In this document: positions 1 to 64,000 of the stretch, piece after piece
Position numbering within the stretch: the stretch's first letter is position 1
How the letters are laid out: each line of letters starts with the position of its first letter
Assembly (NCBI GenBank): GCA_003135135.1
Contig: PLDK01000003.1
Coordinates: forward strand, 92,739-156,738
Direction: 5' to 3'
Length of the DNA stretch: 64,000 bases
DNA from: Deltaproteobacteria bacterium
GTDB taxonomy: Bacteria; Desulfobacterota; Binatia; Binatales; Binataceae
Program-made: the position numbers and the translations under genes
The notes under the pieces: generated by a model
The model's input: only the letters and a program-made list of their open reading frames with translations
Told to the model about the DNA's origin: nothing
Databases searched by the model: none

Positions 1-14
1 TTCCTTCATGCCGC

Positions 15-64
15 GCGCGACAACGGAGCGCGGCCTTAACACTGGGTGCAGGGGTCACCCCTGC
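15..64. repeat. REP-like palindromic element, copy 1
   Basis: A roughly 50-bp unit: a GC-rich head containing GCGGCCTTAA, then GGGTGCAGGGG and its inverted complement. The palindrome at 48-64 has perfect 8-bp arms around a single base. Similar units occur near 2.2, 8.6, 30.4, 55.05 and 62.0 kb. The TGA stop of the neighbouring minus-strand lipoprotein gene lies inside this palindrome. Confidence 0.8.
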
Positions 65-780
65 TTGCACTCGTTCCATGTCTGCGACGGCGCGTTGTTG
101 TAGTTGAATCTCACGCACGCGACTGCCGCACATGCGCCAGTCAAATTTGCAGTCGGCGGCACGTTCGCATTCTTCATCAGCCACAGATTCAGTTCATTGA
201 CCATCTGCGGACCAAGCCCGTTCAGTTCCGGGACGACCACGATGAAGAGCGCATCCTCCTGGCGCCGCGCCGTTGCCCACGAGCCCCGCCGCGCAATCGA
301 CGGAAACGCCTGCATCCTGCGATGCGTGGTTGGACCCTCGACGACCTTCCAGTTGTTCGCAATCTCAACCGCCAGATGGCGCGGGAAGTCGTTGGTCAGA
401 TAGCTGACATCCGCGTCGCCGGGCCGTTCCACGCCGGCCGCGCAGGAGCTGACTTCGCTCCAGTAACGATCGATCGCCAGGGCCGCGGCGTTGCGCACGG
501 CCTCGGTCTTATACTGGCCATTGGTCTTGACGCGAATTCCGTCAGGCGTGATCAGGTCGGCCGCAAATTCCGATGGCGACAGCTCGAGCGGCCGTTTCCC
601 GACCTGAGCCGGGGCGCCAACGTTGTCCGGCGAATAGTCAGTTGATTGCGTAGGCTCGCACGCGACCAGCGCATTGGAGATCGCAAGCGCCAACACGATC
701 GTCGATGCGCGCCGGATCGCCGCGCGGACACGCCCGCGCCCCGCTTCACGCCCCTCCCCCACCAACTGCACAACCCGCAT
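55..780 (-). CDS. Hypothetical lipoprotein
   Basis: Function not recognised. The N-terminus has basic residues, a hydrophobic stretch (TIVLALAISNALVA) and a lipobox-like LVAC with Cys41 if translation starts at the ATG at 780, so the product is probably exported and lipidated. A GTG at 825 gives a longer form that overlaps the upstream serpin gene by 11 bases. The mature part is about 200 residues with scattered Cys and no known motif. The last residues (KQG) and the stop are encoded by the REP palindrome at 48-64, so the C-terminus may have been set by that element. Neither start has a clear ribosome-binding site. It lies directly downstream of the serpin gene on the same strand and may be cotranscribed. 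Confidence 0.6.
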   Translation of the reverse strand: MRVVQLVGEGREAGRGRVRAAIRRASTIVLALAISNALVACEPTQSTDYSPDNVGAPAQVGKRPLELSPSEFAADLITPDGIRVKTNGQYKTEAVRNAAALAIDRYWSEVSSCAAGVERPGDADVSYLTNDFPRHLAVEIANNWKVVEGPTTHRRMQAFPSIARRGSWATARRQEDALFIVVVPELNGLGPQMVNELNLWLMKNANVPPTANLTGACAAVACVRFNYNNAPSQTWNECKQG

Positions 781-814
781 CCGACTCAGACTACCCCATC
801 GCGCTTGCCGGACA

Positions 815-2104
815 TCATCGCGCACCGCTGGTGAGCGTCGGATCCATCACAACGCCGGCAAAGAGCAGCGCGCCGGATTGCTGCTCGGTAATCGCGAAAA
901 AGAACGGATGATCCACGATCATCACAAACGCGGGCAGGGATTCGACTTTTACAGCTGCGATACCCATGCCGATAGAGGTAGCAGCCGCGGCTTCGGTTCC
1001 CTCCTCATCGACTTTCACCCACGTCTTATGTTCAACGTCGCTGATGTACAGCACTGCCCCTGGAGTTGGGTTGAGAGGAATTCGCGAAAAATTGGCTGCT
1101 GTGCTGTCAAACGCCGACCTCATTCCAAGATCCTGCAGAGTACCATTGAGCTGCTTGCTATAGGTCGTTTCGAACTTTGGTAGAACTATCTCGCCGCTGT
1201 CCTGACGAAACTGACCTGCCCATTGCTTCCAATGCGCCTCGTCGAGTGAGCGGATAAAGTCGGGCAATCCCGCCGTCTTGCGCGGCAGAAACACGTACAT
1301 CGCATAGCTCTGGTTGCCGTAGGGGATGCGAATAGCCTGGAAGTCCTGACTCTCCAGGTAGGAGTATCTTCCCGATTGATCCATCATCGCGGTCTGGTGC
1401 GAATCGCCGCTCATAAGATGAAACGGCCGCGGCCGCGTTTGTTCTTTTTTGAACTTCGAGGACCAGATGCCTTTGAAGTAGACCGCGTCGGTCAGCATCA
1501 GCCGGGTACCACGGTCAACCTCTTTGACTATGGCCGGAATCCGGTGATGGGTGTTTTTATCGACCCACGCGTTGATTTCCGCAGCAGCGCCTGTCGGATC
1601 GCCGATGAAATCCAGGCTTGTAGCGCTGGCATCGTAGAAAGACTCGCATACGGTGCGATAATCCGGATTGATTGGAAAGTCTTTCTGTACCCACAGCGCA
1701 TTGGCGATTTCGGTCTGCACCCTGGGATCCGCTTGCGCGAGCGTATGCATCAAGTAGTGATTGGCGCGATTGATGTCGTCGTCGCTAAGCGATCCGAGCG
1801 CCAGGGTCTTAGCCATCTCCGTTTTCGTAGCGCCGGCCGCGCCGTTGTATGCCATGGCGAACGCCGTCGCGATACCAAGCGGGGATATGATGGTGTTTTG
1901 GGTCGGGTCTTTGGCCAGCGCCTTCAGCAGCCGAAAGCCCAAGTCATCCGTCGCTGAAGAAACGCGGCTCGTGACCGATGGGTCGGGAGCGGGGATGTTC
2001 GCGGCTGCGATGCTTTCGCCTTTCATCAGAGCGCAAGACGTCGCGATCGACGCGAGCACCAGCACAGCCCCAATCAACCCGCGAATGTTAGCCGGGATTT
2101 CCAT
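815..2104 (-). CDS. Serpin family protease inhibitor, probably exported
   Basis: A full-length serpin of 429 residues. The N-terminus has a hydrophobic segment ending in ATSC (Cys24), a plausible signal peptide or lipobox. The serpin fold follows from about residue 50 (NTIISPLGIATAFAMAYNGA) to the C-terminal signature DHPFFFAITEQQSGALLFAG. The reactive-centre hinge EEGTEAAAAT matches the consensus of inhibitory serpins, which need small residues at P12-P9 for loop insertion. Counting from the hinge puts the scissile bond around Ile-Ala/Ala-Val, suggesting an elastase- or subtilisin-like target; this is inference and could be off by one or two residues. Inhibitory serpins trap serine proteases, or sometimes cysteine proteases, covalently. 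Here it probably guards the periplasm or cell surface. Confidence 0.9.
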   Translation of the reverse strand: MEIPANIRGLIGAVLVLASIATSCALMKGESIAAANIPAPDPSVTSRVSSATDDLGFRLLKALAKDPTQNTIISPLGIATAFAMAYNGAAGATKTEMAKTLALGSLSDDDINRANHYLMHTLAQADPRVQTEIANALWVQKDFPINPDYRTVCESFYDASATSLDFIGDPTGAAAEINAWVDKNTHHRIPAIVKEVDRGTRLMLTDAVYFKGIWSSKFKKEQTRPRPFHLMSGDSHQTAMMDQSGRYSYLESQDFQAIRIPYGNQSYAMYVFLPRKTAGLPDFIRSLDEAHWKQWAGQFRQDSGEIVLPKFETTYSKQLNGTLQDLGMRSAFDSTAANFSRIPLNPTPGAVLYISDVEHKTWVKVDEEGTEAAAATSIGMGIAAVKVESLPAFVMIVDHPFFFAITEQQSGALLFAGVVMDPTLTSGAR

Positions 2105-2383
2105 TTTTTAACTCCGATTCAAGCCTCCACGCATACACCACACGGCGCGCCTTTGCACGGCTCCAGCCCGGTTTTTGGGCCGGGGTGTTCGCTCAAGAAA
2201 TGTCCCTCACCCGCGCAGGAAGCGCGGCCTTAACGGTGGGTGCACGGCTCACCCCTGCCATCGCGTAGTCGCGAAAAGATGCGCCGCGCAGATTTTCGCG
2301 TCTTCTCACTGCGGGTGCAGGGGCTGGCCCCTGCCCAAGGAGGTGCGGAACCCACGGTGGGTTCCGCATTCAATGCGCACTGC
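2105..2383. repeat. Intergenic region with three or more palindromes including REP-like copies
   Basis: No gene seen. It holds a REP-like copy at about 2215-2259 (GCGGCCTTAACGGTGGGTGC, degenerate palindrome 2242-2258), an inverted repeat CGCGAAAA/TTTTCGCG around 2272-2300, a second REP core at 2317-2334, and a perfect 12-bp inverted repeat at 2344-2355/2357-2368 (TGCGGAACCCAC). The last lies just past the CoA-transferase stop on its strand and could act as a transcript-end hairpin, though no T-run follows. Confidence 0.65.
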
Positions 2384-3604
2384 TCAGATGACTCCGGCGC
2401 GCTTGAGGCGTTCGAGTTCGTCGGCGCCAATTCCGATCGACGCGAGCACTTCGGCGTTATGCTCGCCTAGCTCGGGCGGCCTCCTCATCGGCCGGTCCTC
2501 TTCGGGCGCGTCGGACATCTTAATCGGAGTGCCGGCGACGCGGATCGGACCGCGAGTCGGAAAGTCGCTGTCTATAAGCATCCGGCGCTGAGCGATTTCA
2601 GGATCGGCGATCACTTCCTCGATGGTGCGCACCGGCGCGCACGGGATTCCCGCCTCGATCAGTCCCTCGACCATCGCGTCGCGCGGCTGCGCTCGTGTCC
2701 AATCGGAGACAATCGCGTCGAGTTCGTCGGCAATCTTCAGGCGTGCGCCATGATTTTTGTATCGCGGATCGGCGATCAGATCTTCGCGGCCCATCAATTT
2801 CGCCAGCGTGCACCAATGCGCTTCGGTCAGGCAGAAGATCAATATCTCGCCGTCGCGCGCGGGATAAAGGTTGGTCGGGCACGCGCCCCAATGACGATTT
2901 CCCATCCGCTTGAACTTCATCCCTTGCAGCGCGGGCGCAACCGCGCTGGTCAGTCCGGCGATCGCCACGTCGAGCATCGCGACCTCGACATGCTGTCCGC
3001 GGCCGGTGCGTCCGCGATGTATCAGCGCGGCCAGGATTCCGCTCACCAGATGGCTCCCGGTTCCCATGTCGATAAGAGTGGCGGAGGTCTTCACCGGATG
3101 GTCGGGGAATCCGGTGACACTGATGAATCCCGACGACGCCTGGATCGTATTGTCCATCGAGCCAAGCTTCGCGTACCTGCTGTTGGAGCCGTAGCCCTTG
3201 CCCGACGCGTAAATCAGCCGCGGAAACCGCGCGGCGATCTGCTCGTAGCCCAGTCCGAACGACTCCATCACGCCATCAAGATAATTTTCGACGAGCACGT
3301 CGGCGTCCTCGAGCAGCTTGAGCAGGATTTCACAGCCGCGCCGATCTTTCAGATTGATCGTGACCGAGCGCTTGTTCGCGTTGAGCATCAGGAACGAGTA
3401 AGCGGCGCCGCCCGGCGGGATTTTCGGCTGCCGCAGCACTTCGCCGGTCACGGGAGGCTCGATCTTGATGACATCGGCGCCCATCGCCGCGAGTTGCAGC
3501 GTGCAGTACGGCACCGCGTAAACCTGGCCCAGGTCGATCACGCGGACTCCATCAAGCGGCAACCCCGGCGGACTCATCGCGGCGCTCCTTGTTTCGGTCT
3601 TCAT
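2384..3604 (-). CDS. CaiB/BaiF family (class III) CoA-transferase
   Basis: Transfers CoA between carboxylic acids, activating a substrate for degradation in the cytoplasm. The 406-residue product has the usual family length and shows the typical start (LPLDGVRVIDLGQVYAVPYCTLQLAAMGADVIK begins near residue 15), the region LNANKRSVTINLK, a candidate catalytic Asp in SMDNTIQASSG, and a C-terminal half with VEGLIEAGIPCAPVRTIEEV. The ATG at 3604 overlaps the TGA of the acyl-CoA dehydrogenase gene (ATGA), arguing for translational coupling. The frame stays open upstream to 4588 but that part is a shadow of the dehydrogenase. A second ATG is at 3577. Substrate unknown; the neighbouring dehydrogenase suggests the two act in one acyl-CoA degradation route. 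Confidence 0.9.
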   Translation of the reverse strand: MKTETRSAAMSPPGLPLDGVRVIDLGQVYAVPYCTLQLAAMGADVIKIEPPVTGEVLRQPKIPPGGAAYSFLMLNANKRSVTINLKDRRGCEILLKLLEDADVLVENYLDGVMESFGLGYEQIAARFPRLIYASGKGYGSNSRYAKLGSMDNTIQASSGFISVTGFPDHPVKTSATLIDMGTGSHLVSGILAALIHRGRTGRGQHVEVAMLDVAIAGLTSAVAPALQGMKFKRMGNRHWGACPTNLYPARDGEILIFCLTEAHWCTLAKLMGREDLIADPRYKNHGARLKIADELDAIVSDWTRAQPRDAMVEGLIEAGIPCAPVRTIEEVIADPEIAQRRMLIDSDFPTRGPIRVAGTPIKMSDAPEEDRPMRRPPELGEHNAEVLASIGIGADELERLKRAGVI

Positions 3605-4764
3605 CGCAACAGCGAGCGCGCGATCACCATCCGATGCACTTCGCTGGGGCCTTCGCCGATCCGGCGGATTCGCGCCTCGCGGTACCATCGCTCGATGGGA
3701 AACTCCTTGCTGACGCCGTAGCCGCCATGAATCTGCACGGCGCGATCGACCACGCGGCCGAGCACTTCGCTCGAATAGAGTTTTGCGATCGACGCCTCGG
3801 TGCGGAAATCCTCGCCGCGATCGGCTTTCCACGCTCCTTCCCACGTCAGCCACCGCGCCGCGCGCAGCTCGACCTCCGAATCCGCGAGCATCCACTGGAT
3901 AGCCTGCCGCTTGGCGAGCAGTTCGCCGAAGGTGCTGCGCTGCTTGGCATGATCGATCGCCATCCTGAGCGCAGCCACTCCCACCCCGACGTTGCACGCC
4001 GAGTACGGAAAGCGCAGGCGAGTCAGCAGATCGAGGCATAGATTCAGGCCCTCGCCCTCGGGCCCGAGGCGCTGTTCGATCGGCACGACGCAATCTTCGA
4101 ACTGAACCTCGTTGGGTACCGCCGAGGTGCGCAGCGTGCGAATCGGGCGCGGCGTGAATCCCGGCGTGCCTTTCTTGATTATGAAGCAGGTGATTCCCTT
4201 GCGGCCGGCCTTGGCGTCGGTGCGGGTGAAGACGACGCCCCACTCGGCCTCGTGCGCATGCGAAATGAAAATCTTGGTGCCGTTGAGGACGTAGGTATCG
4301 CCCTGGCGAACCGCTTTGCACTGGATCGCGCCGGCCGGATCGGAACCACCCGACGGTTCCGTGATCGCGAAGAAGGTGTGCCAGGCATTCTTGATCGTGC
4401 CGCCGGCGTAGGTGCGCTTCTGTTCCTCGCTGCCCGCATAGATCACCGGCGGGGGAGTGCGCCCGAAGACCCCGCATCCGGGGTTGTAGAGTCCCATGCG
4501 ATGCTGCGCCATTTCCTCGGTCAGCACGCACATGTCGAAAGTGCCCAGGCCACCGCCGCCATACTCGCGCGGCGCACCCATGCACCACATCCCGGCGGCT
4601 TGCACCTTGCGCGCGATCGGCCAGTATTCATCGGCGGGAATCTCGGGCGCGTCGGGATCGATTCGCGCTTCGATCGGGATAATTTCCTCGCGGATTATCT
4701 TTCCCACCTGGTCGCGAAGCGCGCTGAGTTCCGGCGACAGTACGAATCCATTGTCAGCGTCCAT
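3601..4764 (-). CDS. Acyl-CoA dehydrogenase
   Basis: A flavoprotein that introduces a double bond alpha,beta to the CoA thioester, passing electrons to ETF. The 387 residues cover the whole family fold: N-terminal helical domain, FAD/substrate signature (FFAITEPSGGSDPAGA, about residues 130-145), middle beta-domain (YVLNGTKIFISHAHEAEWG) and C-terminal four-helix domain with QIHGGYGVSKEFPIERWYREAR. The catalytic base is not certain from inspection. Its ATG overlaps the upstream DUF4838 gene stop (ATGA at 4761-4764 on the coding strand), and its own stop overlaps the CoA-transferase start. It therefore sits in the middle of a tightly coupled three-gene operon. Confidence 0.93.
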   Translation of the reverse strand: MDADNGFVLSPELSALRDQVGKIIREEIIPIEARIDPDAPEIPADEYWPIARKVQAAGMWCMGAPREYGGGGLGTFDMCVLTEEMAQHRMGLYNPGCGVFGRTPPPVIYAGSEEQKRTYAGGTIKNAWHTFFAITEPSGGSDPAGAIQCKAVRQGDTYVLNGTKIFISHAHEAEWGVVFTRTDAKAGRKGITCFIIKKGTPGFTPRPIRTLRTSAVPNEVQFEDCVVPIEQRLGPEGEGLNLCLDLLTRLRFPYSACNVGVGVAALRMAIDHAKQRSTFGELLAKRQAIQWMLADSEVELRAARWLTWEGAWKADRGEDFRTEASIAKLYSSEVLGRVVDRAVQIHGGYGVSKEFPIERWYREARIRRIGEGPSEVHRMVIARSLLR

Positions 4765-6653
4765 CAGAACAGTTCCTCCGGCGGTTTTCCGTCTTCATCG
4801 AGCCGGCGCGCAAGCCGGCTTAGCCATAGCTCGCGGATCCATTCGAGATCGTACGCGCCCCAGGTCCCCTTGATTTCGAGATCGATCTCGCGGATGCGCT
4901 CGATGGCGCCCGTAACTTTCGCGATGGCGGCTTTGCCACGTATCCGGCGATCGGCGCCCGCCTCTCCGAGCGCCCCCAGATAGTCAGACAGTCCCGCAAG
5001 CACGTCGCTGCTGTAGCGCCAGAGATCCTTCTCGGCGTCCACGAGGGGGGTATCCATGCTCAGCGCAATCTGGTCGGCCGCGGCAATCGCCTCGTTGAAC
5101 GTCAAGGCGGCTTCTCGCAGTTCGTTGCGCTTACGCACGGCCCTTTCGGGCGGCATCACCGGATGCATCACGTCGGCATAGTCGAGGCAGAGCTTCGACG
5201 CGCGCTCGACCGCGCGATAGGCAGCAGCCATCTCGGGGGCGCATCGCGGATGCCGACCGGTGGATATGTCAACTAAAGTGGCGTCAGGCTCGAAATCGGG
5301 ATCTCGCGATCCGCGAACGAATGCCTCGAGGTTCACAGGATAGGCCATCGCGCTGTACGCGCCAAAAGTCAGGCACGAAACGCTCGCAATACCCAACCGC
5401 CGATAGGCGCGGAGATCGCGCGCCACTACCGCGGGCGTCGCGAAGCCCAAACCGCCGAACAGGATCGCGTCGGCGTAATACTCGAAGACGTGGCCGCGGC
5501 CGTTGAAGATTTCGATGTAGCGTTTGAGCGATTCGAGGTAGCGCGGATTGATCTCGCAGGCCGGGTCGTCGATCGCATGGCTGTAGCATCGCTCGCGCGG
5601 CGCCCATTCGAACCATACGTTGTCGAGCGGCTTCAGGCCGGGATGCGGATCGATGGTGTCGTGATAGGCGAGATAGGCGATTGGCGGAGCTTCGGAGTCC
5701 TCGGCGAGTGCATCGGCAATTGCATTGACGACATCCATGTATTGGATCTGCGGCGGGAGCTCGCGGCATCGGCCGCATCGGCACCACGCGCCCCGCGATA
5801 CGTCCGCGCCCCAGATGTGCAGCAACCTGTTCTCGGGATGCTCGTGAACGTAGGCGAGCGCGCCCGCGCGGACGATAGCAACAGCGTCGGGGTTGGAGAC
5901 GCAGAGATTGCCGCGCGCGATTCGAGCGCCGTCGTCGCCGGCCGGGAAATACTCCGGGTGCTCCGCGAAGCTATCGCGCGGCAGCAGAAGTTGCAGGACG
6001 TGGCCGCCGTATTCGACGTCGATTCCACGCTCGCGCAGAAGCGGCGCTACCTCGTCGATCTTGAGGCGCGTGTCGTGCGGGTGGCGAATGTACGAGAATG
6101 CGTTGATTCCCCGGCGCGCCATCCATGGAATGAATTCGCGGTCGTGGCGAAGATGCAAATCGAGGCGATCGGCGAAGTTGTAGTTCCAGGTCATGATGTC
6201 GGACACGAATGCGCGGCGCTTGAAGGCGGGAGTGACGCGCCAGGGATGCAGCGCGGCAAGGCGCGCACTCTCCATGCGCGGATACGATGGCGCCACGCCC
6301 GGCGGGAACTGTGCGCCGAGCTTTTCGAGCAGATTCGATGCCGCATGGATTAGTCCGCGCTCCGTCCCGGCACGAATCACTATCGATCCAGCGCCGCCGC
6401 CTTCGCGTGAGACGTCGAAGCTGTCGCCTTCGAGTGCGATAGACGCTGCGTGCGCGGAAGCCGGCGAATCGCCGAGGTCGATTCTCATTTCGGCTCGCGG
6501 TAGCGACGCGTCCGCGGACGATCCGACCCAAGAGGCGAGCATCGCCGCGAGTCCGCTCGACAGATCGCGAGCAGCGAGCGCCGCGACTTCCCCGCCCGCG
6601 CCGTTGAAGCGGACCCGGGGACAGAAGGGGACGGCGCCGCCTGCTTTGCTCAC
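4764..6653 (-). CDS. DUF4838 / alpha-glucuronidase-like protein
   Basis: A 629-residue protein resembling the DUF4838 group of uncharacterised glycoside-hydrolase-like proteins. An N-terminal segment (about 1-125; RGLIHAASNLLEKLGAQFPPG) looks like the small alpha/beta domain that precedes GH20/GH67 barrels. A barrel-like region follows (ARRGINAFSYIRHPHDT; LLHIWGADVSRGAWCRCGRC; WFEWAPRERCYSHAI). The CRCGRC cluster with LHIWGAD is typical of this group as I know it. No signal peptide is visible, so a cytoplasmic location is likely. It is the first gene of the operon with the acyl-CoA dehydrogenase and CoA-transferase. A carbohydrate-type enzyme with acyl-CoA genes is an odd pairing; the substrate cannot be inferred. 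Confidence 0.7.
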   Translation of the reverse strand: MSKAGGAVPFCPRVRFNGAGGEVAALAARDLSSGLAAMLASWVGSSADASLPRAEMRIDLGDSPASAHAASIALEGDSFDVSREGGGAGSIVIRAGTERGLIHAASNLLEKLGAQFPPGVAPSYPRMESARLAALHPWRVTPAFKRRAFVSDIMTWNYNFADRLDLHLRHDREFIPWMARRGINAFSYIRHPHDTRLKIDEVAPLLRERGIDVEYGGHVLQLLLPRDSFAEHPEYFPAGDDGARIARGNLCVSNPDAVAIVRAGALAYVHEHPENRLLHIWGADVSRGAWCRCGRCRELPPQIQYMDVVNAIADALAEDSEAPPIAYLAYHDTIDPHPGLKPLDNVWFEWAPRERCYSHAIDDPACEINPRYLESLKRYIEIFNGRGHVFEYYADAILFGGLGFATPAVVARDLRAYRRLGIASVSCLTFGAYSAMAYPVNLEAFVRGSRDPDFEPDATLVDISTGRHPRCAPEMAAAYRAVERASKLCLDYADVMHPVMPPERAVRKRNELREAALTFNEAIAAADQIALSMDTPLVDAEKDLWRYSSDVLAGLSDYLGALGEAGADRRIRGKAAIAKVTGAIERIREIDLEIKGTWGAYDLEWIRELWLSRLARRLDEDGKPPEELF

Positions 6654-6781
6654 TTCCTATAGAACTCCCGATGCGTTCGACCCGTCGTTTTTCCGGGGGT
6701 CCCGGAATGATAACATGAGCGCCACGCTTTGATAGCGTGACCGTATCCTAATCGAAACCATCGACAGGTCCGATCCGCACA

Positions 6782-7849
6782 ATGCCGAGTCCAAATGAAA
6801 TTCTGGCCGAACTCAAGAAGATAAAATACCCGGGCTTCACCCGCGACATCGTGTCGTTCGGGATCATCAAGGATATCGAAGTCGCGTACGCAGGCGTGAC
6901 CGTCTCGATCACGATGGCGTCGGCCAAACCCGAAGTCGTCGAGAAAATCGTCGCCGACGTGAAGGCGACGGTTGCGGCGATGGCGGGCGTGCCGGCCGTC
7001 AACGTCAAGATCGAGCAGGCTGCGCAAAGCGCGCCGAGGGTTGCGGCCGGGATAGCGCAGCCGCGGACAATCGCGGGCGTGAAGCACATCGTCGCGGTAG
7101 CCAGCGGCAAGGGCGGAGTCGGCAAATCGACGGTCGCGGTAAACCTCGCGCTCGCGATGCATGCGCTGGGATGGCGCATCGGCCTGATGGATGCCGACGT
7201 GTACGGGCCGAGCGTGGCGATGATGGTCGGGGTCGAGAAGGCGGTGACGCTCACGCCCGAGCGGCGCATCATTCCGCTGGAGCGGTACGGAATCCGCTAC
7301 ATCTCGATGGCGCTGTTCATCAACGACGAGACCGCGGTCATCTGGCGCGGGCCGATGGTCACCAAGCTCGAAACGGAATTTCTGTTCAACGTCGAGTGGG
7401 GCGAGCTGGATTGCCTGGTGCTCGACCTGCCGCCCGGCACGGGCGACGCGCAACTGACGATCACACAGCGCGTGGCGCTTGACGGCGGCGTGATCGTGAC
7501 GACGCCGCAGGAGCTCGCGCTGCTCGACGTCAAGCGCGGCGTGGCGATGTTCGAGGAAGTGCACGTGCCGGTGCTCGGCGTGGTCGAGAACATGAGCTAT
7601 TACGTTTGCCGCAAGTGCAACCATCGCCACGAGATTTTCGGACACGGCGGCGGCGCCGCGCTGGCGCGTTCGCTCAACGTGCCGTTCCTGGGCGAGCTGC
7701 CGCTGGTTCGCGAACTGCGCGAGGGGGGAGACCAGGCCAGCCCGATCGTCGCGGCCATCCCGGCGCATCCGGTGAGCGCGGCGTTCAAGTCGATTGCGTC
7801 GCAAGTGATCGAAAGACTCGACCGATCGGAAGCGCAGCACGCATCTTAG
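6782..7849 (+). CDS. mrp: Mrp/NBP35 family iron-sulfur cluster carrier ATPase
   Basis: Binds and transfers Fe-S clusters to apoproteins in the cytoplasm. The N-terminal 90 residues form a MIP18/DUF59-like domain (ILAELKKIKYPGFTRDIVSFG). The P-loop ATPase domain follows with the deviant Walker A VASGKGGVGKSTVAVNLA (about residue 108), MDADVYGPS, and LPPGTGDAQLT. The cluster-binding CxxC is in YYVCRKCNHRH (about residue 253). At 355 residues the length is normal for ApbC/Mrp. It is transcribed divergently from the DUF4838 operon and lies just upstream of a glycosyltransferase gene. Confidence 0.95.
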   Translation: MPSPNEILAELKKIKYPGFTRDIVSFGIIKDIEVAYAGVTVSITMASAKPEVVEKIVADVKATVAAMAGVPAVNVKIEQAAQSAPRVAAGIAQPRTIAGVKHIVAVASGKGGVGKSTVAVNLALAMHALGWRIGLMDADVYGPSVAMMVGVEKAVTLTPERRIIPLERYGIRYISMALFINDETAVIWRGPMVTKLETEFLFNVEWGELDCLVLDLPPGTGDAQLTITQRVALDGGVIVTTPQELALLDVKRGVAMFEEVHVPVLGVVENMSYYVCRKCNHRHEIFGHGGGAALARSLNVPFLGELPLVRELREGGDQASPIVAAIPAHPVSAAFKSIASQVIERLDRSEAQHAS

Positions 7850-7852
7850 CCG

Positions 7853-8611
7853 ATGTCAGAACGGCCAAAGATTTCCCTAATCACGATTACCCGCGATGAA
7901 GAGGCGCTGATCGGCCAGTGCCTGAAGAGCGCGTGGTTCTGCGACGAGAAAATCATCATCGATTCGTTTTCGACCGACAAAACCGTCGAGATCGCGCGCA
8001 GCCTTGGCGCCAACGTCGTGCAGCATGAGTTCACGAACTACGTGAAGCAGAAGCAGATGGCGCTCGATCTCGCGACGGGAGACTGGGTGCTGCTGATGGA
8101 TGCCGACGAGCAGGCGACTCACGACCTCGGCGAGGAAATTATCCGCACGATATCATCGCCGGCCGCCGCCGACGGCTACCGCATTCGGCGCATCCTGTAC
8201 CACCTGGGGCATTACTACTCACACGCGATTTATCCGGACACGCCGGTGCGTCTGTTCCGGCGCGAGCGCGGGCATATAGGCGGCCGCGATCCGCACGACA
8301 AGGTCGTAGTCGAGGGACGGGTCGAGCGGCTGGACGGGCAGATTTTGCATTTCAGCTACCGCGATATCGCGGATCACGTGGCGACGATCAACCGGTTCAG
8401 CACGCGGGCGGCGATGGAGCAGGAGCCCAACGCGTTCACGCCATTCAAAATGATATTGAATCCAGCGTGGCGGTTTTTCAATTTTTATATTCTCCGCGGC
8501 GGGTTTCGCGACGGCGGACGCGGGTTGTACGCGGCGATGACGGCCGCATTCTATGTATTCCTGAAATACGCGAAGCTCTACGAGCGCCGGCTGAAGCAGG
8601 GGCACGGCTGA
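7853..8611 (+). CDS. WaaE/KdtX-like family 2 glycosyltransferase
   Basis: A GT-A glycosyltransferase of 252 residues. The start KISLITITRDEEALIGQCLKS, the acceptor-type motif FCDEKIIIDSFSTDKT and the DxD-like LMDADEQ are those of the WaaE/KdtX group that adds a sugar to the LPS inner core at the inner membrane's cytoplasmic face. HFSYRDIADHV near residue 165 is also typical of the group. The ATG lies 4 bases after the mrp stop, so cotranscription is likely. The last codons (KQGHG and stop) fall inside a REP-like palindrome, as in the lipoprotein at 55-780. Confidence 0.85.
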   Translation: MSERPKISLITITRDEEALIGQCLKSAWFCDEKIIIDSFSTDKTVEIARSLGANVVQHEFTNYVKQKQMALDLATGDWVLLMDADEQATHDLGEEIIRTISSPAAADGYRIRRILYHLGHYYSHAIYPDTPVRLFRRERGHIGGRDPHDKVVVEGRVERLDGQILHFSYRDIADHVATINRFSTRAAMEQEPNAFTPFKMILNPAWRFFNFYILRGGFRDGGRGLYAAMTAAFYVFLKYAKLYERRLKQGHG

Positions 8612-8746
8612 GCCCTGCACCCAGTATTAAGGCCGCCCGCCGTTGGCGGGCGGCAGGGGTGACCCCTGCACCCGGTATTAACGCCGCGCTCCGTTGTCGC
8701 GCGGTAGGGGTGACCCCAGCACTCAATGATAAGAGCAGGGGTGCCA
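8596..8746. repeat. REP-like array of three to four copies
   Basis: Tandem palindromic units fill the gap between the glycosyltransferase and the ABC exporter: a degenerate palindrome 8596-8618 containing the glycosyltransferase stop, a perfect GCAGGGGTGACCCCTGC at 8653-8669, a degenerate copy 8703-8719 and a remnant at 8733-8745. Between them are the AGTATTAAGGCCGC and CGGTATTAACGCCGC spacers (inverse of the GGCCTTAA head seen in copy 1) and a CGCCCGCC/GGCGGGCG inverted repeat. Confidence 0.8.
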
Positions 8747-8787
8747 CTTCTATCGCGCCGCAGACCTGATAATTTAACCGACAGCCA

Positions 8788-10539
8788 ATGAAACGACTGT
8801 TTTCTTACGCGCGACGCTACCGGTTGCGTTACGCATTCGGGATCCTTTGCACGTTCGCGAACGCCACGCTCGCGATGATCATTCCCTTGTTCATCCGCGG
8901 CGCGATAAACGCGACCGATAAGCATCGATTCGACCTGGTCGCGCACTACGCGGAGTTGATGATCGTTTTCGCGCTGATGCTGGGGACAGTCCGCTGGTTC
9001 TCGCGGTTCGTTATCTTCAATGTCGGCCGCGATATCGAATACGACTTGCGCAACGATCTGTTCCAGCATCTGACCACGCTCGGCGCCGACTTCTACCAGA
9101 AGTTCAAAACCGGCGACCTGATGTCGCGGATGATCAACGACCTGACCGCGGTTCGAATGATGGCGGGAATGTTCGTGCTGTCGGTCTCAAACACTCCGCT
9201 GATGTACGGGCTCGCGCTGGCTTTCATGAGCTCGCTCAACCCGCGCCTGACGTTGTTCGCGATCATTCCCTACCTTGTTCTGTTCGTCGCGATCCGCTGG
9301 CTGATGCGCAGTATGATGATGCGCAGTCTGAAAGTGCAGGAGGGACTCGCGGCGATCGGCTCGAAGGTGCAGGAGAGCCTGGCGGGGATCCCGGTGGTGA
9401 AGGCGTACACGCTCGAGGAGCACGAGGCCGGGCTGTTCCGCAAAATCAACGACGCTTACAACGAGCAGGGTCTCGCGCTAGCCCGCACGCGCGGCGCGAT
9501 GATGCCGATGATTCGCGGCGCAGCGGCGACCTCGACGATGGTCGTGCTGATTTACGGCGGGTCGCTGGTGATGAACGGACGGATGTCGCTCGGGTCGCTG
9601 GTGGCGTTCCTGAGCTACCTGGGTCAGCTCGCGTGGCCGACCATCTCGCTTGGCTGGATGCTGTCGATTTATCAGCGCGGCAAGGCCTCGATGAAGCGTC
9701 TCGACGAGATTTTCAACGCGCGCGGGGCCGACAGCGTCGAGGGCGAGGATCTCAAGCTCGAGATAAATGGGGCGGTCGAATGGAAAGGGGTTTCATTCAG
9801 CTACCTGGCGAATAATGGCGACGGAGCCAGCGGAGAGATTCCGTACGCGCTCAAGAATATCAACGTCAAAGTGGGCGCGGGAGAAAAGCTCGCAATCGTC
9901 GGCCGCACCGGCTCGGGAAAATCAACCATGGTCAAGCTGCTGGCCCGGCTGCTGCAACCGACCAAGGGACAAATACTGCTCGACGGCCGCGACGTAGAGG
10001 AGATGGCGCTGGGCGCGCTGCGGCGAACTGTGGGAATGGTCCCGCAGGAGCCGACACTGTTCACGGACACGCTCGCGCGCAACATCGCATTCGGGAAAAC
10101 CGATGCGTCGGCGGCTGAAATCCGGAACGCTGCGCGCATCGCGGGACTCGAGCCGGACATCGCGGTGTTGCCCGATGGACTCGACACGATAGTCGGCGAA
10201 CGTGGCATGGCGCTGTCGGGCGGGCAGAAGCAACGCGTCACGATAGCCAGGCTGCTCGCCTACAATCCTGCGATCGTCGTGCTGGACGACGCGCTGTCGA
10301 GCGTCGATACCGAAACGGAAAAGGCGGTGCTCGAGAGTCTCGAGAAGAGCGTGCAGGGCCGTACTACCGTCGTGGTTTCGCATCGCGCGTCCACGGTGCG
10401 CGACTCCGATCAGATCGTGGTGCTCGAGGACGGGGAGATTGCCGAACGCGGCACGCACGAGGAACTGATGGGCCGCCGCGGAATTTACGCAGAGCTGTTC
10501 CGTCGCCAATTACTCGAAGAGGAATTGAGCCGCTACTGA
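8788..10539 (+). CDS. ABC exporter half-transporter with non-canonical Walker B (Asp)
   Basis: An MsbA-type half-transporter of 583 residues: six-helix transmembrane domain (about 1-310) then a nucleotide-binding domain with Walker A GRTGSGKST, Q-loop VPQEP, signature LSGGQKQR and H-loop VVSHRAST. The Walker B end reads VVLDDALSSVD, with Asp where the catalytic Glu normally stands. This marks a degenerate ATP site as in heterodimeric exporters. Partner: the next gene, 1 base downstream, which has the canonical Glu. The pair probably exports a lipid or drug-like compound; the substrate is unknown. The nearby LPS-type glycosyltransferase makes a lipid role possible. Confidence 0.92.
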   Translation: MKRLFSYARRYRLRYAFGILCTFANATLAMIIPLFIRGAINATDKHRFDLVAHYAELMIVFALMLGTVRWFSRFVIFNVGRDIEYDLRNDLFQHLTTLGADFYQKFKTGDLMSRMINDLTAVRMMAGMFVLSVSNTPLMYGLALAFMSSLNPRLTLFAIIPYLVLFVAIRWLMRSMMMRSLKVQEGLAAIGSKVQESLAGIPVVKAYTLEEHEAGLFRKINDAYNEQGLALARTRGAMMPMIRGAAATSTMVVLIYGGSLVMNGRMSLGSLVAFLSYLGQLAWPTISLGWMLSIYQRGKASMKRLDEIFNARGADSVEGEDLKLEINGAVEWKGVSFSYLANNGDGASGEIPYALKNINVKVGAGEKLAIVGRTGSGKSTMVKLLARLLQPTKGQILLDGRDVEEMALGALRRTVGMVPQEPTLFTDTLARNIAFGKTDASAAEIRNAARIAGLEPDIAVLPDGLDTIVGERGMALSGGQKQRVTIARLLAYNPAIVVLDDALSSVDTETEKAVLESLEKSVQGRTTVVVSHRASTVRDSDQIVVLEDGEIAERGTHEELMGRRGIYAELFRRQLLEEELSRY

Positions 10540-10540
10540 G

Positions 10541-12382
10541 ATGCAGGTCGCCGAGGAAAAGCCGCTCGTCAGCATCTACGATGCCGCGCTGGTGCGCTGG
10601 GTGTGGGGGTTCATCCGTCCATACCAGGGGCTGTTCTGGCTGGCGACGCTTATGATGCCGCTCGACACGGCGTTTTTGCTCGCACAGCCATACGTCATCA
10701 AGCTCACGGTTGACGAATTTCTGTCGGGCTCGCACGGCGCACGGCCTCCCGCATGGCTGGCGATGCTGTTTCGGGCGTCGGGTGGACACGGCCTGTTCGT
10801 GATGGGCGTTTTGTATCTGCTGCTGGTGATCGGCGAGTTCGCTGCGTTCTACGCGCAGTTTTACCTGATGATGATGGTCGCGCAGTTCAGCCTTTCCGAC
10901 CTTCGGATGGCGCTGTTTCGCAAGGTCGAGCGTCTGCCGATGTCGTTTTTCGATCGCACGCCGGTCGGCAGGCTGGTCAGTCGAATGACGACCGATATCG
11001 ATGCGATCAACGATATGTTCGCGGCGGGCTCGCTGACGATATTCATCGACGCGATGACGCTGGTGGGCATCGTGACGATCATGTTCTCCTTAAGTCCGCG
11101 GCTGGCGTTGGCGGCGCTGTGCGCGATTCCGCCGCTGACGCTGGTAATTTATTTTCTGAGTTCGAGATCGCGCATCGTGTACGGCCAGATACGCGACCGT
11201 CTCGCCGCGTTGAACGCCTACCTGTCCGAATCGCTGGCGGGCATGACGGTAGTGCAGATCTTCACGCGCGAACGCGAAAGCCGCCGCGAGTTCGATGCGC
11301 TCAACCGGCGTTCGCGCGACGTACAGATGATGGCCAACGTTTACGAGGCCGCCCAATTCTCATCGGTGGAGGCGCTCAGTTCCATCACGGTCGCGGTTAT
11401 TCTGTGGATCGGCGGCGGCAGCGTGATTCGGCACCTGGTGACGTTGGGCACGCTGATCGCGTTCATCCAGTACGCTCAGCAGTTTTTCATGCCGTTGCGC
11501 GAGATCTCGACCAAGTACAGCGCGCTCCAATCGGCGCTCGCCGCAGTCGAGAAAATCCACGCCTTGATGGAAGGCGAGAAGATGCTTCCAGTTCCTGCTC
11601 ATCCGAAGCAGCCGGCGGTCTCGCGCGGGGCAATCGTGTTCGACCACGTCACGTTCGAATACCGTCCGAACGAACCGATACTGAAGGACCTTAGCTTCAC
11701 CGTCGAGGCCGGACAGAAGATCGCGATCGTTGGGCCGACCGGCGCGGGCAAAACCACGATCATCAAGCTGCTGAATCGTTCGTACGACGTGACCGGCGGG
11801 CGAATCCTGGTTGACGGCGTCGACGTGCGCGAGTGGGACCTTGGCGCTCTTCGCCGCGAAATCGGATACGTGCAACAAGACGTGTTCCTGTTCGCGGGCG
11901 ACGTGCTGGAAAACGTCCGGCTGTCGCGAACCGACTTGAGCGAATCCGAGGTGCGCGATGCGCTGCGGCGGGCGCAGGCTTTGCGATTCGTCGAGCGATT
12001 GCCGGGCAGATTGGGCGAGCAGATTCGCGAACGCGGCGCGAACCTCTCGGGGGGGCAGCGCCAACTGCTGTCGTTCGCGCGCGCGCTGGCGTACAACCCG
12101 CGAATCCTGGTGATGGATGAAGCGACCTCGAGCGTGGACAGCGAGACCGAGCGCCTGATCCAAGTGGCGCTGGGCGAGTTGCTGGCCGAGCGCACTGCGG
12201 TCGTAATCGCGCATCGGCTATCCACCATCGAGCGCGCCGATCGGATCATGGTGCTGGGCGGAGGCGTGCTGCGCGAAAGCGGCACGCATGACGAACTGCT
12301 CGCACAGCGCGGACTCTACTACCGGCTATTCGAATTGCAGTACGCCGCAATGGCAAACAGCGACCGCCTTGTGGCGGGCTGA
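10541..12382 (+). CDS. ABC exporter half-transporter with canonical ATP site
   Basis: The second half of the exporter, 613 residues. Transmembrane domain about 1-340 (PYQGLFWLATLMMPLDTAF; SFFDRTPVGRLVSRMTTDIDAIN is the typical intracellular loop), then the nucleotide-binding domain: Walker A GPTGAGKTT, YVQQDVFLFAGDVLENVRLS, signature LSGGQRQL, Walker B ILVMDEATSSVD with the catalytic Glu, H-loop IAHRLST. It starts 1 base after the first half gene. With one Asp-type and one Glu-type site, the two products most likely form an asymmetric heterodimer in the inner membrane. Confidence 0.93.
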   Translation: MQVAEEKPLVSIYDAALVRWVWGFIRPYQGLFWLATLMMPLDTAFLLAQPYVIKLTVDEFLSGSHGARPPAWLAMLFRASGGHGLFVMGVLYLLLVIGEFAAFYAQFYLMMMVAQFSLSDLRMALFRKVERLPMSFFDRTPVGRLVSRMTTDIDAINDMFAAGSLTIFIDAMTLVGIVTIMFSLSPRLALAALCAIPPLTLVIYFLSSRSRIVYGQIRDRLAALNAYLSESLAGMTVVQIFTRERESRREFDALNRRSRDVQMMANVYEAAQFSSVEALSSITVAVILWIGGGSVIRHLVTLGTLIAFIQYAQQFFMPLREISTKYSALQSALAAVEKIHALMEGEKMLPVPAHPKQPAVSRGAIVFDHVTFEYRPNEPILKDLSFTVEAGQKIAIVGPTGAGKTTIIKLLNRSYDVTGGRILVDGVDVREWDLGALRREIGYVQQDVFLFAGDVLENVRLSRTDLSESEVRDALRRAQALRFVERLPGRLGEQIRERGANLSGGQRQLLSFARALAYNPRILVMDEATSSVDSETERLIQVALGELLAERTAVVIAHRLSTIERADRIMVLGGGVLRESGTHDELLAQRGLYYRLFELQYAAMANSDRLVAG

Positions 12383-12392
12383 CGCCGGCCTG

Positions 12393-13523
12393 GTGGACGG
12401 AGAAGTGGCTGGCACAACGCGGCGCGCGGCGCGGGCGCGACTTCAGGCGGCATATCTGCTGCGCCTGGCAGCATTGCTCTTCGCGCCGATTGTGCTCGGC
12501 GGATGCTACGCGGGTTACCTCGCACGCGCCGCGTACGAAGAAGGCCGAATTCTGTGGAACCGCAAGCCGATTGACGATGCGCTCGCGCGGGGAGATCTTC
12601 CGGCGGACATTCGCGCGAAACTGGAGACCGTGCTCGCGGTGCGCAAGTTCGCCGCCGAGAATCTCGGCCTCAATGTCGGCGGTGCGTATCAAAGCATCGC
12701 GCCCGTGGATCAGAGCGCGGTCGTGCACGTCTTGATGGCGGCGCCGCGCGACTCGCTGGAGCCGTACACATGGTGGTTCCCGATAGTAGGCCGCGTACCG
12801 TATCGCGGCTATTTCGACGAGAGCGATGCGACGGCCGAGGCGGCGACGCTCGAAGCGCAGGCGTTCGACACGATGGTGCGGCCGGCGGTTGCGTTCTCGA
12901 GCCTGGGATTTTTCGACGATCCGCTGCTGTCGAATCTGCTCAAGCTGGACCGCGTCGAGCTGGCCGGCGTGATCATCCACGAACTGTTCCATCGCACGTA
13001 TTATCTGGCGGGCAATGCGATGTTCGACGAATCGGCCGCCAACTATACCGGCGGCGCGGGCGCGGTGGCTTTTTTCGCGGCGACTGACGGTGAGTCGGCG
13101 CGCGCCACAATCGCGGCGCGCGGCATCCTGGAGAGCGATTTCAAGTTCGCGCGCTTTCTGCTCCAGGAGCAGGCGCGCCTGCTCGACATCTATATGACGA
13201 AGCCGTCGAAGGACGAGCTCGACAAGCGCCGCGAAGCGGGCTTCGCAGCGATCAAGGCCGACTACGCTGCGCTGGCGCCGTCGCTATCGGGACTCGAGCG
13301 CTTCGACCTAGACAAGCAGCCGCTGAACAACGCCGTGCTGGTGAACTATCTGATCTACTTTCACGATCTCGACAACTTCGCCGCGCTCGATCGGATGAAT
13401 CACGGTGACTTGCGCGCGACGATCGCGCAGATCATTTCGATCGCGAAGGCGCATCCCGACGATCCTTTCTACGCCATCTGGGAGAAGACCCGCGCCGCTC
13501 CCGCGCCTTCCGGCGGTAGCTAG
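12393..13523 (+). CDS. Putative lipoprotein zinc aminopeptidase (PF10023-like)
   Basis: Resembles the family of predicted zinc aminopeptidases that carry a lipoprotein signal. Hydrophobic segment YLLRLAALLFAPIVLGGC ends in a lipobox (LGGC). The zinc motif HELFH is in VELAGVIIHELFHRTYYL, followed by an Asn/Glu-rich segment (FDESAANYTGG) with a likely third ligand Glu. An ATG at 12288 would overlap the ABC gene by about 95 bases and put the signal peptide far inside, so I prefer the GTG at 12393 (or GTG at 12405, preceded by GGACGGAGAA). 376 residues. Its stop shares CTAG with the convergent hydrolase gene. Likely anchored in the periplasm; substrate unknown. Confidence 0.8.
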   Translation: MDGEVAGTTRRAARARLQAAYLLRLAALLFAPIVLGGCYAGYLARAAYEEGRILWNRKPIDDALARGDLPADIRAKLETVLAVRKFAAENLGLNVGGAYQSIAPVDQSAVVHVLMAAPRDSLEPYTWWFPIVGRVPYRGYFDESDATAEAATLEAQAFDTMVRPAVAFSSLGFFDDPLLSNLLKLDRVELAGVIIHELFHRTYYLAGNAMFDESAANYTGGAGAVAFFAATDGESARATIAARGILESDFKFARFLLQEQARLLDIYMTKPSKDELDKRREAGFAAIKADYAALAPSLSGLERFDLDKQPLNNAVLVNYLIYFHDLDNFAALDRMNHGDLRATIAQIISIAKAHPDDPFYAIWEKTRAAPAPSGGS

Positions 13524-14143
13524 GTTGCGAGCGCGGCAGCGATTGCGCGCGACAGTTCCACTTCGTGGCCGCCGAAGAAATGATCGGCGCCGGCGATGAT
13601 CTCGAGTCGCGCCGAGTCGCCGATTTGCGATCTAAGCGTTTTCAGCCCTGCGACGGGCGAGTACGAATCGCGATCGCCGGAAACCAGCAGCACGGGCTTC
13701 GATGCGCCATCCGGAATGCGCGCATCGGCCATCGCAAGCGGCAGCGCGACGGCGACTATGCGCGCGATCTCCGCGCGTGCGTATCCTGCGCTCACCGCGA
13801 CCATTGCGCCAAACGAATATCCTGCCATCACGGCGCCCGCTTTGCGCACGCCGGGCTGCGCGAGCACAAACGCCATCGCCGCAACGGCGTCATCAACTTC
13901 GCCGGGACCGCCGTCATGCTCGCCGTCGCTGGCGCCGACACCGCGAAAGTTGAAGCGCAAGGTCGCGTATCCTGCTTGCCACATCGCCGCGAGGATCGCA
14001 TCGACAACATTGTTGAACATCGAGCCGCCATAAGCGGGATGCGGATGACAGACCACCGCCACGGGCGCATTTGCGCCTGGATTGGCGAGCAGGCCTTCCA
14101 ACCTCAACTCGCCGGATCGAAACGACACCTGAATTTCCTGCAC
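13520..14143 (-). CDS. Alpha/beta hydrolase (COG2945-like)
   Basis: A small serine hydrolase of 207 residues. It has the oxyanion-region motif CHPHPAYGGSM, the nucleophile elbow GYSFGAM, an acidic residue in VSGDRDSYSP and the catalytic His in IAGADHFFGGHE, so the whole triad is present. The COG2945 group is thought to act on small esters; no specific substrate can be given. The gene converges on the aminopeptidase gene with the two stop codons interleaved in one CTAG tetramer (13520-13523), leaving no room for a terminator between them. Confidence 0.88.
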   Translation of the reverse strand: MQEIQVSFRSGELRLEGLLANPGANAPVAVVCHPHPAYGGSMFNNVVDAILAAMWQAGYATLRFNFRGVGASDGEHDGGPGEVDDAVAAMAFVLAQPGVRKAGAVMAGYSFGAMVAVSAGYARAEIARIVAVALPLAMADARIPDGASKPVLLVSGDRDSYSPVAGLKTLRSQIGDSARLEIIAGADHFFGGHEVELSRAIAAALAT

Positions 14144-14229
14144 CGCGCGCCTCTCAACACTTAAACTGTCACTTTATATTTTCCCGGGCTATGGTCTCGT
14201 CGATCGCTGATATAATACAGCCCATCGCG

Positions 14230-14685
14230 ATGGATGAAACTCCCCGACTTGCGGCCGACAGGATGCTGATGCGATTGGCGCGATGGCTGCGGCTGCTCGG
14301 CGCCGACGTTATTACGGACGCGTCGCTGACCGGCGCTGAGCTCCTGAAGATCGCTCGCGCAGACAATAGAATCCTGGTGACCCGCGATAAACGCCTTCGA
14401 ACCGCGGCCGGCGTTTTTTTCGTCGAGGACAACGCCATCAGAGGACAGCTGCGCGAAGCTGTCAGACGCTTCCGGCTCGATCCGCGAGTGATTGCGCTGA
14501 CGAGATGCTCACGATGCAACCATGTGCTGACCCCGGTTGCACGTGAACTCGTGTCGCGGCGAGTTCCGCCCTACGTTTTTGCCGGCCACGATCGATTTGC
14601 CGAGTGCGAGCAGTGCGGCCGAATCTACTGGTCCGAGACGCACCCGGAGCGAATCCAGGCGATGCTGGATTCAATCGCGTTCTGA
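14230..14685 (+). CDS. Mut7-C RNase domain protein
   Basis: A Mut7-C (PF01927) protein: a PIN-like domain with a C-terminal zinc ribbon. Visible features are LAADRMLMRLARWLRLLGADV, the acidic NRILVTRDKRLR, and two Cys pairs (TRCSRCNHVL and CEQCGRIYW). Family members are presumed ribonucleases, so an RNA-processing role in the cytoplasm is likely. The ATG at 14230 gives 151 residues and fits the family start; an in-frame ATG at 14191 would add 13 residues. Neither has a clear Shine-Dalgarno. A TATAAT hexamer lies at 14211-14216 but without a good -35 partner. Confidence 0.85.
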   Translation: MDETPRLAADRMLMRLARWLRLLGADVITDASLTGAELLKIARADNRILVTRDKRLRTAAGVFFVEDNAIRGQLREAVRRFRLDPRVIALTRCSRCNHVLTPVARELVSRRVPPYVFAGHDRFAECEQCGRIYWSETHPERIQAMLDSIAF

Positions 14686-14800
14686 GGTCCTGACCCGCCG
14701 CAGGCTGGCTTTTCCCTTGCATTGCATTAGGGGAGCTTCGGCGACTATAAGAATTTCGGGGATCTCAGATTCGAGTTACTGATTAGGAGCCGGGGAAAAA

Positions 14801-16075
14801 ATGTTTAATTTCAGGGCTTTCTCATCTGCGCTCGTGATTCTGCTCCTGACTCCACTGAGCGCGCACGCCGTTTCGCTGACCCTTAGCGGAAGCAGCGCCG
14901 AGTTGCAGATGGACAACACGCAGGCAGTCTATGCCAGCGACAGCAACGGCGTCCCGGTGCTGATCACCGAAATCGGAATGCCGGCGCCCGGCGGCGGCGT
15001 CATCACCGAAGTCGGCGTGCCGTCGATGATGCCCGATGGACGCGTGATCTTTGGCGCCGAGACGCAGCCCAAGGACACCAAGATCAAGGCCCGGTGGAAT
15101 ATCTTCATCGGCAATGCCGATGCCATACCGAGCCATAAGATAATCATGGCGCTCAATCCCAAGGCGTTGGCCGGTGATTGCAGTCCCGCATTCAAGGGTG
15201 ACCCTTATCCCATCGCAGACATGGACGAAAATATCGCGTTCATGTCGATAGTGCCGCACGGCCGCGATGGGCTGTTCTTTTATTCGCACGGCAAACTCAC
15301 TTGCATGGCGAAGGCGGGTGACAAAACCAATGAAGGGCACGAGATCGCGGTGCTGAGCTTCGGCAGCCCGCAAATAGGCGACGACGGACAGGTCGTGTTC
15401 ACCGGGTTTCTCGGCGAGAGCGCGAAGCCTGCTGGACACCGTCAGGCGCTCCTGCTTGCTTCAGTTGCAGGTGGCGTTACGGAGCTTGCGGTCGAAGGCG
15501 AATACGGACCCAATCACACGCTCTATCAGCGCCCGTTCGGATTGCCGGCTGCGCTGCCCACCCCGCTTGGAATAATGGTTGCGTTCACCGCCAAGTCGCC
15601 CAGCGGCGCGGCGCTGTTCCTATACAGCGGTGGTTCAATGGCGAGGATCCTGCCGACCGGCACTCTAACTTCGGTCGGTCCGGTTTCATATCTGTCGGCG
15701 GGGCGCCCAGGTTTGATGGCTGACGGAACGACCGCGGTGCTCGCAGGATGCGCGCGCATACCGGCAATTTTTCGGCTGACCCGGCAACGCCTCGATTTGC
15801 GCATTCAGCGCGGACAGCTAACTCCCTTCGGCACCGAACTCGAGTCGCTGGGCGACCCGGTGATGACGGCTTCTGGCGCTATGTTCATCGGGGCCACCGA
15901 TTCTGACGATCACGAAAAGCTCTACGTGCTGTCGCCTGACGACGCATTTTTCGAGGTCGGCGAATCTGAACTGATCTACCGAATCGCGATGGGCGCGCAA
16001 AAGCATCATTCGATCTTCACGGGCACGTTGACGGTGAATCAGCACGGCGACTTCGCGTATCTCGGCGGCCGGTAA
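14801..16075 (+). CDS. Secreted protein of unknown function, probable beta-propeller
   Basis: Function not recognised. A signal peptide is clear (LVILLLTPLSAHA, cleavage near residue 23). The remaining 400 residues contain repeated patterns of the form 'DGRVIFGAET', 'DGQVVFTGFL', 'SGAMFIGATD', 'HGDFAYLGG' spaced about 50-70 residues apart, which suggests beta-propeller blades. Only three Cys are present in the mature part. A GGGGA stretch about 6 bases upstream may be the ribosome-binding site. The O-methyltransferase gene starts 9 bases downstream, so the two may share a transcript, though no functional link is evident. Confidence 0.7.
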   Translation: MFNFRAFSSALVILLLTPLSAHAVSLTLSGSSAELQMDNTQAVYASDSNGVPVLITEIGMPAPGGGVITEVGVPSMMPDGRVIFGAETQPKDTKIKARWNIFIGNADAIPSHKIIMALNPKALAGDCSPAFKGDPYPIADMDENIAFMSIVPHGRDGLFFYSHGKLTCMAKAGDKTNEGHEIAVLSFGSPQIGDDGQVVFTGFLGESAKPAGHRQALLLASVAGGVTELAVEGEYGPNHTLYQRPFGLPAALPTPLGIMVAFTAKSPSGAALFLYSGGSMARILPTGTLTSVGPVSYLSAGRPGLMADGTTAVLAGCARIPAIFRLTRQRLDLRIQRGQLTPFGTELESLGDPVMTASGAMFIGATDSDDHEKLYVLSPDDAFFEVGESELIYRIAMGAQKHHSIFTGTLTVNQHGDFAYLGGR

Positions 16076-16084
16076 GAAGTCAGC

Positions 16085-16747
16085 ATGGCCGGACCCTCGA
16101 AATTTATCGCGCTCACTCCCAAACTCTATGACTACCTGGTTGCGCATGGGCACAACGGCGATCCGATCCGCGCCGAATTGGCGGCTGAGACCGCACAATT
16201 GGGGTCGATTAGCACAATGCAGATTGCCGCCGAGCAAGGCACTCTCATGGCAATCCTCGCCGGCGCGATCGGCGCGCGCTCCGCGGTCGAGGTCGGGACG
16301 TTCACCGGCTACAGCGCACTGTGCGTAGCTCGCGCGTTGCCCGCCGACGGCCGGCTTCTGTGCTGCGACGTGAACGAGCAATGGACCGGCATCGGGCGTC
16401 GCTATTGGGAACGGGCGGGCGTCGCGAACAAGATAACACTCAAGCTGGGGCCCGCGGCCGATACGCTGAAGGCGATCCCGGTTTCGCATACCTTCGACTT
16501 CGCATTTATCGACGCCGACAAGTCGAGCTACGGGATCTATTACGAAGAGATTCTGAAGCGGCTGCGTCCGGCCGGACTCATCCTGATCGACAACGTGCTA
16601 TGGAACGGCGCGATCATCGAAGAAACGATAAAGGACACGGACACGCTGGCTCTTCGCGCGCTCAACGATTTCATCGCGAACGACACGCGCGTCGAGGCCG
16701 TGATGCTGGGCGTCGCCGACGGCCTCACCATCGTTCGCAAAAAGTAA
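16085..16747 (+). CDS. Family 3 O-methyltransferase (CCoAOMT-like)
   Basis: A SAM-dependent class I methyltransferase of 220 residues in the caffeoyl-CoA/catechol O-methyltransferase family (PF01596). The SAM motif I is VEVGTFTGYSALCVARALP, the metal/substrate motif is FDFAFIDADKSSYGIYYEEIL, and LILIDNVLWNGAI follows with the family Asp-Asn. The typical N-terminal marker MQIAAEQGTLMAILA is present. Bacterial members methylate catechol-type hydroxyls on small molecules; the substrate here is not known. Confidence 0.92.
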   Translation: MAGPSKFIALTPKLYDYLVAHGHNGDPIRAELAAETAQLGSISTMQIAAEQGTLMAILAGAIGARSAVEVGTFTGYSALCVARALPADGRLLCCDVNEQWTGIGRRYWERAGVANKITLKLGPAADTLKAIPVSHTFDFAFIDADKSSYGIYYEEILKRLRPAGLILIDNVLWNGAIIEETIKDTDTLALRALNDFIANDTRVEAVMLGVADGLTIVRKK

Positions 16748-16812
16748 CCGCGCCAGCCGCAGCACCCTGACTCGGGCGCGCTGATCTCTTCTCTAACCCC
16801 TTCCCTCTCGCC

Positions 16813-17124
16813 TCAGCGCCCCATCTGATCCAGCAAATGCAGGATCACGCCGATCCCCGGGATATTCACTTCGAGTTCCTCGCCGAGCGTGCGAATCACG
16901 CGGACCCGTCGCAACGCTTCGCGATCGTAGAGCGCCTCCGGCCGTCCGCGCAGTCGCTCCACTCGAACCGGCGCGATCAAATCCTCGCGCTCCCACGACG
17001 CCAACTCGCCTTCGCTGATTCCGCCTATCGAGCAGAACACGCTCCTGCTCATCAGCACCACTTTGCCGCGATCGGCGCGTCGATGCGTCGGAGTTGAGAT
17101 GGTTGTAGAAGATCGCCGCGCCAT
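16813..17124 (-). CDS. CbpM/MerR-like chaperone modulator
   Basis: A small helix-turn-helix type protein. The segment from about residue 25 (MSRSVFCSIGGISEGELASWEREDLI) to the end (LGEELEVNIPGIGVILHLLDQM) matches the CbpM family, whose members bind the J-domain of CbpA/DnaJ-type co-chaperones and inhibit them. The in-frame ATG at 17052 may be the true start, giving 79 residues close to the family length; the first 24 residues look unstructured. The gene follows dnaJ by 16 bases on the same strand, exactly the cbpA-cbpM order, which supports the call. Confidence 0.75.
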   Translation of the reverse strand: MARRSSTTISTPTHRRADRGKVVLMSRSVFCSIGGISEGELASWEREDLIAPVRVERLRGRPEALYDREALRRVRVIRTLGEELEVNIPGIGVILHLLDQMGR

Positions 17125-17140
17125 TGTGTTCAGTTCCGCG

Positions 17141-18280
17141 TCACTTCGACGCCATCAGTTCCGCCCGCGGATCGGCAATCCCGCGCGCCTTGAGACTGTC
17201 GGCCAAATCCTGCATGAGCGCGCGCTCCTTGGCGTTCAAGTCGGTCGGCGCAAGCACCTTCAGTTCGTAGAGCAGGTCCCCCGCAGGCTCCTTGCCGCGC
17301 GCCGGCAGTCCCCGCCCGCGCAGCCGCATCACCCTGCCCGCCTGACTTCCGGGAAGAATCTTGAGCGACACGCGCCCGTCAACCGTCGGCGCAGTGATTT
17401 CGGCGCCGAGCGCCGCTTCGTAATCCCATACCGGCAAATTAACGCGGAGGTCGCGGCCCGCAAGCGCAAACACCGGGTTCGGTTCGATTCTGACCGTCAG
17501 GAAGAGATCGCCATTCTGATCGGGACGCGGTGCACGACCGCCCTGCCCCTTCAAGCGCAACTGCGTACCGTCCGCCACGCCCGCCGGGATTGTGACTTCG
17601 AGCGTGCGCCGCGCCTGCACCACGCCAACCCCGCCGCAGGTCGGACAAGGCTCGGCGGAGCGAATCACGCGCGCCTTGCCCTGCTTTTCCTCGCGCGCGA
17701 TCATCCCGCTGCCGCGGCAGGTGGCGCATTCGTCCTCGGCGACGAGATCGAGCCGCCGCTTCGCGCCCTTGACGGCATCGACGAGCGGGATTCTGACTTC
17801 GGCGCGGAGATCGGGCGCGCGCGCCGGCTCGGCGCCCGCGCCGCTGGCGTCGAAATCGAAACCGGAAAATCCCCGTGATGAACCGGCGCGGCTGCGCCCG
17901 CCGGCGCCGCGTCCGAAACCGCTTGGTCCGGCGCCACCGAAGAATTGCGAAAAGAAATCGCTGAAATCGCCGCCGCCGAAGTCTGCGCCCGCGCCCGCGC
18001 CGGCCGCCGATTGCTGCCGCGCGTATCGGCGCATCATCTCTTCCTGCGATACGCCGTGCTCCCAATCGGCGCCGAGTTCGTCGTACTTCTTGCGCTTGTC
18101 GGCGTCGCCGATGACCTGGTAGGCCTCGTTCAGTTGCTTGAATTTGGCCTCGGCATCCTTGTTGTTGGGATTTACGTCGGGATGGAATTTGCGGGCGAGC
18201 TTGCGGTAGGCGCTTTTGATTTCCGCCTCGCTGGCTTTTCGATCGACTCCGAGAGTTTTGTAGTAGTCGCGAAATTCCAT
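17141..18280 (-). CDS. dnaJ: DnaJ/CbpA family co-chaperone with a two-motif zinc finger
   Basis: Stimulates the ATPase of DnaK/Hsp70 and delivers unfolded clients. It has the J-domain (1-70) with the HPD triad in KFHPDVNP, then a Gly/Phe/Ala-rich stretch with [16 protein letters not shown] shortened zinc region has only two CxxCxG motifs (CATCRGSG and CPTCGGVG) instead of four. The C-terminal beta-domains follow ([22 protein letters not shown]). The 379-residue length is normal for DnaJ, so the missing motifs are offset by a longer Gly-rich linker. It follows ccmD and precedes cbpM on the minus strand. It may be the specialised CbpA-like protein rather than the housekeeping DnaJ. Confidence 0.9.
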
Positions 18281-18349
18281 CCTAAATACTCAGTCGGAAA
18301 CATTCGCAGCCTCAGTCACTATACTCACCGGCTATGCTCGGTTAGCAAA

Positions 18350-18544
18350 TCAAGCCCCGGATCGCGGCTCCGACGGCCTACCGGCCGCCGAGTGCTCCGT
18401 CAGCGCCGCCATCCGCGCCTCCAGCGTGCGAAGTTCCGCGTCAAGCGCCGCCTGGCGGCGCCAAATGAGCATCACGTACAGGAAAATCACAATGAAGATG
18501 ATGCTATACGCGGCGAACAGGTATCCAAAATGTGCTCCCATCAA
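18350..18544 (-). CDS. ccmD: CcmD-like small membrane protein
   Basis: A 64-residue protein with one transmembrane helix near the N-terminus (YLFAAYSIIFIVIFLYVMLIW) then a charged helix (RRQAALDAELRTLEARMAAL). Size, topology and position right after ccmC match CcmD, which stabilises the CcmABC complex and helps release haem-loaded CcmE. CcmD sequences are poorly conserved, so the call rests mainly on the neighbourhood. Confidence 0.8.
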   Translation of the reverse strand: MMGAHFGYLFAAYSIIFIVIFLYVMLIWRRQAALDAELRTLEARMAALTEHSAAGRPSEPRSGA

Positions 18545-18554
18545 CTCAACTCCA

Positions 18555-19268
18555 TTACTTCGGGTCGGATGCCACCGCGGTCGCCAGCGCGATCCTGCCG
18601 GCCAGCCAGGCCATCCTGCTTCGCGTCCGCAACTGCGTGAATCGCAGCATCAGGAACCACGCCCACAACAACGTAAATGCCGTCAGCGACACCAGCAGCG
18701 TCCAGACCATCCGTGGATCCTCCAACCCATGGGTGCCCTGCTTGGTAACCAGCACCGCGGGATGTATCGTGCGCCACATTCGCACCGACACGATAACGAT
18801 CGGCACGTCCATCGCGGCGACGATTCCGATCACCGCGCCGAAGCGGGCTACCTGCGGCGTGTCATCGGCGCTGGCGCGCAGCATCAGGTAGCCGCCGTAC
18901 ATCAGCCACAGGATAAAAGTCATCGTCAGCCGCGAGTCCCACGTCCACCAGGTGCCCCAAATCGGCTTGGCCCAAATCGAACCCGTGACAATCACCAGCG
19001 TGCAGAAGACCATCCCGGTTTCGGCGGCGGCGTAGCCGAGGTCGTCCCAGAGCTGATCGCCGAGCCACAGGTAGAATATCCCCGCTATCGCGACCAGCCC
19101 GAACGACGCGAACGCGACCCAGGCGAGCGGGACGTGAAAATAAAAGATCAACTGGGCGATTCCCATCTCGGCATCGGGGGGAACGTAGTCGAAGACCATG
19201 AACAGCGACACCAGCATCAGGGCCAGCGTCGAGAATCCGAGCCAGTTGCGAATCGTGGGGTTGTTCAT
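18555..19268 (-). CDS. ccmC: Haem exporter protein CcmC
   Basis: A polytopic inner-membrane protein of 237 residues that loads haem onto CcmE. The tryptophan-rich periplasmic motif WGTWWTWDSRLT is intact. The two periplasmic His candidates are seen in FYFHVPLAWVAF and MWRTIHPAV. Six hydrophobic helices are visible. It lies between ccmB and ccmD in the standard ccmABCD order. Confidence 0.97.
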   Translation of the reverse strand: MNNPTIRNWLGFSTLALMLVSLFMVFDYVPPDAEMGIAQLIFYFHVPLAWVAFASFGLVAIAGIFYLWLGDQLWDDLGYAAAETGMVFCTLVIVTGSIWAKPIWGTWWTWDSRLTMTFILWLMYGGYLMLRASADDTPQVARFGAVIGIVAAMDVPIVIVSVRMWRTIHPAVLVTKQGTHGLEDPRMVWTLLVSLTAFTLLWAWFLMLRFTQLRTRSRMAWLAGRIALATAVASDPK

Positions 19269-19292
19269 GAGGGCACCGGTCTTTACCTTTCG

Positions 19293-19964
19293 TCAGTCCC
19301 CACCTACCACATGCTCGAACAGCAGGTAACCGGCGGTGACGAACAGCACGTCGAACGCGATCATGATCTTCAGCCAGTCGCCCATCGACTCAAACGGCGC
19401 GCCCGAAAGCGCGGCTGCACTCGCCTTGACGCCCGCAATCAGGGCCGGCACGAAAATCGGCACAACGAGAATCGGCAACAGCATATCGCCGCCGCGAGTG
19501 CGTCCGGTGATTGCGGATAGCAGCGTCGCCAATGCGGAAAATCCGATCGCGCCCAGCACCAGAATCGGAGCCAGCCGCGCCATCGATGCGTCGAAGTCGA
19601 GATTGAAGAACAACACCATCAGGATGACCGCGCCAACCTCGGCCACCGCCATGAAGATGAACGCGGCGCAGAGTTTCGCGGCGTAGAGCGTGGAGGGATC
19701 GAGCGGGCTGAGCAGCAGGCCGCGAATCGCGCCGTTGTCGCGCTCCGCGAGCAGCGCGCGATTGGCGCCCAGCATCCCCGCGAACACCATCGCGACCCAC
19801 AGCGCGCCCGCGGCCGCGTCGACGCTGCGCACGCGCGCCGCGCCGAGCGCGAAGACCAGCACCACCAGCACCAGCATCGAAAGCGCGAGCAGCGCCAGCG
19901 TGCTCTCGCCGCTGCGGAGCTCGAGGCGCAGGTCCTTGCGCAAAACGGCGGCAAATCCCGACAC
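19293..19964 (-). CDS. ccmB: Haem ABC exporter membrane subunit CcmB
   Basis: A 223-residue membrane protein with about six helices and the CcmB-type features ELRSGESTLALLALSMLVLVV, RALLAERDNGAIRGLLLSPLDPSTLYAAK and LPILVVPIFVPALIAG. It forms the permease of the CcmAB ATPase that drives release of holo-CcmE from CcmC. The start is a GTG at 19964, 5 bases after the ccmA stop. Confidence 0.96.
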   Translation of the reverse strand: MSGFAAVLRKDLRLELRSGESTLALLALSMLVLVVLVFALGAARVRSVDAAAGALWVAMVFAGMLGANRALLAERDNGAIRGLLLSPLDPSTLYAAKLCAAFIFMAVAEVGAVILMVLFFNLDFDASMARLAPILVLGAIGFSALATLLSAITGRTRGGDMLLPILVVPIFVPALIAGVKASAAALSGAPFESMGDWLKIMIAFDVLFVTAGYLLFEHVVGGD

Positions 19965-19969
19965 GGCTT

Positions 19970-20671
19970 CTATCTGCCCAGCAGCGAGCGAATTCGCCCG
20001 CCGCGCCGGCCCTCCTCCTTATGCGCATGCTGCATCAGGCGCCCGCGCGAGATTTCGAAGACCGCGAGCTCGACGCCATCTATTTCGGGGATTCCATGAG
20101 TGGTTGCCAGCACGCAGGCGCCGCGTTCGACAGCGCCGCGAATCAGCGCCGCGACGATTTCGGCGCCGTCATGGTCGAGCGACGCAAACGGCTCATCGAG
20201 CAGCAGCAGCGCCGGCTCGGCAAGCATCGCACGCGCCGCCGAGAGGCGCTGCTCCATCCCGCGCGAGAACGCACGCACGCGGGTATCGGCAACCTCGGCC
20301 AGTCCGACCCGGCCGAGCCATTGATGGGCGCACTCGCGCGGGTCGGCAAGCGAATACAGTTCAGCGTAGAATTCGAGATTCTCCCGCGCGGTCAGATTCG
20401 GATAGAGGAAACTCTGATGCGCCATCAGGCCGATTCGGCGCCGATAGCGCGCCGCGAGTCTGCGCGTGTCCTGCCCGAAGACCAGGGCGTGACCGCCGCT
20501 CGGTGCTTCGAGTCCGGCCAGGATTCGCAGCAGGGTGGATTTCCCGGCGCCGTTGCCGCCAATTATAAATGCACCCGCACCCGCCAGCAGCCGCAATTGT
20601 ACTTCGCGCAGGACGAACGCCAGACCGTAAGTCTTTTCCAGATTGCGAATCTCGACGACGGGCGCCGACAT
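19970..20671 (-). CDS. ccmA: Haem ABC exporter ATP-binding subunit CcmA
   Basis: The ATPase of the CcmAB complex, 233 residues. Walker A is GGNGAGKST (residue about 37), the signature region is AFSRGMEQRLSAARA, Walker B is LLLLDEPFASLD, and a His switch lies in LATTHGIPE. The ATG at 20671 overlaps the TGA of the preceding ccmI-like gene (ATGA); a GTG one codon upstream is the alternative start. Confidence 0.96.
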   Translation of the reverse strand: MSAPVVEIRNLEKTYGLAFVLREVQLRLLAGAGAFIIGGNGAGKSTLLRILAGLEAPSGGHALVFGQDTRRLAARYRRRIGLMAHQSFLYPNLTARENLEFYAELYSLADPRECAHQWLGRVGLAEVADTRVRAFSRGMEQRLSAARAMLAEPALLLLDEPFASLDHDGAEIVAALIRGAVERGACVLATTHGIPEIDGVELAVFEISRGRLMQHAHKEEGRRGGRIRSLLGR

Positions 20672-21222
20672 CACTCAGTCCAGGCGGCCGCGCCGGCTGT
20701 CGGCTTGATCGCGAGGCCGCATTGCGCGCAGAACTTCGAGTCGGCCGCGGCAGGCTCTCCGCATTGCGAACAGAAGCGAATCTTGCGCGCCGGCGACGGC
20801 GAGGATTGCGGCGGCCGGGGCGGTTCCGCATGCGCGACAGGCGTCGGCATGGCGCCGGTGCGGCGCGTCGGCGCTGCGGGTCGGCGCGGCGCCTGCGTCA
20901 AAGGTGCGGAGGAAAGCTTCTTCGGCCTTGCGGCCTTGTCGGTCTGGAGGTGAAAATTCTCGACCGCGGCCATCGCGGTCAGCGCCCGATCCTCGAGCGC
21001 CTTGTGCATCGATTCGTAGTCCTCGTCAGACAGCTTGCCCATCTCGCGATCGAACTCGAGCTCGCGAAGACCCTGCACCGCCAGCGCGCGATCATGCTCG
21101 TCGCGCTCCACTTGAATCTCGCCCGACGACTTGGCGCGTGCTCCGATTAGCCCGATGCCCAGTGGAGCCGCCACGAACAGCGCGACTCCGGCGACAATTA
21201 GCGCGGCGGCAAGAATGAACAC
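20671..21222 (-). CDS. CcmI-like protein with C-terminal zinc ribbon
   Basis: The N-terminus has one transmembrane helix (FILAAALIVAGVALFVAAPLG) followed by a helical region AVQGLRELEFDREMGKLSDEDYESM that is typical of the N-terminal part of CcmI, the apocytochrome chaperone subunit of the haem lyase. The usual TPR domain is missing. After a Pro/Ala-rich linker comes a zinc ribbon (FCSQCGEPAAADSKFCAQCG) at about residues 147-167. At 183 residues it is much shorter than full CcmI. It sits between ccmH and ccmA, so a role in haem lyase assembly or apocytochrome handling is likely; the ribbon's partner is unknown. Confidence 0.75.
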   Translation of the reverse strand: MFILAAALIVAGVALFVAAPLGIGLIGARAKSSGEIQVERDEHDRALAVQGLRELEFDREMGKLSDEDYESMHKALEDRALTAMAAVENFHLQTDKAARPKKLSSAPLTQAPRRPAAPTRRTGAMPTPVAHAEPPRPPQSSPSPARKIRFCSQCGEPAAADSKFCAQCGLAIKPTAGAAAWTE

Positions 21223-21225
21223 CGG

Positions 21226-21762
21226 TTATCTGCGCTCCTTGAGTTCGTTTTCAAGTCTGCGCCTGAGCTCGGGATCGAATGGCGACGGCTCCCCGGCCGG
21301 TTTCGAGCCGGACGGCGCAGACGGCGAAGGCGAATTGGAGCGCCATCGCCCGACCACGAGCACCATCAAGCCGCCGCCGAGCACGAGCGCAATAAAAGGC
21401 ATCGTCCAGGCGAGCAGGTTGAAGCCCTCAGCGGTCGGCGCGGACAAAATTTTCTCGCCGTACTTGTGGCGATAGAAGGCGATTATCTGGGCACGGCTCT
21501 TCCCTTTGCGGATCATGGCATCTATCTCGGCCCGCAGCGGCACCGAAAAGCCGCAGGTCGGCATATTGCAGTTGGCGACGGTTAGACCGCATCCGCATTG
21601 GCAGGTCAATCCTTCGGCAACCTCCGCGGTGGTTGTGGTTTCCGCTGCGAATGTTTCACGTGAAACGTTTTTCAGTTCAGGAGAAAGAAAAACGAAGAGC
21701 GCGACGACGGTGACCGCGAGCCTCGGCGACGATCCCAATGCGAATGCGAATCGCGAACGCAC
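21226..21762 (-). CDS. ccmH: Cytochrome c maturation protein CcmH
   Basis: A periplasmic thiol protein that reduces apocytochrome CxxCH motifs or hands the apoprotein to CcmF. An N-terminal signal/anchor precedes the three-helix CcmH domain with redox motif LTCQCGCGL (CxCxC instead of the common LRCxxC), NCNMPTCGFSVPLRAEI and IAFYRHKYGEKIL. A second transmembrane helix (FIALVLGGGLMVLVVG) and a charged tail follow. 178 residues; GTG start at 21762, 4 bases after ccmF ends. The stretch NVSRETF between signal and domain is encoded by a parS-like palindrome. Confidence 0.93.
   Translation of the reverse strand: MRSRFAFALGSSPRLAVTVVALFVFLSPELKNVSRETFAAETTTTAEVAEGLTCQCGCGLTVANCNMPTCGFSVPLRAEIDAMIRKGKSRAQIIAFYRHKYGEKILSAPTAEGFNLLAWTMPFIALVLGGGLMVLVVGRWRSNSPSPSAPSGSKPAGEPSPFDPELRRRLENELKERR
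21652..21667. other. parS-like ParB-binding site within ccmH
   Basis: TGTTTCACGTGAAACG matches the bacterial chromosomal parS consensus TGTTTCACGTGAAACA at 15 of 16 positions, with an intact TTTCACGTGAAA core. In the ccmH frame it encodes N-V-S-R-E-T, in a variable linker between the signal anchor and the CcmH domain. parS sites commonly lie inside genes near the replication origin. No parA/parB is in this window. Confidence 0.75.
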
Positions 21763-21766
21763 AGAT

Positions 21767-23791
21767 TCAATGACCCCCGGGACCGACCAGGTCGGCGAGT
21801 TCGTTGGGGTCGCTGGACGAGCGGCTCAGCACGGTCGCGATTGCGGCTCGCTCGCGCACGTTGGGCCACATCACAATCACGGTGCCGAGCGCCATCAGCA
21901 CGCCGCCAGCCCATAGCCAGAAGACCAGGGGCGTCAGAAACACTTCGAGGGTCGCGGTCTTACCGCTGTCGTCGATTCCGGCCAGTACAACATAGAGGTC
22001 GCTTACCGGTGTGGAGCGGATTGCGACCAGGGTCGCGGGCTGCTGCGCCCGTACGTAAAAAAGCTTGGCCGGCGTCATCACGGTGATTTCGCGGCCGTCA
22101 CGGCCCAGCACCTCGATGCGTGCGGTCGCGCTCGCGAGATGAGGCGTGTCGACCTCCGAGAAACCCAGGAAGCGCAGCGTGTACGAACCAATCGTAAAGC
22201 TGTCGCCGGCGTGCACGCTCTTTTTCACTTCGGTACGGAAGAACGACGAGCCGACGATTCCGATGAACGCGACGATTACGCCGACGTGGATCACGTAGCC
22301 GCCGTAGCGGCGGTTGTTCTTGGCCACGAGATTGACCAGCGCTTTGGCGCGCGGCTCGTTCATCATGTGGCGGCGCGCGTTCATCCCGCGGCGAAACTCG
22401 ACCAGTACGGTGCCGATCACGAACGCGCCCAATGAGAAGGCAGTCAGCACGTACCATTGGCGCAACCCGGCAACGGCGCCGAGGATCCCGGTGGCGACGC
22501 CAATCGCGACAGGCGCGGCGAAACTGCGCACCAGATTGTCAGGCGTCGTGCGCCGCCACGCGATCAGCGGACCGATGCCCGTCAGGAACACCAGCCCGAG
22601 CGCCAGCGGTGCGTTGACGCGATTGAAGAACGGCGGTCCGACGGTAATCTTCACGCCGCGCACCGCCTCCGACAGCACCGGGAAGATGGTGCCCCAGAAA
22701 ACGGCGAAGGTGATCCCGACCAGGATGAGGTTGTTGAACAAAAACGCGGCCTCGCGCGACAGATACGACTCGAACTCGGCGGGACTGCGCAATTGCTTCG
22801 AGCGGAAGATCAAAAGTCCGGTGTAGGCGAGCGTCACCGCTATCAGGAAGCTTAGGAAGTATGGACCGAGGCCGGATTGGGTGAACGAATGCACCGACGA
22901 GATGACGCCGCTGCGCGTGATGAAAGTGCCGAACAGTGTGAGTCCGAATGCGAGCCCAATCAGCGACAGGTTCCAGACCTTCAGCATGTCCTTGCGTTCC
23001 TGGATCATCACCGAATGCAGGTACGCGGTCATCACGAGCCATGGCATGAAGGCCGCATTCTCGACCGGGTCCCAGGCCCAGTAACCGCCCCAGCCGAGAA
23101 CTTCGTAGGCCCAGCGGGCGCCGAATATGTTGCCTAGAGTCAGAAAGAACCAGGAAAAAATCGCCCAGCGGCGCGTCGAGCGAATCCATCCGTCGTCGAG
23201 CTTGCCGGTGATAAGCGCGGCGGCGCCGAATGCGAACGGAACAGATGCGCTGACGTAGCCGGTGTAGAGCGACGGCGGATGTATCGCCATCCAATAGTTC
23301 TGCAACAGTGGATTGAGGTCGGTGCCTTCGGCGGGAATCACCGCGAGCAGATCGAACGGACGGGTGACGAAATTCAGCATCCACAGAAAGAAAATTGCGA
23401 CGCCGGCCAGCACGGCCAGCGCGTAGGGCGCGGTGTCGGGATTGCGGCGGCGATTCTGGAACGCGGCTACCGACGTGAAGATCGCCAGCAACCAGGCCCA
23501 GAGCAGCAGCGAGCCCTGCTGCCCGGCCCACAGCGCAGTGAATTTGTAAGCGGTCGGAAGCGTTGTGCTGGAATATGAAGCGACGTACTCGAGCGAGAAG
23601 TCGCTGCGCAGCAAGGCCACCCACAGCACGACGACCGCAATCGTGATCATCGCGCACATCGACCAAATCGCGTGACGCGCGCTGACGATGAAGTCGGGCG
23701 CATTGCGGCGCGCGCCGTAGATATTCGCGCCGATGGAATAGACGGCGAGAATCAGCGCGATCGCGAGCGCGAGGTTACCAAGTTCTGGCAT
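21767..23791 (-). CDS. ccmF: Haem lyase subunit CcmF
   Basis: The membrane core of the cytochrome c haem lyase, 674 residues with many helices. The WWD-type haem motif reads GWGGYWAWDPVENAAFMPWL (about residue 230). Other CcmF signatures are SLLLWAWLLAIFT, HPPSLYTGYVSASVPFAFG and GTFITRSGVISSVHSF. A large periplasmic segment near the C-terminus ends in the last helix (LVFWLWAGGVLMALGTVIVMW). It accepts haem from CcmE and attaches it to apocytochrome c. It lies between ccmE and ccmH with spacings of 15 and 4 bases. Confidence 0.97.
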   Translation of the reverse strand: MPELGNLALAIALILAVYSIGANIYGARRNAPDFIVSARHAIWSMCAMITIAVVVLWVALLRSDFSLEYVASYSSTTLPTAYKFTALWAGQQGSLLLWAWLLAIFTSVAAFQNRRRNPDTAPYALAVLAGVAIFFLWMLNFVTRPFDLLAVIPAEGTDLNPLLQNYWMAIHPPSLYTGYVSASVPFAFGAAALITGKLDDGWIRSTRRWAIFSWFFLTLGNIFGARWAYEVLGWGGYWAWDPVENAAFMPWLVMTAYLHSVMIQERKDMLKVWNLSLIGLAFGLTLFGTFITRSGVISSVHSFTQSGLGPYFLSFLIAVTLAYTGLLIFRSKQLRSPAEFESYLSREAAFLFNNLILVGITFAVFWGTIFPVLSEAVRGVKITVGPPFFNRVNAPLALGLVFLTGIGPLIAWRRTTPDNLVRSFAAPVAIGVATGILGAVAGLRQWYVLTAFSLGAFVIGTVLVEFRRGMNARRHMMNEPRAKALVNLVAKNNRRYGGYVIHVGVIVAFIGIVGSSFFRTEVKKSVHAGDSFTIGSYTLRFLGFSEVDTPHLASATARIEVLGRDGREITVMTPAKLFYVRAQQPATLVAIRSTPVSDLYVVLAGIDDSGKTATLEVFLTPLVFWLWAGGVLMALGTVIVMWPNVRERAAIATVLSRSSSDPNELADLVGPGGH

Positions 23792-23806
23792 CAGTAAAAT
23801 CCGCCG

Positions 23807-24271
23807 CTATTGTGCTTGCTTGGGCTTGTATTTGGAAGCGCAACTGGTCATCACCTGCGTTGCGGTGATAACGCCGCCCGCGCCGAGTTTGCCCTCGACG
23901 ATAACGTCCCGGCCGGGCGCGAACATGTCGGGTTTGGGCTCGCCGGCGGCGACGACGCTGAACGAGATTGGCTCGGTCGAGACGGGCTCGGTCGCTACGA
24001 CAGGTTTAATGGGCGCGGTGCCGGTATCGAGCTCGGGAATCGGCACGATTTCAAATTTCAGGGTCAGCGTGTTCGGGTCCCAGTTGACCGTGCCGGGCTT
24101 GACGCGGCCTGCAACACGCAGCGCCTCTCCGCCAAGCTCGCTTTGGCGCGCGGCCACTTCATTGACGGTCAGGTAGTACTCCGAGGTGGTGCGCATCGCA
24201 TTGCCGATAAGGTAGCCGATCGCCAGGATGATCAGTCCCGCTCCAATGAAAAATCGCGGACGTATGTTCAT
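23807..24271 (-). CDS. ccmE: Haem chaperone CcmE, Cys-type (CxxxY)
   Basis: A membrane-anchored periplasmic chaperone that carries haem from CcmC to CcmF. The anchor is FFIGAGLIILAIGYLIGNAM and the OB-fold includes EALRVAGRVKPGTVNW and VEGKLGAGGVITATQVM. The covalent haem-binding residue, His in the classical HxxxY motif, is Cys144 here (SCASKY, with Tyr148). The variant is known from Desulfovibrio and archaeal CcmE proteins. The region around residues 80-112 carries an insertion rich in Pro, Thr and Glu. 154 residues, first ccm gene in the transcript. Confidence 0.95.
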   Translation of the reverse strand: MNIRPRFFIGAGLIILAIGYLIGNAMRTTSEYYLTVNEVAARQSELGGEALRVAGRVKPGTVNWDPNTLTLKFEIVPIPELDTGTAPIKPVVATEPVSTEPISFSVVAAGEPKPDMFAPGRDVIVEGKLGAGGVITATQVMTSCASKYKPKQAQ

Positions 24272-24485
24272 TTTCTAATTACCCAGTTTTGCCATGATTG
24301 TTTCAGGGGTCGGACGCGTAAGCAACCGCGGCGAATCGGAGACAGCAGGTGGTGCGGTTCGCTACATCCGTGCCCATTTAGGGAGGAAGAGTGCAAAACC
24401 CGTACCGGGTTTCGTCTTCGTTGCTTCCTGTGCGATTAAGACGGGAGGTCTGAAGCACGCCTAAGGTTTCCGTCCGGCGAGGGAT
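24272..24485. other. Intergenic region with a hairpin, possible partial terminator
   Basis: No gene seen between lpxA and ccmE. On the minus strand, AAACCCG-GTA-CGGGTTTT near 24395-24413 forms a 7-bp hairpin ending in four T, a possible weak terminator or attenuator separating lpxA from the ccm genes. A ccm promoter would have to lie between this hairpin and 24271; I see no convincing one. Confidence 0.4.
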
Positions 24486-25310
24486 TTAGGCGTCGGAATC
24501 GTCGGCGGCCTGGGAGTCGAGGGGCCCGAAGGCGACACCGCGCTTCGAGGCGCGAATAAAATCCACCATCTCGATTACTTCGGGCGCAAGATCGCCGGAT
24601 TTCTCGATTCTCTCGATTGCGAGTTTGAGATTCTGGCGCGTGCCGAAGAGCGCTGTGAAGGCATGCCGGAGCGCATGAATCGACTGCGACGAAACTCCCG
24701 CACGCTTGAGTCCGACGACATTGATCCCGCGCAGGGTATGGGTGCCGTCCATCATGCAGAACGGCGGCACGTCGCGGCTGGTTCGCGACAGACCGCGCAT
24801 CATCGCGAGCCGCCCGATGCGAGTGTACTGATGCACGACGCAGTTGCCCGAGACCAGCGCGCGGTCGCCGAGCTCGACCCAGCCGGCGAGCAGCGCACCG
24901 CCGGCAATGATGGTCGAGTTACCGATTCGGCAATCGTGCGCAACGTGCGCATTCTGCATCATGAAGTTGTCGTCGCCCATGATGGTGACGTCGCCGCGCT
25001 CGCTGCCGCGATGGACCGTGGAATATTCGCGGAAGATGTTTCGATCGCCGATTTTCACTGAGCGTGCGACACCGGTGTACGTCAAATCCTGCGGCTCGTC
25101 GCCGATTACCGCGCCCGGATGAAGCACGTTGTCGGCGCCGAGTTCCGTGATGCCGAGAATCGTGACGTGACCGATTAGGCGGGTGCGCGCACCGAGACGA
25201 ATTTTTCCGTCGAGGAGGCACAACGGACCAACCTCGACGCCGGCGGCCAGCTCGACCTCGGCGCCTACCACCGAAGTCGGATGAACCCGCGGCGGCGCGT
25301 CATGCGTCAA
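24486..25310 (-). CDS. lpxA: UDP-N-acetylglucosamine O-acyltransferase LpxA
   Basis: The first enzyme of lipid A synthesis, transferring 3-hydroxyacyl from ACP to UDP-GlcNAc in the cytoplasm. A left-handed beta-helix of hexapeptide repeats runs from VHPTSVVGAEVELAAGVEVG. The conserved segments GDEPQDLTYTG, REYSTVHRGSERGDVTIMGDDNFMMQNAHVAHDC (containing the catalytic-His region) and the C-terminal helices HALRHAFTALFG are present. The best start is the TTG at 25310, giving 274 residues: it overlaps the yacG TGA as TTGA, and translation upstream is out of family. lpxD, fabZ and lpxB, common partners, are absent here. Confidence 0.93.
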   Translation of the reverse strand: MTHDAPPRVHPTSVVGAEVELAAGVEVGPLCLLDGKIRLGARTRLIGHVTILGITELGADNVLHPGAVIGDEPQDLTYTGVARSVKIGDRNIFREYSTVHRGSERGDVTIMGDDNFMMQNAHVAHDCRIGNSTIIAGGALLAGWVELGDRALVSGNCVVHQYTRIGRLAMMRGLSRTSRDVPPFCMMDGTHTLRGINVVGLKRAGVSSQSIHALRHAFTALFGTRQNLKLAIERIEKSGDLAPEVIEMVDFIRASKRGVAFGPLDSQAADDSDA

Positions 25311-25495
25311 TTGAGGAGCCTGCGCTTTTTCAGATCGTCGTGATGCTCGTTGTCGGCGGCCTTCGAGCCCTCCACCTTGTAATCGCCCGCAGCCCACGTG
25401 CCCAGATCGATCATCTGGCATCGCTCGGAACAGAACGGACGAAAGCGATTTCGGGGCGACAGGTCGGCGGGCTTTTTGCAAATGGGACACGTCAT
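25307..25495 (-). CDS. yacG: DNA gyrase inhibitor YacG
   Basis: A small zinc protein of 62 residues. The four zinc ligands are in TCPICKKP and FCSERCQMIDLGTWAAGDYKV, which match the YacG family (CPxC and CxxxC plus DLGxW). YacG binds GyrB and inhibits gyrase in vitro. It lies between glgB and lpxA, with its TGA overlapping the TTG start of lpxA. Confidence 0.93.
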   Translation of the reverse strand: MTCPICKKPADLSPRNRFRPFCSERCQMIDLGTWAAGDYKVEGSKAADNEHHDDLKKRRLLN

Positions 25496-25586
25496 CGTGA
25501 GCTACCGAGGCCTTAAGAAAATTGTCAGATGAACGCGCGCTGCGCAACGAGGGGCGGCAAGGCAAATCGCGAACAGCCCGGCTGCG

Positions 25587-27794
<2,208 letters not shown>

Positions 27795-27852
27795 GTGCGA
27801 AGTTTAAACGATAGATTCGTCGTAAGCGACCCGCATCCGCAGGAGACCGACC

Positions 27853-29100
27853 ATGAGTTCCACGCCCAACTCCAGGCAATCGAACAACCTTCCCGGCTTC
27901 GACCCGCTGATGGGACAGCTCGAAGTACTCGAGCGGGGAATCGCAATGTTCCACGGCTTCGCCAACGTTGCGTTCGCATACGGGCGTGGCGAGATGATCG
28001 TCGTCGATACCAGTTCGCAACTGATGGGCGCAATGGCGGTGCGCGCGATTCGCGAGGTCAGCGAGGAGCCGTTCGCGTTTCTCATCTATACGCATGGGCA
28101 TGGCGATCACGCGTTCGGCACCGAGGCGTTCATTACCGACGCGCTCAAGCGCGGACATGCGCGGCCGAAAATCTGGGCCCAAGAGGACGTCGCCGCCCGC
28201 TTCAAACGCTACGCGATGACCCGCGGATGGCAGCGGCATATCAATCGCCTCCAGTTCGGCGGCGCGTTCGCCGCAGACGGACTCTTCGGCCCCAACTCGT
28301 TCAGCTACCCCGACCTGGTTTATCGCGATGAACAATTTCTCGACCTGGTGGGCGAGCCGGTCGAGCTGCATCACGCGATGGGCGAGACGGACGACGCGAC
28401 CTGGGTCTGGATGCCGACGCGGCGGCTGGCGATGGTCGGCGATTTGATCGTCTCGTCGATGCCGAACACGGGCAATCCCAACAAGGTGCAGCGCTACACG
28501 CTTGAATGGGCGCAGACGCTCGAGGCGATCGCGAAGCTCGGGCCGCGATACATTCTGCCCGGACACGGACCCGCCTATCGCGGCGAGCAACTATGCGGCG
28601 AAGTGCTGCGCGAGACGGCGCGGGCAGTCCGGTTCATCCATGATGAAGTCGTGCGGCGGCTCAACGCCGGTGAATGGCCGGTGGATATAATCGAGGCTGA
28701 CATTTCAATTCCGGCCGATCTCGCGGCGAAGCCGTACCTGCGGCCGATTTACGGATGCACCGCGTTCGTGGTGCGCGACGTTATCCGGCGCTACGCGGGA
28801 TGGTGGTCGGGCGAGCCGTCGCAAATGTTCCCGGCGACGCGCAAGGAACGCGGCGACGACATCGTCGCGATCTGCGGCCGCGACGCGATCGTCGCAAAGG
28901 CGCGCGCACTCAAGGATGCGGGCCAACTCAAGCGCGCGCTGGCATTGGCCGAGATCGCGTTGAATTCGAATCCGTTTGACAATGAAGCGATCGGCTTGAA
29001 CGCGGAGATACTGGAGGCGATGGCGGCCGGCGAACGATCGTTTATCGCGCGCAATTTTTTCGCTGGCGCCGCCCGCCAACTCCGCGACCGCGCAAGATAG
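27853..29100 (+). CDS. Alkylsulfatase-like metallo-beta-lactamase-fold hydrolase
   Basis: 415 residues. The metal motif is IYTHGHGDHAFGTEAF (HxHxDH), with a second-shell His in LPGHGPAYRG and an Asp in AMVGDLIVSS. A C-terminal alpha-helical dimerisation domain with RRYAGWWSGEPSQMFPA and LAEIALNSNPFDNEA resembles that of alkylsulfatases such as SdsA1 (YGWYDGNP region). The third, sterol-carrier-like domain of full alkylsulfatases is missing, and no signal peptide is present. A cytoplasmic hydrolase of sulfate esters or related substrates is the best guess. AGGAG lies 8 bases before the ATG. It is transcribed divergently from glgB. Confidence 0.82.
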   Translation: MSSTPNSRQSNNLPGFDPLMGQLEVLERGIAMFHGFANVAFAYGRGEMIVVDTSSQLMGAMAVRAIREVSEEPFAFLIYTHGHGDHAFGTEAFITDALKRGHARPKIWAQEDVAARFKRYAMTRGWQRHINRLQFGGAFAADGLFGPNSFSYPDLVYRDEQFLDLVGEPVELHHAMGETDDATWVWMPTRRLAMVGDLIVSSMPNTGNPNKVQRYTLEWAQTLEAIAKLGPRYILPGHGPAYRGEQLCGEVLRETARAVRFIHDEVVRRLNAGEWPVDIIEADISIPADLAAKPYLRPIYGCTAFVVRDVIRRYAGWWSGEPSQMFPATRKERGDDIVAICGRDAIVAKARALKDAGQLKRALALAEIALNSNPFDNEAIGLNAEILEAMAAGERSFIARNFFAGAARQLRDRAR

Positions 29101-29197
29101 CGGTTGCGTTTTTTCTAGGCAACATCCGTCATCTCGAGCGCTCCTGCACCCGGCGTTCCACACGCGGTTTACTGCGTTTACACAAGGTGATATCCCA

Positions 29198-30349
29198 TTG
29201 CCGATGCTTGGCTACCGCGAAAAACTTGTCTCGTCACTTTGGCAAACAACAGCTCGGAACCGCGGAACTGCGATTCGCTCGATATTCCTCGCTGCCGCCG
29301 CGATATTGGCCTTCTCGATACAAATCGCGGCGGCCAAGCCCGCAAAAAAAGAAAAACCGCAGGGATTGTGGGTAGGAGGATACAGGTACTTCTCGGAATT
29401 CCAAGGGAAAGCGCTCAAAGAGAGCGGTGACCCACGCGCTAACCTCGCCTTCGGGAGCAGCCTTTACGACGGCCCGATATCGATCACTTTCGATCCGCAC
29501 AACAACTTATGGATCACCTTCGACACAAGTGACAGCGTCCCTATTCCCGTCATCGAGGTCACTCGTGATGATTTAGCTTCGCTCAAGAGCGGCGCGCGCG
29601 TGAAGCCCAAAGCTATCACCCCAGTTACAATTCCTGATTACCTCGCTTTCGACGCCTCTGGCGATCTCTGGATTACCGCCGAGCTCCCGGTTAACGAAAT
29701 CATAGAACTCCTGCCCAGGCAGATAAAAAAGAGCGGTGCACCATCGCCGACCATTTCCATCACTGCACCCGATTTTGTTCCCCAAGCGATACGCTTCGAC
29801 GCCTCCGACAATCTCTGGGTAGTTCAGTTCCAGGAACCGTACGAGCCCTCCAACTCGATCCAGATGGGCAGATACGCACCAGGGGATCGTGCCGTGAGCG
29901 GACCGGCAACTCCCGGCCTGATTGTGAACTTGCCAGATTTGGTCTTCCTCGTGGACTTCGCCTTCGACAGCTCCGGAAACTTGTGGCTGGCGGGATCGAA
30001 CTCTCTCTTCGGAAATGACCAGCTCGAAATGATCTCGGCCGGCGACCTCACCGGCACAGGAGTAGTCTCTCCAATGGCTGCGGTGACGATCACTTCTTCC
30101 GCATTCGGCGTCCTCGACGGCTCCGGTTCCTGCCTGGGCGGCATTGATTTCGACCAATCGGGGGATCTCTGGGTATCAGTCGGAGCAAACAACGCCGACT
30201 GCCAAGCGGATACGCAAGTCGTCGAGTTCACTCCCAGCCAGTTGAGCACCGGTGGAAATCTCGCACCATCGGTGACGATCAGCCAAAACGCCGAGAAGAC
30301 AAACTTGTTCTTTCCCGGCCCACTGAGGTTCGGCCCAACGGTCCAGTAA
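29198..30349 (+). CDS. Secreted NHL-like beta-propeller protein
   Basis: Function unknown. A signal peptide (IFLAAAAILAFSIQIAAA) ends near residue 48. The mature protein has recurring blade motifs of the type 'FDPHNNLWITF', 'FDASGDLWITA', 'FDASDNLWVVQ', 'FDSSGNLWLAG', 'FDQSGDLWVSV', each 40-70 residues apart, giving at least five blades of an NHL/Vgb-like propeller. The TTG at 29198 is placed 7 bases after AAGGTGA; an ATG two codons on is the alternative. Probably a periplasmic or extracellular scaffold or lyase-like protein. Confidence 0.72.
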   Translation: MPMLGYREKLVSSLWQTTARNRGTAIRSIFLAAAAILAFSIQIAAAKPAKKEKPQGLWVGGYRYFSEFQGKALKESGDPRANLAFGSSLYDGPISITFDPHNNLWITFDTSDSVPIPVIEVTRDDLASLKSGARVKPKAITPVTIPDYLAFDASGDLWITAELPVNEIIELLPRQIKKSGAPSPTISITAPDFVPQAIRFDASDNLWVVQFQEPYEPSNSIQMGRYAPGDRAVSGPATPGLIVNLPDLVFLVDFAFDSSGNLWLAGSNSLFGNDQLEMISAGDLTGTGVVSPMAAVTITSSAFGVLDGSGSCLGGIDFDQSGDLWVSVGANNADCQADTQVVEFTPSQLSTGGNLAPSVTISQNAEKTNLFFPGPLRFGPTVQ

Positions 30350-30382
30350 CTGCGCTGCCCCAGCGCCAGTTCGCGTCCCTTC

Positions 30383-30409
30383 TAATACTGGGTGCAGGGG
30401 TCACCCCTG

Positions 30410-30410
<1 letters not shown>
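30383..30410. repeat. REP-like palindromic element abutting the uvrB stop
   Basis: GGGTGCAGGGG...CCCCTGC, with the perfect 17-bp palindrome at 30394-30410. Its last base is the first base (on the + strand) of the uvrB stop complement CTA (30410-30412). It lies between the convergent beta-propeller gene and uvrB, and may act as a bidirectional 3'-end hairpin. Confidence 0.8.
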
Positions 30411-32677
<2,267 letters not shown>

Positions 32678-32927
32678 GATGAGCGAGGGAGTCTAGCAGG
32701 GTTTCCGCTTTTTGCGGAATTCGCGGCCAAGTCGGGCGGCTTTCAGGCAACCCGGGCAAACAATCTCGCCTTTTTACACCCCCTGTCACATGTTGCATTC
32801 TTGTTACAAATATAACTATATTTCCGGGTCAATTGGGTGGAATAGTTCCCGTTTGGGCATGATTGCGGCTCAGGGCAAGTGAGGGGGTTCGCTTCGCGCA
32901 TAGACGCACTTGGGTGAGGAGGAGTTC

Positions 32928-33644
32928 ATGAGACTGAAATCAAGGCTTTTAAATGCGGTCGCTGGCATCGCGTGTGCGGCGCTAATCGCGTCCAGTTTGG
33001 GCGGTTGCGCAAATTTGCAGAAGCCCCGCTCGTGGGGAACCTGCGCGATCGTCGGAGGACTGCTTGGCGCAGGCGTCGGCGCAGCCTCAGGCATTGTCAT
33101 CGCTGACAATACCGCGGGACGTCACCACAGCGACCAGGATACCAGGGTTTACGCCGGTGTGGGTGGCGCAGTCGTCGGCGCGGGACTCGGCGCGTTGGCA
33201 GGCCACTACCTCTGCGATCCGCTGATTCCGCCGCCGCCACCTCCTCCGCCGCCACCTCCTCCTTCGCCGCCGCCACCGCCACCGCCGCCTCCGCCTCCGG
33301 TCAAGGAGAAGCTGGTGCTCCGCGGTGTGCATTTCGACTTCAACAAGTCGGTGATCCGCCCGGGTGATGCCGCCGTTCTGGATGAAGCCGCATCAACTCT
33401 TAAGGCCAATCCGAACGTGACGATCAACGTCAACGGCTACTGCGACGCGATCGGCAGCGACGAATACAACTTGAAGCTGTCCGATCGACGTTCAGACGCC
33501 GTGGTGGATTACCTCGTGAAAGCCGGAATCCCGTCGAGCCAGTTGGTTCCGCACGGGTACGGCAAGACCGACTTCGTTGCCACCAACGACACGGATGAGG
33601 GTCGCGCTCAGAACCGCCGCGTCGAACTGGTGCCCAATCAATAA
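32928..33644 (+). CDS. OmpA-family lipoprotein with polyproline linker, copy 1
   Basis: 238 residues from the ATG at 32928, preceded by GAGGAGG. The N-terminus is a lipoprotein signal (IACAALIASSLGGC). Two glycine-zipper segments (VGGLLGAGVGAASG, GGAVVGAGLGALAG) follow, then a linker of 12 Pro, one Ser and 11 Pro. The C-terminal OmpA domain starts at LVLRGVHFDFNKSVIRPGD and contains NGYCDAIGSDEYNLKLSDRRSDAV, with the Asp and Arg that bind diaminopimelate of peptidoglycan. It probably links the outer membrane to the cell wall. First of three tandem paralogs; the OmpA domain is nearly identical at DNA level in all three while the N-terminus is distinct. Confidence 0.93.
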   Translation: MRLKSRLLNAVAGIACAALIASSLGGCANLQKPRSWGTCAIVGGLLGAGVGAASGIVIADNTAGRHHSDQDTRVYAGVGGAVVGAGLGALAGHYLCDPLIPPPPPPPPPPPPSPPPPPPPPPPPVKEKLVLRGVHFDFNKSVIRPGDAAVLDEAASTLKANPNVTINVNGYCDAIGSDEYNLKLSDRRSDAVVDYLVKAGIPSSQLVPHGYGKTDFVATNDTDEGRAQNRRVELVPNQ

Positions 33645-33669
33645 GTCGGGCCGAGACTGAATCGTCCGC

Positions 33670-33710
33670 AAGCGGCCGTAGTCCCGTCGGGGGCTGCGGC
33701 CGCTTCTTTA
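33670..33710 (+). terminator. Intrinsic-type terminator after OmpA-family copy 1
   Basis: AAGCGGCCG pairs with CGGCCGCTT around a partly paired centre (TAGTCCC...GGGGCTG), followed by CTTTA. The T-run is short. The same hairpin follows copies 2 and 3. Confidence 0.75.
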
Positions 33711-33862
33711 TGTGACCAATATGTAACCAATGTAACGAATTCTCATTTATGAAGCCCGCGGAGTGCCAAAGATTAGCCTTTTCAATAGATTTGGCCTCCA
33801 CAAAATGACACAATTCGCGGTGTTTAAACCCGGAATTACTTGAAACCCAGGGAGGGGTACTC

Positions 33863-34540
33863 ATGTTTAGATGGAAAAATTGGATTGGCGCCGCGGCGAC
33901 CGTCGCTCTTTTGACGGTCTCGTCGTGCGCGTCGTGGACGCCTGAGCAAAAGGAGTACACCGAGTACGGGGCAGCCGGCGGCGCACTTCTCGGCGGAGCA
34001 CTGGGGTGCGGAGTTGCTGCGGCCGCAAGCGGTTCCCCAAAGGGCTATGAGATCGGATGTCCCACGGGTGTTGTTGGGGGCGCTTTGATTGGCGGCACGA
34101 TCGGCTACTTCCTGGCGCCGAAACCGGTGCCAGCGCCTCCACCGCCTCCTCCACCGCCGCCTCCTCCGCCACCGCCACCGCCGCCTCCGCCTCCACTCAG
34201 GCAAAAGCTGGTGCTCCGCGGTGTGCATTTCGACTTCAACAAGTCGAAGATCCGACCGGGTGATGCCGCCGTTCTGGATGAAGCCGCATCCACTCTTAAG
34301 GCCAATCCGAACGTGACGATCAACGTCAACGGCTACTGCGACGCAATCGGCGGCGAGGAATACAATTTGAAGCTGTCCGATCGACGTTCGGACGCCGTGG
34401 TGGATTACCTCGTGAAAGCCGGAATCCCGTCGAGCCAGTTGGTTCCGCACGGGTACGGCAAGACCGACTTCGTTGCCACCAACGACACGGCTGAGGGTCG
34501 CGCTCAGAACCGTCGCGTCGAACTGGTGCCCAATCAATAA
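33863..34540 (+). CDS. OmpA-family lipoprotein with polyproline linker, copy 2
   Basis: 225 residues. The signal (AAATVALLTVSSC) ends in a lipobox-like VSSC. Glycine-zipper segments (GGALLGGALGCGVAA, VGGALIGGTIGYF) precede a run of 20 consecutive Pro codons (34136-34195) and the OmpA domain (LVLRGVHFDFNKSKIRPGD; NGYCDAIGGEEYNLKLSDRRSDAV). N-terminus and upstream region match copy 3 and differ from copy 1. AGGGAGG lies about 10 bases before the ATG. Role as for copy 1: outer membrane to peptidoglycan tether. Confidence 0.93.
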   Translation: MFRWKNWIGAAATVALLTVSSCASWTPEQKEYTEYGAAGGALLGGALGCGVAAAASGSPKGYEIGCPTGVVGGALIGGTIGYFLAPKPVPAPPPPPPPPPPPPPPPPPPPPLRQKLVLRGVHFDFNKSKIRPGDAAVLDEAASTLKANPNVTINVNGYCDAIGGEEYNLKLSDRRSDAVVDYLVKAGIPSSQLVPHGYGKTDFVATNDTAEGRAQNRRVELVPNQ

Positions 34541-34565
34541 GTCGGGCCGAGACTGAATCGTCCGC

Positions 34566-34603
34566 AAGCGGCCGCAGTCCCGTCGGGGGCTGCGGCCGTT
34601 TCA
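34566..34603 (+). terminator. Intrinsic-type terminator after OmpA-family copy 2
   Basis: AAGCGGCCGCAG pairs with CTGCGGCCGTTT (one end mismatch) around TCCCGTCGGGGG. Followed by TTTCATT, a weak T-run. Confidence 0.75.
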
Positions 34604-34748
34604 TTATGTAACCAATGTAACGAATTCTCCTCATTACCACGCCCGGAGAGTGCGAAAAATTCGCCAGTTCAATAGATTTGGCTTCCCGAAAATGACAAAA
34701 TTCGCGGTGTTTAAACCCGGAATTACTTGCAGCCCAGGGAGGGTACTC

Positions 34749-35426
34749 ATGTTTAGATGGAAAAATTGGATTGGCGCCGCGGCGACCGTCGCTCTTTTGA
34801 CGGTCTCGTCGTGTGCGTCGTGGACACCCGAACAGAAAGAGTACACCGCGTATGGAGCGGCCGGCGGCGCGCTCATCGGCGGAGGGCTGGGGTGCGGAAT
34901 TGCTGCGGGGGCAAGTGGTTCCGCAGAGAGTTATGAGATCGGATGCCCCGTGGGTGTTGTTGCGGGCGCTCTGATCGGCGGCGTGAACGGCTACTTGTTG
35001 GCGCCGAAACTGGTGCCAGCGCCTCCGCCACCGCCTCCACCGCCGCCTCCTCCTCCACCGCCACCGCCGCCTCCGCCTCCAGTCAGGCAAAAGCTGGTGC
35101 TCCGCGGTGTGCATTTCGACTTCAACAAGTCGAAGATCCGACCGGGTGATGCCGCCGTTCTGGATGAAGCCGCATCCACTCTTAAGGCCAATCCGAACGT
35201 GACGATCAACGTCAACGGCTACTGCGACGCAATCGGCGGCGAGGAATACAACTTGAAGCTGTCCGATCGACGTTCGGACGCCGTGGTGGATTACTTGGTG
35301 AAGGCCGGAATCCCATCGAGCCAGTTGGTTCCGCACGGATACGGCAAGACCGACTTCGTTGCCACCAACGACACGGCTGAGGGCCGCGCTCAGAACCGCC
35401 GCGTTGAACTGGTGCCCAATCAATAA
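34749..35426 (+). CDS. OmpA-family lipoprotein with polyproline linker, copy 3
   Basis: 225 residues from the ATG at 34749; the longer frame from 34650 only covers repeated leader DNA. Same plan as copy 2: lipobox VSSC, glycine zippers (GGALIGGGLGCGIAAG, VAGALIGGVNGYL), 20 consecutive prolines (codons 35023-35082) and an OmpA domain nearly identical in DNA to copies 1 and 2. The polyproline run would need elongation factor P to be translated efficiently. Confidence 0.93.
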   Translation: MFRWKNWIGAAATVALLTVSSCASWTPEQKEYTAYGAAGGALIGGGLGCGIAAGASGSAESYEIGCPVGVVAGALIGGVNGYLLAPKLVPAPPPPPPPPPPPPPPPPPPPPVRQKLVLRGVHFDFNKSKIRPGDAAVLDEAASTLKANPNVTINVNGYCDAIGGEEYNLKLSDRRSDAVVDYLVKAGIPSSQLVPHGYGKTDFVATNDTAEGRAQNRRVELVPNQ

Positions 35427-35451
35427 GTCGGGCCGAAACTGAAACGTCCGC

Positions 35452-35495
35452 AAGCGGCCGCAGTCCCGTCGGGGGCTGTGGCCGCTTTTTTCTCT
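35452..35495 (+). terminator. Rho-independent terminator after OmpA-family copy 3
   Basis: AAGCGGCCGCAGTCCC pairs with GGGGCTGTGGCCGCTT around GTCG, followed by TTTTTTCTC. This is the strongest of the three related terminators and closes the array. Confidence 0.88.
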
Positions 35496-35554
35496 CCCGC
35501 GCCCATTCTCATGTGCTGACGGTGGTGCGTATTTTTGCTATAGAAATCATCGTT

Positions 35555-36133
35555 ATGGTGTTTATAGGAACGCTGGAAATAAGAGCCGCCGTCGCCACGC
35601 TCGCAATCACGGCGCTGTTCGCGGCGTCGCCGGCGCGGGCCCAATCGCAGGCGGCTGCACAGGCATCGCCTGCCTCGGCATCGCAAAGCGCAGCCGTTCC
35701 GGGGGCGTCCGCTTCACCAACGGCGAAGAAGAAGACGCTGAGGCAAGAGGTCAGAGCGCTGGTTACGAAATATGAGCCCGAGCGACTCAAGCGCGATCTC
35801 GAATTCAAGAAGGCCTCCGCGCTGTTCCCGGGTTTTTGCCATCATTGGGAGCAGGATTTGCACGAGCGCGAGACGAACAATCTGTCGAAATTGAAATTCA
35901 ATTTGAAAGATGGTTTCAAGACCGCGACTTACACTGCTTATGGCAAGGTCGCCGCCTGCGAATCGCATCAATCCAAGGACGGCTACTCGATCGGAAAGCT
36001 CACCTACGAGGAATTCATCTACTACCTGGTCGGCAAGTCCGAGGACGAAGCCAGGCACGCGTCGCCAAAGGCCATCAGCGATACTCGCACCACGGAAATT
36101 TTCCGCTGGGATAACGACAAGTGGTTCTACTAG
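35555..36133 (+). CDS. Hypothetical secreted protein
   Basis: Function not recognised. Starting at the ATG at 35555 gives 192 residues with a signal peptide (AAVATLAITALFAASPARAQ). A low-complexity Ala/Ser/Gln/Pro segment follows (AQSQAAAQASPASASQSAA), then a compact domain from about residue 60 with FCHHWEQDLHERE, YTAYGKVAACESHQSKDGYSIGKLTYEEFIYYLVG and a C-terminal FRWDNDKWFY. Two Cys may form a disulfide. An in-frame start at 35513 adds 14 hydrophobic residues. It ends at a bidirectional terminator facing an acyl-CoA dehydrogenase gene. Confidence 0.65.
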   Translation: MVFIGTLEIRAAVATLAITALFAASPARAQSQAAAQASPASASQSAAVPGASASPTAKKKTLRQEVRALVTKYEPERLKRDLEFKKASALFPGFCHHWEQDLHERETNNLSKLKFNLKDGFKTATYTAYGKVAACESHQSKDGYSIGKLTYEEFIYYLVGKSEDEARHASPKAISDTRTTEIFRWDNDKWFY

Positions 36134-36160
36134 TAGCCAGGAAATAAATACTGAATAAAG

Positions 36161-36197
36161 AAAGCGCCGCCGGACGATCCCAGCGGCGCTCGCATTT
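36161..36197. terminator. Bidirectional terminator between convergent genes
   Basis: Perfect 8-bp stem AGCGCCGC/GCGGCGCT (36163-36170 and 36183-36190). On the plus strand it is followed by CGCATTTTC; on the minus strand by TTCTTTATT. It serves the secreted protein gene and the acyl-CoA dehydrogenase gene. Confidence 0.8.
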
Positions 36198-36212
36198 TCA
36201 ATCCGCGCGATC

Positions 36213-37448
<1,236 letters not shown>

Positions 37449-37468
37449 GATTTTTTCTCCGTGGCGGC

Positions 37469-38578
37469 CTAGACCGTTGCGATCCCATCGATTGCAGAAA
37501 ATCCACGCGCATTGCGCAGCCACATCTCGACCGGGTGCTCGCGGATGTAACCGTGGCCGCCGAGCACCTGGACGCCGTTGTCCGTCACTTTGAGCGCACT
37601 CTGCGCGACATAATTCTTCGCCAGGTAGCTTTCCTTCAACCCATCGCCGCCCTTGTCCAGTTTGAAAGCCGCTTCCCACACCAGCAGGCGCGCCGCGTCG
37701 ATTTCAATTGCCATGTCGGCCAGGATAAACGCGATCGCCTGCTTGGTCGCGATTGGAACGCCGAACGCCTTGCGCTCCTTGGCGTAGTCCCGCGCGTATT
37801 CGAACGCGGCATTCATCACCCCGACGCCCAGCGCGCCCAACGCGACCCGCGACTGGCTCATCAGGCGCGAAAAGTCGATGCCCTTGTCGCCGCCCACCCG
37901 CGCATCGGCGCCGACGCGGCAATCTTTGAGCGTCACTTCGTAGGTCGCGAGCGCTTTGAGGCCCATGTTTTTTTCGCGCTCCGAAATCGTCACGCCCGCC
38001 GCGCCGCGCGGAACGATGAAGCCGTCCACGCCTGCAAAACCCTTGGCCGCGTCGGTCGCCGCATAGACCAGCATCCACTCGGACTCGGCCGCCAGCGGCA
38101 CGTAACACTTGCCGCCGTTGAGGACGAATCCGCCGCCGTCGCGCTTTGCCGAGACTTGCAGCGCCGACAGATCGTAATCGAAGCGCGGCTCCATGACGGC
38201 CGCGGTCGCGGCGGCGAAGTCGGCGCCGGCGAATCGCTTCAAATATTTGGCGCGCTGATCGTCGGTGCCCATCTCGACGATCGGAAATGCGAACAGCCGC
38301 GGCGCAAGCACATGGATCGCGATCGAAAGATCGCCGAAGCCGAGTTCTTCCGCGATGATCGCGCCGGTCACCGCCGAGCGGGCGTCGCCGCCGCCACCGA
38401 ATTTCTCCGGGATAGCGCCGCTGACAAATCCGAATTGCCACGCCTTGGCCACCAGTGGAGCGGGAATCGCGCCGCTTTCGTCGGCGGGCCGCGCGGCGGG
38501 GCGAATCTCGTCGCGCGCGAACGCACCAACGCTGTCGCGGATCATCTGTTGTTCTTCGCTGAGTTCAAAGTCGATCAT
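37469..38578 (-). CDS. Acyl-CoA dehydrogenase, divergent
   Basis: 369 residues, slightly short for the family. N-terminal MIDFELSEEQQMIRDSVGAFARDEIRP is typical. The flavin-region motif that normally reads 'TEPxxGSD' is altered to AVMEPRFDYDLSAL, a notable departure. The C-terminal part has KAFGVPIATKQAIAFILADM and VQVLGGHGYIREHPVEMWLRNARG. The altered signature suggests either a changed substrate or a non-catalytic partner for the dehydrogenase encoded 20 bases downstream. Both proteins start with the same MIDFEL. Confidence 0.9.
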   Translation of the reverse strand: MIDFELSEEQQMIRDSVGAFARDEIRPAARPADESGAIPAPLVAKAWQFGFVSGAIPEKFGGGGDARSAVTGAIIAEELGFGDLSIAIHVLAPRLFAFPIVEMGTDDQRAKYLKRFAGADFAAATAAVMEPRFDYDLSALQVSAKRDGGGFVLNGGKCYVPLAAESEWMLVYAATDAAKGFAGVDGFIVPRGAAGVTISEREKNMGLKALATYEVTLKDCRVGADARVGGDKGIDFSRLMSQSRVALGALGVGVMNAAFEYARDYAKERKAFGVPIATKQAIAFILADMAIEIDAARLLVWEAAFKLDKGGDGLKESYLAKNYVAQSALKVTDNGVQVLGGHGYIREHPVEMWLRNARGFSAIDGIATV

Positions 38579-38611
38579 AAATTGGATCCTACCCTCGGTT
38601 AAAGTAACACT

Positions 38612-39718
38612 TTAAGTTTTGATTGGCACCGCGGCCCGCGCGCGAGCCGACTCATATGCCGCTTCCACCATCCGCTGCGCTGCCAGCCCGGCCGCAAATT
38701 CGGGGTCCGGCTCGCACGCGCCCTTGAGCGCGGCCACGAAGGCCGCATCTTCGGTGGCGTACGGAACCGCCAGCCAGTCCTGGATCGGCGCCAGGTAGGG
38801 CCGCTCGCGCAGAATTGTTTCGGTGAACTCGGCCATCACTTCGCTCTCGCTGACGGTCTCCTCTTTGGCGCCGGACCCGCGCTGAAACAGGATTGGCCCG
38901 CGCTCGTCGGCGTCGGACGCAGCAAACAAGTTCTCGGCGAAAACTTCAAGCCTTCGATTGCTCGGGCGCCCGATCATCCGATGCCATACCGAAGTGAGCT
39001 GGCCGTGAAAGCCGCCCGCAAATTCCATCGCGGTCGCGCCGAAGTCTTCAACTCCATCCGCCCCGTTCAGGTTGCGGGTGCGGCAGTAGAGGCTCGTGAC
39101 CGGCCCGAACATCCACGTCAGCAGATCGAAGTCATGAACGCTGTGCTCGATTAGCGTGCCGCCGGCGGTCAGCGACGGATCGTTGCGCCACGCGCTCGCG
39201 TGCACGCCGCGAGTCGGAAAATCCTGATCGTCGCGCATTGTGACGCTGAGCAATCGACCCGCATCCGGCTCCTTGAACATCGCCTTGATCACGTTGTAAA
39301 CGGGCGAAAACCGCATCACCAGGCCCACCTGGCTCATCACGCCGGAAGCTTTGATGGCAGCGGCCATCTCGGATGCTTCCGCCGCGGTCATCGCCAGCGG
39401 CTTCTCGCAGAAAATATGCTTGCCGGCGCGCGCGGCGGCAATACAGGCCTGTCGATGCATCGCGGTCGGCGTGCAAATCCATACCGCGTCGATCGATGAA
39501 TCCGCGATTATCTCTTCGGCCGACTCCAGCGCCCGCGCACCATCCCATCTGGCCGCGAGTCGCTCGGCCGCCGGATGCGACAGGTCGGCGACGGAGACCA
39601 CGCGGACGCTTTGCTCGGTGCGATCGGCGACCTGGCGGAGCATCATCGAATGCGTCTGGCCGATGAGGCCGGCGCCGATGATTCCGACTCGAATCTGTCC
39701 GCTGACGGGAGTTGACAT
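38612..39718 (-). CDS. Gfo/Idh/MocA family oxidoreductase
   Basis: An NAD(P)-dependent dehydrogenase of 368 residues acting on sugars or cyclitols. The N-terminal Rossmann fold has GIIGAGLIGQTHSMML and AVWICTPTAMHRQACIAAARAGKHIFCEKPLAM, with EKP the family's catalytic lysine motif. The C-terminal domain has DFPTRGVHASAWRNDPSLTAGGTLIEHSVHDFDLLTWMFGP, with the conserved His pair. The ATG at 39718 overlaps the TGA of the upstream 53-residue protein (ATGA). Genes downstream on this strand are the two acyl-CoA dehydrogenases, 34 bases away. Confidence 0.93.
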   Translation of the reverse strand: MSTPVSGQIRVGIIGAGLIGQTHSMMLRQVADRTEQSVRVVSVADLSHPAAERLAARWDGARALESAEEIIADSSIDAVWICTPTAMHRQACIAAARAGKHIFCEKPLAMTAAEASEMAAAIKASGVMSQVGLVMRFSPVYNVIKAMFKEPDAGRLLSVTMRDDQDFPTRGVHASAWRNDPSLTAGGTLIEHSVHDFDLLTWMFGPVTSLYCRTRNLNGADGVEDFGATAMEFAGGFHGQLTSVWHRMIGRPSNRRLEVFAENLFAASDADERGPILFQRGSGAKEETVSESEVMAEFTETILRERPYLAPIQDWLAVPYATEDAAFVAALKGACEPDPEFAAGLAAQRMVEAAYESARARAAVPIKT

Positions 39719-39879
39719 CACGAATTCCCGGACTTTTGCTCGCGGCGAAGTTTTTCCAGCTCGCGCTCGCGCTTGTATTTGGTCGGGTCTTCGATGGTTT
39801 GCGACGGCGGCGCCATCGGCTTGCGGATTTTCGCGATCAATCCGCCTGCGCGATGCTTCTTTGGCTTGCGTTGCGGCAT
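39718..39879 (-). CDS. Small basic protein, unknown
   Basis: A 53-residue protein, very rich in Lys and Arg (PQRKPKKHRAGGLIAKIRKPM; KYKRERELEKLRREQKS), with a helical C-terminus. No known family recognised. Its ATG is 5 bases past the pgeF stop and its TGA overlaps the start of the oxidoreductase gene. These tight junctions on both sides argue that it is a real gene. Confidence 0.6.
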   Translation of the reverse strand: MPQRKPKKHRAGGLIAKIRKPMAPPSQTIEDPTKYKRERELEKLRREQKSGNS

Positions 39880-39883
39880 ATGG

Positions 39884-40675
39884 CTACTCGGTGAAGCCGA
39901 CAAAGCTCATCTGCAGGCCGGTAGTGTTCCCGCCGGCCGCGCGTCGCGAGAAAAAACGCTCGGATGCGCAGCGAGTGCACGGACCAACGCTCGCGATGTT
40001 CGCGGCGGCCAGTCCCGCGCGTTCGAGCTGGTCCCGCACGACAGCGCGCAAGTCGATAAAGGCTTTGCCGGGACGCCCGGCGCTCGTGTGATTGCGCGCG
40101 CCCGCAATCTCACGACCAAAGCGATCGCCAACCTCGGCGTCAACCTCGAAACAACACTGGCCGATCGACGGTCCCATCGCGGCGCGAATGGCCGATGCGC
40201 GAGCGCCCATCTTGACCATCGCGCGGACGCCGGCGCCGGCAATATCCGCAATAACGCCACGCCATCCGGCGTGGAGTGCGCCGGCTATTTTCAGTTTCGA
40301 ATCGACCATCAGTATCGGCACGCAGTCGGCCGTGTATATTCCCAAAATGACGCCGGGTTCCGCCGTGACGATCCCGTCACCCGGCGGACGAAGCGCCACG
40401 GTGTCGCGAGTCGCGGCGTGAACGACGTTGCCATGCACCTGGTTCAGGCTCGCCACCAGCTTCAGCTCCGGCACCTCGCGACGGATGCGCTCCCAGTTAA
40501 CATCGACGGCATGGTAGTCGTCGCCGACCCAATAAGAAAGATTCATCGAGGCAAACGCGCCCGTGCTGACGCCGCCCGTGCGGCCGATAAATCCGTGGCA
40601 AATCGCGGCATCGGGAAAGGCGCGAAGAATTTCGACGGGCTTCAAGTCGGGCGATGATTCAGTGTGGGACTGCAT
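39884..40675 (-). CDS. pgeF: Peptidoglycan editing factor PgeF (YfiH/laccase-domain family)
   Basis: 263 residues from the ATG at 40675. The family's metal-binding residues appear in LNQVHGNVVHA, GIYTADCVPILMVD and ALHAGWRGVIADIAG. GPSIGQCCFEV and SVGPCTRCASERFFSRRAAGGNTTGLQMSFV complete the fold. PgeF enzymes correct peptidoglycan precursors with L-Ser instead of L-Ala; the older name is polyphenol oxidase. The longer frame to 40813 runs into the promoter of the divergent gene and is less likely. In many genomes this gene follows rluD; here an RluA-family gene lies 3 kb away on the other strand. Confidence 0.93.
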   Translation of the reverse strand: MQSHTESSPDLKPVEILRAFPDAAICHGFIGRTGGVSTGAFASMNLSYWVGDDYHAVDVNWERIRREVPELKLVASLNQVHGNVVHAATRDTVALRPPGDGIVTAEPGVILGIYTADCVPILMVDSKLKIAGALHAGWRGVIADIAGAGVRAMVKMGARASAIRAAMGPSIGQCCFEVDAEVGDRFGREIAGARNHTSAGRPGKAFIDLRAVVRDQLERAGLAAANIASVGPCTRCASERFFSRRAAGGNTTGLQMSFVGFTE

Positions 40676-40704
40676 GTCAAGGCGCTCGGCGGCTAGGCTC
40701 CGGG

Positions 40705-40734
40705 TTGTTCGCTGGTCGAAGGATAACCTATAAT
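40705..40734 (+). promoter_or_regulatory. Sigma70-type promoter for the small gene and uvrA
   Basis: TTGTTC (40705-40710), an 18-base spacer and a perfect -10 TATAAT (40729-40734), about 35 bases upstream of the ATG at 40769. No LexA-type box was seen here. Confidence 0.5.
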
Positions 40735-40768
40735 TCTGATCTTTGGAATTTGAGGTTTTGGAGCGCCT

Positions 40769-40990
40769 ATGAACGGATACGAATACCTGGTGGCGCGAAA
40801 TCGCCTGATGCAACGGCTCAGCGAGGAACTGGCGCGGCTCGCACAGCTGCCGGTTGCCGAACGCGACGGCGAAACCCGGCGCATCGAGGCGAAGTTCGAC
40901 GTCCAGCTTGCCGAGTTGTACGCAAAAGTCGCCGGCGAATTTCCGGGCGAGCGCAAAAGAAAGGCGCGGCCGATCGTTGACCCTCGGTAA
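40769..40990 (+). CDS. Small hypothetical protein upstream of uvrA
   Basis: 73 residues, mainly helical and charged (LVARNRLMQRLSEELARLAQLP; RIEAKFDVQLAELYAKVAGEFPGERKRKAR). No family recognised. GGAG lies 6 bases before the ATG and a good promoter precedes it. It ends 9 to 21 bases before uvrA depending on the uvrA start and is probably cotranscribed with it. Confidence 0.65.
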   Translation: MNGYEYLVARNRLMQRLSEELARLAQLPVAERDGETRRIEAKFDVQLAELYAKVAGEFPGERKRKARPIVDPR

Positions 40991-41011
40991 GTAGTTTTTT
41001 TGGGAACAAGC

Positions 41012-43927
41012 TTGGATCGCTCAATCAGTATCCGAGGCGCGCGCACTCACAACCTGGCTGATATTTCGCTCGAAATTCCCCACAACCGGCTGACGGTAGT
41101 GACGGGCGTGTCGGGGTCGGGCAAATCGAGCCTGGTTTTCGACACCGTGTATGCCGAGGGTCAGCGCCGCTACGTGCAGAGCCTTTCGACCTACGCGCGG
41201 CTGTTCCTGGAGCGGATGGAGCGGCCGGACGTCGATTCTATTTCGGAGATTCCGCCGGCGCTCGCGCTGCGCCAGAAGAACACCATCAAGAATGCGCGCT
41301 CGACGGTCGGTACCGTCACCGAAATCAGCGACTATCTCCGCATCCTGTTCGCGACCGTCGGCCACACGATTTGTCCACGATGCGGCGGCGAAGTGAGCCG
41401 CGATACCGTCGAGAGCGCCGGCGCGCGAATCCTCGACGAGCCGGGGCTCTACGTCGTGCTGGCGCCGTTCGAGGCGGGCTCGCGCTCGATTGCCGACGCG
41501 GCGGGCTACCTGATTGCGAACGGTTACCATCGCCTGTACGCCAACGACGCGATCACCGAGACCACGGAGTTCGCCGCTCGCGCCAGCGCCGCCGAAGCGC
41601 AACTCGACGGCGCAGCGGCCGAGCCGAACAGTCCGATGATGGTCGTCGTCGATCGCATCTCGGTAAGCGGCGAAGGCGAAAGCGAACGCGTGCGCGAGGC
41701 GCTGGGAAAAGCCTTCTACCTGGGCGCGGGACGCGCGCGGGCGGTGCGCGTCGAGCGCGATAATGGCAATACGCACAGCGTCGGCGCGATCGATTTCGAC
41801 CGGCGTTTCAACTGCTCGCGCTGCGCGACCGCGTTTGCCGAGCCGACCACGGCGCTGTTTTCATCGAACAGTCCAATCGGCGCGTGTCCCGAATGCGAAG
41901 GCTTTGGCCGCACGGTCGAACTCGATCTCGACAAGGTGATTCCGAATCCGAATCTGTCGATGCGCAATGGACTGGTCGCGCCGTGGCGAACGCCGGCGTA
42001 TCGGGAGATGAACGAGTGGATGCTGAAGCTGGCGCGGCGCAGAAAAATCCGCACCTCGGCGCCCTTTGGCGAGATGACCGACGAGGAGCGCGCCTGGCTG
42101 CTCGACGGTGACGAGGGTCCGCGCGCGAAATGGGATGAAGACAAATGGCCGGGGGTGCGCGGCTTCTTCAAGTGGCTCGAAGGCCGCCGCTACAAGACTC
42201 ACGTCCGAATCCTGCTGGCGAAGTATCGCCGCTTCGTTACCTGCCCCGCATGCGGCGGCGCCAAGCTCAAGCGCGATGCGCTAAACGTGCTGGTCGATGG
42301 CCTGTCGATCGCCAGCGTCGGGCGGCTCTCGATCCGCGACCTCGTCGTGTGGCTCGGCAAGATCGGATCGATCCCCGAAGTCGCCACGCGCGCGGCGGTG
42401 GTGATCCGCGAGCTGCGCAACCGCGTCGGCTACCTGGTCGAGGTGGGCCTGGGCTACCTGACGATCGAGCGGCAGGCGCGCACGCTGTCGGGCGGCGAGG
42501 CGCAGCGGATTCATCTCGCCAGCGCGCTCGGCAGCGTGCTGGTCGGGACGCTGTATGCGCTCGACGAGCCGACCGTCGGCCTGCACGCGGCAGACGCAAG
42601 GCGGCTGCTCGCGGTGTTGTACAGCCTGCGCGACTTCGGCAACACGGTGATCGTCGTCGAGCATGACCCCGCGATGATCGCGGGCGCCGATCACGTCGTC
42701 GAGCTAGGCCCGGGCGGCGGCAGCGAGGGTGGCGAACTCACGTACTCGGGTCCGCCGGCGAAGGCTAAGCTTGACAGCATGGCGTCCTCGCCGGGACGCG
42801 TGCTGCTGATGCGCGCGATTGCCAAGCGGCGCAAATTCACCGCGCGCGATCCCGCGATTCGGATCGCCGGCGCGCGCGAACACAATCTCGCGGGGGTCGA
42901 CGCGGCAATCCCGGCCGGGCGGATGGTTTGCGTCACCGGAGTTTCAGGATCGGGAAAATCGACGCTGGTCGAGGACGTTCTCTACAACAATTATCTGCGC
43001 CGCTCGGGCAACACCTCGGTGGAGGCCGGCGCATGCGATCGCATCGACGGCTTCGAGCTGATCGGCGACATGGTGCACATGGGACAGGAATTGCCGGCGC
43101 GCTCGATGCGCTCGAACCCGGCGACCTATCTGAAAATCTACGACGAAATCCGCAAGCTGTTCGCCGCCAGTCCTGAAGCGCGCCGCCTGGGCGTGCAGGC
43201 GCGGAATTTTTCGTTCAACGTCACGGGCGGAAGATGCGAGAAGTGCACCGGCACGGGCACCGTCACGATCGAGATGCATTTCATGGCGGACCTCGAGATA
43301 AAATGCGAGGCGTGCGACGGCCGCCGCTTCCAGAGCCATATTCTCGCGATCAGACTGCGCGACTTGAACATCACGCAGGTGCTCGATCTCACCGTGGAGG
43401 ACGCGCGCGCATTTTTCATCCATCATCCCGCCATCGTCAAGCGGCTCGACGCGCTGATCGCGGTCGGCCTCGGCTACGTCCGGCTCGGGCAGACCACCTC
43501 GACGCTGTCGGGCGGCGAGGCGCAGCGCCTCAAGCTCGCGCGATTTCTGCTGGCCGATCTCGAACCCGCGCCGGCGCGCGAAGACGGCGCGCATCTGCCG
43601 CGGATGTTCATCCTCGACGAGCCGACCACCGGGCTTAGCTCGACCGACATCAAGCGCTTGATCAAAGTGCTCAACCGGCTGGTCACCGAAGGCAACACGC
43701 TGGTCGTGATCGAGCACAACCTCGAGTTCATCGCGAACGCCGACTATGTCATCGATCTCGGACCCGGTGGCGGCGACGAGGGCGGGCGGATCGTGGCGGC
43801 TGGTTCTCCCCTCGATATCGCGGGATGCGACAAGTCAGAGACCGGGCGCGAGCTCCGGCGCCTCTTCGGATTGCCCGAACGGGGCAGGCAGGCGCGCTCG
43901 GCTTTGCGCGCTGCCGCGGGAGCATAG
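41012..43927 (+). CDS. uvrA: Excinuclease ABC subunit A
   Basis: The DNA-damage sensor ATPase of nucleotide excision repair, 971 residues. Two ABC modules: Walker A TGVSGSGKSSLVFDT and TGVSGSGKSTLVEDV, signatures LSGGEAQRIHLASALGS and LSGGEAQRLKLARF, Walker B ALDEPTVGLHAADA and ILDEPTTGLSSTD. Zinc-finger Cys pairs are in FNCSRCATAF/GACPECEGFG, in TCPACGGAKL and in GGRCEKCTGTG/KCEACDGRRF. No ATG is present; TTG at 41012 fits the family start (DRSISIRGARTHN) and has GGGAA upstream; TTG at 41000 is the alternative. Confidence 0.97.
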   Translation: MDRSISIRGARTHNLADISLEIPHNRLTVVTGVSGSGKSSLVFDTVYAEGQRRYVQSLSTYARLFLERMERPDVDSISEIPPALALRQKNTIKNARSTVGTVTEISDYLRILFATVGHTICPRCGGEVSRDTVESAGARILDEPGLYVVLAPFEAGSRSIADAAGYLIANGYHRLYANDAITETTEFAARASAAEAQLDGAAAEPNSPMMVVVDRISVSGEGESERVREALGKAFYLGAGRARAVRVERDNGNTHSVGAIDFDRRFNCSRCATAFAEPTTALFSSNSPIGACPECEGFGRTVELDLDKVIPNPNLSMRNGLVAPWRTPAYREMNEWMLKLARRRKIRTSAPFGEMTDEERAWLLDGDEGPRAKWDEDKWPGVRGFFKWLEGRRYKTHVRILLAKYRRFVTCPACGGAKLKRDALNVLVDGLSIASVGRLSIRDLVVWLGKIGSIPEVATRAAVVIRELRNRVGYLVEVGLGYLTIERQARTLSGGEAQRIHLASALGSVLVGTLYALDEPTVGLHAADARRLLAVLYSLRDFGNTVIVVEHDPAMIAGADHVVELGPGGGSEGGELTYSGPPAKAKLDSMASSPGRVLLMRAIAKRRKFTARDPAIRIAGAREHNLAGVDAAIPAGRMVCVTGVSGSGKSTLVEDVLYNNYLRRSGNTSVEAGACDRIDGFELIGDMVHMGQELPARSMRSNPATYLKIYDEIRKLFAASPEARRLGVQARNFSFNVTGGRCEKCTGTGTVTIEMHFMADLEIKCEACDGRRFQSHILAIRLRDLNITQVLDLTVEDARAFFIHHPAIVKRLDALIAVGLGYVRLGQTTSTLSGGEAQRLKLARFLLADLEPAPAREDGAHLPRMFILDEPTTGLSSTDIKRLIKVLNRLVTEGNTLVVIEHNLEFIANADYVIDLGPGGGDEGGRIVAAGSPLDIAGCDKSETGRELRRLFGLPERGRQARSALRAAAGA

Positions 43928-43964
43928 CCGGGAGTATAGTTTGGTGAACGGGCAAGGAGGAAAT

Positions 43965-44135
43965 ATGCGGGAATTCAATCGCCTGACGCGGGGCGCAACC
44001 CAACTCGGCTTCGTCGATATACTCACCGCGGTAATTCTGCTTGGGATTCTGCTTTACGCCGCGACCGTTCAATTTTCCGTGTACAACCGGCCGCCGGCCA
44101 TCACGACTACAACCGGCACTGCCGCGGGCGGCTAG
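43965..44135 (+). CDS. Small membrane protein
   Basis: 56 residues with one transmembrane helix (FVDILTAVILLGILLYAATVQF) followed by a short Thr-rich tail (TTTTGTAAGG). An excellent ribosome-binding site AAGGAGG lies 5 bases before the ATG. It is placed 37 bases after uvrA and 4 bases before the pseudouridine synthase start. No family recognised. Confidence 0.7.
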   Translation: MREFNRLTRGATQLGFVDILTAVILLGILLYAATVQFSVYNRPPAITTTTGTAAGG

Positions 44136-44139
44136 CTCC

Positions 44140-45054
44140 TTGCCGGACGCAATACCCTTGCCGGACGCGATAAGCGAACGCCTCGATCATTACCTCGTGC
44201 GCACCGGCCTGGCGCCATCGCGGCGCGTTGCGCAGGAACTGGTCGAGCGCGGGATGGTGCGAATCAACGGGCGGCGCTCGAGGAAAAGCGAAATCGTCGG
44301 TGCCGAGGATCGGGTTGAAGTTGCCGCCGCGGATCGCCATGCGGCAATCGAGCCGAATGCCGGCCTCGCGCTCGAAGTTATCCACCAGGATGCGGCCGTG
44401 ATCGTCGTGAATAAACCCGGCGGCGTCCCCTGTCATCCGATCCAGGCGGGAGAGCGCGACACTGTCATGAACGCGGTCGTCGCGCGATTCCCGGATACCG
44501 CTACTGCCGGAGACAAGCCGCTCGAAGGCGGACTGGTGCATCGGCTGGACAACGGCACTTCGGGGGCGCTGCTGATCGCACGCAATCGCGGCGCGTTCGA
44601 GAAACTGCGCGACGCGATCCGCGCGGGGCGAATCGCCCGGCGCTATGAGGCGCTGGTGGCCGGATCGCTCGAGGGCAAGATTCAGGTCGACACGCCGATC
44701 GCGCATCACGCCAAAAACGCGCGCAAGATGGTCGTCGGCGATCCCTCCAGCGCGAATCCGAAACGGGCCGGGCGCCCCGCGACTACGCTCGCCGAGCCGA
44801 TCCGGCGCGTTGGCGAGTTCACGCTGTTGTCAGTCGCGCCGAAGACCGGCAGCCGCCATCAGATTCGCGTGCATCTGGCGAGCCTCGGCCATCCTATAGT
44901 TGGCGATACTCTTTATGGCGGCCCCGCGATCGCGACGCTCGCGCACGGGCGCTTCTGGCTGCATCTATGCGAGGTAGCGTTCGACTCGCCGGCGGTCGGT
45001 CACGTCAAAGTGACCGCGCCGGTCCCGCCGGATTTGAAGAAGCTTATCGATTAG
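44140..45054 (+). CDS. RluA-family rRNA pseudouridine synthase
   Basis: Isomerises uridine to pseudouridine in rRNA or tRNA. An S4 RNA-binding domain (RLDHYLVRTGLAPSRRVAQELVERGMVRINGR, residues 10-50) precedes the catalytic domain with the active-site GGLVHRLDNGTSGALLIAR (catalytic Asp), AVIVVNKPGGVPCHP, and TGSRHQIRVHLASLGHPIVGDTLYGG. No ATG fits; the TTG at 44140 (304 residues) or TTG at 44158 are the candidate starts. It follows the small membrane protein by 4 bases. RluD-like by S4 domain; the exact target site is not determinable. Confidence 0.92.
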   Translation: MPDAIPLPDAISERLDHYLVRTGLAPSRRVAQELVERGMVRINGRRSRKSEIVGAEDRVEVAAADRHAAIEPNAGLALEVIHQDAAVIVVNKPGGVPCHPIQAGERDTVMNAVVARFPDTATAGDKPLEGGLVHRLDNGTSGALLIARNRGAFEKLRDAIRAGRIARRYEALVAGSLEGKIQVDTPIAHHAKNARKMVVGDPSSANPKRAGRPATTLAEPIRRVGEFTLLSVAPKTGSRHQIRVHLASLGHPIVGDTLYGGPAIATLAHGRFWLHLCEVAFDSPAVGHVKVTAPVPPDLKKLID

Positions 45055-45082
45055 CCCGCGAGCAGCACGGTCCGGCAACGTC

Positions 45083-45664
45083 TCAGTTGCAGGCGCATTG
45101 CGTGCACACGCAATTTGAAATGCATCCGACCGTCGTTGTCTGCCCTTCCGCCAGCGCTTCTGCCTGCAAGCGTTGCTGGAGCAGCCCCCCGGTTGACGCC
45201 TGCGCGCGCTGCGTGAAGGCAGTGCCGTTGTAGATCGGTGGCTGTGCCGATGAGGATCCCTCCGGCGGCATGTACGCCGACTGCGTCTTCTCGTTCAACA
45301 AGTAGCTGAAGCACTGCCCGCGCGCAGACTGGCTCGCAAGAAAATAGCTGGACGACGAGACAACGCCCGCCCATTCGGTTCCGCTTCCCGGCGCCGAACA
45401 GGTGCATCGAAATGCGCGCGGCGACGCCGCCGCGGACGCAACTGCCGCAGGCGTAGTTCCCGGCGCCGGCGCCAATCCCGGCAGCGCTCCGATCGTCGCG
45501 AAGGGCTGCGGCTGACCGGGAGCCGCGGGTGCAGTCAGTGGCACGGGTCCTGGCGCCGCGGTAACTTGCGCGAATGGCTGCCGCGCATATCTTGACTCGC
45601 TAAGCGCCAGCATAAGGATCGGTGAAACTATGAGTACTGCGATTACCAGCCTGACAGCGCGCAT
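45083..45664 (-). CDS. Hypothetical secreted Cys-rich protein
   Basis: Function not recognised. From the ATG at 45664 (GGAG 6 bases upstream) 193 residues with a signal or anchor (LVIAVLIVSPILMLALS), a Pro/Ala-rich low-complexity region (about 25-90) and a C-terminal domain with FRCTCSAPGSGTEWAGVV, QSARGQCFSYLLNEKTQS and a Cys-rich ending (GCISNCVCTQCACN). Eight Cys suggest disulfides. Likely in the periplasm or outside. Convergent with the pseudouridine synthase gene, 28 bases away, and divergent from the TolC-like gene. Confidence 0.65.
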   Translation of the reverse strand: MRAVRLVIAVLIVSPILMLALSESRYARQPFAQVTAAPGPVPLTAPAAPGQPQPFATIGALPGLAPAPGTTPAAVASAAASPRAFRCTCSAPGSGTEWAGVVSSSSYFLASQSARGQCFSYLLNEKTQSAYMPPEGSSSAQPPIYNGTAFTQRAQASTGGLLQQRLQAEALAEGQTTTVGCISNCVCTQCACN

Positions 45665-45893
45665 ACCATCTCCAGGTGCGACTCGCGAAAAAGTCCGGCC
45701 GCCTTCGATTCCGGAAGACAAGGCGGCCCGCCTTGGCTATAATCGCGACCTGATTGGCGCCGCGCAAGCGCTTCGCTTCGGTTCGGCGCCGGCAAATCGA
45801 TCCCAAACTGTTGAATCAAGTTGTGTAATCGGCGTGCGCGGAAGTGGCGGGCCATCGTCGGCGATGGCAACAGTACCAAGGAGGTTCGTTAGA

Positions 45894-47759
45894 ATGTCGA
45901 GAAGTAAATGGGTTTCTTTTGCGATGCTGACTATCGCCGTGCTGATGCTCGGAACCTCGATCGGATTCGCCCAGGATCAGCTCAACGTGACCGGCTCTCT
46001 CCCCACCACGCCGTTGCCGCCGCCGAATCTGACCGGACCGATTCAGATGCAGTCCGTGCCCGTCGGGCCGCAGACGCCGCCGCCGGCCAGCGTGCCGCCG
46101 AGCGCCTCCAACCAGTTCGAGCATCACGATGATTTGCTGAATCTGCCGCGCATCTTCGCGCATCAGTGGTCGCCGACCAGGGAAATCGCGCCCGACACCG
46201 TGGTCAGCCAGCGCTACATGCGCTCCGAAACTCCCAACGCGCGCGGCCTCACGCTCAAGGAAGCCATCTACATCGCGATGCGAAACAACCCGTCGCTGAA
46301 GGCCGCCGAACTCGACCCGGTGGCCTCGATGGAGACCGTCAGGGAGGCCAACGGAACCTTCGATCCGGACCTTACCTCGCAGGGTGATATCGAGAAGAGC
46401 GTCGTGCCTGTCACCTCCCCCTTCCAGACCGGTGCACCCGGCGGGTACGAGCAGAAATTTTATGATTGGGACTTCGGCCTCAACAAAGTCTCCTCGATCA
46501 CCAATGGAACCTGGGGCGTGACTTTCAACAACAATCGCACGCTGTCGAATTCGCTGTACGCCGGCGTCAATCCTGCCTATACCCCCAGCCTCGCACTCTC
46601 GCTCTCACAGCCATTGCTGCAGAGCTTCGGCTGGGAGTTCGCAACCATCAACGTGCGGATCGCAGAGTCGGGTCAAAAGCAGGCGCAATGGACTTACGGC
46701 CAGGCGATCCAGGATTTCGTGCAGAAAATCGGCGGCGATTACTGGAACGTGGTGCTCGCCGAGGAAAATCTCGAGGTCGCACGCGCCGCGCTGACCTTCA
46801 ATCTCGACCTGGTCCGCCAAAACGCCATCAGCGTCAAGGTCGGCACGCTTGCTCCTATCAATCTGCAGGAAGCGCAATCGGCGGCCGCCACTGCAGAGGC
46901 CAACGTGTACACCGCCGAAGCCAACCTGAAAAATTCCCGCGTCCAGCTCCGCCAGGACGTGATGCTCAATCCGTACAACACCTTCATCCCCGAGGAAATC
47001 CAGCCGCTCACGCGGCCCAATCCCAAGGAGCAGGTGGTCGTCGATGAGGAGCGGGCGCTCGAGCTCGCCGTGCAGTACGTGCCGTCGCTGGGCAGCATGC
47101 GCGAGGCGATTCGCGACGCTTTGCTGCAGGTGAAGTACTCGGAGAACCAGGTCCTGCCGCAGCTGAACCTGGGCGCGCAATTCGGCCTGACTGCGGTCTC
47201 CGGATATACGCCTTGCGTGAAGACTCTCAGCACGTCGACTGGCTGCGAAAAGGCACCGTTTGGCGGAATCTACGGCGACGCGCTCGATCGCCTGTGGGGT
47301 TTCAGCTACTACAACTACGCCGCGGTGCTGTCGTTCCAGATGCCGCTGGACAACGCCATTCCGCGCGCGGCTCTGGCGCAGGCTCGCGTACTATACGAAC
47401 AGCAGCGGGTGCAGTATCGAGCGTCGCTGTCGCAAGCGGTGGTCAACGTGCAGAGCGCGATCGCTAATCTGTATGCCGACTACAAGCGCGCGGCCGCGAC
47501 GGCCTCGGCGACTTACTACGCTCGCGAGGCGCTCCACGATGAGGAAGTGATGTTCCGGGTAGGAATGGCGACCACGCACGACCTGCTGCAATTCCAGGAA
47601 GAGGAAGTGAGCGCCGAGGGCAACCAGGTGCAGGCGGAAGTCGATCTCGAAAACGCCAAGCTCGCGCTGGCCCACTCCGACGGCACGATTCTGCAGGCGT
47701 TCAATATCAATTGGGAAGTGCAAAGTCCGCACGAAGTGCCGTGGTACGCGGCCTTCTAG
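45894..47759 (+). CDS. TolC-family outer-membrane channel protein
   Basis: 621 residues from the ATG at 45894, which has AAGGAGG about 9 bases upstream. A signal peptide (AMLTIAVLMLGTSIGFAQ) is followed by a Pro-rich segment. Two outer-membrane efflux (OEP) repeats follow: GLTLKEAIYIAMRNNPSLKAAELD, later DEERALELAVQYVPSLGSMREA, with helical barrel segments such as EENLEVARAALTFNLDLVRQNAISVKVGTLAPINLQEAQSAAATAEANVY between. It is longer than TolC (about 470) because of N-terminal and inserted segments. No inner-membrane pump gene is adjacent; the exporter genes at 55.9-58.9 kb are possible partners. Confidence 0.9.
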   Translation: MSRSKWVSFAMLTIAVLMLGTSIGFAQDQLNVTGSLPTTPLPPPNLTGPIQMQSVPVGPQTPPPASVPPSASNQFEHHDDLLNLPRIFAHQWSPTREIAPDTVVSQRYMRSETPNARGLTLKEAIYIAMRNNPSLKAAELDPVASMETVREANGTFDPDLTSQGDIEKSVVPVTSPFQTGAPGGYEQKFYDWDFGLNKVSSITNGTWGVTFNNNRTLSNSLYAGVNPAYTPSLALSLSQPLLQSFGWEFATINVRIAESGQKQAQWTYGQAIQDFVQKIGGDYWNVVLAEENLEVARAALTFNLDLVRQNAISVKVGTLAPINLQEAQSAAATAEANVYTAEANLKNSRVQLRQDVMLNPYNTFIPEEIQPLTRPNPKEQVVVDEERALELAVQYVPSLGSMREAIRDALLQVKYSENQVLPQLNLGAQFGLTAVSGYTPCVKTLSTSTGCEKAPFGGIYGDALDRLWGFSYYNYAAVLSFQMPLDNAIPRAALAQARVLYEQQRVQYRASLSQAVVNVQSAIANLYADYKRAAATASATYYAREALHDEEVMFRVGMATTHDLLQFQEEEVSAEGNQVQAEVDLENAKLALAHSDGTILQAFNINWEVQSPHEVPWYAAF

Positions 47760-47780
47760 CAGGATAATCAGCGACACGAA

Positions 47781-47824
47781 AGTACGGCGTCGGATCGCGA
47801 TGCGATCCGGCGCCGCACTATTTT
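47781..47824 (+). terminator. Terminator after the TolC-like gene
   Basis: A long hairpin GTACGGCGTCGGATCGC-GAT-GCGATCCGGCGCCGCAC with only two non-Watson-Crick positions, followed by TATTTT. Confidence 0.85.
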
Positions 47825-47825
47825 A

Positions 47826-47858
47826 CGCGGGCTAAAGAATCTCAGTGATGCCCGAGGA
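47826..47858. repeat. 33-bp direct repeat, copy A
   Basis: Identical to 48823-48855. In copy B the sequence contains the last codons (ILGHH and stop) of the SnoaL-like gene. Here it lies in non-coding DNA after the Gly/His-rich lipoprotein stop. Confidence 0.9.
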
Positions 47859-47873
47859 CCCTCGCGCGACGGC

Positions 47874-48200
47874 TCAACGACCACCGTGGCCGCCGCCACC
47901 ACCGTGGCCGCCACCACCGCCGCCGTGGCCGCCGCCACCGCCGCCACCGTGATAGAACTCCGTATGATGGCCGCCGCCACCATAATGTCCTTCCCACGGA
48001 TGGTGGACGGCGAAGCCCGGACGATAGCCCCAGCCACCCCAACCCCAGTATGGCGCATAGCCATATGAGGGGTAACCGCCGCCGTAGCCATAGCCGTCGT
48101 AGTAAGGTCCGCATCCGCTCGCGGCGCAGGCGAGCATGCCAAGCAGAATGAGTGCTCCGATCGAGCGGACCGGGACGAAGGATCGTTGCTTTGAGCGCAT
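47874..48200 (-). CDS. Gly/His-rich lipoprotein
   Basis: 108 residues starting at the ATG at 48200. A lipoprotein signal (SIGALILLGMLACAASGC, Cys near residue 29) is followed by a Tyr/Gly segment (YYDGYGYGGGYPSYGYAPYWG) and a C-terminal Gly/His repeat tail (EGHYGGGGHHTEFYHGGGG... ending GGHGGR). The tail could bind metal ions, but this is inference. The ATG is 1 base after the upstream gene's stop, so the pair is an operon. Several longer frames across this low-complexity DNA are shadows. Confidence 0.72.
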   Translation of the reverse strand: MRSKQRSFVPVRSIGALILLGMLACAASGCGPYYDGYGYGGGYPSYGYAPYWGWGGWGYRPGFAVHHPWEGHYGGGGHHTEFYHGGGGGGGHGGGGGGHGGGGGHGGR

Positions 48201-48201
48201 T

Positions 48202-48708
48202 TTAGGGAGCTCCCCACGCCGGCGTGCCGTCGTCCTTATAGAACGCCAAACCGGGTGTCTTGGCCGCTGGAACATCCAGGCTGGTTCGCAGATGGCCATT
48301 GGGGCCGTAGAGACCGAGTCCGGGTTGGCCGGCATCCCCGAGCGCCATGGTCGCGCGCCTCTTGCCATCCTGATCGAAGAGGTCCAGACCTGGCGTGCCA
48401 TTGGCAGCGAGGTCAACGGTCACGCGGGTACGGCCGTTGGAGTCAGAAAGATTAAGCCCCACCGCGCCGTCGGAGGTCACGCCCATCGCGCCACGCACCT
48501 TGCCGGCGCTGTCGCGCAGCAGGAATTGTTGCGCTTGCAGCGTTTCAGGCACCGCCGAGCTGGTCTGCGCCATCGTGATCACCGCACCGCATAGCAGCAG
48601 CAGCGCGCCAGTCATCAGCCGCAGGTGCTTGTTGCTGCGCTGGAGTTTGACCTGTTGCAGTTCCAGCCGTGAAAGCCGCCCGATCAGATCACCTGTCGAT
48701 TGCTCCAT
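48202..48708 (-). CDS. Membrane-anchored repeat protein
   Basis: 168 residues. A helical N-terminus (GRLSRLELQQVKLQRSNKHLR) precedes one transmembrane helix (LMTGALLLLCGAVITMAQ). The rest is a series of about four 24-28-residue repeats with the pattern hydrophobic-x-D-x-x-G-x-x-R (LLRDSAGKVRGAM, LSDSNGRTRVTV, LFDQDGKRRATM, LYGPNGHLRTSL, with FYKDDG last). This suggests a small beta-solenoid or similar stacked fold in the periplasm. No known family recalled. It is followed directly by the Gly/His-rich lipoprotein. Confidence 0.72.
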   Translation of the reverse strand: MEQSTGDLIGRLSRLELQQVKLQRSNKHLRLMTGALLLLCGAVITMAQTSSAVPETLQAQQFLLRDSAGKVRGAMGVTSDGAVGLNLSDSNGRTRVTVDLAANGTPGLDLFDQDGKRRATMALGDAGQPGLGLYGPNGHLRTSLDVPAAKTPGLAFYKDDGTPAWGAP

Positions 48709-48822
48709 AATTGAACCTCAACCTGCCATTGAACGAGAGCTGGAAAGGCCGTTTTTCTGTTGTATCAGGGCTCTTAAGACATCTTATCAATCCACCGGAA
48801 AAATAGAAATCCGGGTTTCACG

Positions 48823-48855
48823 CGCGGGCTAAAGAATCTCAGTGATGCCCGAGGA
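48823..48855. repeat. 33-bp direct repeat, copy B
   Basis: Identical to 47826-47858. It spans the 3' end and stop codon (48839-48841) of the SnoaL-like gene, so copy A looks like a transplanted or duplicated gene end. Confidence 0.9.
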
Positions 48856-49249
48856 TCGTCAGTTGACGGCTGGCGAAGCGCCATCCCGCGGGCGTCTTGC
48901 GCAGCTTGTCGGTGAAATACCCAACCGTCGATTGCTGCACCCGCCCGTCCTTGCAGTGGTAAAAGACCAAGTAGGCGGTGCCGGCGCCGATTGCGCCGTC
49001 GAGTTCGAAGGCAGGATTGGCGACCACGTGGAGCACCTGGGCGCCGCCGACCGATTCCTTGTACAGCGCCGCGAATCGCTCGAGGCCGTCGCGTCCGCTG
49101 TGCTTGCCGAAGCGCGGGCTCTCGAAGACGCCGTCCTCCGTGAAGCAATCGATCCATTCGTCGTAGCGGCCACCGTCGATCGTCAGGCAATAGCGCGCAT
49201 GCAGCGAGCGAACTTCCTCGCGATCTTCGAGTGTTCCTGTAATCGCCAT
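48839..49249 (-). CDS. SnoaL-like / NTF2-fold protein
   Basis: 136 residues from the ATG at 49249 (AGGAG 8 bases upstream). The sequence DREEVRSLHARYCLTIDGGRYDEWIDCFTEDGVFESP and the ending (GYFTDKLRKTPAGWRFASRQLTIL) are typical of the SnoaL-like ring-hydroxylating dioxygenase small-subunit/ketosteroid isomerase fold. Members range from polyketide cyclases to dehydratases; no specific function can be given. Confidence 0.85.
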   Translation of the reverse strand: MAITGTLEDREEVRSLHARYCLTIDGGRYDEWIDCFTEDGVFESPRFGKHSGRDGLERFAALYKESVGGAQVLHVVANPAFELDGAIGAGTAYLVFYHCKDGRVQQSTVGYFTDKLRKTPAGWRFASRQLTILGHH

Positions 49250-49404
49250 CGCATCAACTCCTCGTTTCGCCGTCACTTTCGTGAGCGGCGCTCAAATCAC
49301 TTTCCCTATATTACATCCGGCAAATTGACTTCGCACTCAAACGGCCGCGCAACCGCCAACCCCGCGGGCTTGAGTTTGGGCGCCGCCGGACGCATCAATC
49401 ATAT

Positions 49405-50145
49405 ATGGCCGCGCTCGCCCAGCTTCTCGACTTTCTGTATCCACCGCGATGCTCGGCATGCGGAACATCGCTCGCATCCGAAGCCGGACAACGAAAGCGC
49501 GTTTGCGCTCGATGCGTGGCGCGAGTCGAGCGGATGCCCGAGCCGCGCTGCGAAGTGTGCGGCGGACCGCTCGAGTCCGCCGTCAGCGGCGCGACGCGAT
49601 GCGCCCGATGCCTCGCGCATCCGCCACGCTATCGAATCGCACGCACTGTCGCGCGCTATCGCACCACCGCCGAGGACGAACCCGGCAGCCTGCCCGCGCT
49701 GATTCGCCGTCACAAGTACGGCCTCGATCAATCCGCCGGTCGCGCGCTGGCGCAATACCTGGGCGACGAGCTGCCGGTGTCGGCTGACGATTACGATGTG
49801 GTCATCCCGGTGCCGCTGCATTGGCGGCGCTTGTGGTGGCGGGGATTCAACCAAGCCGCGCTGCTCGCCGGCGAAGTCGCACGGCGGCTCGATCTTCCGC
49901 TGGATACCACCGCGATATCGCGCAGGCGCTTCACCACGCCGCAGACCTCGCGTCACCACGACGAACGCGTCAAGAACGTGCGCCGCGCGTTCGCGGTCAC
50001 CAATCCCGAACACGTCCGGAATCGCCGCGTGCTGATCGTGGACGACGTGATGACCACGGGCGCCACGGTCGATGAATGCGCGCGCGTGCTGCTCGCGGCG
50101 GGCGCGGCTTGCGTGGACGTATTCACGCTCGCGCGCGTGCTATGA
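49405..50145 (+). CDS. ComF family amidophosphoribosyltransferase-like protein
   Basis: 246 residues. A double zinc ribbon at the N-terminus (RCSACGTSL, RVCARC, RCEVCGG, RCARC) is followed by a type I phosphoribosyltransferase domain with the PRPP motif VLIVDDVMTTGATVDEC and the family segment RGFNQAALLAGEVAR. ComF proteins are required for DNA uptake in competent bacteria, but homologs are common in non-competent ones (GntX). The next gene starts at an ATGA overlap. Confidence 0.93.
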   Translation: MAALAQLLDFLYPPRCSACGTSLASEAGQRKRVCARCVARVERMPEPRCEVCGGPLESAVSGATRCARCLAHPPRYRIARTVARYRTTAEDEPGSLPALIRRHKYGLDQSAGRALAQYLGDELPVSADDYDVVIPVPLHWRRLWWRGFNQAALLAGEVARRLDLPLDTTAISRRRFTTPQTSRHHDERVKNVRRAFAVTNPEHVRNRRVLIVDDVMTTGATVDECARVLLAAGAACVDVFTLARVL

Positions 50146-50717
50146 GCGAAACACAACCCGCCGATTGGGATGAACGCCATCGCGGCCAGCCACCCGGCGA
50201 AGCCGAGCCGTTCCTGGCCGCAATGCTCGCGCGAATCCCGCGCGGCGTCGCACTAGACGTCGCCGCAGGACGCGGGCGCAACGCGCTCGCGCTTGCACGG
50301 GCGGCCATGCGGGTGCTCGCGGTCGATCGCTCCGCGGAAGCGATGCGCATCGTCGCCGCGGCGGCGCGGGCCGCGCGGCTGGCCATCTGGCCCGTGGTCG
50401 CAAACTTGGATAGCTTTCATCTCAAGGACGAATCCTTCGATGCCATCGTGAATATAAATTTCCTCGACCGCGCGCTGTTCCCGAAATTTGTCCGGGCGCT
50501 CAGACCCGGCGGCATTTTGATCGCCGATACGTTCCTGGTTGACCAGGCTGCGATCGGTCAGCCACGCGATCCGCGCTTTCTGCTCGGTCACGGAGAGCTT
50601 CGCGCGCTCGCGGGCGGACTCGAGATCGAGGAATACCGCGAAGGCTTGACTGTTTCTGCGGGCGGCCAGCGCGCCTTTCGTGCGTCGATGGTGGCGCGGC
50701 GGAGGAAATCGAACTGA
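50142..50717 (+). CDS. SAM-dependent methyltransferase (TehB/class I)
   Basis: 191 residues from the ATG at 50142, overlapping comF's TGA. The SAM motif GVALDVAAGRGRNALALAR and the later FDAIVNINFLDRALFPKFVRALRPGGILIADTF are those of a class I methyltransferase of the TehB/UbiE-like type. The N-terminal WDERHRG is typical of TehB-like members. Substrate unknown. Its TGA overlaps the ATG of purM (TGATG). Confidence 0.85.
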   Translation: MSETQPADWDERHRGQPPGEAEPFLAAMLARIPRGVALDVAAGRGRNALALARAAMRVLAVDRSAEAMRIVAAAARAARLAIWPVVANLDSFHLKDESFDAIVNINFLDRALFPKFVRALRPGGILIADTFLVDQAAIGQPRDPRFLLGHGELRALAGGLEIEEYREGLTVSAGGQRAFRASMVARRRKSN

Positions 50718-51754
50718 TGGCGCGCGGGATGACCTACAAAGCGGCCGGCGTCGATATCGCGCTGAAGCAGCGCCTGATTCCGCTCTTCGGTTCGATCGCC
50801 AGAACCACGGCCGGCGCGCACGTGATCGGCGGAGTCGGCGGATTTGGCGCGCTGGTCGGACTCAACGCGGCGCGCAAGATGCGCGCGCCGGTGCTGGTCG
50901 CAGGCACCGACAGCGTCGGGACCAAGCTCATGATCGCGTTCGCAACCGGACGTCACGACACCGTCGGAATCGACTGCGTCGCGATGTGCGTCAACGACAT
51001 CATCTGCCACGGGGCGCGTCCGTTGTTCTTTCTCGATTACATCGGCTCCGGCAAGCTCGAAAAAAAGATCGCGCTCGATATCGTCAAGGGCATCGCTCGC
51101 GGATGCGCCCAGGCCGCCATGAGCCTGGTCGGCGGCGAGACGGCGCAGCTCAGCGGATTGTACCAGCCCGGCGAGTACGATTTGGCCGGCTTCGCGGTGG
51201 GAATAGTCGAACGCGCGCGAATTCCCAAGCCGTCCAATGTGCGCGCCGGCGACGTGCTGATCGCAGTCGCATCCAGCGGACTTCACTCTAACGGCTTCTC
51301 TCTGGTGCGCCGCGCTCTGCTCGAACACGCCAAACTCAAGCTCAACTCGAACATCGCCGAACTGGGATGCACGCTGGGCGAGGAACTCCTGCGTCCCACG
51401 CTCATCTACGCGCGCGTCGTCGTCGAGCTATTCGAGCGCTTCAAAATAAACGGCCTTGCCAATATCACCGGCGGCGGCGTGCTCGAGAACCTGCCGCGCG
51501 TGATGCCTGAAAACGCCCGCGCAATCCTCGAACGTGGCAGTTGGCCGACGCCGCCGATTTTCGACCTCATTCAGCGCCTTGGCAAAATCCGCCGCGCCGA
51601 GATGGATCGCACCTTCAACAACGGCCTCGGAATGGTCGCGATCGTGCCCGCGCGCGAGGCCGATCGCGTCGTCGCTCATTTGCGCCGCCGCGAATATGGG
51701 GCATATGTTGTCGGCGAAGTAAGGCGCGGCAAGCGCGGAGTGTCAATTCGCTGA
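50717..51754 (+). CDS. purM: Phosphoribosylformylglycinamidine cyclo-ligase
   Basis: AIR synthetase, step five of de novo purine synthesis, converting FGAM to AIR with ATP. 345 residues, the usual length. Motifs: MTYKAAGVDIALKQRLI, VGGFGALVGLN, VLVAGTDSVGTKLMIA, IVCHGARPLFFLDYIGSGKL-like region, GGETAQLSGLYQPGEYDLAGFAVG, and the C-terminal VVGEVRRGKRGV. Followed by purN 15 bases downstream, the classical purMN order. Confidence 0.97.
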   Translation: MARGMTYKAAGVDIALKQRLIPLFGSIARTTAGAHVIGGVGGFGALVGLNAARKMRAPVLVAGTDSVGTKLMIAFATGRHDTVGIDCVAMCVNDIICHGARPLFFLDYIGSGKLEKKIALDIVKGIARGCAQAAMSLVGGETAQLSGLYQPGEYDLAGFAVGIVERARIPKPSNVRAGDVLIAVASSGLHSNGFSLVRRALLEHAKLKLNSNIAELGCTLGEELLRPTLIYARVVVELFERFKINGLANITGGGVLENLPRVMPENARAILERGSWPTPPIFDLIQRLGKIRRAEMDRTFNNGLGMVAIVPAREADRVVAHLRRREYGAYVVGEVRRGKRGVSIR

Positions 51755-51769
51755 GCCGCGGCTAATTCG

Positions 51770-52438
51770 ATGGCGGAAAATCCGACGGTCAAACTCGGCG
51801 TTCTGATTTCCGGCACCGGCACCAATCTGCAAGCGATAATCGACGCGATTGTGCGCGGCGATCTCAAGGCCGAAATCCGTCTCGTCATATCGAATCGGGC
51901 CGACGCGCAGGGGCTCGAGCGCGCCCGCCGCCACGGTATCGAGACCATGGTCATCGACCATCGCAAGTTTGCACCGCGCGAGGACTTCGACCGCGCGATC
52001 CTCGCCGCGCTGCTCGATCGCTCGGTCGAACTGGTCGCGCTGGCGGGCTTCATGCGCCTGCTCTCGCCCGTGATGCTCGAGGCGTTCCCCGGCCGCATCA
52101 TGAATATCCACAACAGCCTGCTGCCGTCGTTTCCCGGCATTCACGGGCCCAAGGACGCGATCGAATACGGCGTCAAGATTGCAGGATGCACCGTTTTCTT
52201 CGTCACTGCGGGTGTCGATATCGGCCCGGTGATCGTGCAAGCCGGGGTGCCGGTGCTGCCCGGCGACGACGAACAACGGCTGGCGGCGCGAATCCTGCTC
52301 CAAGAGCATCGCATTTTTCCGCACGCGATTGCGCTCTATCAACAGGGACGTCTCGAGATCCAGGGGCGTCGGGTTATCATCAAGGGCGATTCGCCCACGC
52401 CGAACTCCTCGCCGTTGGTGAATCCTCCGGTGGATTGA
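51770..52438 (+). CDS. purN: Phosphoribosylglycinamide formyltransferase
   Basis: Transfers formyl from 10-formyl-THF to GAR in purine synthesis. 222 residues. Motifs: KLGVLISGTGTNLQAIIDA, LAGFMRLLSPVMLEAFPGRIMNIHNSLLPSFPGIHGPKDAIEYG (with the Asn-His catalytic residues) and GCTVFFVTAGVDIGPVIVQ with the conserved Asp. Its TGA overlaps the TTG start of the glycosyltransferase gene (TTGA). Confidence 0.97.
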   Translation: MAENPTVKLGVLISGTGTNLQAIIDAIVRGDLKAEIRLVISNRADAQGLERARRHGIETMVIDHRKFAPREDFDRAILAALLDRSVELVALAGFMRLLSPVMLEAFPGRIMNIHNSLLPSFPGIHGPKDAIEYGVKIAGCTVFFVTAGVDIGPVIVQAGVPVLPGDDEQRLAARILLQEHRIFPHAIALYQQGRLEIQGRRVIIKGDSPTPNSSPLVNPPVD

Positions 52439-53136
52439 TTCGGAAATTGAAGACGCTTTCGGCAGTCGTGCCGATGCTCAATGAAGCGGCCATCATCGCG
52501 AGCACGCTGGGCGCGCTTCGCCGCGGCGCTCCCGACGCGGAAATCGTCGTCGTTGACGGCGGCAGCATCGACTTAAGCGTCGCCATCGCGCAACCATTGT
52601 GCGACACGGTGATTGGCGCATCGCGTGGCCGGGCGCACCAGATGAACGCGGGCGCGCGCGCATCGCACGGCGACGCATTGGTTTTCGTCCACGCAGATAC
52701 GATCGTGCCATCGAGCTTTGCGGCTGACATCGCGTCGGCATTGTCCGATCCCGCGGTGGTCGGCGGACGATTCGACGTGAAACTCGACGCGAGCGCCCTT
52801 CCCTACCGGATTATTGGCGCGATGATCAGCCTCCGCTCGCGAATCAGCCGCACCGGCACCGGCGATCAGGCGATCTTCGTGCGGCGCGAGGTCTTCGATC
52901 GCCTCGGCGGCTTCCCCGATCTCGAGCTATGCGAAGATCTCGAATTCACGCGGCGGCTGAAACGCGCAGGACGCGTCGCATGTCTGCGCGCCCGCGTGAC
53001 CACGTCTGCCCGAAGATGGAATCGCGACGGAGTGGTGCGTACCATTGTCAGGATGTGGCTGATCCGCGCGATGTACCTGATGGGTGTGGCGCCTGCTCGT
53101 CTCAAACGCATGTACTCCGACACCCGCCAGCCGTGA
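52435..53136 (+). CDS. TIGR04283-type family 2 glycosyltransferase
   Basis: 233 residues from the TTG at 52435 (a TTG at 52447 is possible). It resembles the TIGR04283 group (arsenosugar-biosynthesis-associated glycosyltransferases): LSAVVPMLNEAAIIASTLGAL, EIVVVDGGSIDLSV, SRGRAHQMNAGARASHGDALVFVHADT, GTGDQAIFVRREVFDRLGGFPDLELCEDLEFTRRLKRAGR. The usual companion genes of the arsenosugar pathway are not in the window, so the acceptor is unknown. Confidence 0.85.
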   Translation: MIRKLKTLSAVVPMLNEAAIIASTLGALRRGAPDAEIVVVDGGSIDLSVAIAQPLCDTVIGASRGRAHQMNAGARASHGDALVFVHADTIVPSSFAADIASALSDPAVVGGRFDVKLDASALPYRIIGAMISLRSRISRTGTGDQAIFVRREVFDRLGGFPDLELCEDLEFTRRLKRAGRVACLRARVTTSARRWNRDGVVRTIVRMWLIRAMYLMGVAPARLKRMYSDTRQP

Positions 53137-53181
53137 AAAGATTGACCCGATACTGGACAGGCTTTTTTCGCGCGGATAACA

Positions 53182-53472
53182 ATGGTTCAAGCGAGGTACG
53201 ACGTGCCGAAAGTCGAACTGTACACAACTACCTACTGCCCGTTCTGCGCGCGGGCCAAGAATTTGCTCAAGAGCAAGGGCGTGGCTTTCGACGAGATCGA
53301 CGTGACCGACGACGCCGAGTTGCGCGCGAAGCTGATCGAGATGTCCGGGGGGCGCCGCACGGTGCCCGAAATTTTCATCAACGGCAAGATTATCGGCGGC
53401 TTCGAGGAATTGAAGGCGCTCGACGACTCCGGAAAGCTCGACAATCTATTGGCCGAGCCGGCGCCAGCCTGA
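53182..53472 (+). CDS. grxC: Glutaredoxin 3 family protein
   Basis: A 96-residue thioredoxin-fold protein that reduces disulfides using glutathione. The dithiol site is TTYCPFCARAKNLL (Cys19, Cys22), with the family motifs RRTVPEIFINGKIIGGFEELKAL (cis-Pro and GG). An internal ATG is absent, so the start at 53182 stands; it may be a few residues long for the family because of MVQARYDVPK. Confidence 0.94.
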   Translation: MVQARYDVPKVELYTTTYCPFCARAKNLLKSKGVAFDEIDVTDDAELRAKLIEMSGGRRTVPEIFINGKIIGGFEELKALDDSGKLDNLLAEPAPA

Positions 53473-53572
53473 CCCGCCACGACTCGCCCTCACCGACCGG
53501 AAATAGCGACGGGCGCATCGCGGCATGGTTGCCGCTACGCGCCCGCCTTCGATCGCACTTTATCGCGAACCG

Positions 53573-54016
53573 CTAGTTGCTCGACGGCGACGCCACCATC
53601 CCCTCGTTCATGTGATGCAAGGCTTCGCGGTCAACCGACGAGTCGTATTTAATCGCCTTGGCCGTGACCGTGATCTGCGAGCCGTCGGCCGAGATCGACT
53701 GATTCTCGTTCACGATCGCGTCGATAGTGTCAGGCCATTTGTCGAAGCCCATCTTCTTCAGCTTGTCGCTGATCTTCGACTCCTCGATCGCATCGGGAGA
53801 AAACGGCTCCGTATAACTGAGATCGCCAAGCTCCGTGTATGGCTTGCCGGCCGGCGGCGCTTCCGTGGTGACCCAGATATGCGCCATGTCAACGCGATGC
53901 ACGAAGACCTGCTGTTTTTGTTCCTCCTGCTGACGAGCAGCTTGCATGGCGCCGCATGCGGAAACACCCAGCGCCAGTCCAATCACCAACAATTTTAGAA
54001 TTTTCGATGAACGCAT
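53573..54016 (-). CDS. Hypothetical lipoprotein
   Basis: 147 residues from the ATG at 54016. A lipoprotein signal (ILKLLVIGLALGVSAC, Cys21) precedes a Gln-rich helix (QQEEQKQQVFVHR) and a domain with HIWVTTEAPPAGKPYTELGDLSYTEPFSP and ISDKLKKMGFDKWPDTIDAIVNENQSISADG. The pattern 'PAGKPYTELGDLSY' resembles small lipoproteins that start a beta-sandwich domain, but I do not recognise a named family. Anchored probably to the outer membrane. Confidence 0.7.
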   Translation of the reverse strand: MRSSKILKLLVIGLALGVSACGAMQAARQQEEQKQQVFVHRVDMAHIWVTTEAPPAGKPYTELGDLSYTEPFSPDAIEESKISDKLKKMGFDKWPDTIDAIVNENQSISADGSQITVTAKAIKYDSSVDREALHHMNEGMVASPSSN

Positions 54017-54209
54017 ATCCTTCCCTATTGATCCCTGTCGATCTGAGTTCAATTATAGCCGCGCCACCGCATATGTCTAATCGTAGTCTGTCGGGCGCTC
54101 GGCACACATTTTATTTCACCGAATGGCCGGCTAGGGCAAGCGATACGGTGCGGCTGCGAACGCCCCTGCATCTCTGTCAGGGGTTCGCCGCGATCGGTAG
54201 TATTCCGGC

Positions 54210-55046
54210 GTGACCAGATTCGCCGCCTGCTTCATCCTCGTCTTCGGAGAACTCGCCTGGGGCGGGCTCTTCGCACTTGCGATTCCGCCTTTCTTCAACG
54301 TCGAGCGAGGCTTTTACAAATCGAGCGCTTCGGTGTTCCTGGCCGCGTCGCTGACGACCGCGATCGGCCTGGGGTTGCTGGCGTTGCGCGCCGGCGCCGC
54401 CGGCGGACCGGGCGCCGGCTCATTGTGGATGGCGGCCGGGCTGTGGACGCTGTCGAGCGCCGCCGTCGCCGTCTATCTCTACACACTTTGGACTGAAAAC
54501 GGCCTCCTCCGCGCGCGCTCGTACGCGCTTGGCCTGGGCCTCGGCCTGGTCGCCCTCGTCGCCAACGTGATGCTTCTGATGCCCCGCGGCTTCGGCGCGG
54601 TCGCGGCTGTCGCCTACGGACTTACTGCAATCACCTCGGCGCTGGTCCTGGGATTGGTGAGCGGCGCGATGCTGTTTGGACATTGGTACCTCATCGACCT
54701 CGAGATGCCGGTCGATTACCTGCGCACCTTCGTCCGGCTGCTGGGAATTGCGCTGGTCGCGGACCTCATCGCGCTCGGACTCGCGATCGGAATGCCCGCA
54801 GTGCTCGGCAGCGCCGGCGCGGCGGCGGCCGTTCATGAGCTATTCGCCACGCACCTCGGACTGCTGGGATTTCGGCTGCTGCTCGGTCCGGTCGCCACCA
54901 TCGTGCTGGTCTGGATGTGCTGGCAGACGCTGAAAATTCCCGAGACGCGGGCGGCGACGGGTCTGCTCTACATCGCGGTGATGGCGGTGCTGGTTGGCGA
55001 GATGCTCGGCCGATTCATTCTATTCCGCACTGGAATTCCGCTCTGA
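54210..55046 (+). CDS. Polytopic membrane protein, unknown
   Basis: 278 residues from a GTG at 54210, with about eight transmembrane helices (LVFGELAWGGLFALAIPPFF; SVFLAASLTTAIGLGLLAL; LGLGLGLVALVANVMLLM; and others). A small imperfect hairpin containing CCCCTG/CAGGGG lies 20-45 bases upstream, probably a decayed REP-like element. No family recognised. Its TGA is followed immediately by a REP-like palindrome and then by tRNA-Arg on the other strand. Confidence 0.65.
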   Translation: MTRFAACFILVFGELAWGGLFALAIPPFFNVERGFYKSSASVFLAASLTTAIGLGLLALRAGAAGGPGAGSLWMAAGLWTLSSAAVAVYLYTLWTENGLLRARSYALGLGLGLVALVANVMLLMPRGFGAVAAVAYGLTAITSALVLGLVSGAMLFGHWYLIDLEMPVDYLRTFVRLLGIALVADLIALGLAIGMPAVLGSAGAAAAVHELFATHLGLLGFRLLLGPVATIVLVWMCWQTLKIPETRAATGLLYIAVMAVLVGEMLGRFILFRTGIPL

Positions 55047-55067
55047 CGCAGGGGGCTGGCCCCTGCG
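55047..55067. repeat. REP-like palindrome between a gene stop and tRNA-Arg
   Basis: CGCAGGGGGCTGGCCCCTGCG, directly after the TGA at 55044-55046, with 8-9-bp arms. It ends 1 base before the CCA end of the tRNA-Arg gene and could terminate both transcripts. Confidence 0.7.
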
Positions 55068-55144
55068 TGGTGCGCCCGGAGGGATTCGAACCCCCAACCC
55101 TCAGATCCGAAGTCTGATGCTCTATCCAGTTGAGCTACGGGCGC
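55068..55144 (-). tRNA. tRNA-Arg (anticodon TCG)
   Basis: A complete 77-nt cloverleaf with encoded CCA. Acceptor stem GCGCCCG/CGGGCGC, D arm GCTC...GAGC, anticodon stem TCAGA/TCTGA with loop CTTCGGA (anticodon TCG, reads CGA), T arm with TTCGAAT. It is divergent from tetR. Confidence 0.97.
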
Positions 55145-55229
55145 TTGCCTTGACGGACGCTCGAACTTGACGAGTCTAGGCATGCATCCCCGCACGCGCA
55201 ACCAACGTGGCCGCGTTACTTCAGGACTG

Positions 55230-55276
55230 TTGACTCGCATCTTCGCGCATTCATATATATGACTGACTGGTCAGTG
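55230..55276 (+). promoter_or_regulatory. tetR promoter with overlapping palindromic operator
   Basis: -35 TTGACT (55230-55235), an 18-base spacer and -10 TATATA (55254-55259). Just downstream lies ACTGAC-TG-GTCAGT (55262-55275), a perfect 6-bp-arm palindrome with ATG/GCAT flanks, of the type bound by TetR-family repressors of efflux genes. The tetR ATG follows at 55278, so the leader is very short. Confidence 0.72.
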
Positions 55277-55277
55277 C

Positions 55278-55940
55278 ATGAACAGAACAGCCACAAATTC
55301 CGCGGTAATTCCCAATGGACGGCCGATTCGCGTTCACGACGAGCAAGCCGCCAAGCGCGCACGTATTCTGGCTGCCGCGCTCAAGCTTTTCGCACACGAA
55401 CCGTACCAGTCGGTCACGATGGATCGGGTAGCGGAGGCCGCCGGGGTCGCCAAGGGAACGCTCTATCTCTACTTTTCGTCCAAGGACGCGCTCTACCTCG
55501 GCGTTTTGAGCGACGGACTCGACACCGCGTATCGCACCTATCAAAACAGCGCCGATCCAAGGATGCCGGTGGTCGAGAGGCTGCGCCGTTCGATCGAGGT
55601 GATGGTGGAGTTTTACGATCAGCGGCGCGATTTTCTTCAGTTCTTCGCAACCGAGGAACCGCGGCTGGCCGAGGCGCGCAATCGGATTATCGAGGCATCG
55701 CGCGAGCGCGGGTTCCTGTTTTTCGCGTCGCTAATCGAAGAAGGAATCCGCACCGGCGTGTTCACCCGGATCGATCCGCGCCTGGCGACGTTTACCATCC
55801 AGGGCGCGATTCGATCGCTGCTGCTGTATTACGGCGCCGGCCGGCCGGTCTCCGAGCTCAGCCGCGAGCTCGGCAACCTGATGCTCAGATCGCTCGGCGC
55901 AGACCCATCACAAAACTTCAAGCCGGTGTATCCACAATGA
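55278..55940 (+). CDS. TetR/AcrR family transcriptional regulator
   Basis: 220 residues. The N-terminal helix-turn-helix is KRARILAAALKLFAHEPYQSVTMDRVAEAAGVAKGTLYLYFSSKDALY. The C-terminal helical part binds the ligand and dimerises. It is the first gene of an operon with an adaptor, an ABC ATPase and a permease, and the palindrome upstream suggests autorepression of the whole operon, relieved by an unknown efflux substrate. Its TGA overlaps the next ATG (ATGA). Confidence 0.93.
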   Translation: MNRTATNSAVIPNGRPIRVHDEQAAKRARILAAALKLFAHEPYQSVTMDRVAEAAGVAKGTLYLYFSSKDALYLGVLSDGLDTAYRTYQNSADPRMPVVERLRRSIEVMVEFYDQRRDFLQFFATEEPRLAEARNRIIEASRERGFLFFASLIEEGIRTGVFTRIDPRLATFTIQGAIRSLLLYYGAGRPVSELSRELGNLMLRSLGADPSQNFKPVYPQ

Positions 55941-56824
55941 TTCGAACGATCGTTCGCCGGGCCATTCAACTGACAATCCTGACCGGTGTTGTTTTCGGAT
56001 TCTTTTTGTTCGGTCGCACGTACTTGTGGCCGGCCGAGGATCATTCGGCGATCCAGACCGTCGGGATGATCGAGGCGCCTGAAGTAAATGTCACCAGCCG
56101 AATCGCCGGCCGTATCAAGCAACTCGATCTGATCGAGGGCGACCGCGTCAAGAAGGGACAGGTCGTATGCCTGATCGAGGATATCGATCTCAGAAATCAG
56201 CTCGCCAAGTCGAAGGCTGATCTCGCGCATGCGCAGGCCAACCTGGCGCAGGCGCGACGCGACCTGGTGCGCGACGAAGCACTCTCAAAGGAAAACGTGA
56301 TTGCAGTCAAGACTCGCGATGACGCCATCACCAGCGTCCAGCAGGACGAGGCCGACGTGCTCAGCGCGCAGGCCAACGCGAAGCTCTACGCCGATCAATT
56401 GGTCGACACCGAGATAAAATCGCCGGTCGATGGCGTCGTGGTCAGCAAGGCGCTCGAAGTCGGTGAATGGGTCACGCCGGGCGTACCGATTCTGACCGTC
56501 GATGACCTCTCGACGATCTGGGCGCGCGTCGATGTCGAAGAGACCGACCTGGGTCCGCTGTACATCGGCAAGACGGCGCAGGTCGAGTTGCCGACGAGAC
56601 CGCCGCTGGTTTTCACCGGTCGAATCATGGCGATCGGTCAGGAAGGACAGTTCGCAACCGAGCGCGACGTGCGGCGCGGACGTCAGGATATTCGCACCTT
56701 CTACGTCAAGGTCCAGGTGTTGCAGGCCGAAGGCGAACTCAAACCCGGAATGACCGCGGAAGTCAGCTTTCCGAGAACCGATGGAACCAGAGTCACCAGC
56801 AATACAGACCAAAGACCTGACTAA
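55937..56824 (+). CDS. HlyD/EmrA-type membrane fusion protein
   Basis: 295 residues from the ATG at 55937; a frame open further upstream is a shadow of tetR. The N-terminal anchor (AIQLTILTGVVFGFFLFG) is followed by a lipoyl-like half (SRIAGRIKQLDLIEGDRVKKGQVVCLI), a helical hairpin (AKSKADLAHAQANLAQARRDL), the second lipoyl half (IKSPVDGVVVSKALEVGEWVTPG) and a beta-barrel. It links an inner-membrane pump to an outer-membrane channel. The next gene's ATG lies 44 bases inside its end. Confidence 0.9.
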   Translation: MIRTIVRRAIQLTILTGVVFGFFLFGRTYLWPAEDHSAIQTVGMIEAPEVNVTSRIAGRIKQLDLIEGDRVKKGQVVCLIEDIDLRNQLAKSKADLAHAQANLAQARRDLVRDEALSKENVIAVKTRDDAITSVQQDEADVLSAQANAKLYADQLVDTEIKSPVDGVVVSKALEVGEWVTPGVPILTVDDLSTIWARVDVEETDLGPLYIGKTAQVELPTRPPLVFTGRIMAIGQEGQFATERDVRRGRQDIRTFYVKVQVLQAEGELKPGMTAEVSFPRTDGTRVTSNTDQRPD

Positions 56825-57788
56825 GCGCTTCGGCGCTTTCACCGCGGTCGACAAGGTCAGCTTCGAGGTCCGCCGCGGCGAGGTGTTCGGACTGCTCGGG
56901 CCCAACGGCGCCGGCAAGACGACGGTGGTGCGGATGCTGACCACTCTGCTGGCGCCAAGCGGCGGGCGTGCGACCGTGGCGGGTTTCGACGTCGCGCGGT
57001 ATCCGCGCCAGGTGCGCGAAAATATCGGCGTCATTCCGCAGGCGCTCACCTCGGATCTCGATCTCACCGGATGGGAGAACGTCGATATCTACGGCGAGTT
57101 CTTCGGTCTGTCGCGCCGCGAGCGCCGTGAGCGCGGGCATCGGCTGCTCCATCTGGTAGGGCTCAACGAGCGCGCTAACGATCTGGTCGCGACCTACTCG
57201 GGCGGGATGCGCCGGCGGCTCGAGATCGCGCGCGGGCTGATTCATTCGCCCGACGTGCTGTTCCTCGACGAGCCGACCATCGGGCTTGACCCGCAAAGCC
57301 GGCGCGCGGTGTGGGACCTGCTCGAGACGCTGCGCAAGGAAAGCGAGATTACCATCTCGCTTACGACGCACTACATGGACGAAGCCGAGTCGCTGTGCGA
57401 TCGGATCGCAATCGTCGATGCCGGCAAGATAATCGCGCTCGACACGCCGATCGGACTCAAATCGATGGTACCGGGTGCGGACCGGATCGACCTGGTGGTC
57501 GAAAAAAATCCCGCCGCTATCGCCGAGATGCTTGCGCAGATGCCGTATCTGCGCGGGGTGAATCGCGATGGCGGCAACCGCCTGCAGCTTTCGACCAACG
57601 ACGGCGCGCACGCGATTCCGAAAGTTATCGAGGCGGTCGATGGCGCCGGCGGCCGGGTAACTTCGATCACCGTGCAGAAGCTCTCGCTCGAAGACGTCTT
57701 CATCCACTTCACCGGACGCACGCTCCGCGATGAGCCGGCCAAGAAGGTCAGCTTGTTAGTGGGAGCCGGAATGCCGCAGCACCGCTGA
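56781..57788 (+). CDS. ABC transporter ATPase (DrrA-like)
   Basis: 335 residues. Walker A GPNGAGKTT, Q-loop region VIPQALTSDLDLTGWEN, signature TYSGGMRRRLEIARGL, Walker B VLFLDEPTIGLDP and H-loop SLTTHYMDEAESL. The C-terminal extension (about 220-335) is typical of the DrrA group, which works with ABC-2 permeases to export drugs or lipids. The ATG at 56781 overlaps the adaptor gene by 44 bases. Confidence 0.94.
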   Translation: MEPESPAIQTKDLTKRFGAFTAVDKVSFEVRRGEVFGLLGPNGAGKTTVVRMLTTLLAPSGGRATVAGFDVARYPRQVRENIGVIPQALTSDLDLTGWENVDIYGEFFGLSRRERRERGHRLLHLVGLNERANDLVATYSGGMRRRLEIARGLIHSPDVLFLDEPTIGLDPQSRRAVWDLLETLRKESEITISLTTHYMDEAESLCDRIAIVDAGKIIALDTPIGLKSMVPGADRIDLVVEKNPAAIAEMLAQMPYLRGVNRDGGNRLQLSTNDGAHAIPKVIEAVDGAGGRVTSITVQKLSLEDVFIHFTGRTLRDEPAKKVSLLVGAGMPQHR

Positions 57789-57799
57789 GGGGGACGGCG

Positions 57800-58924
57800 A
57801 TGTTCGGGCTGAAGTTTCTCGCAGTCATGCGGCGCGACCTCAAGAAGCTGATGCGCAATCCGGTCACGCTGCTATCGGTCATCCTGATGCCGATCCTCTA
57901 TCTCGTGATAATCGGCAATTCATTTCAGGGCCAACTCAAGCATCTGCCGATTGTCGTCGTCGAACAGGATCACGGCCTCTACGCGCGCCGAATCGTCGAA
58001 CAGTTGCTCGCGCTGCAGGCGGGACCGAAGACCGTGGACATCACCTTCGAGAACGACCCGGGCTATGCGATGGGCCAGGTCCGCGACGGGCTCTTCAAAG
58101 GCGTGGTGGTGATCCCGCCCGACTTCAGCCATGCGGTCGCGGAAGGCCGCATCGCGCAGATCGGACTGTTCACCGACAACGTCGACGAGATCAGCTCCGA
58201 GACGCTCGAATCCGCGCTCGACCAGGCGGCCGCAACCGTGAAGGTCACCTTTGTCACCGCCCGCGAACCCAAACTCAACGACATCTCACTGCGGCCCAAC
58301 TGGTTGTTCCCGTACGTGGATTACGATAGATCGCTCATCCCGGGCGTCATCGTAATGGCCATCTTCATGGGATCGCTGATGTCCGGTGTGTTCAACTGGG
58401 TGATGGATCAATTTCTCGGCGTGACGGAGGGCTATCTGGTGACTCCCCTTTCACGCTGGGACATCGCCGGCGGCATCCTCGCCAGCGGCGTGACCGTAAC
58501 CAGCACCGCCGGTGTGCTGGTGTTGTTTTTGGGCCTGTTGATCACGCGCGGGCGAATCCTCGGCGGACCCACAGCGCTGGCGATGCTGGTGGGAATAATC
58601 GTCGTCAGCGCGACGGGACTGCTGGCGATGACATTTGCGCTACTGGGACGCGCGGGCCATCCGCGGCTGGTCGGGACGTTCGCGGGATTCCTGAACGTGA
58701 TTCTGTTTTTTCCGAGCGGCGCGATCTATCCGGTTGAGAGTTTTCCGCCCTGGCTGCGAGCCTTCTCGCGCGTCAATCCCGAGACCCATTCGGTGAGCGC
58801 GATCAAACAGATTCTCTTCAAGGGCGCGGACTTCGCCGCGGTCAGCGGCGACATCGCGTACCTGCTGGTGTTCATGGTCCTGATGCTGGTGGTCGCCAGC
58901 TTCTCCTTCAAACGCACCCTGTAA
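57800..58924 (+). CDS. ABC-2 type permease
   Basis: 374 residues: an N-terminal helix (LLSVILMPILYLVIIGNSF), a large periplasmic loop (about 40-180) and a block of five helices in the C-terminal half (VIVMAIFMGSLMSGVFNWVMDQFLGVTEGYLVTPLSRWDIAGG; FPSGAIYPVESFPPWLRAFSRVNPETHSVSAIKQIL). Architecture of YhhJ/YbhS-like permeases, which partner with an ATPase and a HlyD-like adaptor. It starts 11 bases after the ATPase gene and ends the operon, convergent with a response regulator. Confidence 0.93.
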   Translation: MFGLKFLAVMRRDLKKLMRNPVTLLSVILMPILYLVIIGNSFQGQLKHLPIVVVEQDHGLYARRIVEQLLALQAGPKTVDITFENDPGYAMGQVRDGLFKGVVVIPPDFSHAVAEGRIAQIGLFTDNVDEISSETLESALDQAAATVKVTFVTAREPKLNDISLRPNWLFPYVDYDRSLIPGVIVMAIFMGSLMSGVFNWVMDQFLGVTEGYLVTPLSRWDIAGGILASGVTVTSTAGVLVLFLGLLITRGRILGGPTALAMLVGIIVVSATGLLAMTFALLGRAGHPRLVGTFAGFLNVILFFPSGAIYPVESFPPWLRAFSRVNPETHSVSAIKQILFKGADFAAVSGDIAYLLVFMVLMLVVASFSFKRTL

Positions 58925-58940
58925 TTTCGCCGGCGGCTCT

Positions 58941-59309
58941 TCAGCGCGGGAGCGCTTCGCCGATCACGCGCCGAAGCTCGCCTATCGAAACGGGTTTCAG
59001 CAGCGAGATGTTCGCGCCGGCCTCCAGCGCCGCTTCGTGGAGTCCGGACGTGTTGTGTCCCGACATCACGATGATCGGCGCGACCGGTAACTTCGCCCGC
59101 ACGCGGCGGATGATATCGATGCCGCTGCTATCGGGCAGGCTCAAGTCCGTGATCACCAGGTCGGGCGCTTCGGCGTCGATCATCTGGAGTGCCTGGTTCG
59201 CGTCGAATGCGCCGACGCATCGATAGCCCGAGCGCTCGAGCAGCCGGACGTATGCGTCCACCAAGTCGCGTTCGTCGTCCACGATCAGAATTTTTGCTTG
59301 TGCAGCCAT
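58941..59309 (-). CDS. Single-domain response regulator
   Basis: 122 residues, CheY-like receiver only. Acidic pocket ILIVDDERDLVDAY, phosphoacceptor Asp in DLVITDLSLPDSSGIDIIRRVR, Thr/Ser in IVMSGHNTS and Lys in ISLLKPVSIGEL. With no output domain it may relay phosphate from the histidine kinase encoded 20 bases upstream. Confidence 0.94.
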   Translation of the reverse strand: MAAQAKILIVDDERDLVDAYVRLLERSGYRCVGAFDANQALQMIDAEAPDLVITDLSLPDSSGIDIIRRVRAKLPVAPIIVMSGHNTSGLHEAALEAGANISLLKPVSIGELRRVIGEALPR

Positions 59310-59329
59310 CGTCGTGTGAAAAAAATCGG

Positions 59330-60685
59330 TTAGCGGCCCGGCCGATTGCTTCGCGCCGCCGGGAGTTGCGGCGACGGTTCATCCTGCGCGGAAAGCGTCA
59401 CGTCCCCGGCTGACAATTCGCCAATCGTCGGCAGCGTTATCCTGAAGGTGGTGCCTTTGCCCGCCACCGATTCAACCGCGATACTGCCGCCGTGATCCTG
59501 CACGATCCGCTGGCTCAACCACAGACCCAGGCCGGTCCCCTTGGGTTTGGTCGTGAAGAACGGCCGAAACAGTTTCCCGAGCAGGTCGCTCTTGATTCCC
59601 GAGCCGTCGTCCGAGACTGACACGCAAAGATGACCGGCGCGCCCCGGAGCCGGCCCGGTCTCGATGCGTATCAGGCGCGCGCCCGCGTCGCGTGCATTCA
59701 GTATAAGGTTGATCAGCACCTGCTCCAGACTCGTCGGCTCGGCCATCACCTCCGGCAGCGAGCGATCGAGGTTCGTTTCATATCGCGGCATGCCGCCCTT
59801 GGCTTCTGCCCCAACTATCAGCATCGCCTCTTCGACCGCCACGTTCATGTCCATCGCATAACGCACGCCGGGGCGCTGACGCGCGACCGAAAGCATGCTG
59901 TGTGAGATGCGGCTGGCGCGTTCGATGTTTTTTTGCAGGACCAGCATGTCCTCGCGCGTCTCGGCGCTGAGATCCTCGTCCGACGCCAGCATCAGTTCGA
60001 TGCGCGCCGCCATCACGGCCAACGGGTTGTTCAATTCGTGCGCGACTCCTGCCGCCACTGCCGCCAATGCGTCCACTGTTTCATTGCGGCGCGCCTCGCG
60101 CTCCATCCCAAGGCGCTCGCTGATGTCCGCGACGAACGCGATTATCAGCTTGCCGCGGCGCATCTGAACCACGTTGAGACTGATCTCGGCGGAAAATTCG
60201 CTGCCGTCTTTTCGGCGTACCGCAACCTCCATCCCGCGGCCCATCATGCGGGATTTTGGCGCCTTGAAAAATCCGTCGCGATGCGCCTGGTGGCGATAGA
60301 GGAAGCGTTGCGGCACCAGGATTTCTATCGGCTGACCGACGAGTTCCTCTTCGCGGTAACCAAATAGCTCCTGCCCGCGCGGATTGAGCTGACGAATCAT
60401 CCCGGCCTCATCCACCGAAACGATTCCCTCAACCGCCGATTCGAAGTACCCGCGCGCACGCACCAGCGCTTCCTCTTGCGCCGCATCCAAGATCCGAATC
60501 CTCTTGGTGTAGTGGGATACCACTAGGTAGACCAGCAGCGTGTTCACGCATACGTTGAGCCCCCACGCATGCGGCGGTAACAGCGATAGCACCCGAACGC
60601 AGATCGCCAGCCAGACGAAACAGCCGAGCACGTAGAAAAGCGCGATCCCTACCGGGTGGCCCCGGTCAATCGACAGACGGTTCAA
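59330..60685 (-). CDS. PAS-domain sensor histidine kinase
   Basis: 451 residues. Two transmembrane helices (VGIALFYVLGCFVWLAICV; LNVCVNTLLVYLVVSHY) precede a PAS domain (YFESAVEGIVSVDEAGMIRQLNPRGQELFGYREEELVGQP). The dimerisation/phosphoacceptor box is VAAGVAHELNNPLAVMAARIELML (His near residue 215). The ATPase domain has QVLINLILNARDAGARL, VSVSDDGSGIKSDLLGKLFRPFFTTKPKGTGLGLWLSQRIV. Lies between the PAS response regulator (217 bases upstream) and the single-domain regulator. Confidence 0.95.
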   Translation of the reverse strand: MNRLSIDRGHPVGIALFYVLGCFVWLAICVRVLSLLPPHAWGLNVCVNTLLVYLVVSHYTKRIRILDAAQEEALVRARGYFESAVEGIVSVDEAGMIRQLNPRGQELFGYREEELVGQPIEILVPQRFLYRHQAHRDGFFKAPKSRMMGRGMEVAVRRKDGSEFSAEISLNVVQMRRGKLIIAFVADISERLGMEREARRNETVDALAAVAAGVAHELNNPLAVMAARIELMLASDEDLSAETREDMLVLQKNIERASRISHSMLSVARQRPGVRYAMDMNVAVEEAMLIVGAEAKGGMPRYETNLDRSLPEVMAEPTSLEQVLINLILNARDAGARLIRIETGPAPGRAGHLCVSVSDDGSGIKSDLLGKLFRPFFTTKPKGTGLGLWLSQRIVQDHGGSIAVESVAGKGTTFRITLPTIGELSAGDVTLSAQDEPSPQLPAARSNRPGR

Positions 60686-60902
60686 TGCGCATTCTCCGCC
60701 GGACTGTTCGAGCCGCCATTGCGAGCCATCAGGATGGTTACTGTAGTCTTCCGGCGGGCGTCAAGGTAGCGCCAAGGCAGAACGTAGCTGCTCCTCCTAT
60801 GTCATTTATTCACCTCCGAACCGAAACTACCCATATCCGCGCCGTCTCCATCCAACGATCAAATCGCCAAAAATCTCCCGCGCACGACCGTCGGCGCCAG
60901 GG

Positions 60903-61721
60903 TCAGGTGCTCGCTGCGACCTGGGGCAGGCGGGACCGATTCGGTCCCGCCTGCCGGTCCTCCTGCCGCGCGATGGAGCCGGATGCCTCGCTAATCGGCT
61001 TGCCAATAGGAGTGGTGATATACGCCACGTGGGATACCGCGCCGTCAACGTCACGAATCGGGAGGATCGTCATCGCGACCGCGATTTCGACGCCGTCGCT
61101 GCGGACCTGAAGGGTTGAAAATCGGGGCACGACTTCTCCGCCTAACGCCCGCTCATAAAGCCGCCGGATTTCGTCGCGCCGCGCTGCCGGCAGCAGAATC
61201 TCGTTGGTGCGGCCGACAATCTCGGTGTCTTCATACCCATATATCTGACGCGCTGCCGCGTTAGTCGACGCGATTATCCCGGCGGCGTCCACACTGTGAA
61301 TTCCGTCAGGAAGCGAGTTGACGATCATCGCCATCAGTTCCTGGAACTCTTCCCGTCGCTTGCTCTCCATCGCCGATACGGCCGCAGCCACAAGCTCATC
61401 AAAGCCGTCGGGCTTGAGCAGATAGCGATACAAACCGTACTTGAACGCGCTCGCCACCACCTCTTCGCCGCCGTTGCCGGTCAGCATGATTACCCGGCTC
61501 CGCGGCCATCGCTCACGCACCCGCTGAAGGACCGACAACCCGTCAATCCAACCCAGCCAATAGTCCGTGATCACGACATCGCAGCCGTCGCGCTTGAGAT
61601 GCTCATTGAACTGGAGCGGACCGTCGGCGGCCAAAATCTGCGCGCCCGGGAATGCCCGCCGGAGCCGGGCCTGGATAACCATCCGATCCGTTGGGTTGTC
61701 TTCTACGACCAACACGTCCAT
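60903..61721 (-). CDS. Response regulator with PAS output domain
   Basis: 272 residues from the ATG at 61721, with GAGGA about 10 bases upstream. A receiver domain (VLVVEDNPTDRMVIQARLRRAF; phosphoacceptor in DVVITDYWLGWIDGLSVLQRV; MLTGNGGEEVVASAF; LLKPDGFDEL) is followed by a PAS domain (FQELMAMIVNSLPDGIHSVDAAGIIASTNAAARQIYGYEDTEIVG). No kinase, HTH or cyclase follows, so the PAS domain probably works through contacts with another protein, likely the neighbouring kinase. The final codons contain a perfect 15-bp-arm palindrome. Confidence 0.9.
   Translation of the reverse strand: MDVLVVEDNPTDRMVIQARLRRAFPGAQILAADGPLQFNEHLKRDGCDVVITDYWLGWIDGLSVLQRVRERWPRSRVIMLTGNGGEEVVASAFKYGLYRYLLKPDGFDELVAAAVSAMESKRREEFQELMAMIVNSLPDGIHSVDAAGIIASTNAAARQIYGYEDTEIVGRTNEILLPAARRDEIRRLYERALGGEVVPRFSTLQVRSDGVEIAVAMTILPIRDVDGAVSHVAYITTPIGKPISEASGSIARQEDRQAGPNRSRLPQVAAST
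60925..60955. repeat. Perfect 31-bp palindrome at the 3' end of the PAS response regulator
   Basis: Arms GGCAGGCGGGACCGA (60925-60939) and its exact complement (60941-60955) with a single base between. It lies within the last 18 codons of the gene. No T-run follows on either strand, so it may act as an mRNA 3' stabiliser or Rho-type stop element. Confidence 0.8.
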
Positions 61722-62073
61722 TCGAAAAAATCCTCGCGCATGACATCGCGCTGTTCCATGCCATAGCAGAGCAATCACTATGCCGACCCGAACGGATTTC
61801 GTGACCGTTGAGAATACGCAGGAGATCGATGGAAATTGGGATCGAGGGCCACAGGAAGTGCCCCGTCGTCAATCAATCGTTCTGCAAGTGACGCAGATGC
61901 GTCCCGCGATGAGACACCTTCGTGCCTCTCCCCCTTACCCCTTCTAGCAGGCCGTCAGGCCGCATCTTTGTTTTAACATTGGGTGCAGGGCTCACCCCTG
62001 CCGCGCGACAACGGCGGGCGGCCTTAACGGTGGGTGCAGGGCTCAGCCCTGCCAGGGGCCACCCCTGCACCGC
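61722..62073. repeat. Intergenic region with a REP-like array
   Basis: 352 bases between the divergent-end genes. 61722-61970 holds nothing I recognise beyond possible upstream signals for the response regulator. 61975-62067 holds three REP-like palindromes: GCAGGGCTCACCCCTGC (61985-62001), GCAGGGCTCAGCCCTGC (62036-62052) and CAGGGGCCACCCCTG (62053-62067), with the GCGCGACAACGG...GCGGCCTTAACGG head (62003-62030) also seen in copy 1. The array ends 6 bases from the bfr stop. Confidence 0.8.
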
Positions 62074-62550
62074 TCAGCTTGCGCTCGAGGATTGCAGCTG
62101 GATGTAGTTCTCGATTCCGATCTGCTTGATGAGGTCGAATTGCATCTCGATGAAATCGACGCTCTCCTCTTCCTCGTCCATGATTTCCTCGAGCATCTCC
62201 CGCGTGACGTAATCTTTCACCGATTCACAGTGCGCGACTGCGGCGCGAAGATCACCAAGCGCCTTGAGCTCCAGCTTGAGATCGCACTCGAGCGCTTCCT
62301 TGACGTTCTCGCCGATCAGCAACCGATCCAAATCCTGAAGATTGGGCAGACCCTCGAGAAACAGAATGCGCTCGATCATCCGGTCGGCGTGTTTCATCTC
62401 GGTCATCGACTCGTCGCGCTCGTGCTTGGCGAGCTTGGCGACACCCCAATGCGCGAGCTGTTTTCCGTGCAGGAAATACTGATTGATCGCAGTCAGCTCG
62501 TTGCGGAGCACGACGTTCAGAAACTGGAGTACCTGGGGGTCACCCTTCAT
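62074..62550 (-). CDS. bfr: Bacterioferritin (Ser at position 130)
   Basis: A haem-containing ferritin that stores iron; 158 residues align without gaps to E. coli Bfr. Ferroxidase ligands Glu18, Glu51, His54, Glu94 and Glu127 are present, and the haem ligand Met52 is in SMTEMKHADR. The sixth ligand, His130, is Ser (MDEEEESVDF against RDEEGHIDW). This would change the di-iron site. The gene lies downstream of bfd, which encodes its reductase partner. The 3' end is followed after 6 bases by the REP-like array. Confidence 0.95.
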   Translation of the reverse strand: MKGDPQVLQFLNVVLRNELTAINQYFLHGKQLAHWGVAKLAKHERDESMTEMKHADRMIERILFLEGLPNLQDLDRLLIGENVKEALECDLKLELKALGDLRAAVAHCESVKDYVTREMLEEIMDEEEESVDFIEMQFDLIKQIGIENYIQLQSSSAS

Positions 62551-62642
62551 GGAACCTTCTCCCGCAAGACGCGGCTGTGAATGATTTTAGTATAGGGGCA
62601 AATCGGTCCCGGTAAAAAGTAGAAAGTGAAAAGCGAAATCGA

Positions 62643-62858
62643 CTAGCCTTCGACGCCGCAGCTATCCTGGCGAGCTTCGCCCGAGACGGCCTTGGCGTCG
62701 AGCATCTCGCGAATGCCCCGCACGCATTTGCCGCACTTGGGCTTGACGCCGAGCGCGCGGTAGAAAGCCGAAACTGAGCATCCCGCGGCGCCGCCTGAGG
62801 CCGCGCGATGCGAGCGCGCCTGTCGGTCGGTGATAGCGTTGCAGATGCATAAGTACAT
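62643..62858 (-). CDS. bfd: Bacterioferritin-associated ferredoxin
   Basis: 71 residues. The [2Fe-2S] ligands are in YLCICNAITD (Cys4, Cys6) and KPKCGKCVRGIREML. Bfd reduces bacterioferritin haem to mobilise stored iron under iron limitation. The ATG is 16 bases downstream of a strong Fur box, and bfr follows 92 bases later on the same strand, so the two are probably Fur-controlled together. Confidence 0.94.
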   Translation of the reverse strand: MYLCICNAITDRQARSHRAASGGAAGCSVSAFYRALGVKPKCGKCVRGIREMLDAKAVSGEARQDSCGVEG

Positions 62859-62874
62859 TCGCGGTCATCCTCTC

Positions 62875-62893
62875 GATAATGAGAATGATTATC
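62875..62893 (-). promoter_or_regulatory. Fur box upstream of bfd
   Basis: GATAATGAGAATGATTATC matches the Fur consensus GATAATGATAATCATTATC at 17 of 19 positions. It lies 17 bases upstream of the bfd ATG, where it would block transcription when iron is plentiful. Confidence 0.88.
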
Positions 62894-63026
62894 AATTTCT
62901 CGCGACCCCTGCAAGCCCTCCCCGACATCTATCCAAATCGTCCCCGAATTTACTGGATTTTCTCGCGCCCCCCGGAGATTACGTCCCCGAGCCGGGATCA
63001 AGACTCCCGCGCAACCTCACGCGCTT

Positions 63027-63578
63027 CTATCCAAGATAGGTTTGCTTGAGAAAATCCAAAGTCTTGTGGAACCGCTCGTGCCCGCCTGCTCCGATCTGCT
63101 CGATTTCCAGCCGCTCGAAGTCCTCCAGCAGCCGCTGCTGTCTGTCGGCCGACAGGTGCGCCTCGACCATCGGAAAGAGGACATTGTTTTCCTTGGAGAT
63201 GTGGGCAGTCATAAACACGGTGTAGTCTCGGGCGCTCCTAATCACCGCGCCCGCGGCCGCGGGATCGCCCGCGCGGTGTTTTTGCCACGCAGCGACCAGT
63301 TGCCGGAGGAGGATGCGGGAGCGCTCATGCTCGTGCATCACGTCGAGCATCCGGTCGGCGTGGGGGATGCCGGCTGCTTCGAGGACGGGAAACAGAAATT
63401 CCTCCTCCTTGCCATGGTGGCATTGGTCGCCGAAGACCTGGATGAACTCCAGCACTTGGCCGAAATGCTCCGGATTGACCTCCTCCTTGAAGACAAGCCG
63501 CTGGCATAATTTATCGAGAATCGCGAGGATCAGTGTTATCGCTTCGTGCTCGTGGCGCAGTTGCTCGGTCGCGGTCAT
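63027..63578 (-). CDS. Hemerythrin-domain protein
   Basis: 183 residues. The four-helix bundle's di-iron ligands are visible: LRHEHEAITLIL, DQCHHGKEEEFLFPVLE (HxxxE), VMHEHERSRILL and MTAHISKENNVLFPMVE (HxxxE). Bacterial members of this type bind oxygen or nitric oxide or protect Fe-S clusters. It lies next to the bfd-bfr pair, which gives an iron/oxygen theme. It is 168 bases upstream of bfd on the same strand; the Fur box lies between. Confidence 0.92.
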   Translation of the reverse strand: MTATEQLRHEHEAITLILAILDKLCQRLVFKEEVNPEHFGQVLEFIQVFGDQCHHGKEEEFLFPVLEAAGIPHADRMLDVMHEHERSRILLRQLVAAWQKHRAGDPAAAGAVIRSARDYTVFMTAHISKENNVLFPMVEAHLSADRQQRLLEDFERLEIEQIGAGGHERFHKTLDFLKQTYLG

Positions 63579-63858
63579 GTGCGTTCCCTCTGTCTGGGCG
63601 ATGCAGCTGGAAGTCGTCTCAACCGGATATTTCCATTTTGAATCCTGATTCAGACTCCCACTAACGCCAAGCGGCTTGCAAACGCGCCGCGCCTCCGGCG
63701 CATAACTGGCCCGTTGCGATACCCTGCAAAGCCTTTGAACTCAAACCCCGGCTCAAACTTCGCATTTGCAGCCCGCATGTCTTGATACCAGTCTGCCTCG
63801 GTGTCCAAAGTGTAATCTCAGATTGAAGGGGTTGCTAACAAACTTTTTGGAGAGAAAC

Positions 63859-64000
63859 ATGGGGAAAAAATTATTCGCAGAAGTCGCTGGACACTTCCGC
63901 GTGGTCGGTCTCAGTGTCGCCATTGCGCTTTGCGGCCCTTCCTCCCTCGCCCTGGCCAATGGAACGCCACCCCCTGAAAGCGTTGCGACCGATCAGACCA
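63859..64000 (+). CDS. Secreted protein, 5' end only (cut by window edge)
   Basis: An ATG with GGAGAG 6 bases upstream opens a frame to the window edge. The 47 visible residues start with a signal peptide (VVGLSVAIALCGPSSLALA) followed by NGTPPPESVATDQT. Function cannot be told. Confidence 0.75.
   Translation, partial: MGKKLFAEVAGHFRVVGLSVAIALCGPSSLALANGTPPPESVATDQT

Follow-up and report, generated by a model that had tools for sequence, protein, structure and literature searches.

The window analysed here, a stretch of 64,000 nucleotides from a genome of 3.73 Mb (G000), carries three intact lipoprotein genes arranged head to tail, with uvrB (30410-32677, minus strand) on one side and, on the other, a gene for a secreted protein without a Pfam match (orf35513, 35513-36133), after which come two acyl-CoA dehydrogenase genes. 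The host is likely an uncultured soil bacterium, a species of Candidatus Binatus, given that its closest relative, Candidatus Binatus soli UBA7539 (G006, contig DLMJ01000042.1), belongs to the same genus. The three genes, all on the plus strand, are A1, or copy 1 (32928..33644, 238 amino acids), A2, or copy 2 (33863..34540, 225 amino acids), and A3, or copy 3 (34749..35426, 225 amino acids when counted from the ATG that we take as its start, the open reading frame list beginning it at an upstream GTG); the copies in G006 are referred to as B1-B3. The parts of A1 follow one another as signal peptide, lipobox cysteine, glycine zipper, polyproline linker and OmpA domain. The lipoboxes read LGGC in A1 and VSSC in both A2 and A3, with alanine at position +2, a residue which in lipoproteins favours sorting to the outer membrane. 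From the lipidated cysteine to the end of the glycine zipper, the sequence covers 33006..33206 in A1, 33926..34108 in A2 and 34812..34994 in A3, with a GxxxG pattern in the first and two predicted helices in the second. The polyproline tract encodes 12 prolines, a serine and 11 prolines in A1 (33228..33299), and 20 uninterrupted prolines in A2 (34136..34195) and in A3 (35022..35081), while the OmpA domain (PF00691) scores 83-84 bits in all three, against a curated cut-off of 27.2. In other words, three polyproline OmpA lipoprotein genes, with a lipobox and 20-23 prolines each, lie where the original prediction had placed them.

The first two copies of the array are spaced at a period of 896 bp and the last two at one of 886 bp, the latter agreeing with the repeat of about 886 bp expected for copies 2 and 3. 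Within each copy, a homogenised tract made of the 3' end of the polyproline DNA, the OmpA domain and a terminator hairpin extends over 33270..33705, 34166..34601 and 35052..35487, respectively. The DNA of OmpA domain and terminator is 94-97% identical among A1-A3, just as predicted (94-96% over a tract of 446 bp), and a 300-bp repeat of the OmpA block (D1) is 89-90% identical among all three with its divergent end counted in. A 36-nt terminator-like hairpin follows every copy: at 33670..33705, with 16 pairs and a weak T tail; at 34566..34601, as in copy 1, with a degraded T tail and missed by the terminator scan; and at 35452..35487, with a full T tail. This gradation suggests partial read-through after copies 1 and 2 and one strong final stop after copy 3. 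A sigma-70 scan of the array region found no promoter, and an Rfam search of the same region gave no match. The DNA upstream of copy 2, together with its N-terminal half (33747..34154), has a second copy at 34634-35040, before copy 3 only (repeat families D2 and D3). Next to the array, orf35513 is conserved beside OmpA genes across the family; its product carries a conserved FPxFCxxW motif, and its low-complexity linker differs greatly in length.

The N-terminal half of copy 1 had been called unrelated to those of copies 2 and 3, which overstates the difference. Namely, the halves are 22-24% identical, and copy 1 keeps every one of the invariant glycines of the two GxxxG zippers (G36, G40 and G44, and G69, G73, G77 and G81, in the numbering of copy 2), which are retained in all 20 aligned relatives. 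On this alignment, the two N-termini are diverged forms of one glycine-zipper module.

How evenly is divergence spread along the genes? Synonymous divergence, calculated by the Nei-Gojobori method separately for the N-terminal and OmpA parts, amounts between A1 and A2 to approximately 1.6 in the N-terminal part versus 0.078 in the OmpA part, and between A2 and A3 to 0.33 versus 0.105, which rules out equal divergence. As a yardstick for the species split, the dS of flanking genes between G000 and G006 is 0.16-0.21. Among copies of the same genome, the dS of the OmpA part (0.078-0.135 in the window and 0.09-0.22 in G006) mostly lies under this species-level value, whereas the N-terminal halves show older duplications. 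Repeated conversion would hold the tandem copies close to identity over the last part of the polyproline DNA and onwards as far as the terminator, and the N-terminal modules would remain distinct while the wall-binding halves are converted.

The comparison with G006, which carries the triplet in one contig and with the types in the same order, places this process in time. Among the variable sites of the OmpA and terminator DNA of the two species, none groups orthologous copies: four sites are common to A2 and A3 only, five to B1 and B3 only, and three split all A from all B copies, of which one is coding and the others belong to the terminator region. In the AU test, every orthologous tree is rejected (p 0.0001-0.006), while the concerted tree, with all A copies apart from all B copies, is retained (p 0.25), with a phylogenetic signal that comes from only about 40 variable OmpA sites. 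Since the OmpA parts cluster by species and the orthologous trees are rejected, homogenisation, most probably by conversion, has gone on after speciation. What is more, synonymous sites show greater similarity among the paralogues of one species than across the two species, the pattern by which concerted evolution is recognised. The homogenised tract takes in roughly the final ten proline codons and everything beyond them up to and including the terminator hairpin, and the third bases of these codons are species-specific (A1 ...GAGAGGTGTG and A2 ...GAGAGGTGTA, versus ...TTGAGAAGTG in G006), so the polyproline DNA forms the 5' end of the tract. In copy 2 of G006, a TPEQ-type N-terminus is joined to a VKE junction of the copy-1 type, which looks like a further sign of exchange inside the linker. 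In another congener, G002, the OmpA dS between copy 1 and the fully assembled TPEQ-type copy is 0.59, that is, the two are not homogenised, and homogenisation between types is therefore a feature of the G000/G006 group.

Could the OmpA halves have become so similar in some other way? Copies 2 and 3 might simply be recent duplicates, with their OmpA identity to copy 1 going back to a single domain fusion before speciation. That copies 2 and 3 have upstream DNA and N-terminus in common, and that the array is older than the split between G000 and G006, fits such a history, but the N-terminal dS of A2 and A3 exceeds the divergence of the species while their OmpA dS falls below it, and the grouping of OmpA sites by species and not by copy, with the rejection of orthologous trees, is contrary to it as well; we consider it improbable. 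A similarly small chance is given to an assembly artefact, in which short reads would have led to OmpA domains being collapsed or interchanged between copies. Both G000 and G006 appear to be metagenome assemblies, and assemblers can jump between near-identical copies within this domain; the contigs of three congeners stop inside it, and one contig of G002 has a probable misjoin at polyproline DNA. Against this, two separately assembled species each show three distinct copies per contig, with unique spacers and private differences, and a dispersed paralogue, C46, has not been pulled into the homogenisation. The independent assembly of the second species also makes it unlikely that the array is a single gene multiplied by the assembler.

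The same paralogue bears on the suggestion that strong selection on the protein and the codons of the OmpA domain kept the copies alike without any conversion. The very low OmpA dN within G000 (0.004-0.024) would agree with it; however, the synonymous sites are near-identical too, the noncoding terminator DNA is also homogenised, with two species-specific sites, and C46, which has the same domain, is saturated at synonymous sites (OmpA dS of about 1.6 to each of A1-A3), so protein constraint or codon bias alone does not explain the identity of A1-A3. We regard this last explanation as very improbable. Unequal crossing-over at constant copy number could mimic conversion. That said, the uneven divergence along the genes and the homogenisation after speciation support gene conversion on the cell-wall-binding half, in line with the original prediction, as the probable source of a region-specific homogenisation that is itself real.

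Describing the array as a triplication does not fit its make-up, since only one of the genes is of the ancestral kind and the two others have an N-terminus of another type, TPEQ. The N-terminal type of copy 1 occurs as a single gene beside uvrB or orf35513 in many relatives. Copy number in relatives varies: the triplet recurs in G006, while outside a group of Binatus species, in G003, G004 and several other genera, the site next to uvrB holds a single gene of the copy-1 type. Copy 1, on this distribution, represents the ancestral state in Binataceae, a lone gene adjacent to uvrB. The TPEQ-type N-terminus of copies 2 and 3 forms a separate clade with 100% support in the N-terminal tree and is found in dispersed single genes of five genomes (G003, G005, G009, G016 and G033), whereas the OmpA tree groups copies 1-3 of both species and one copy of G002. 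With N-termini that go with the TPEQ clade and OmpA parts that group within the array, copies 2 and 3 are something other than simple duplicates of copy 1. The array probably arose in a common ancestor of several species of Candidatus Binatus, where a TPEQ-type gene would have landed behind the ancestral uvrB-adjacent gene and then been duplicated locally. A TPEQ-type gene follows copy 1 in G002 too. In G001, G002 and G005, contigs are interrupted or wrongly joined in the OmpA domain or in polyproline DNA, as one would expect from near-identical repeats, and copy number in these three is not readable from the broken contigs. On contig C320 of G002 (L063:1-660), a polyproline tract runs directly into a secretin-like frame, a junction that is probably a misassembly at CCN repeats.

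In all, G000 has six OmpA-domain matches: A1-A3, C46, C11 and a Pal-like gene on C44. The paralogue on C11 (L061:5000-5972) and one in G002 (contig C86, L066:4674-5567) have a different N-terminal domain, a proline-rich linker and an OmpA domain as in the array. Compared with the tandem copies, the OmpA domain of C11 differs by only approximately 10% in its 3' half, and the N-terminal domain of this paralogue gives a weak chagasin/I42 inhibitor match (E 0.016, below the cut-off). We dropped C11 as a partner in ongoing conversion, the 5' part of its OmpA domain being nearly as distant as that of other paralogues. A third N-terminal type (SDYGILRL...), combined with polyproline and an array-type OmpA domain, is present at five loci of other Binataceae (L056, L057, L099, L101 and L150), and, given this type, the family as a whole seems to swap its N-terminal modules at the linker. 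In a distant family of the class, glycine-zipper/OmpA lipoproteins occur as tandem pairs at two loci (L144 on G048:C202 and L166 on G075:C415).

What might such proteins do? In the structure model of copy 2, which is only of moderate quality (pLDDT 71.5, pTM 0.41), two helices of membrane-spanning length are predicted at residues 27-55 and 59-84, and the nearest solved structures are the wall-binding domains of YiaD (2k1s, a top match), OprF and Pal. The candidate wall-binding residues D160 and R175 of copy 2 are invariant in 20 aligned sequences, and we take them, by eye, to be the equivalents of the wall-binding D271 and R286 of A. baumannii OmpA. In the arrangement that we propose, the lipid and the glycine-zipper helix hairpin would keep the N-terminus in or on the outer membrane, the linker of approximately 36 residues, mostly proline, would cross the gap from the outer membrane to the wall, and the C-terminal OmpA domain would hold the peptidoglycan, the result being a set of tethers with one shared wall-binding end and differing membrane-side ends. 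By analogy with YiaD and Pal in E. coli, the products of A1-A3 are probably tethers between outer membrane and peptidoglycan that act via a polyproline rod. The account as a whole, that is, tether lipoproteins, the origin of their array and repeated conversion of its wall-binding half, is in our view quite likely correct. The linker had been predicted to span the periplasm, but the anatomy, an outer-membrane lipoprotein with a wall-binding domain, would limit the rod to the gap between outer membrane and wall. A polyproline-II helix rises by about 0.31 nm per residue, and 20-36 residues in this conformation would reach about 6-11 nm, which is the scale of this gap. A search for Braun lipoprotein Lpp (PF04728) gave no match in G000, with the E. 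coli control positive. The genome has one EF-P gene (L145, contig C41), the loop of which reads TPGNWRG, with arginine near the tip where E. coli has lysine.

Runs of at least ten CCN codons occur in five places in G000, namely in A1-A3, in C46 and in one unrelated open reading frame; this rarity, together with C46 being a fourth family member, indicates that the polyproline is not there by chance. Measured between fixed anchors, namely the last residue of the glycine zipper and the RGxHF motif with which the OmpA domain begins, the linker has a length of 36.1 +/- 2.0 residues (SD; range 30-40, n=43, nearly all from Binataceae), with 13-27 prolines and a longest run of 6-27. The counts of proline and of other residues trade off within it (r = -0.82). 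An apparent compensation between zipper and polyproline length was discarded as a boundary artefact, fixed anchors giving a positive correlation. Length is, in other words, constrained at the level of the family while the sequence varies, which lends some support to the notion of a molecular ruler. In other families of the class the linker measures 23-29, 35-37 or 40-41 residues (23-43 overall, SD 5.9), so no single length is kept and linker length is set per lineage, a result that weakens the ruler in its strict form. In another genus of the class, like proteins have 28-29 uninterrupted prolines of near-constant length (L173, L174, L176, L181 and L183).

We give about even chances to a simpler reading, in which the linker is a stiff spacer without a critical length, kept by a low rate of insertion and deletion and by shared ancestry. 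The variation among families accords with this reading, as do species differences that are often substitutions, such as serine to proline, and a tract in which the repeats are imperfect and CCC codons few, so that it is prone to little slippage. On the other hand, an SD of 2.0 across saturated divergence in Binataceae contrasts with 93 +/- 24 residues (range 39-148, n=26) for the low-complexity linker of the adjacent orf35513 in relatives of the same family, and the spacer of Pal, also a tether, is equally constrained (48.5, SD 1.7, n=20). A ruler is possible. CCC is avoided in the polyproline tracts, with none in 63 codons of A1-A3 (zero in each tract) and 4.5% in the family, whereas CCC makes up 28% of the proline codons over 27 long open reading frames of the window. 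Such avoidance would reduce slippage, and a translational cause is equally possible.

A bolder reading is that the polyproline-rod lipoproteins of Binatia are the main tethers setting the distance between outer membrane and wall, with a family-fixed length protected by CCC avoidance and with polyproline-bounded conversion giving several membrane-side modules one wall-binding end. Behind it stand linker lengths of about 36 residues in Binataceae and 40-41 in one other genus, and a G000 genome in which no Lpp was detected; we nevertheless hold it to be doubtful. Be that as it may, the array is a clear natural example, in a bacterium, of concerted evolution confined to one domain, and the dispersed paralogue serves as its internal control. 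The family, in turn, offers many naturally occurring polyproline spacers, set in length and attached to a standard wall-binding domain, from a phylum in which the biology of the envelope has hardly been studied, and with it one could test in E. coli whether a rigid rod can set the distance between outer membrane and wall.

Among known systems, the nearest named architecture is that of YiaD (NF053611), which ranks first or second among the NCBIfam matches for each of 20 members and which the array proteins resemble in lipobox, glycine zipper and OmpA domain, including their order; copies 1-3 score 121.6, 125.9 and 123.8 bits, below its cut-off of 175. They differ from it in the long polyproline linker, the tandem genes and the converted OmpA domains. 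In E. coli, YiaD, together with OmpA and Pal, becomes essential once Lpp is lengthened (PMC8824477). The PA1041 family of peptidoglycan-binding anchor lipoproteins (NF053612), likewise matched by 20 of 20 members, has the combination of outer-membrane lipoprotein and OmpA domain in common with the array, whose copies score 137.7, 115.0 and 115.6 bits against a cut-off of 250. With Pal, the linker length of which affects envelope function in E. coli (PMC12826056), the array proteins have in common the lipid anchor, a length-conserved spacer and the OmpA domain, but A1-A3 reach only 81-83 bits against the TIGR02802 cut-off of 125.35, and the Pal-like gene of G000, which ends in NRRDHF, is a separate one with a Gly/Ser/Asn-rich spacer and without a glycine zipper. 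Proline-rich, polyproline-II-like rods through the periplasm are known from TonB and the proline-rich TolA (PMC12204202); these, however, are inner-membrane energy transducers with Pro-X repeats and without a wall-binding OmpA domain. Finally, domain-limited homogenisation within a species is common to this array and known cases of concerted evolution in tandem paralogues, whereas here one end of the tract falls in polyproline-coding DNA, and the half of the protein outside the tract can diverge freely. A search of the open-licence literature found no earlier description of polyproline OmpA lipoprotein tethers; the components, in short, are of known kinds, and it is their combination that is new.
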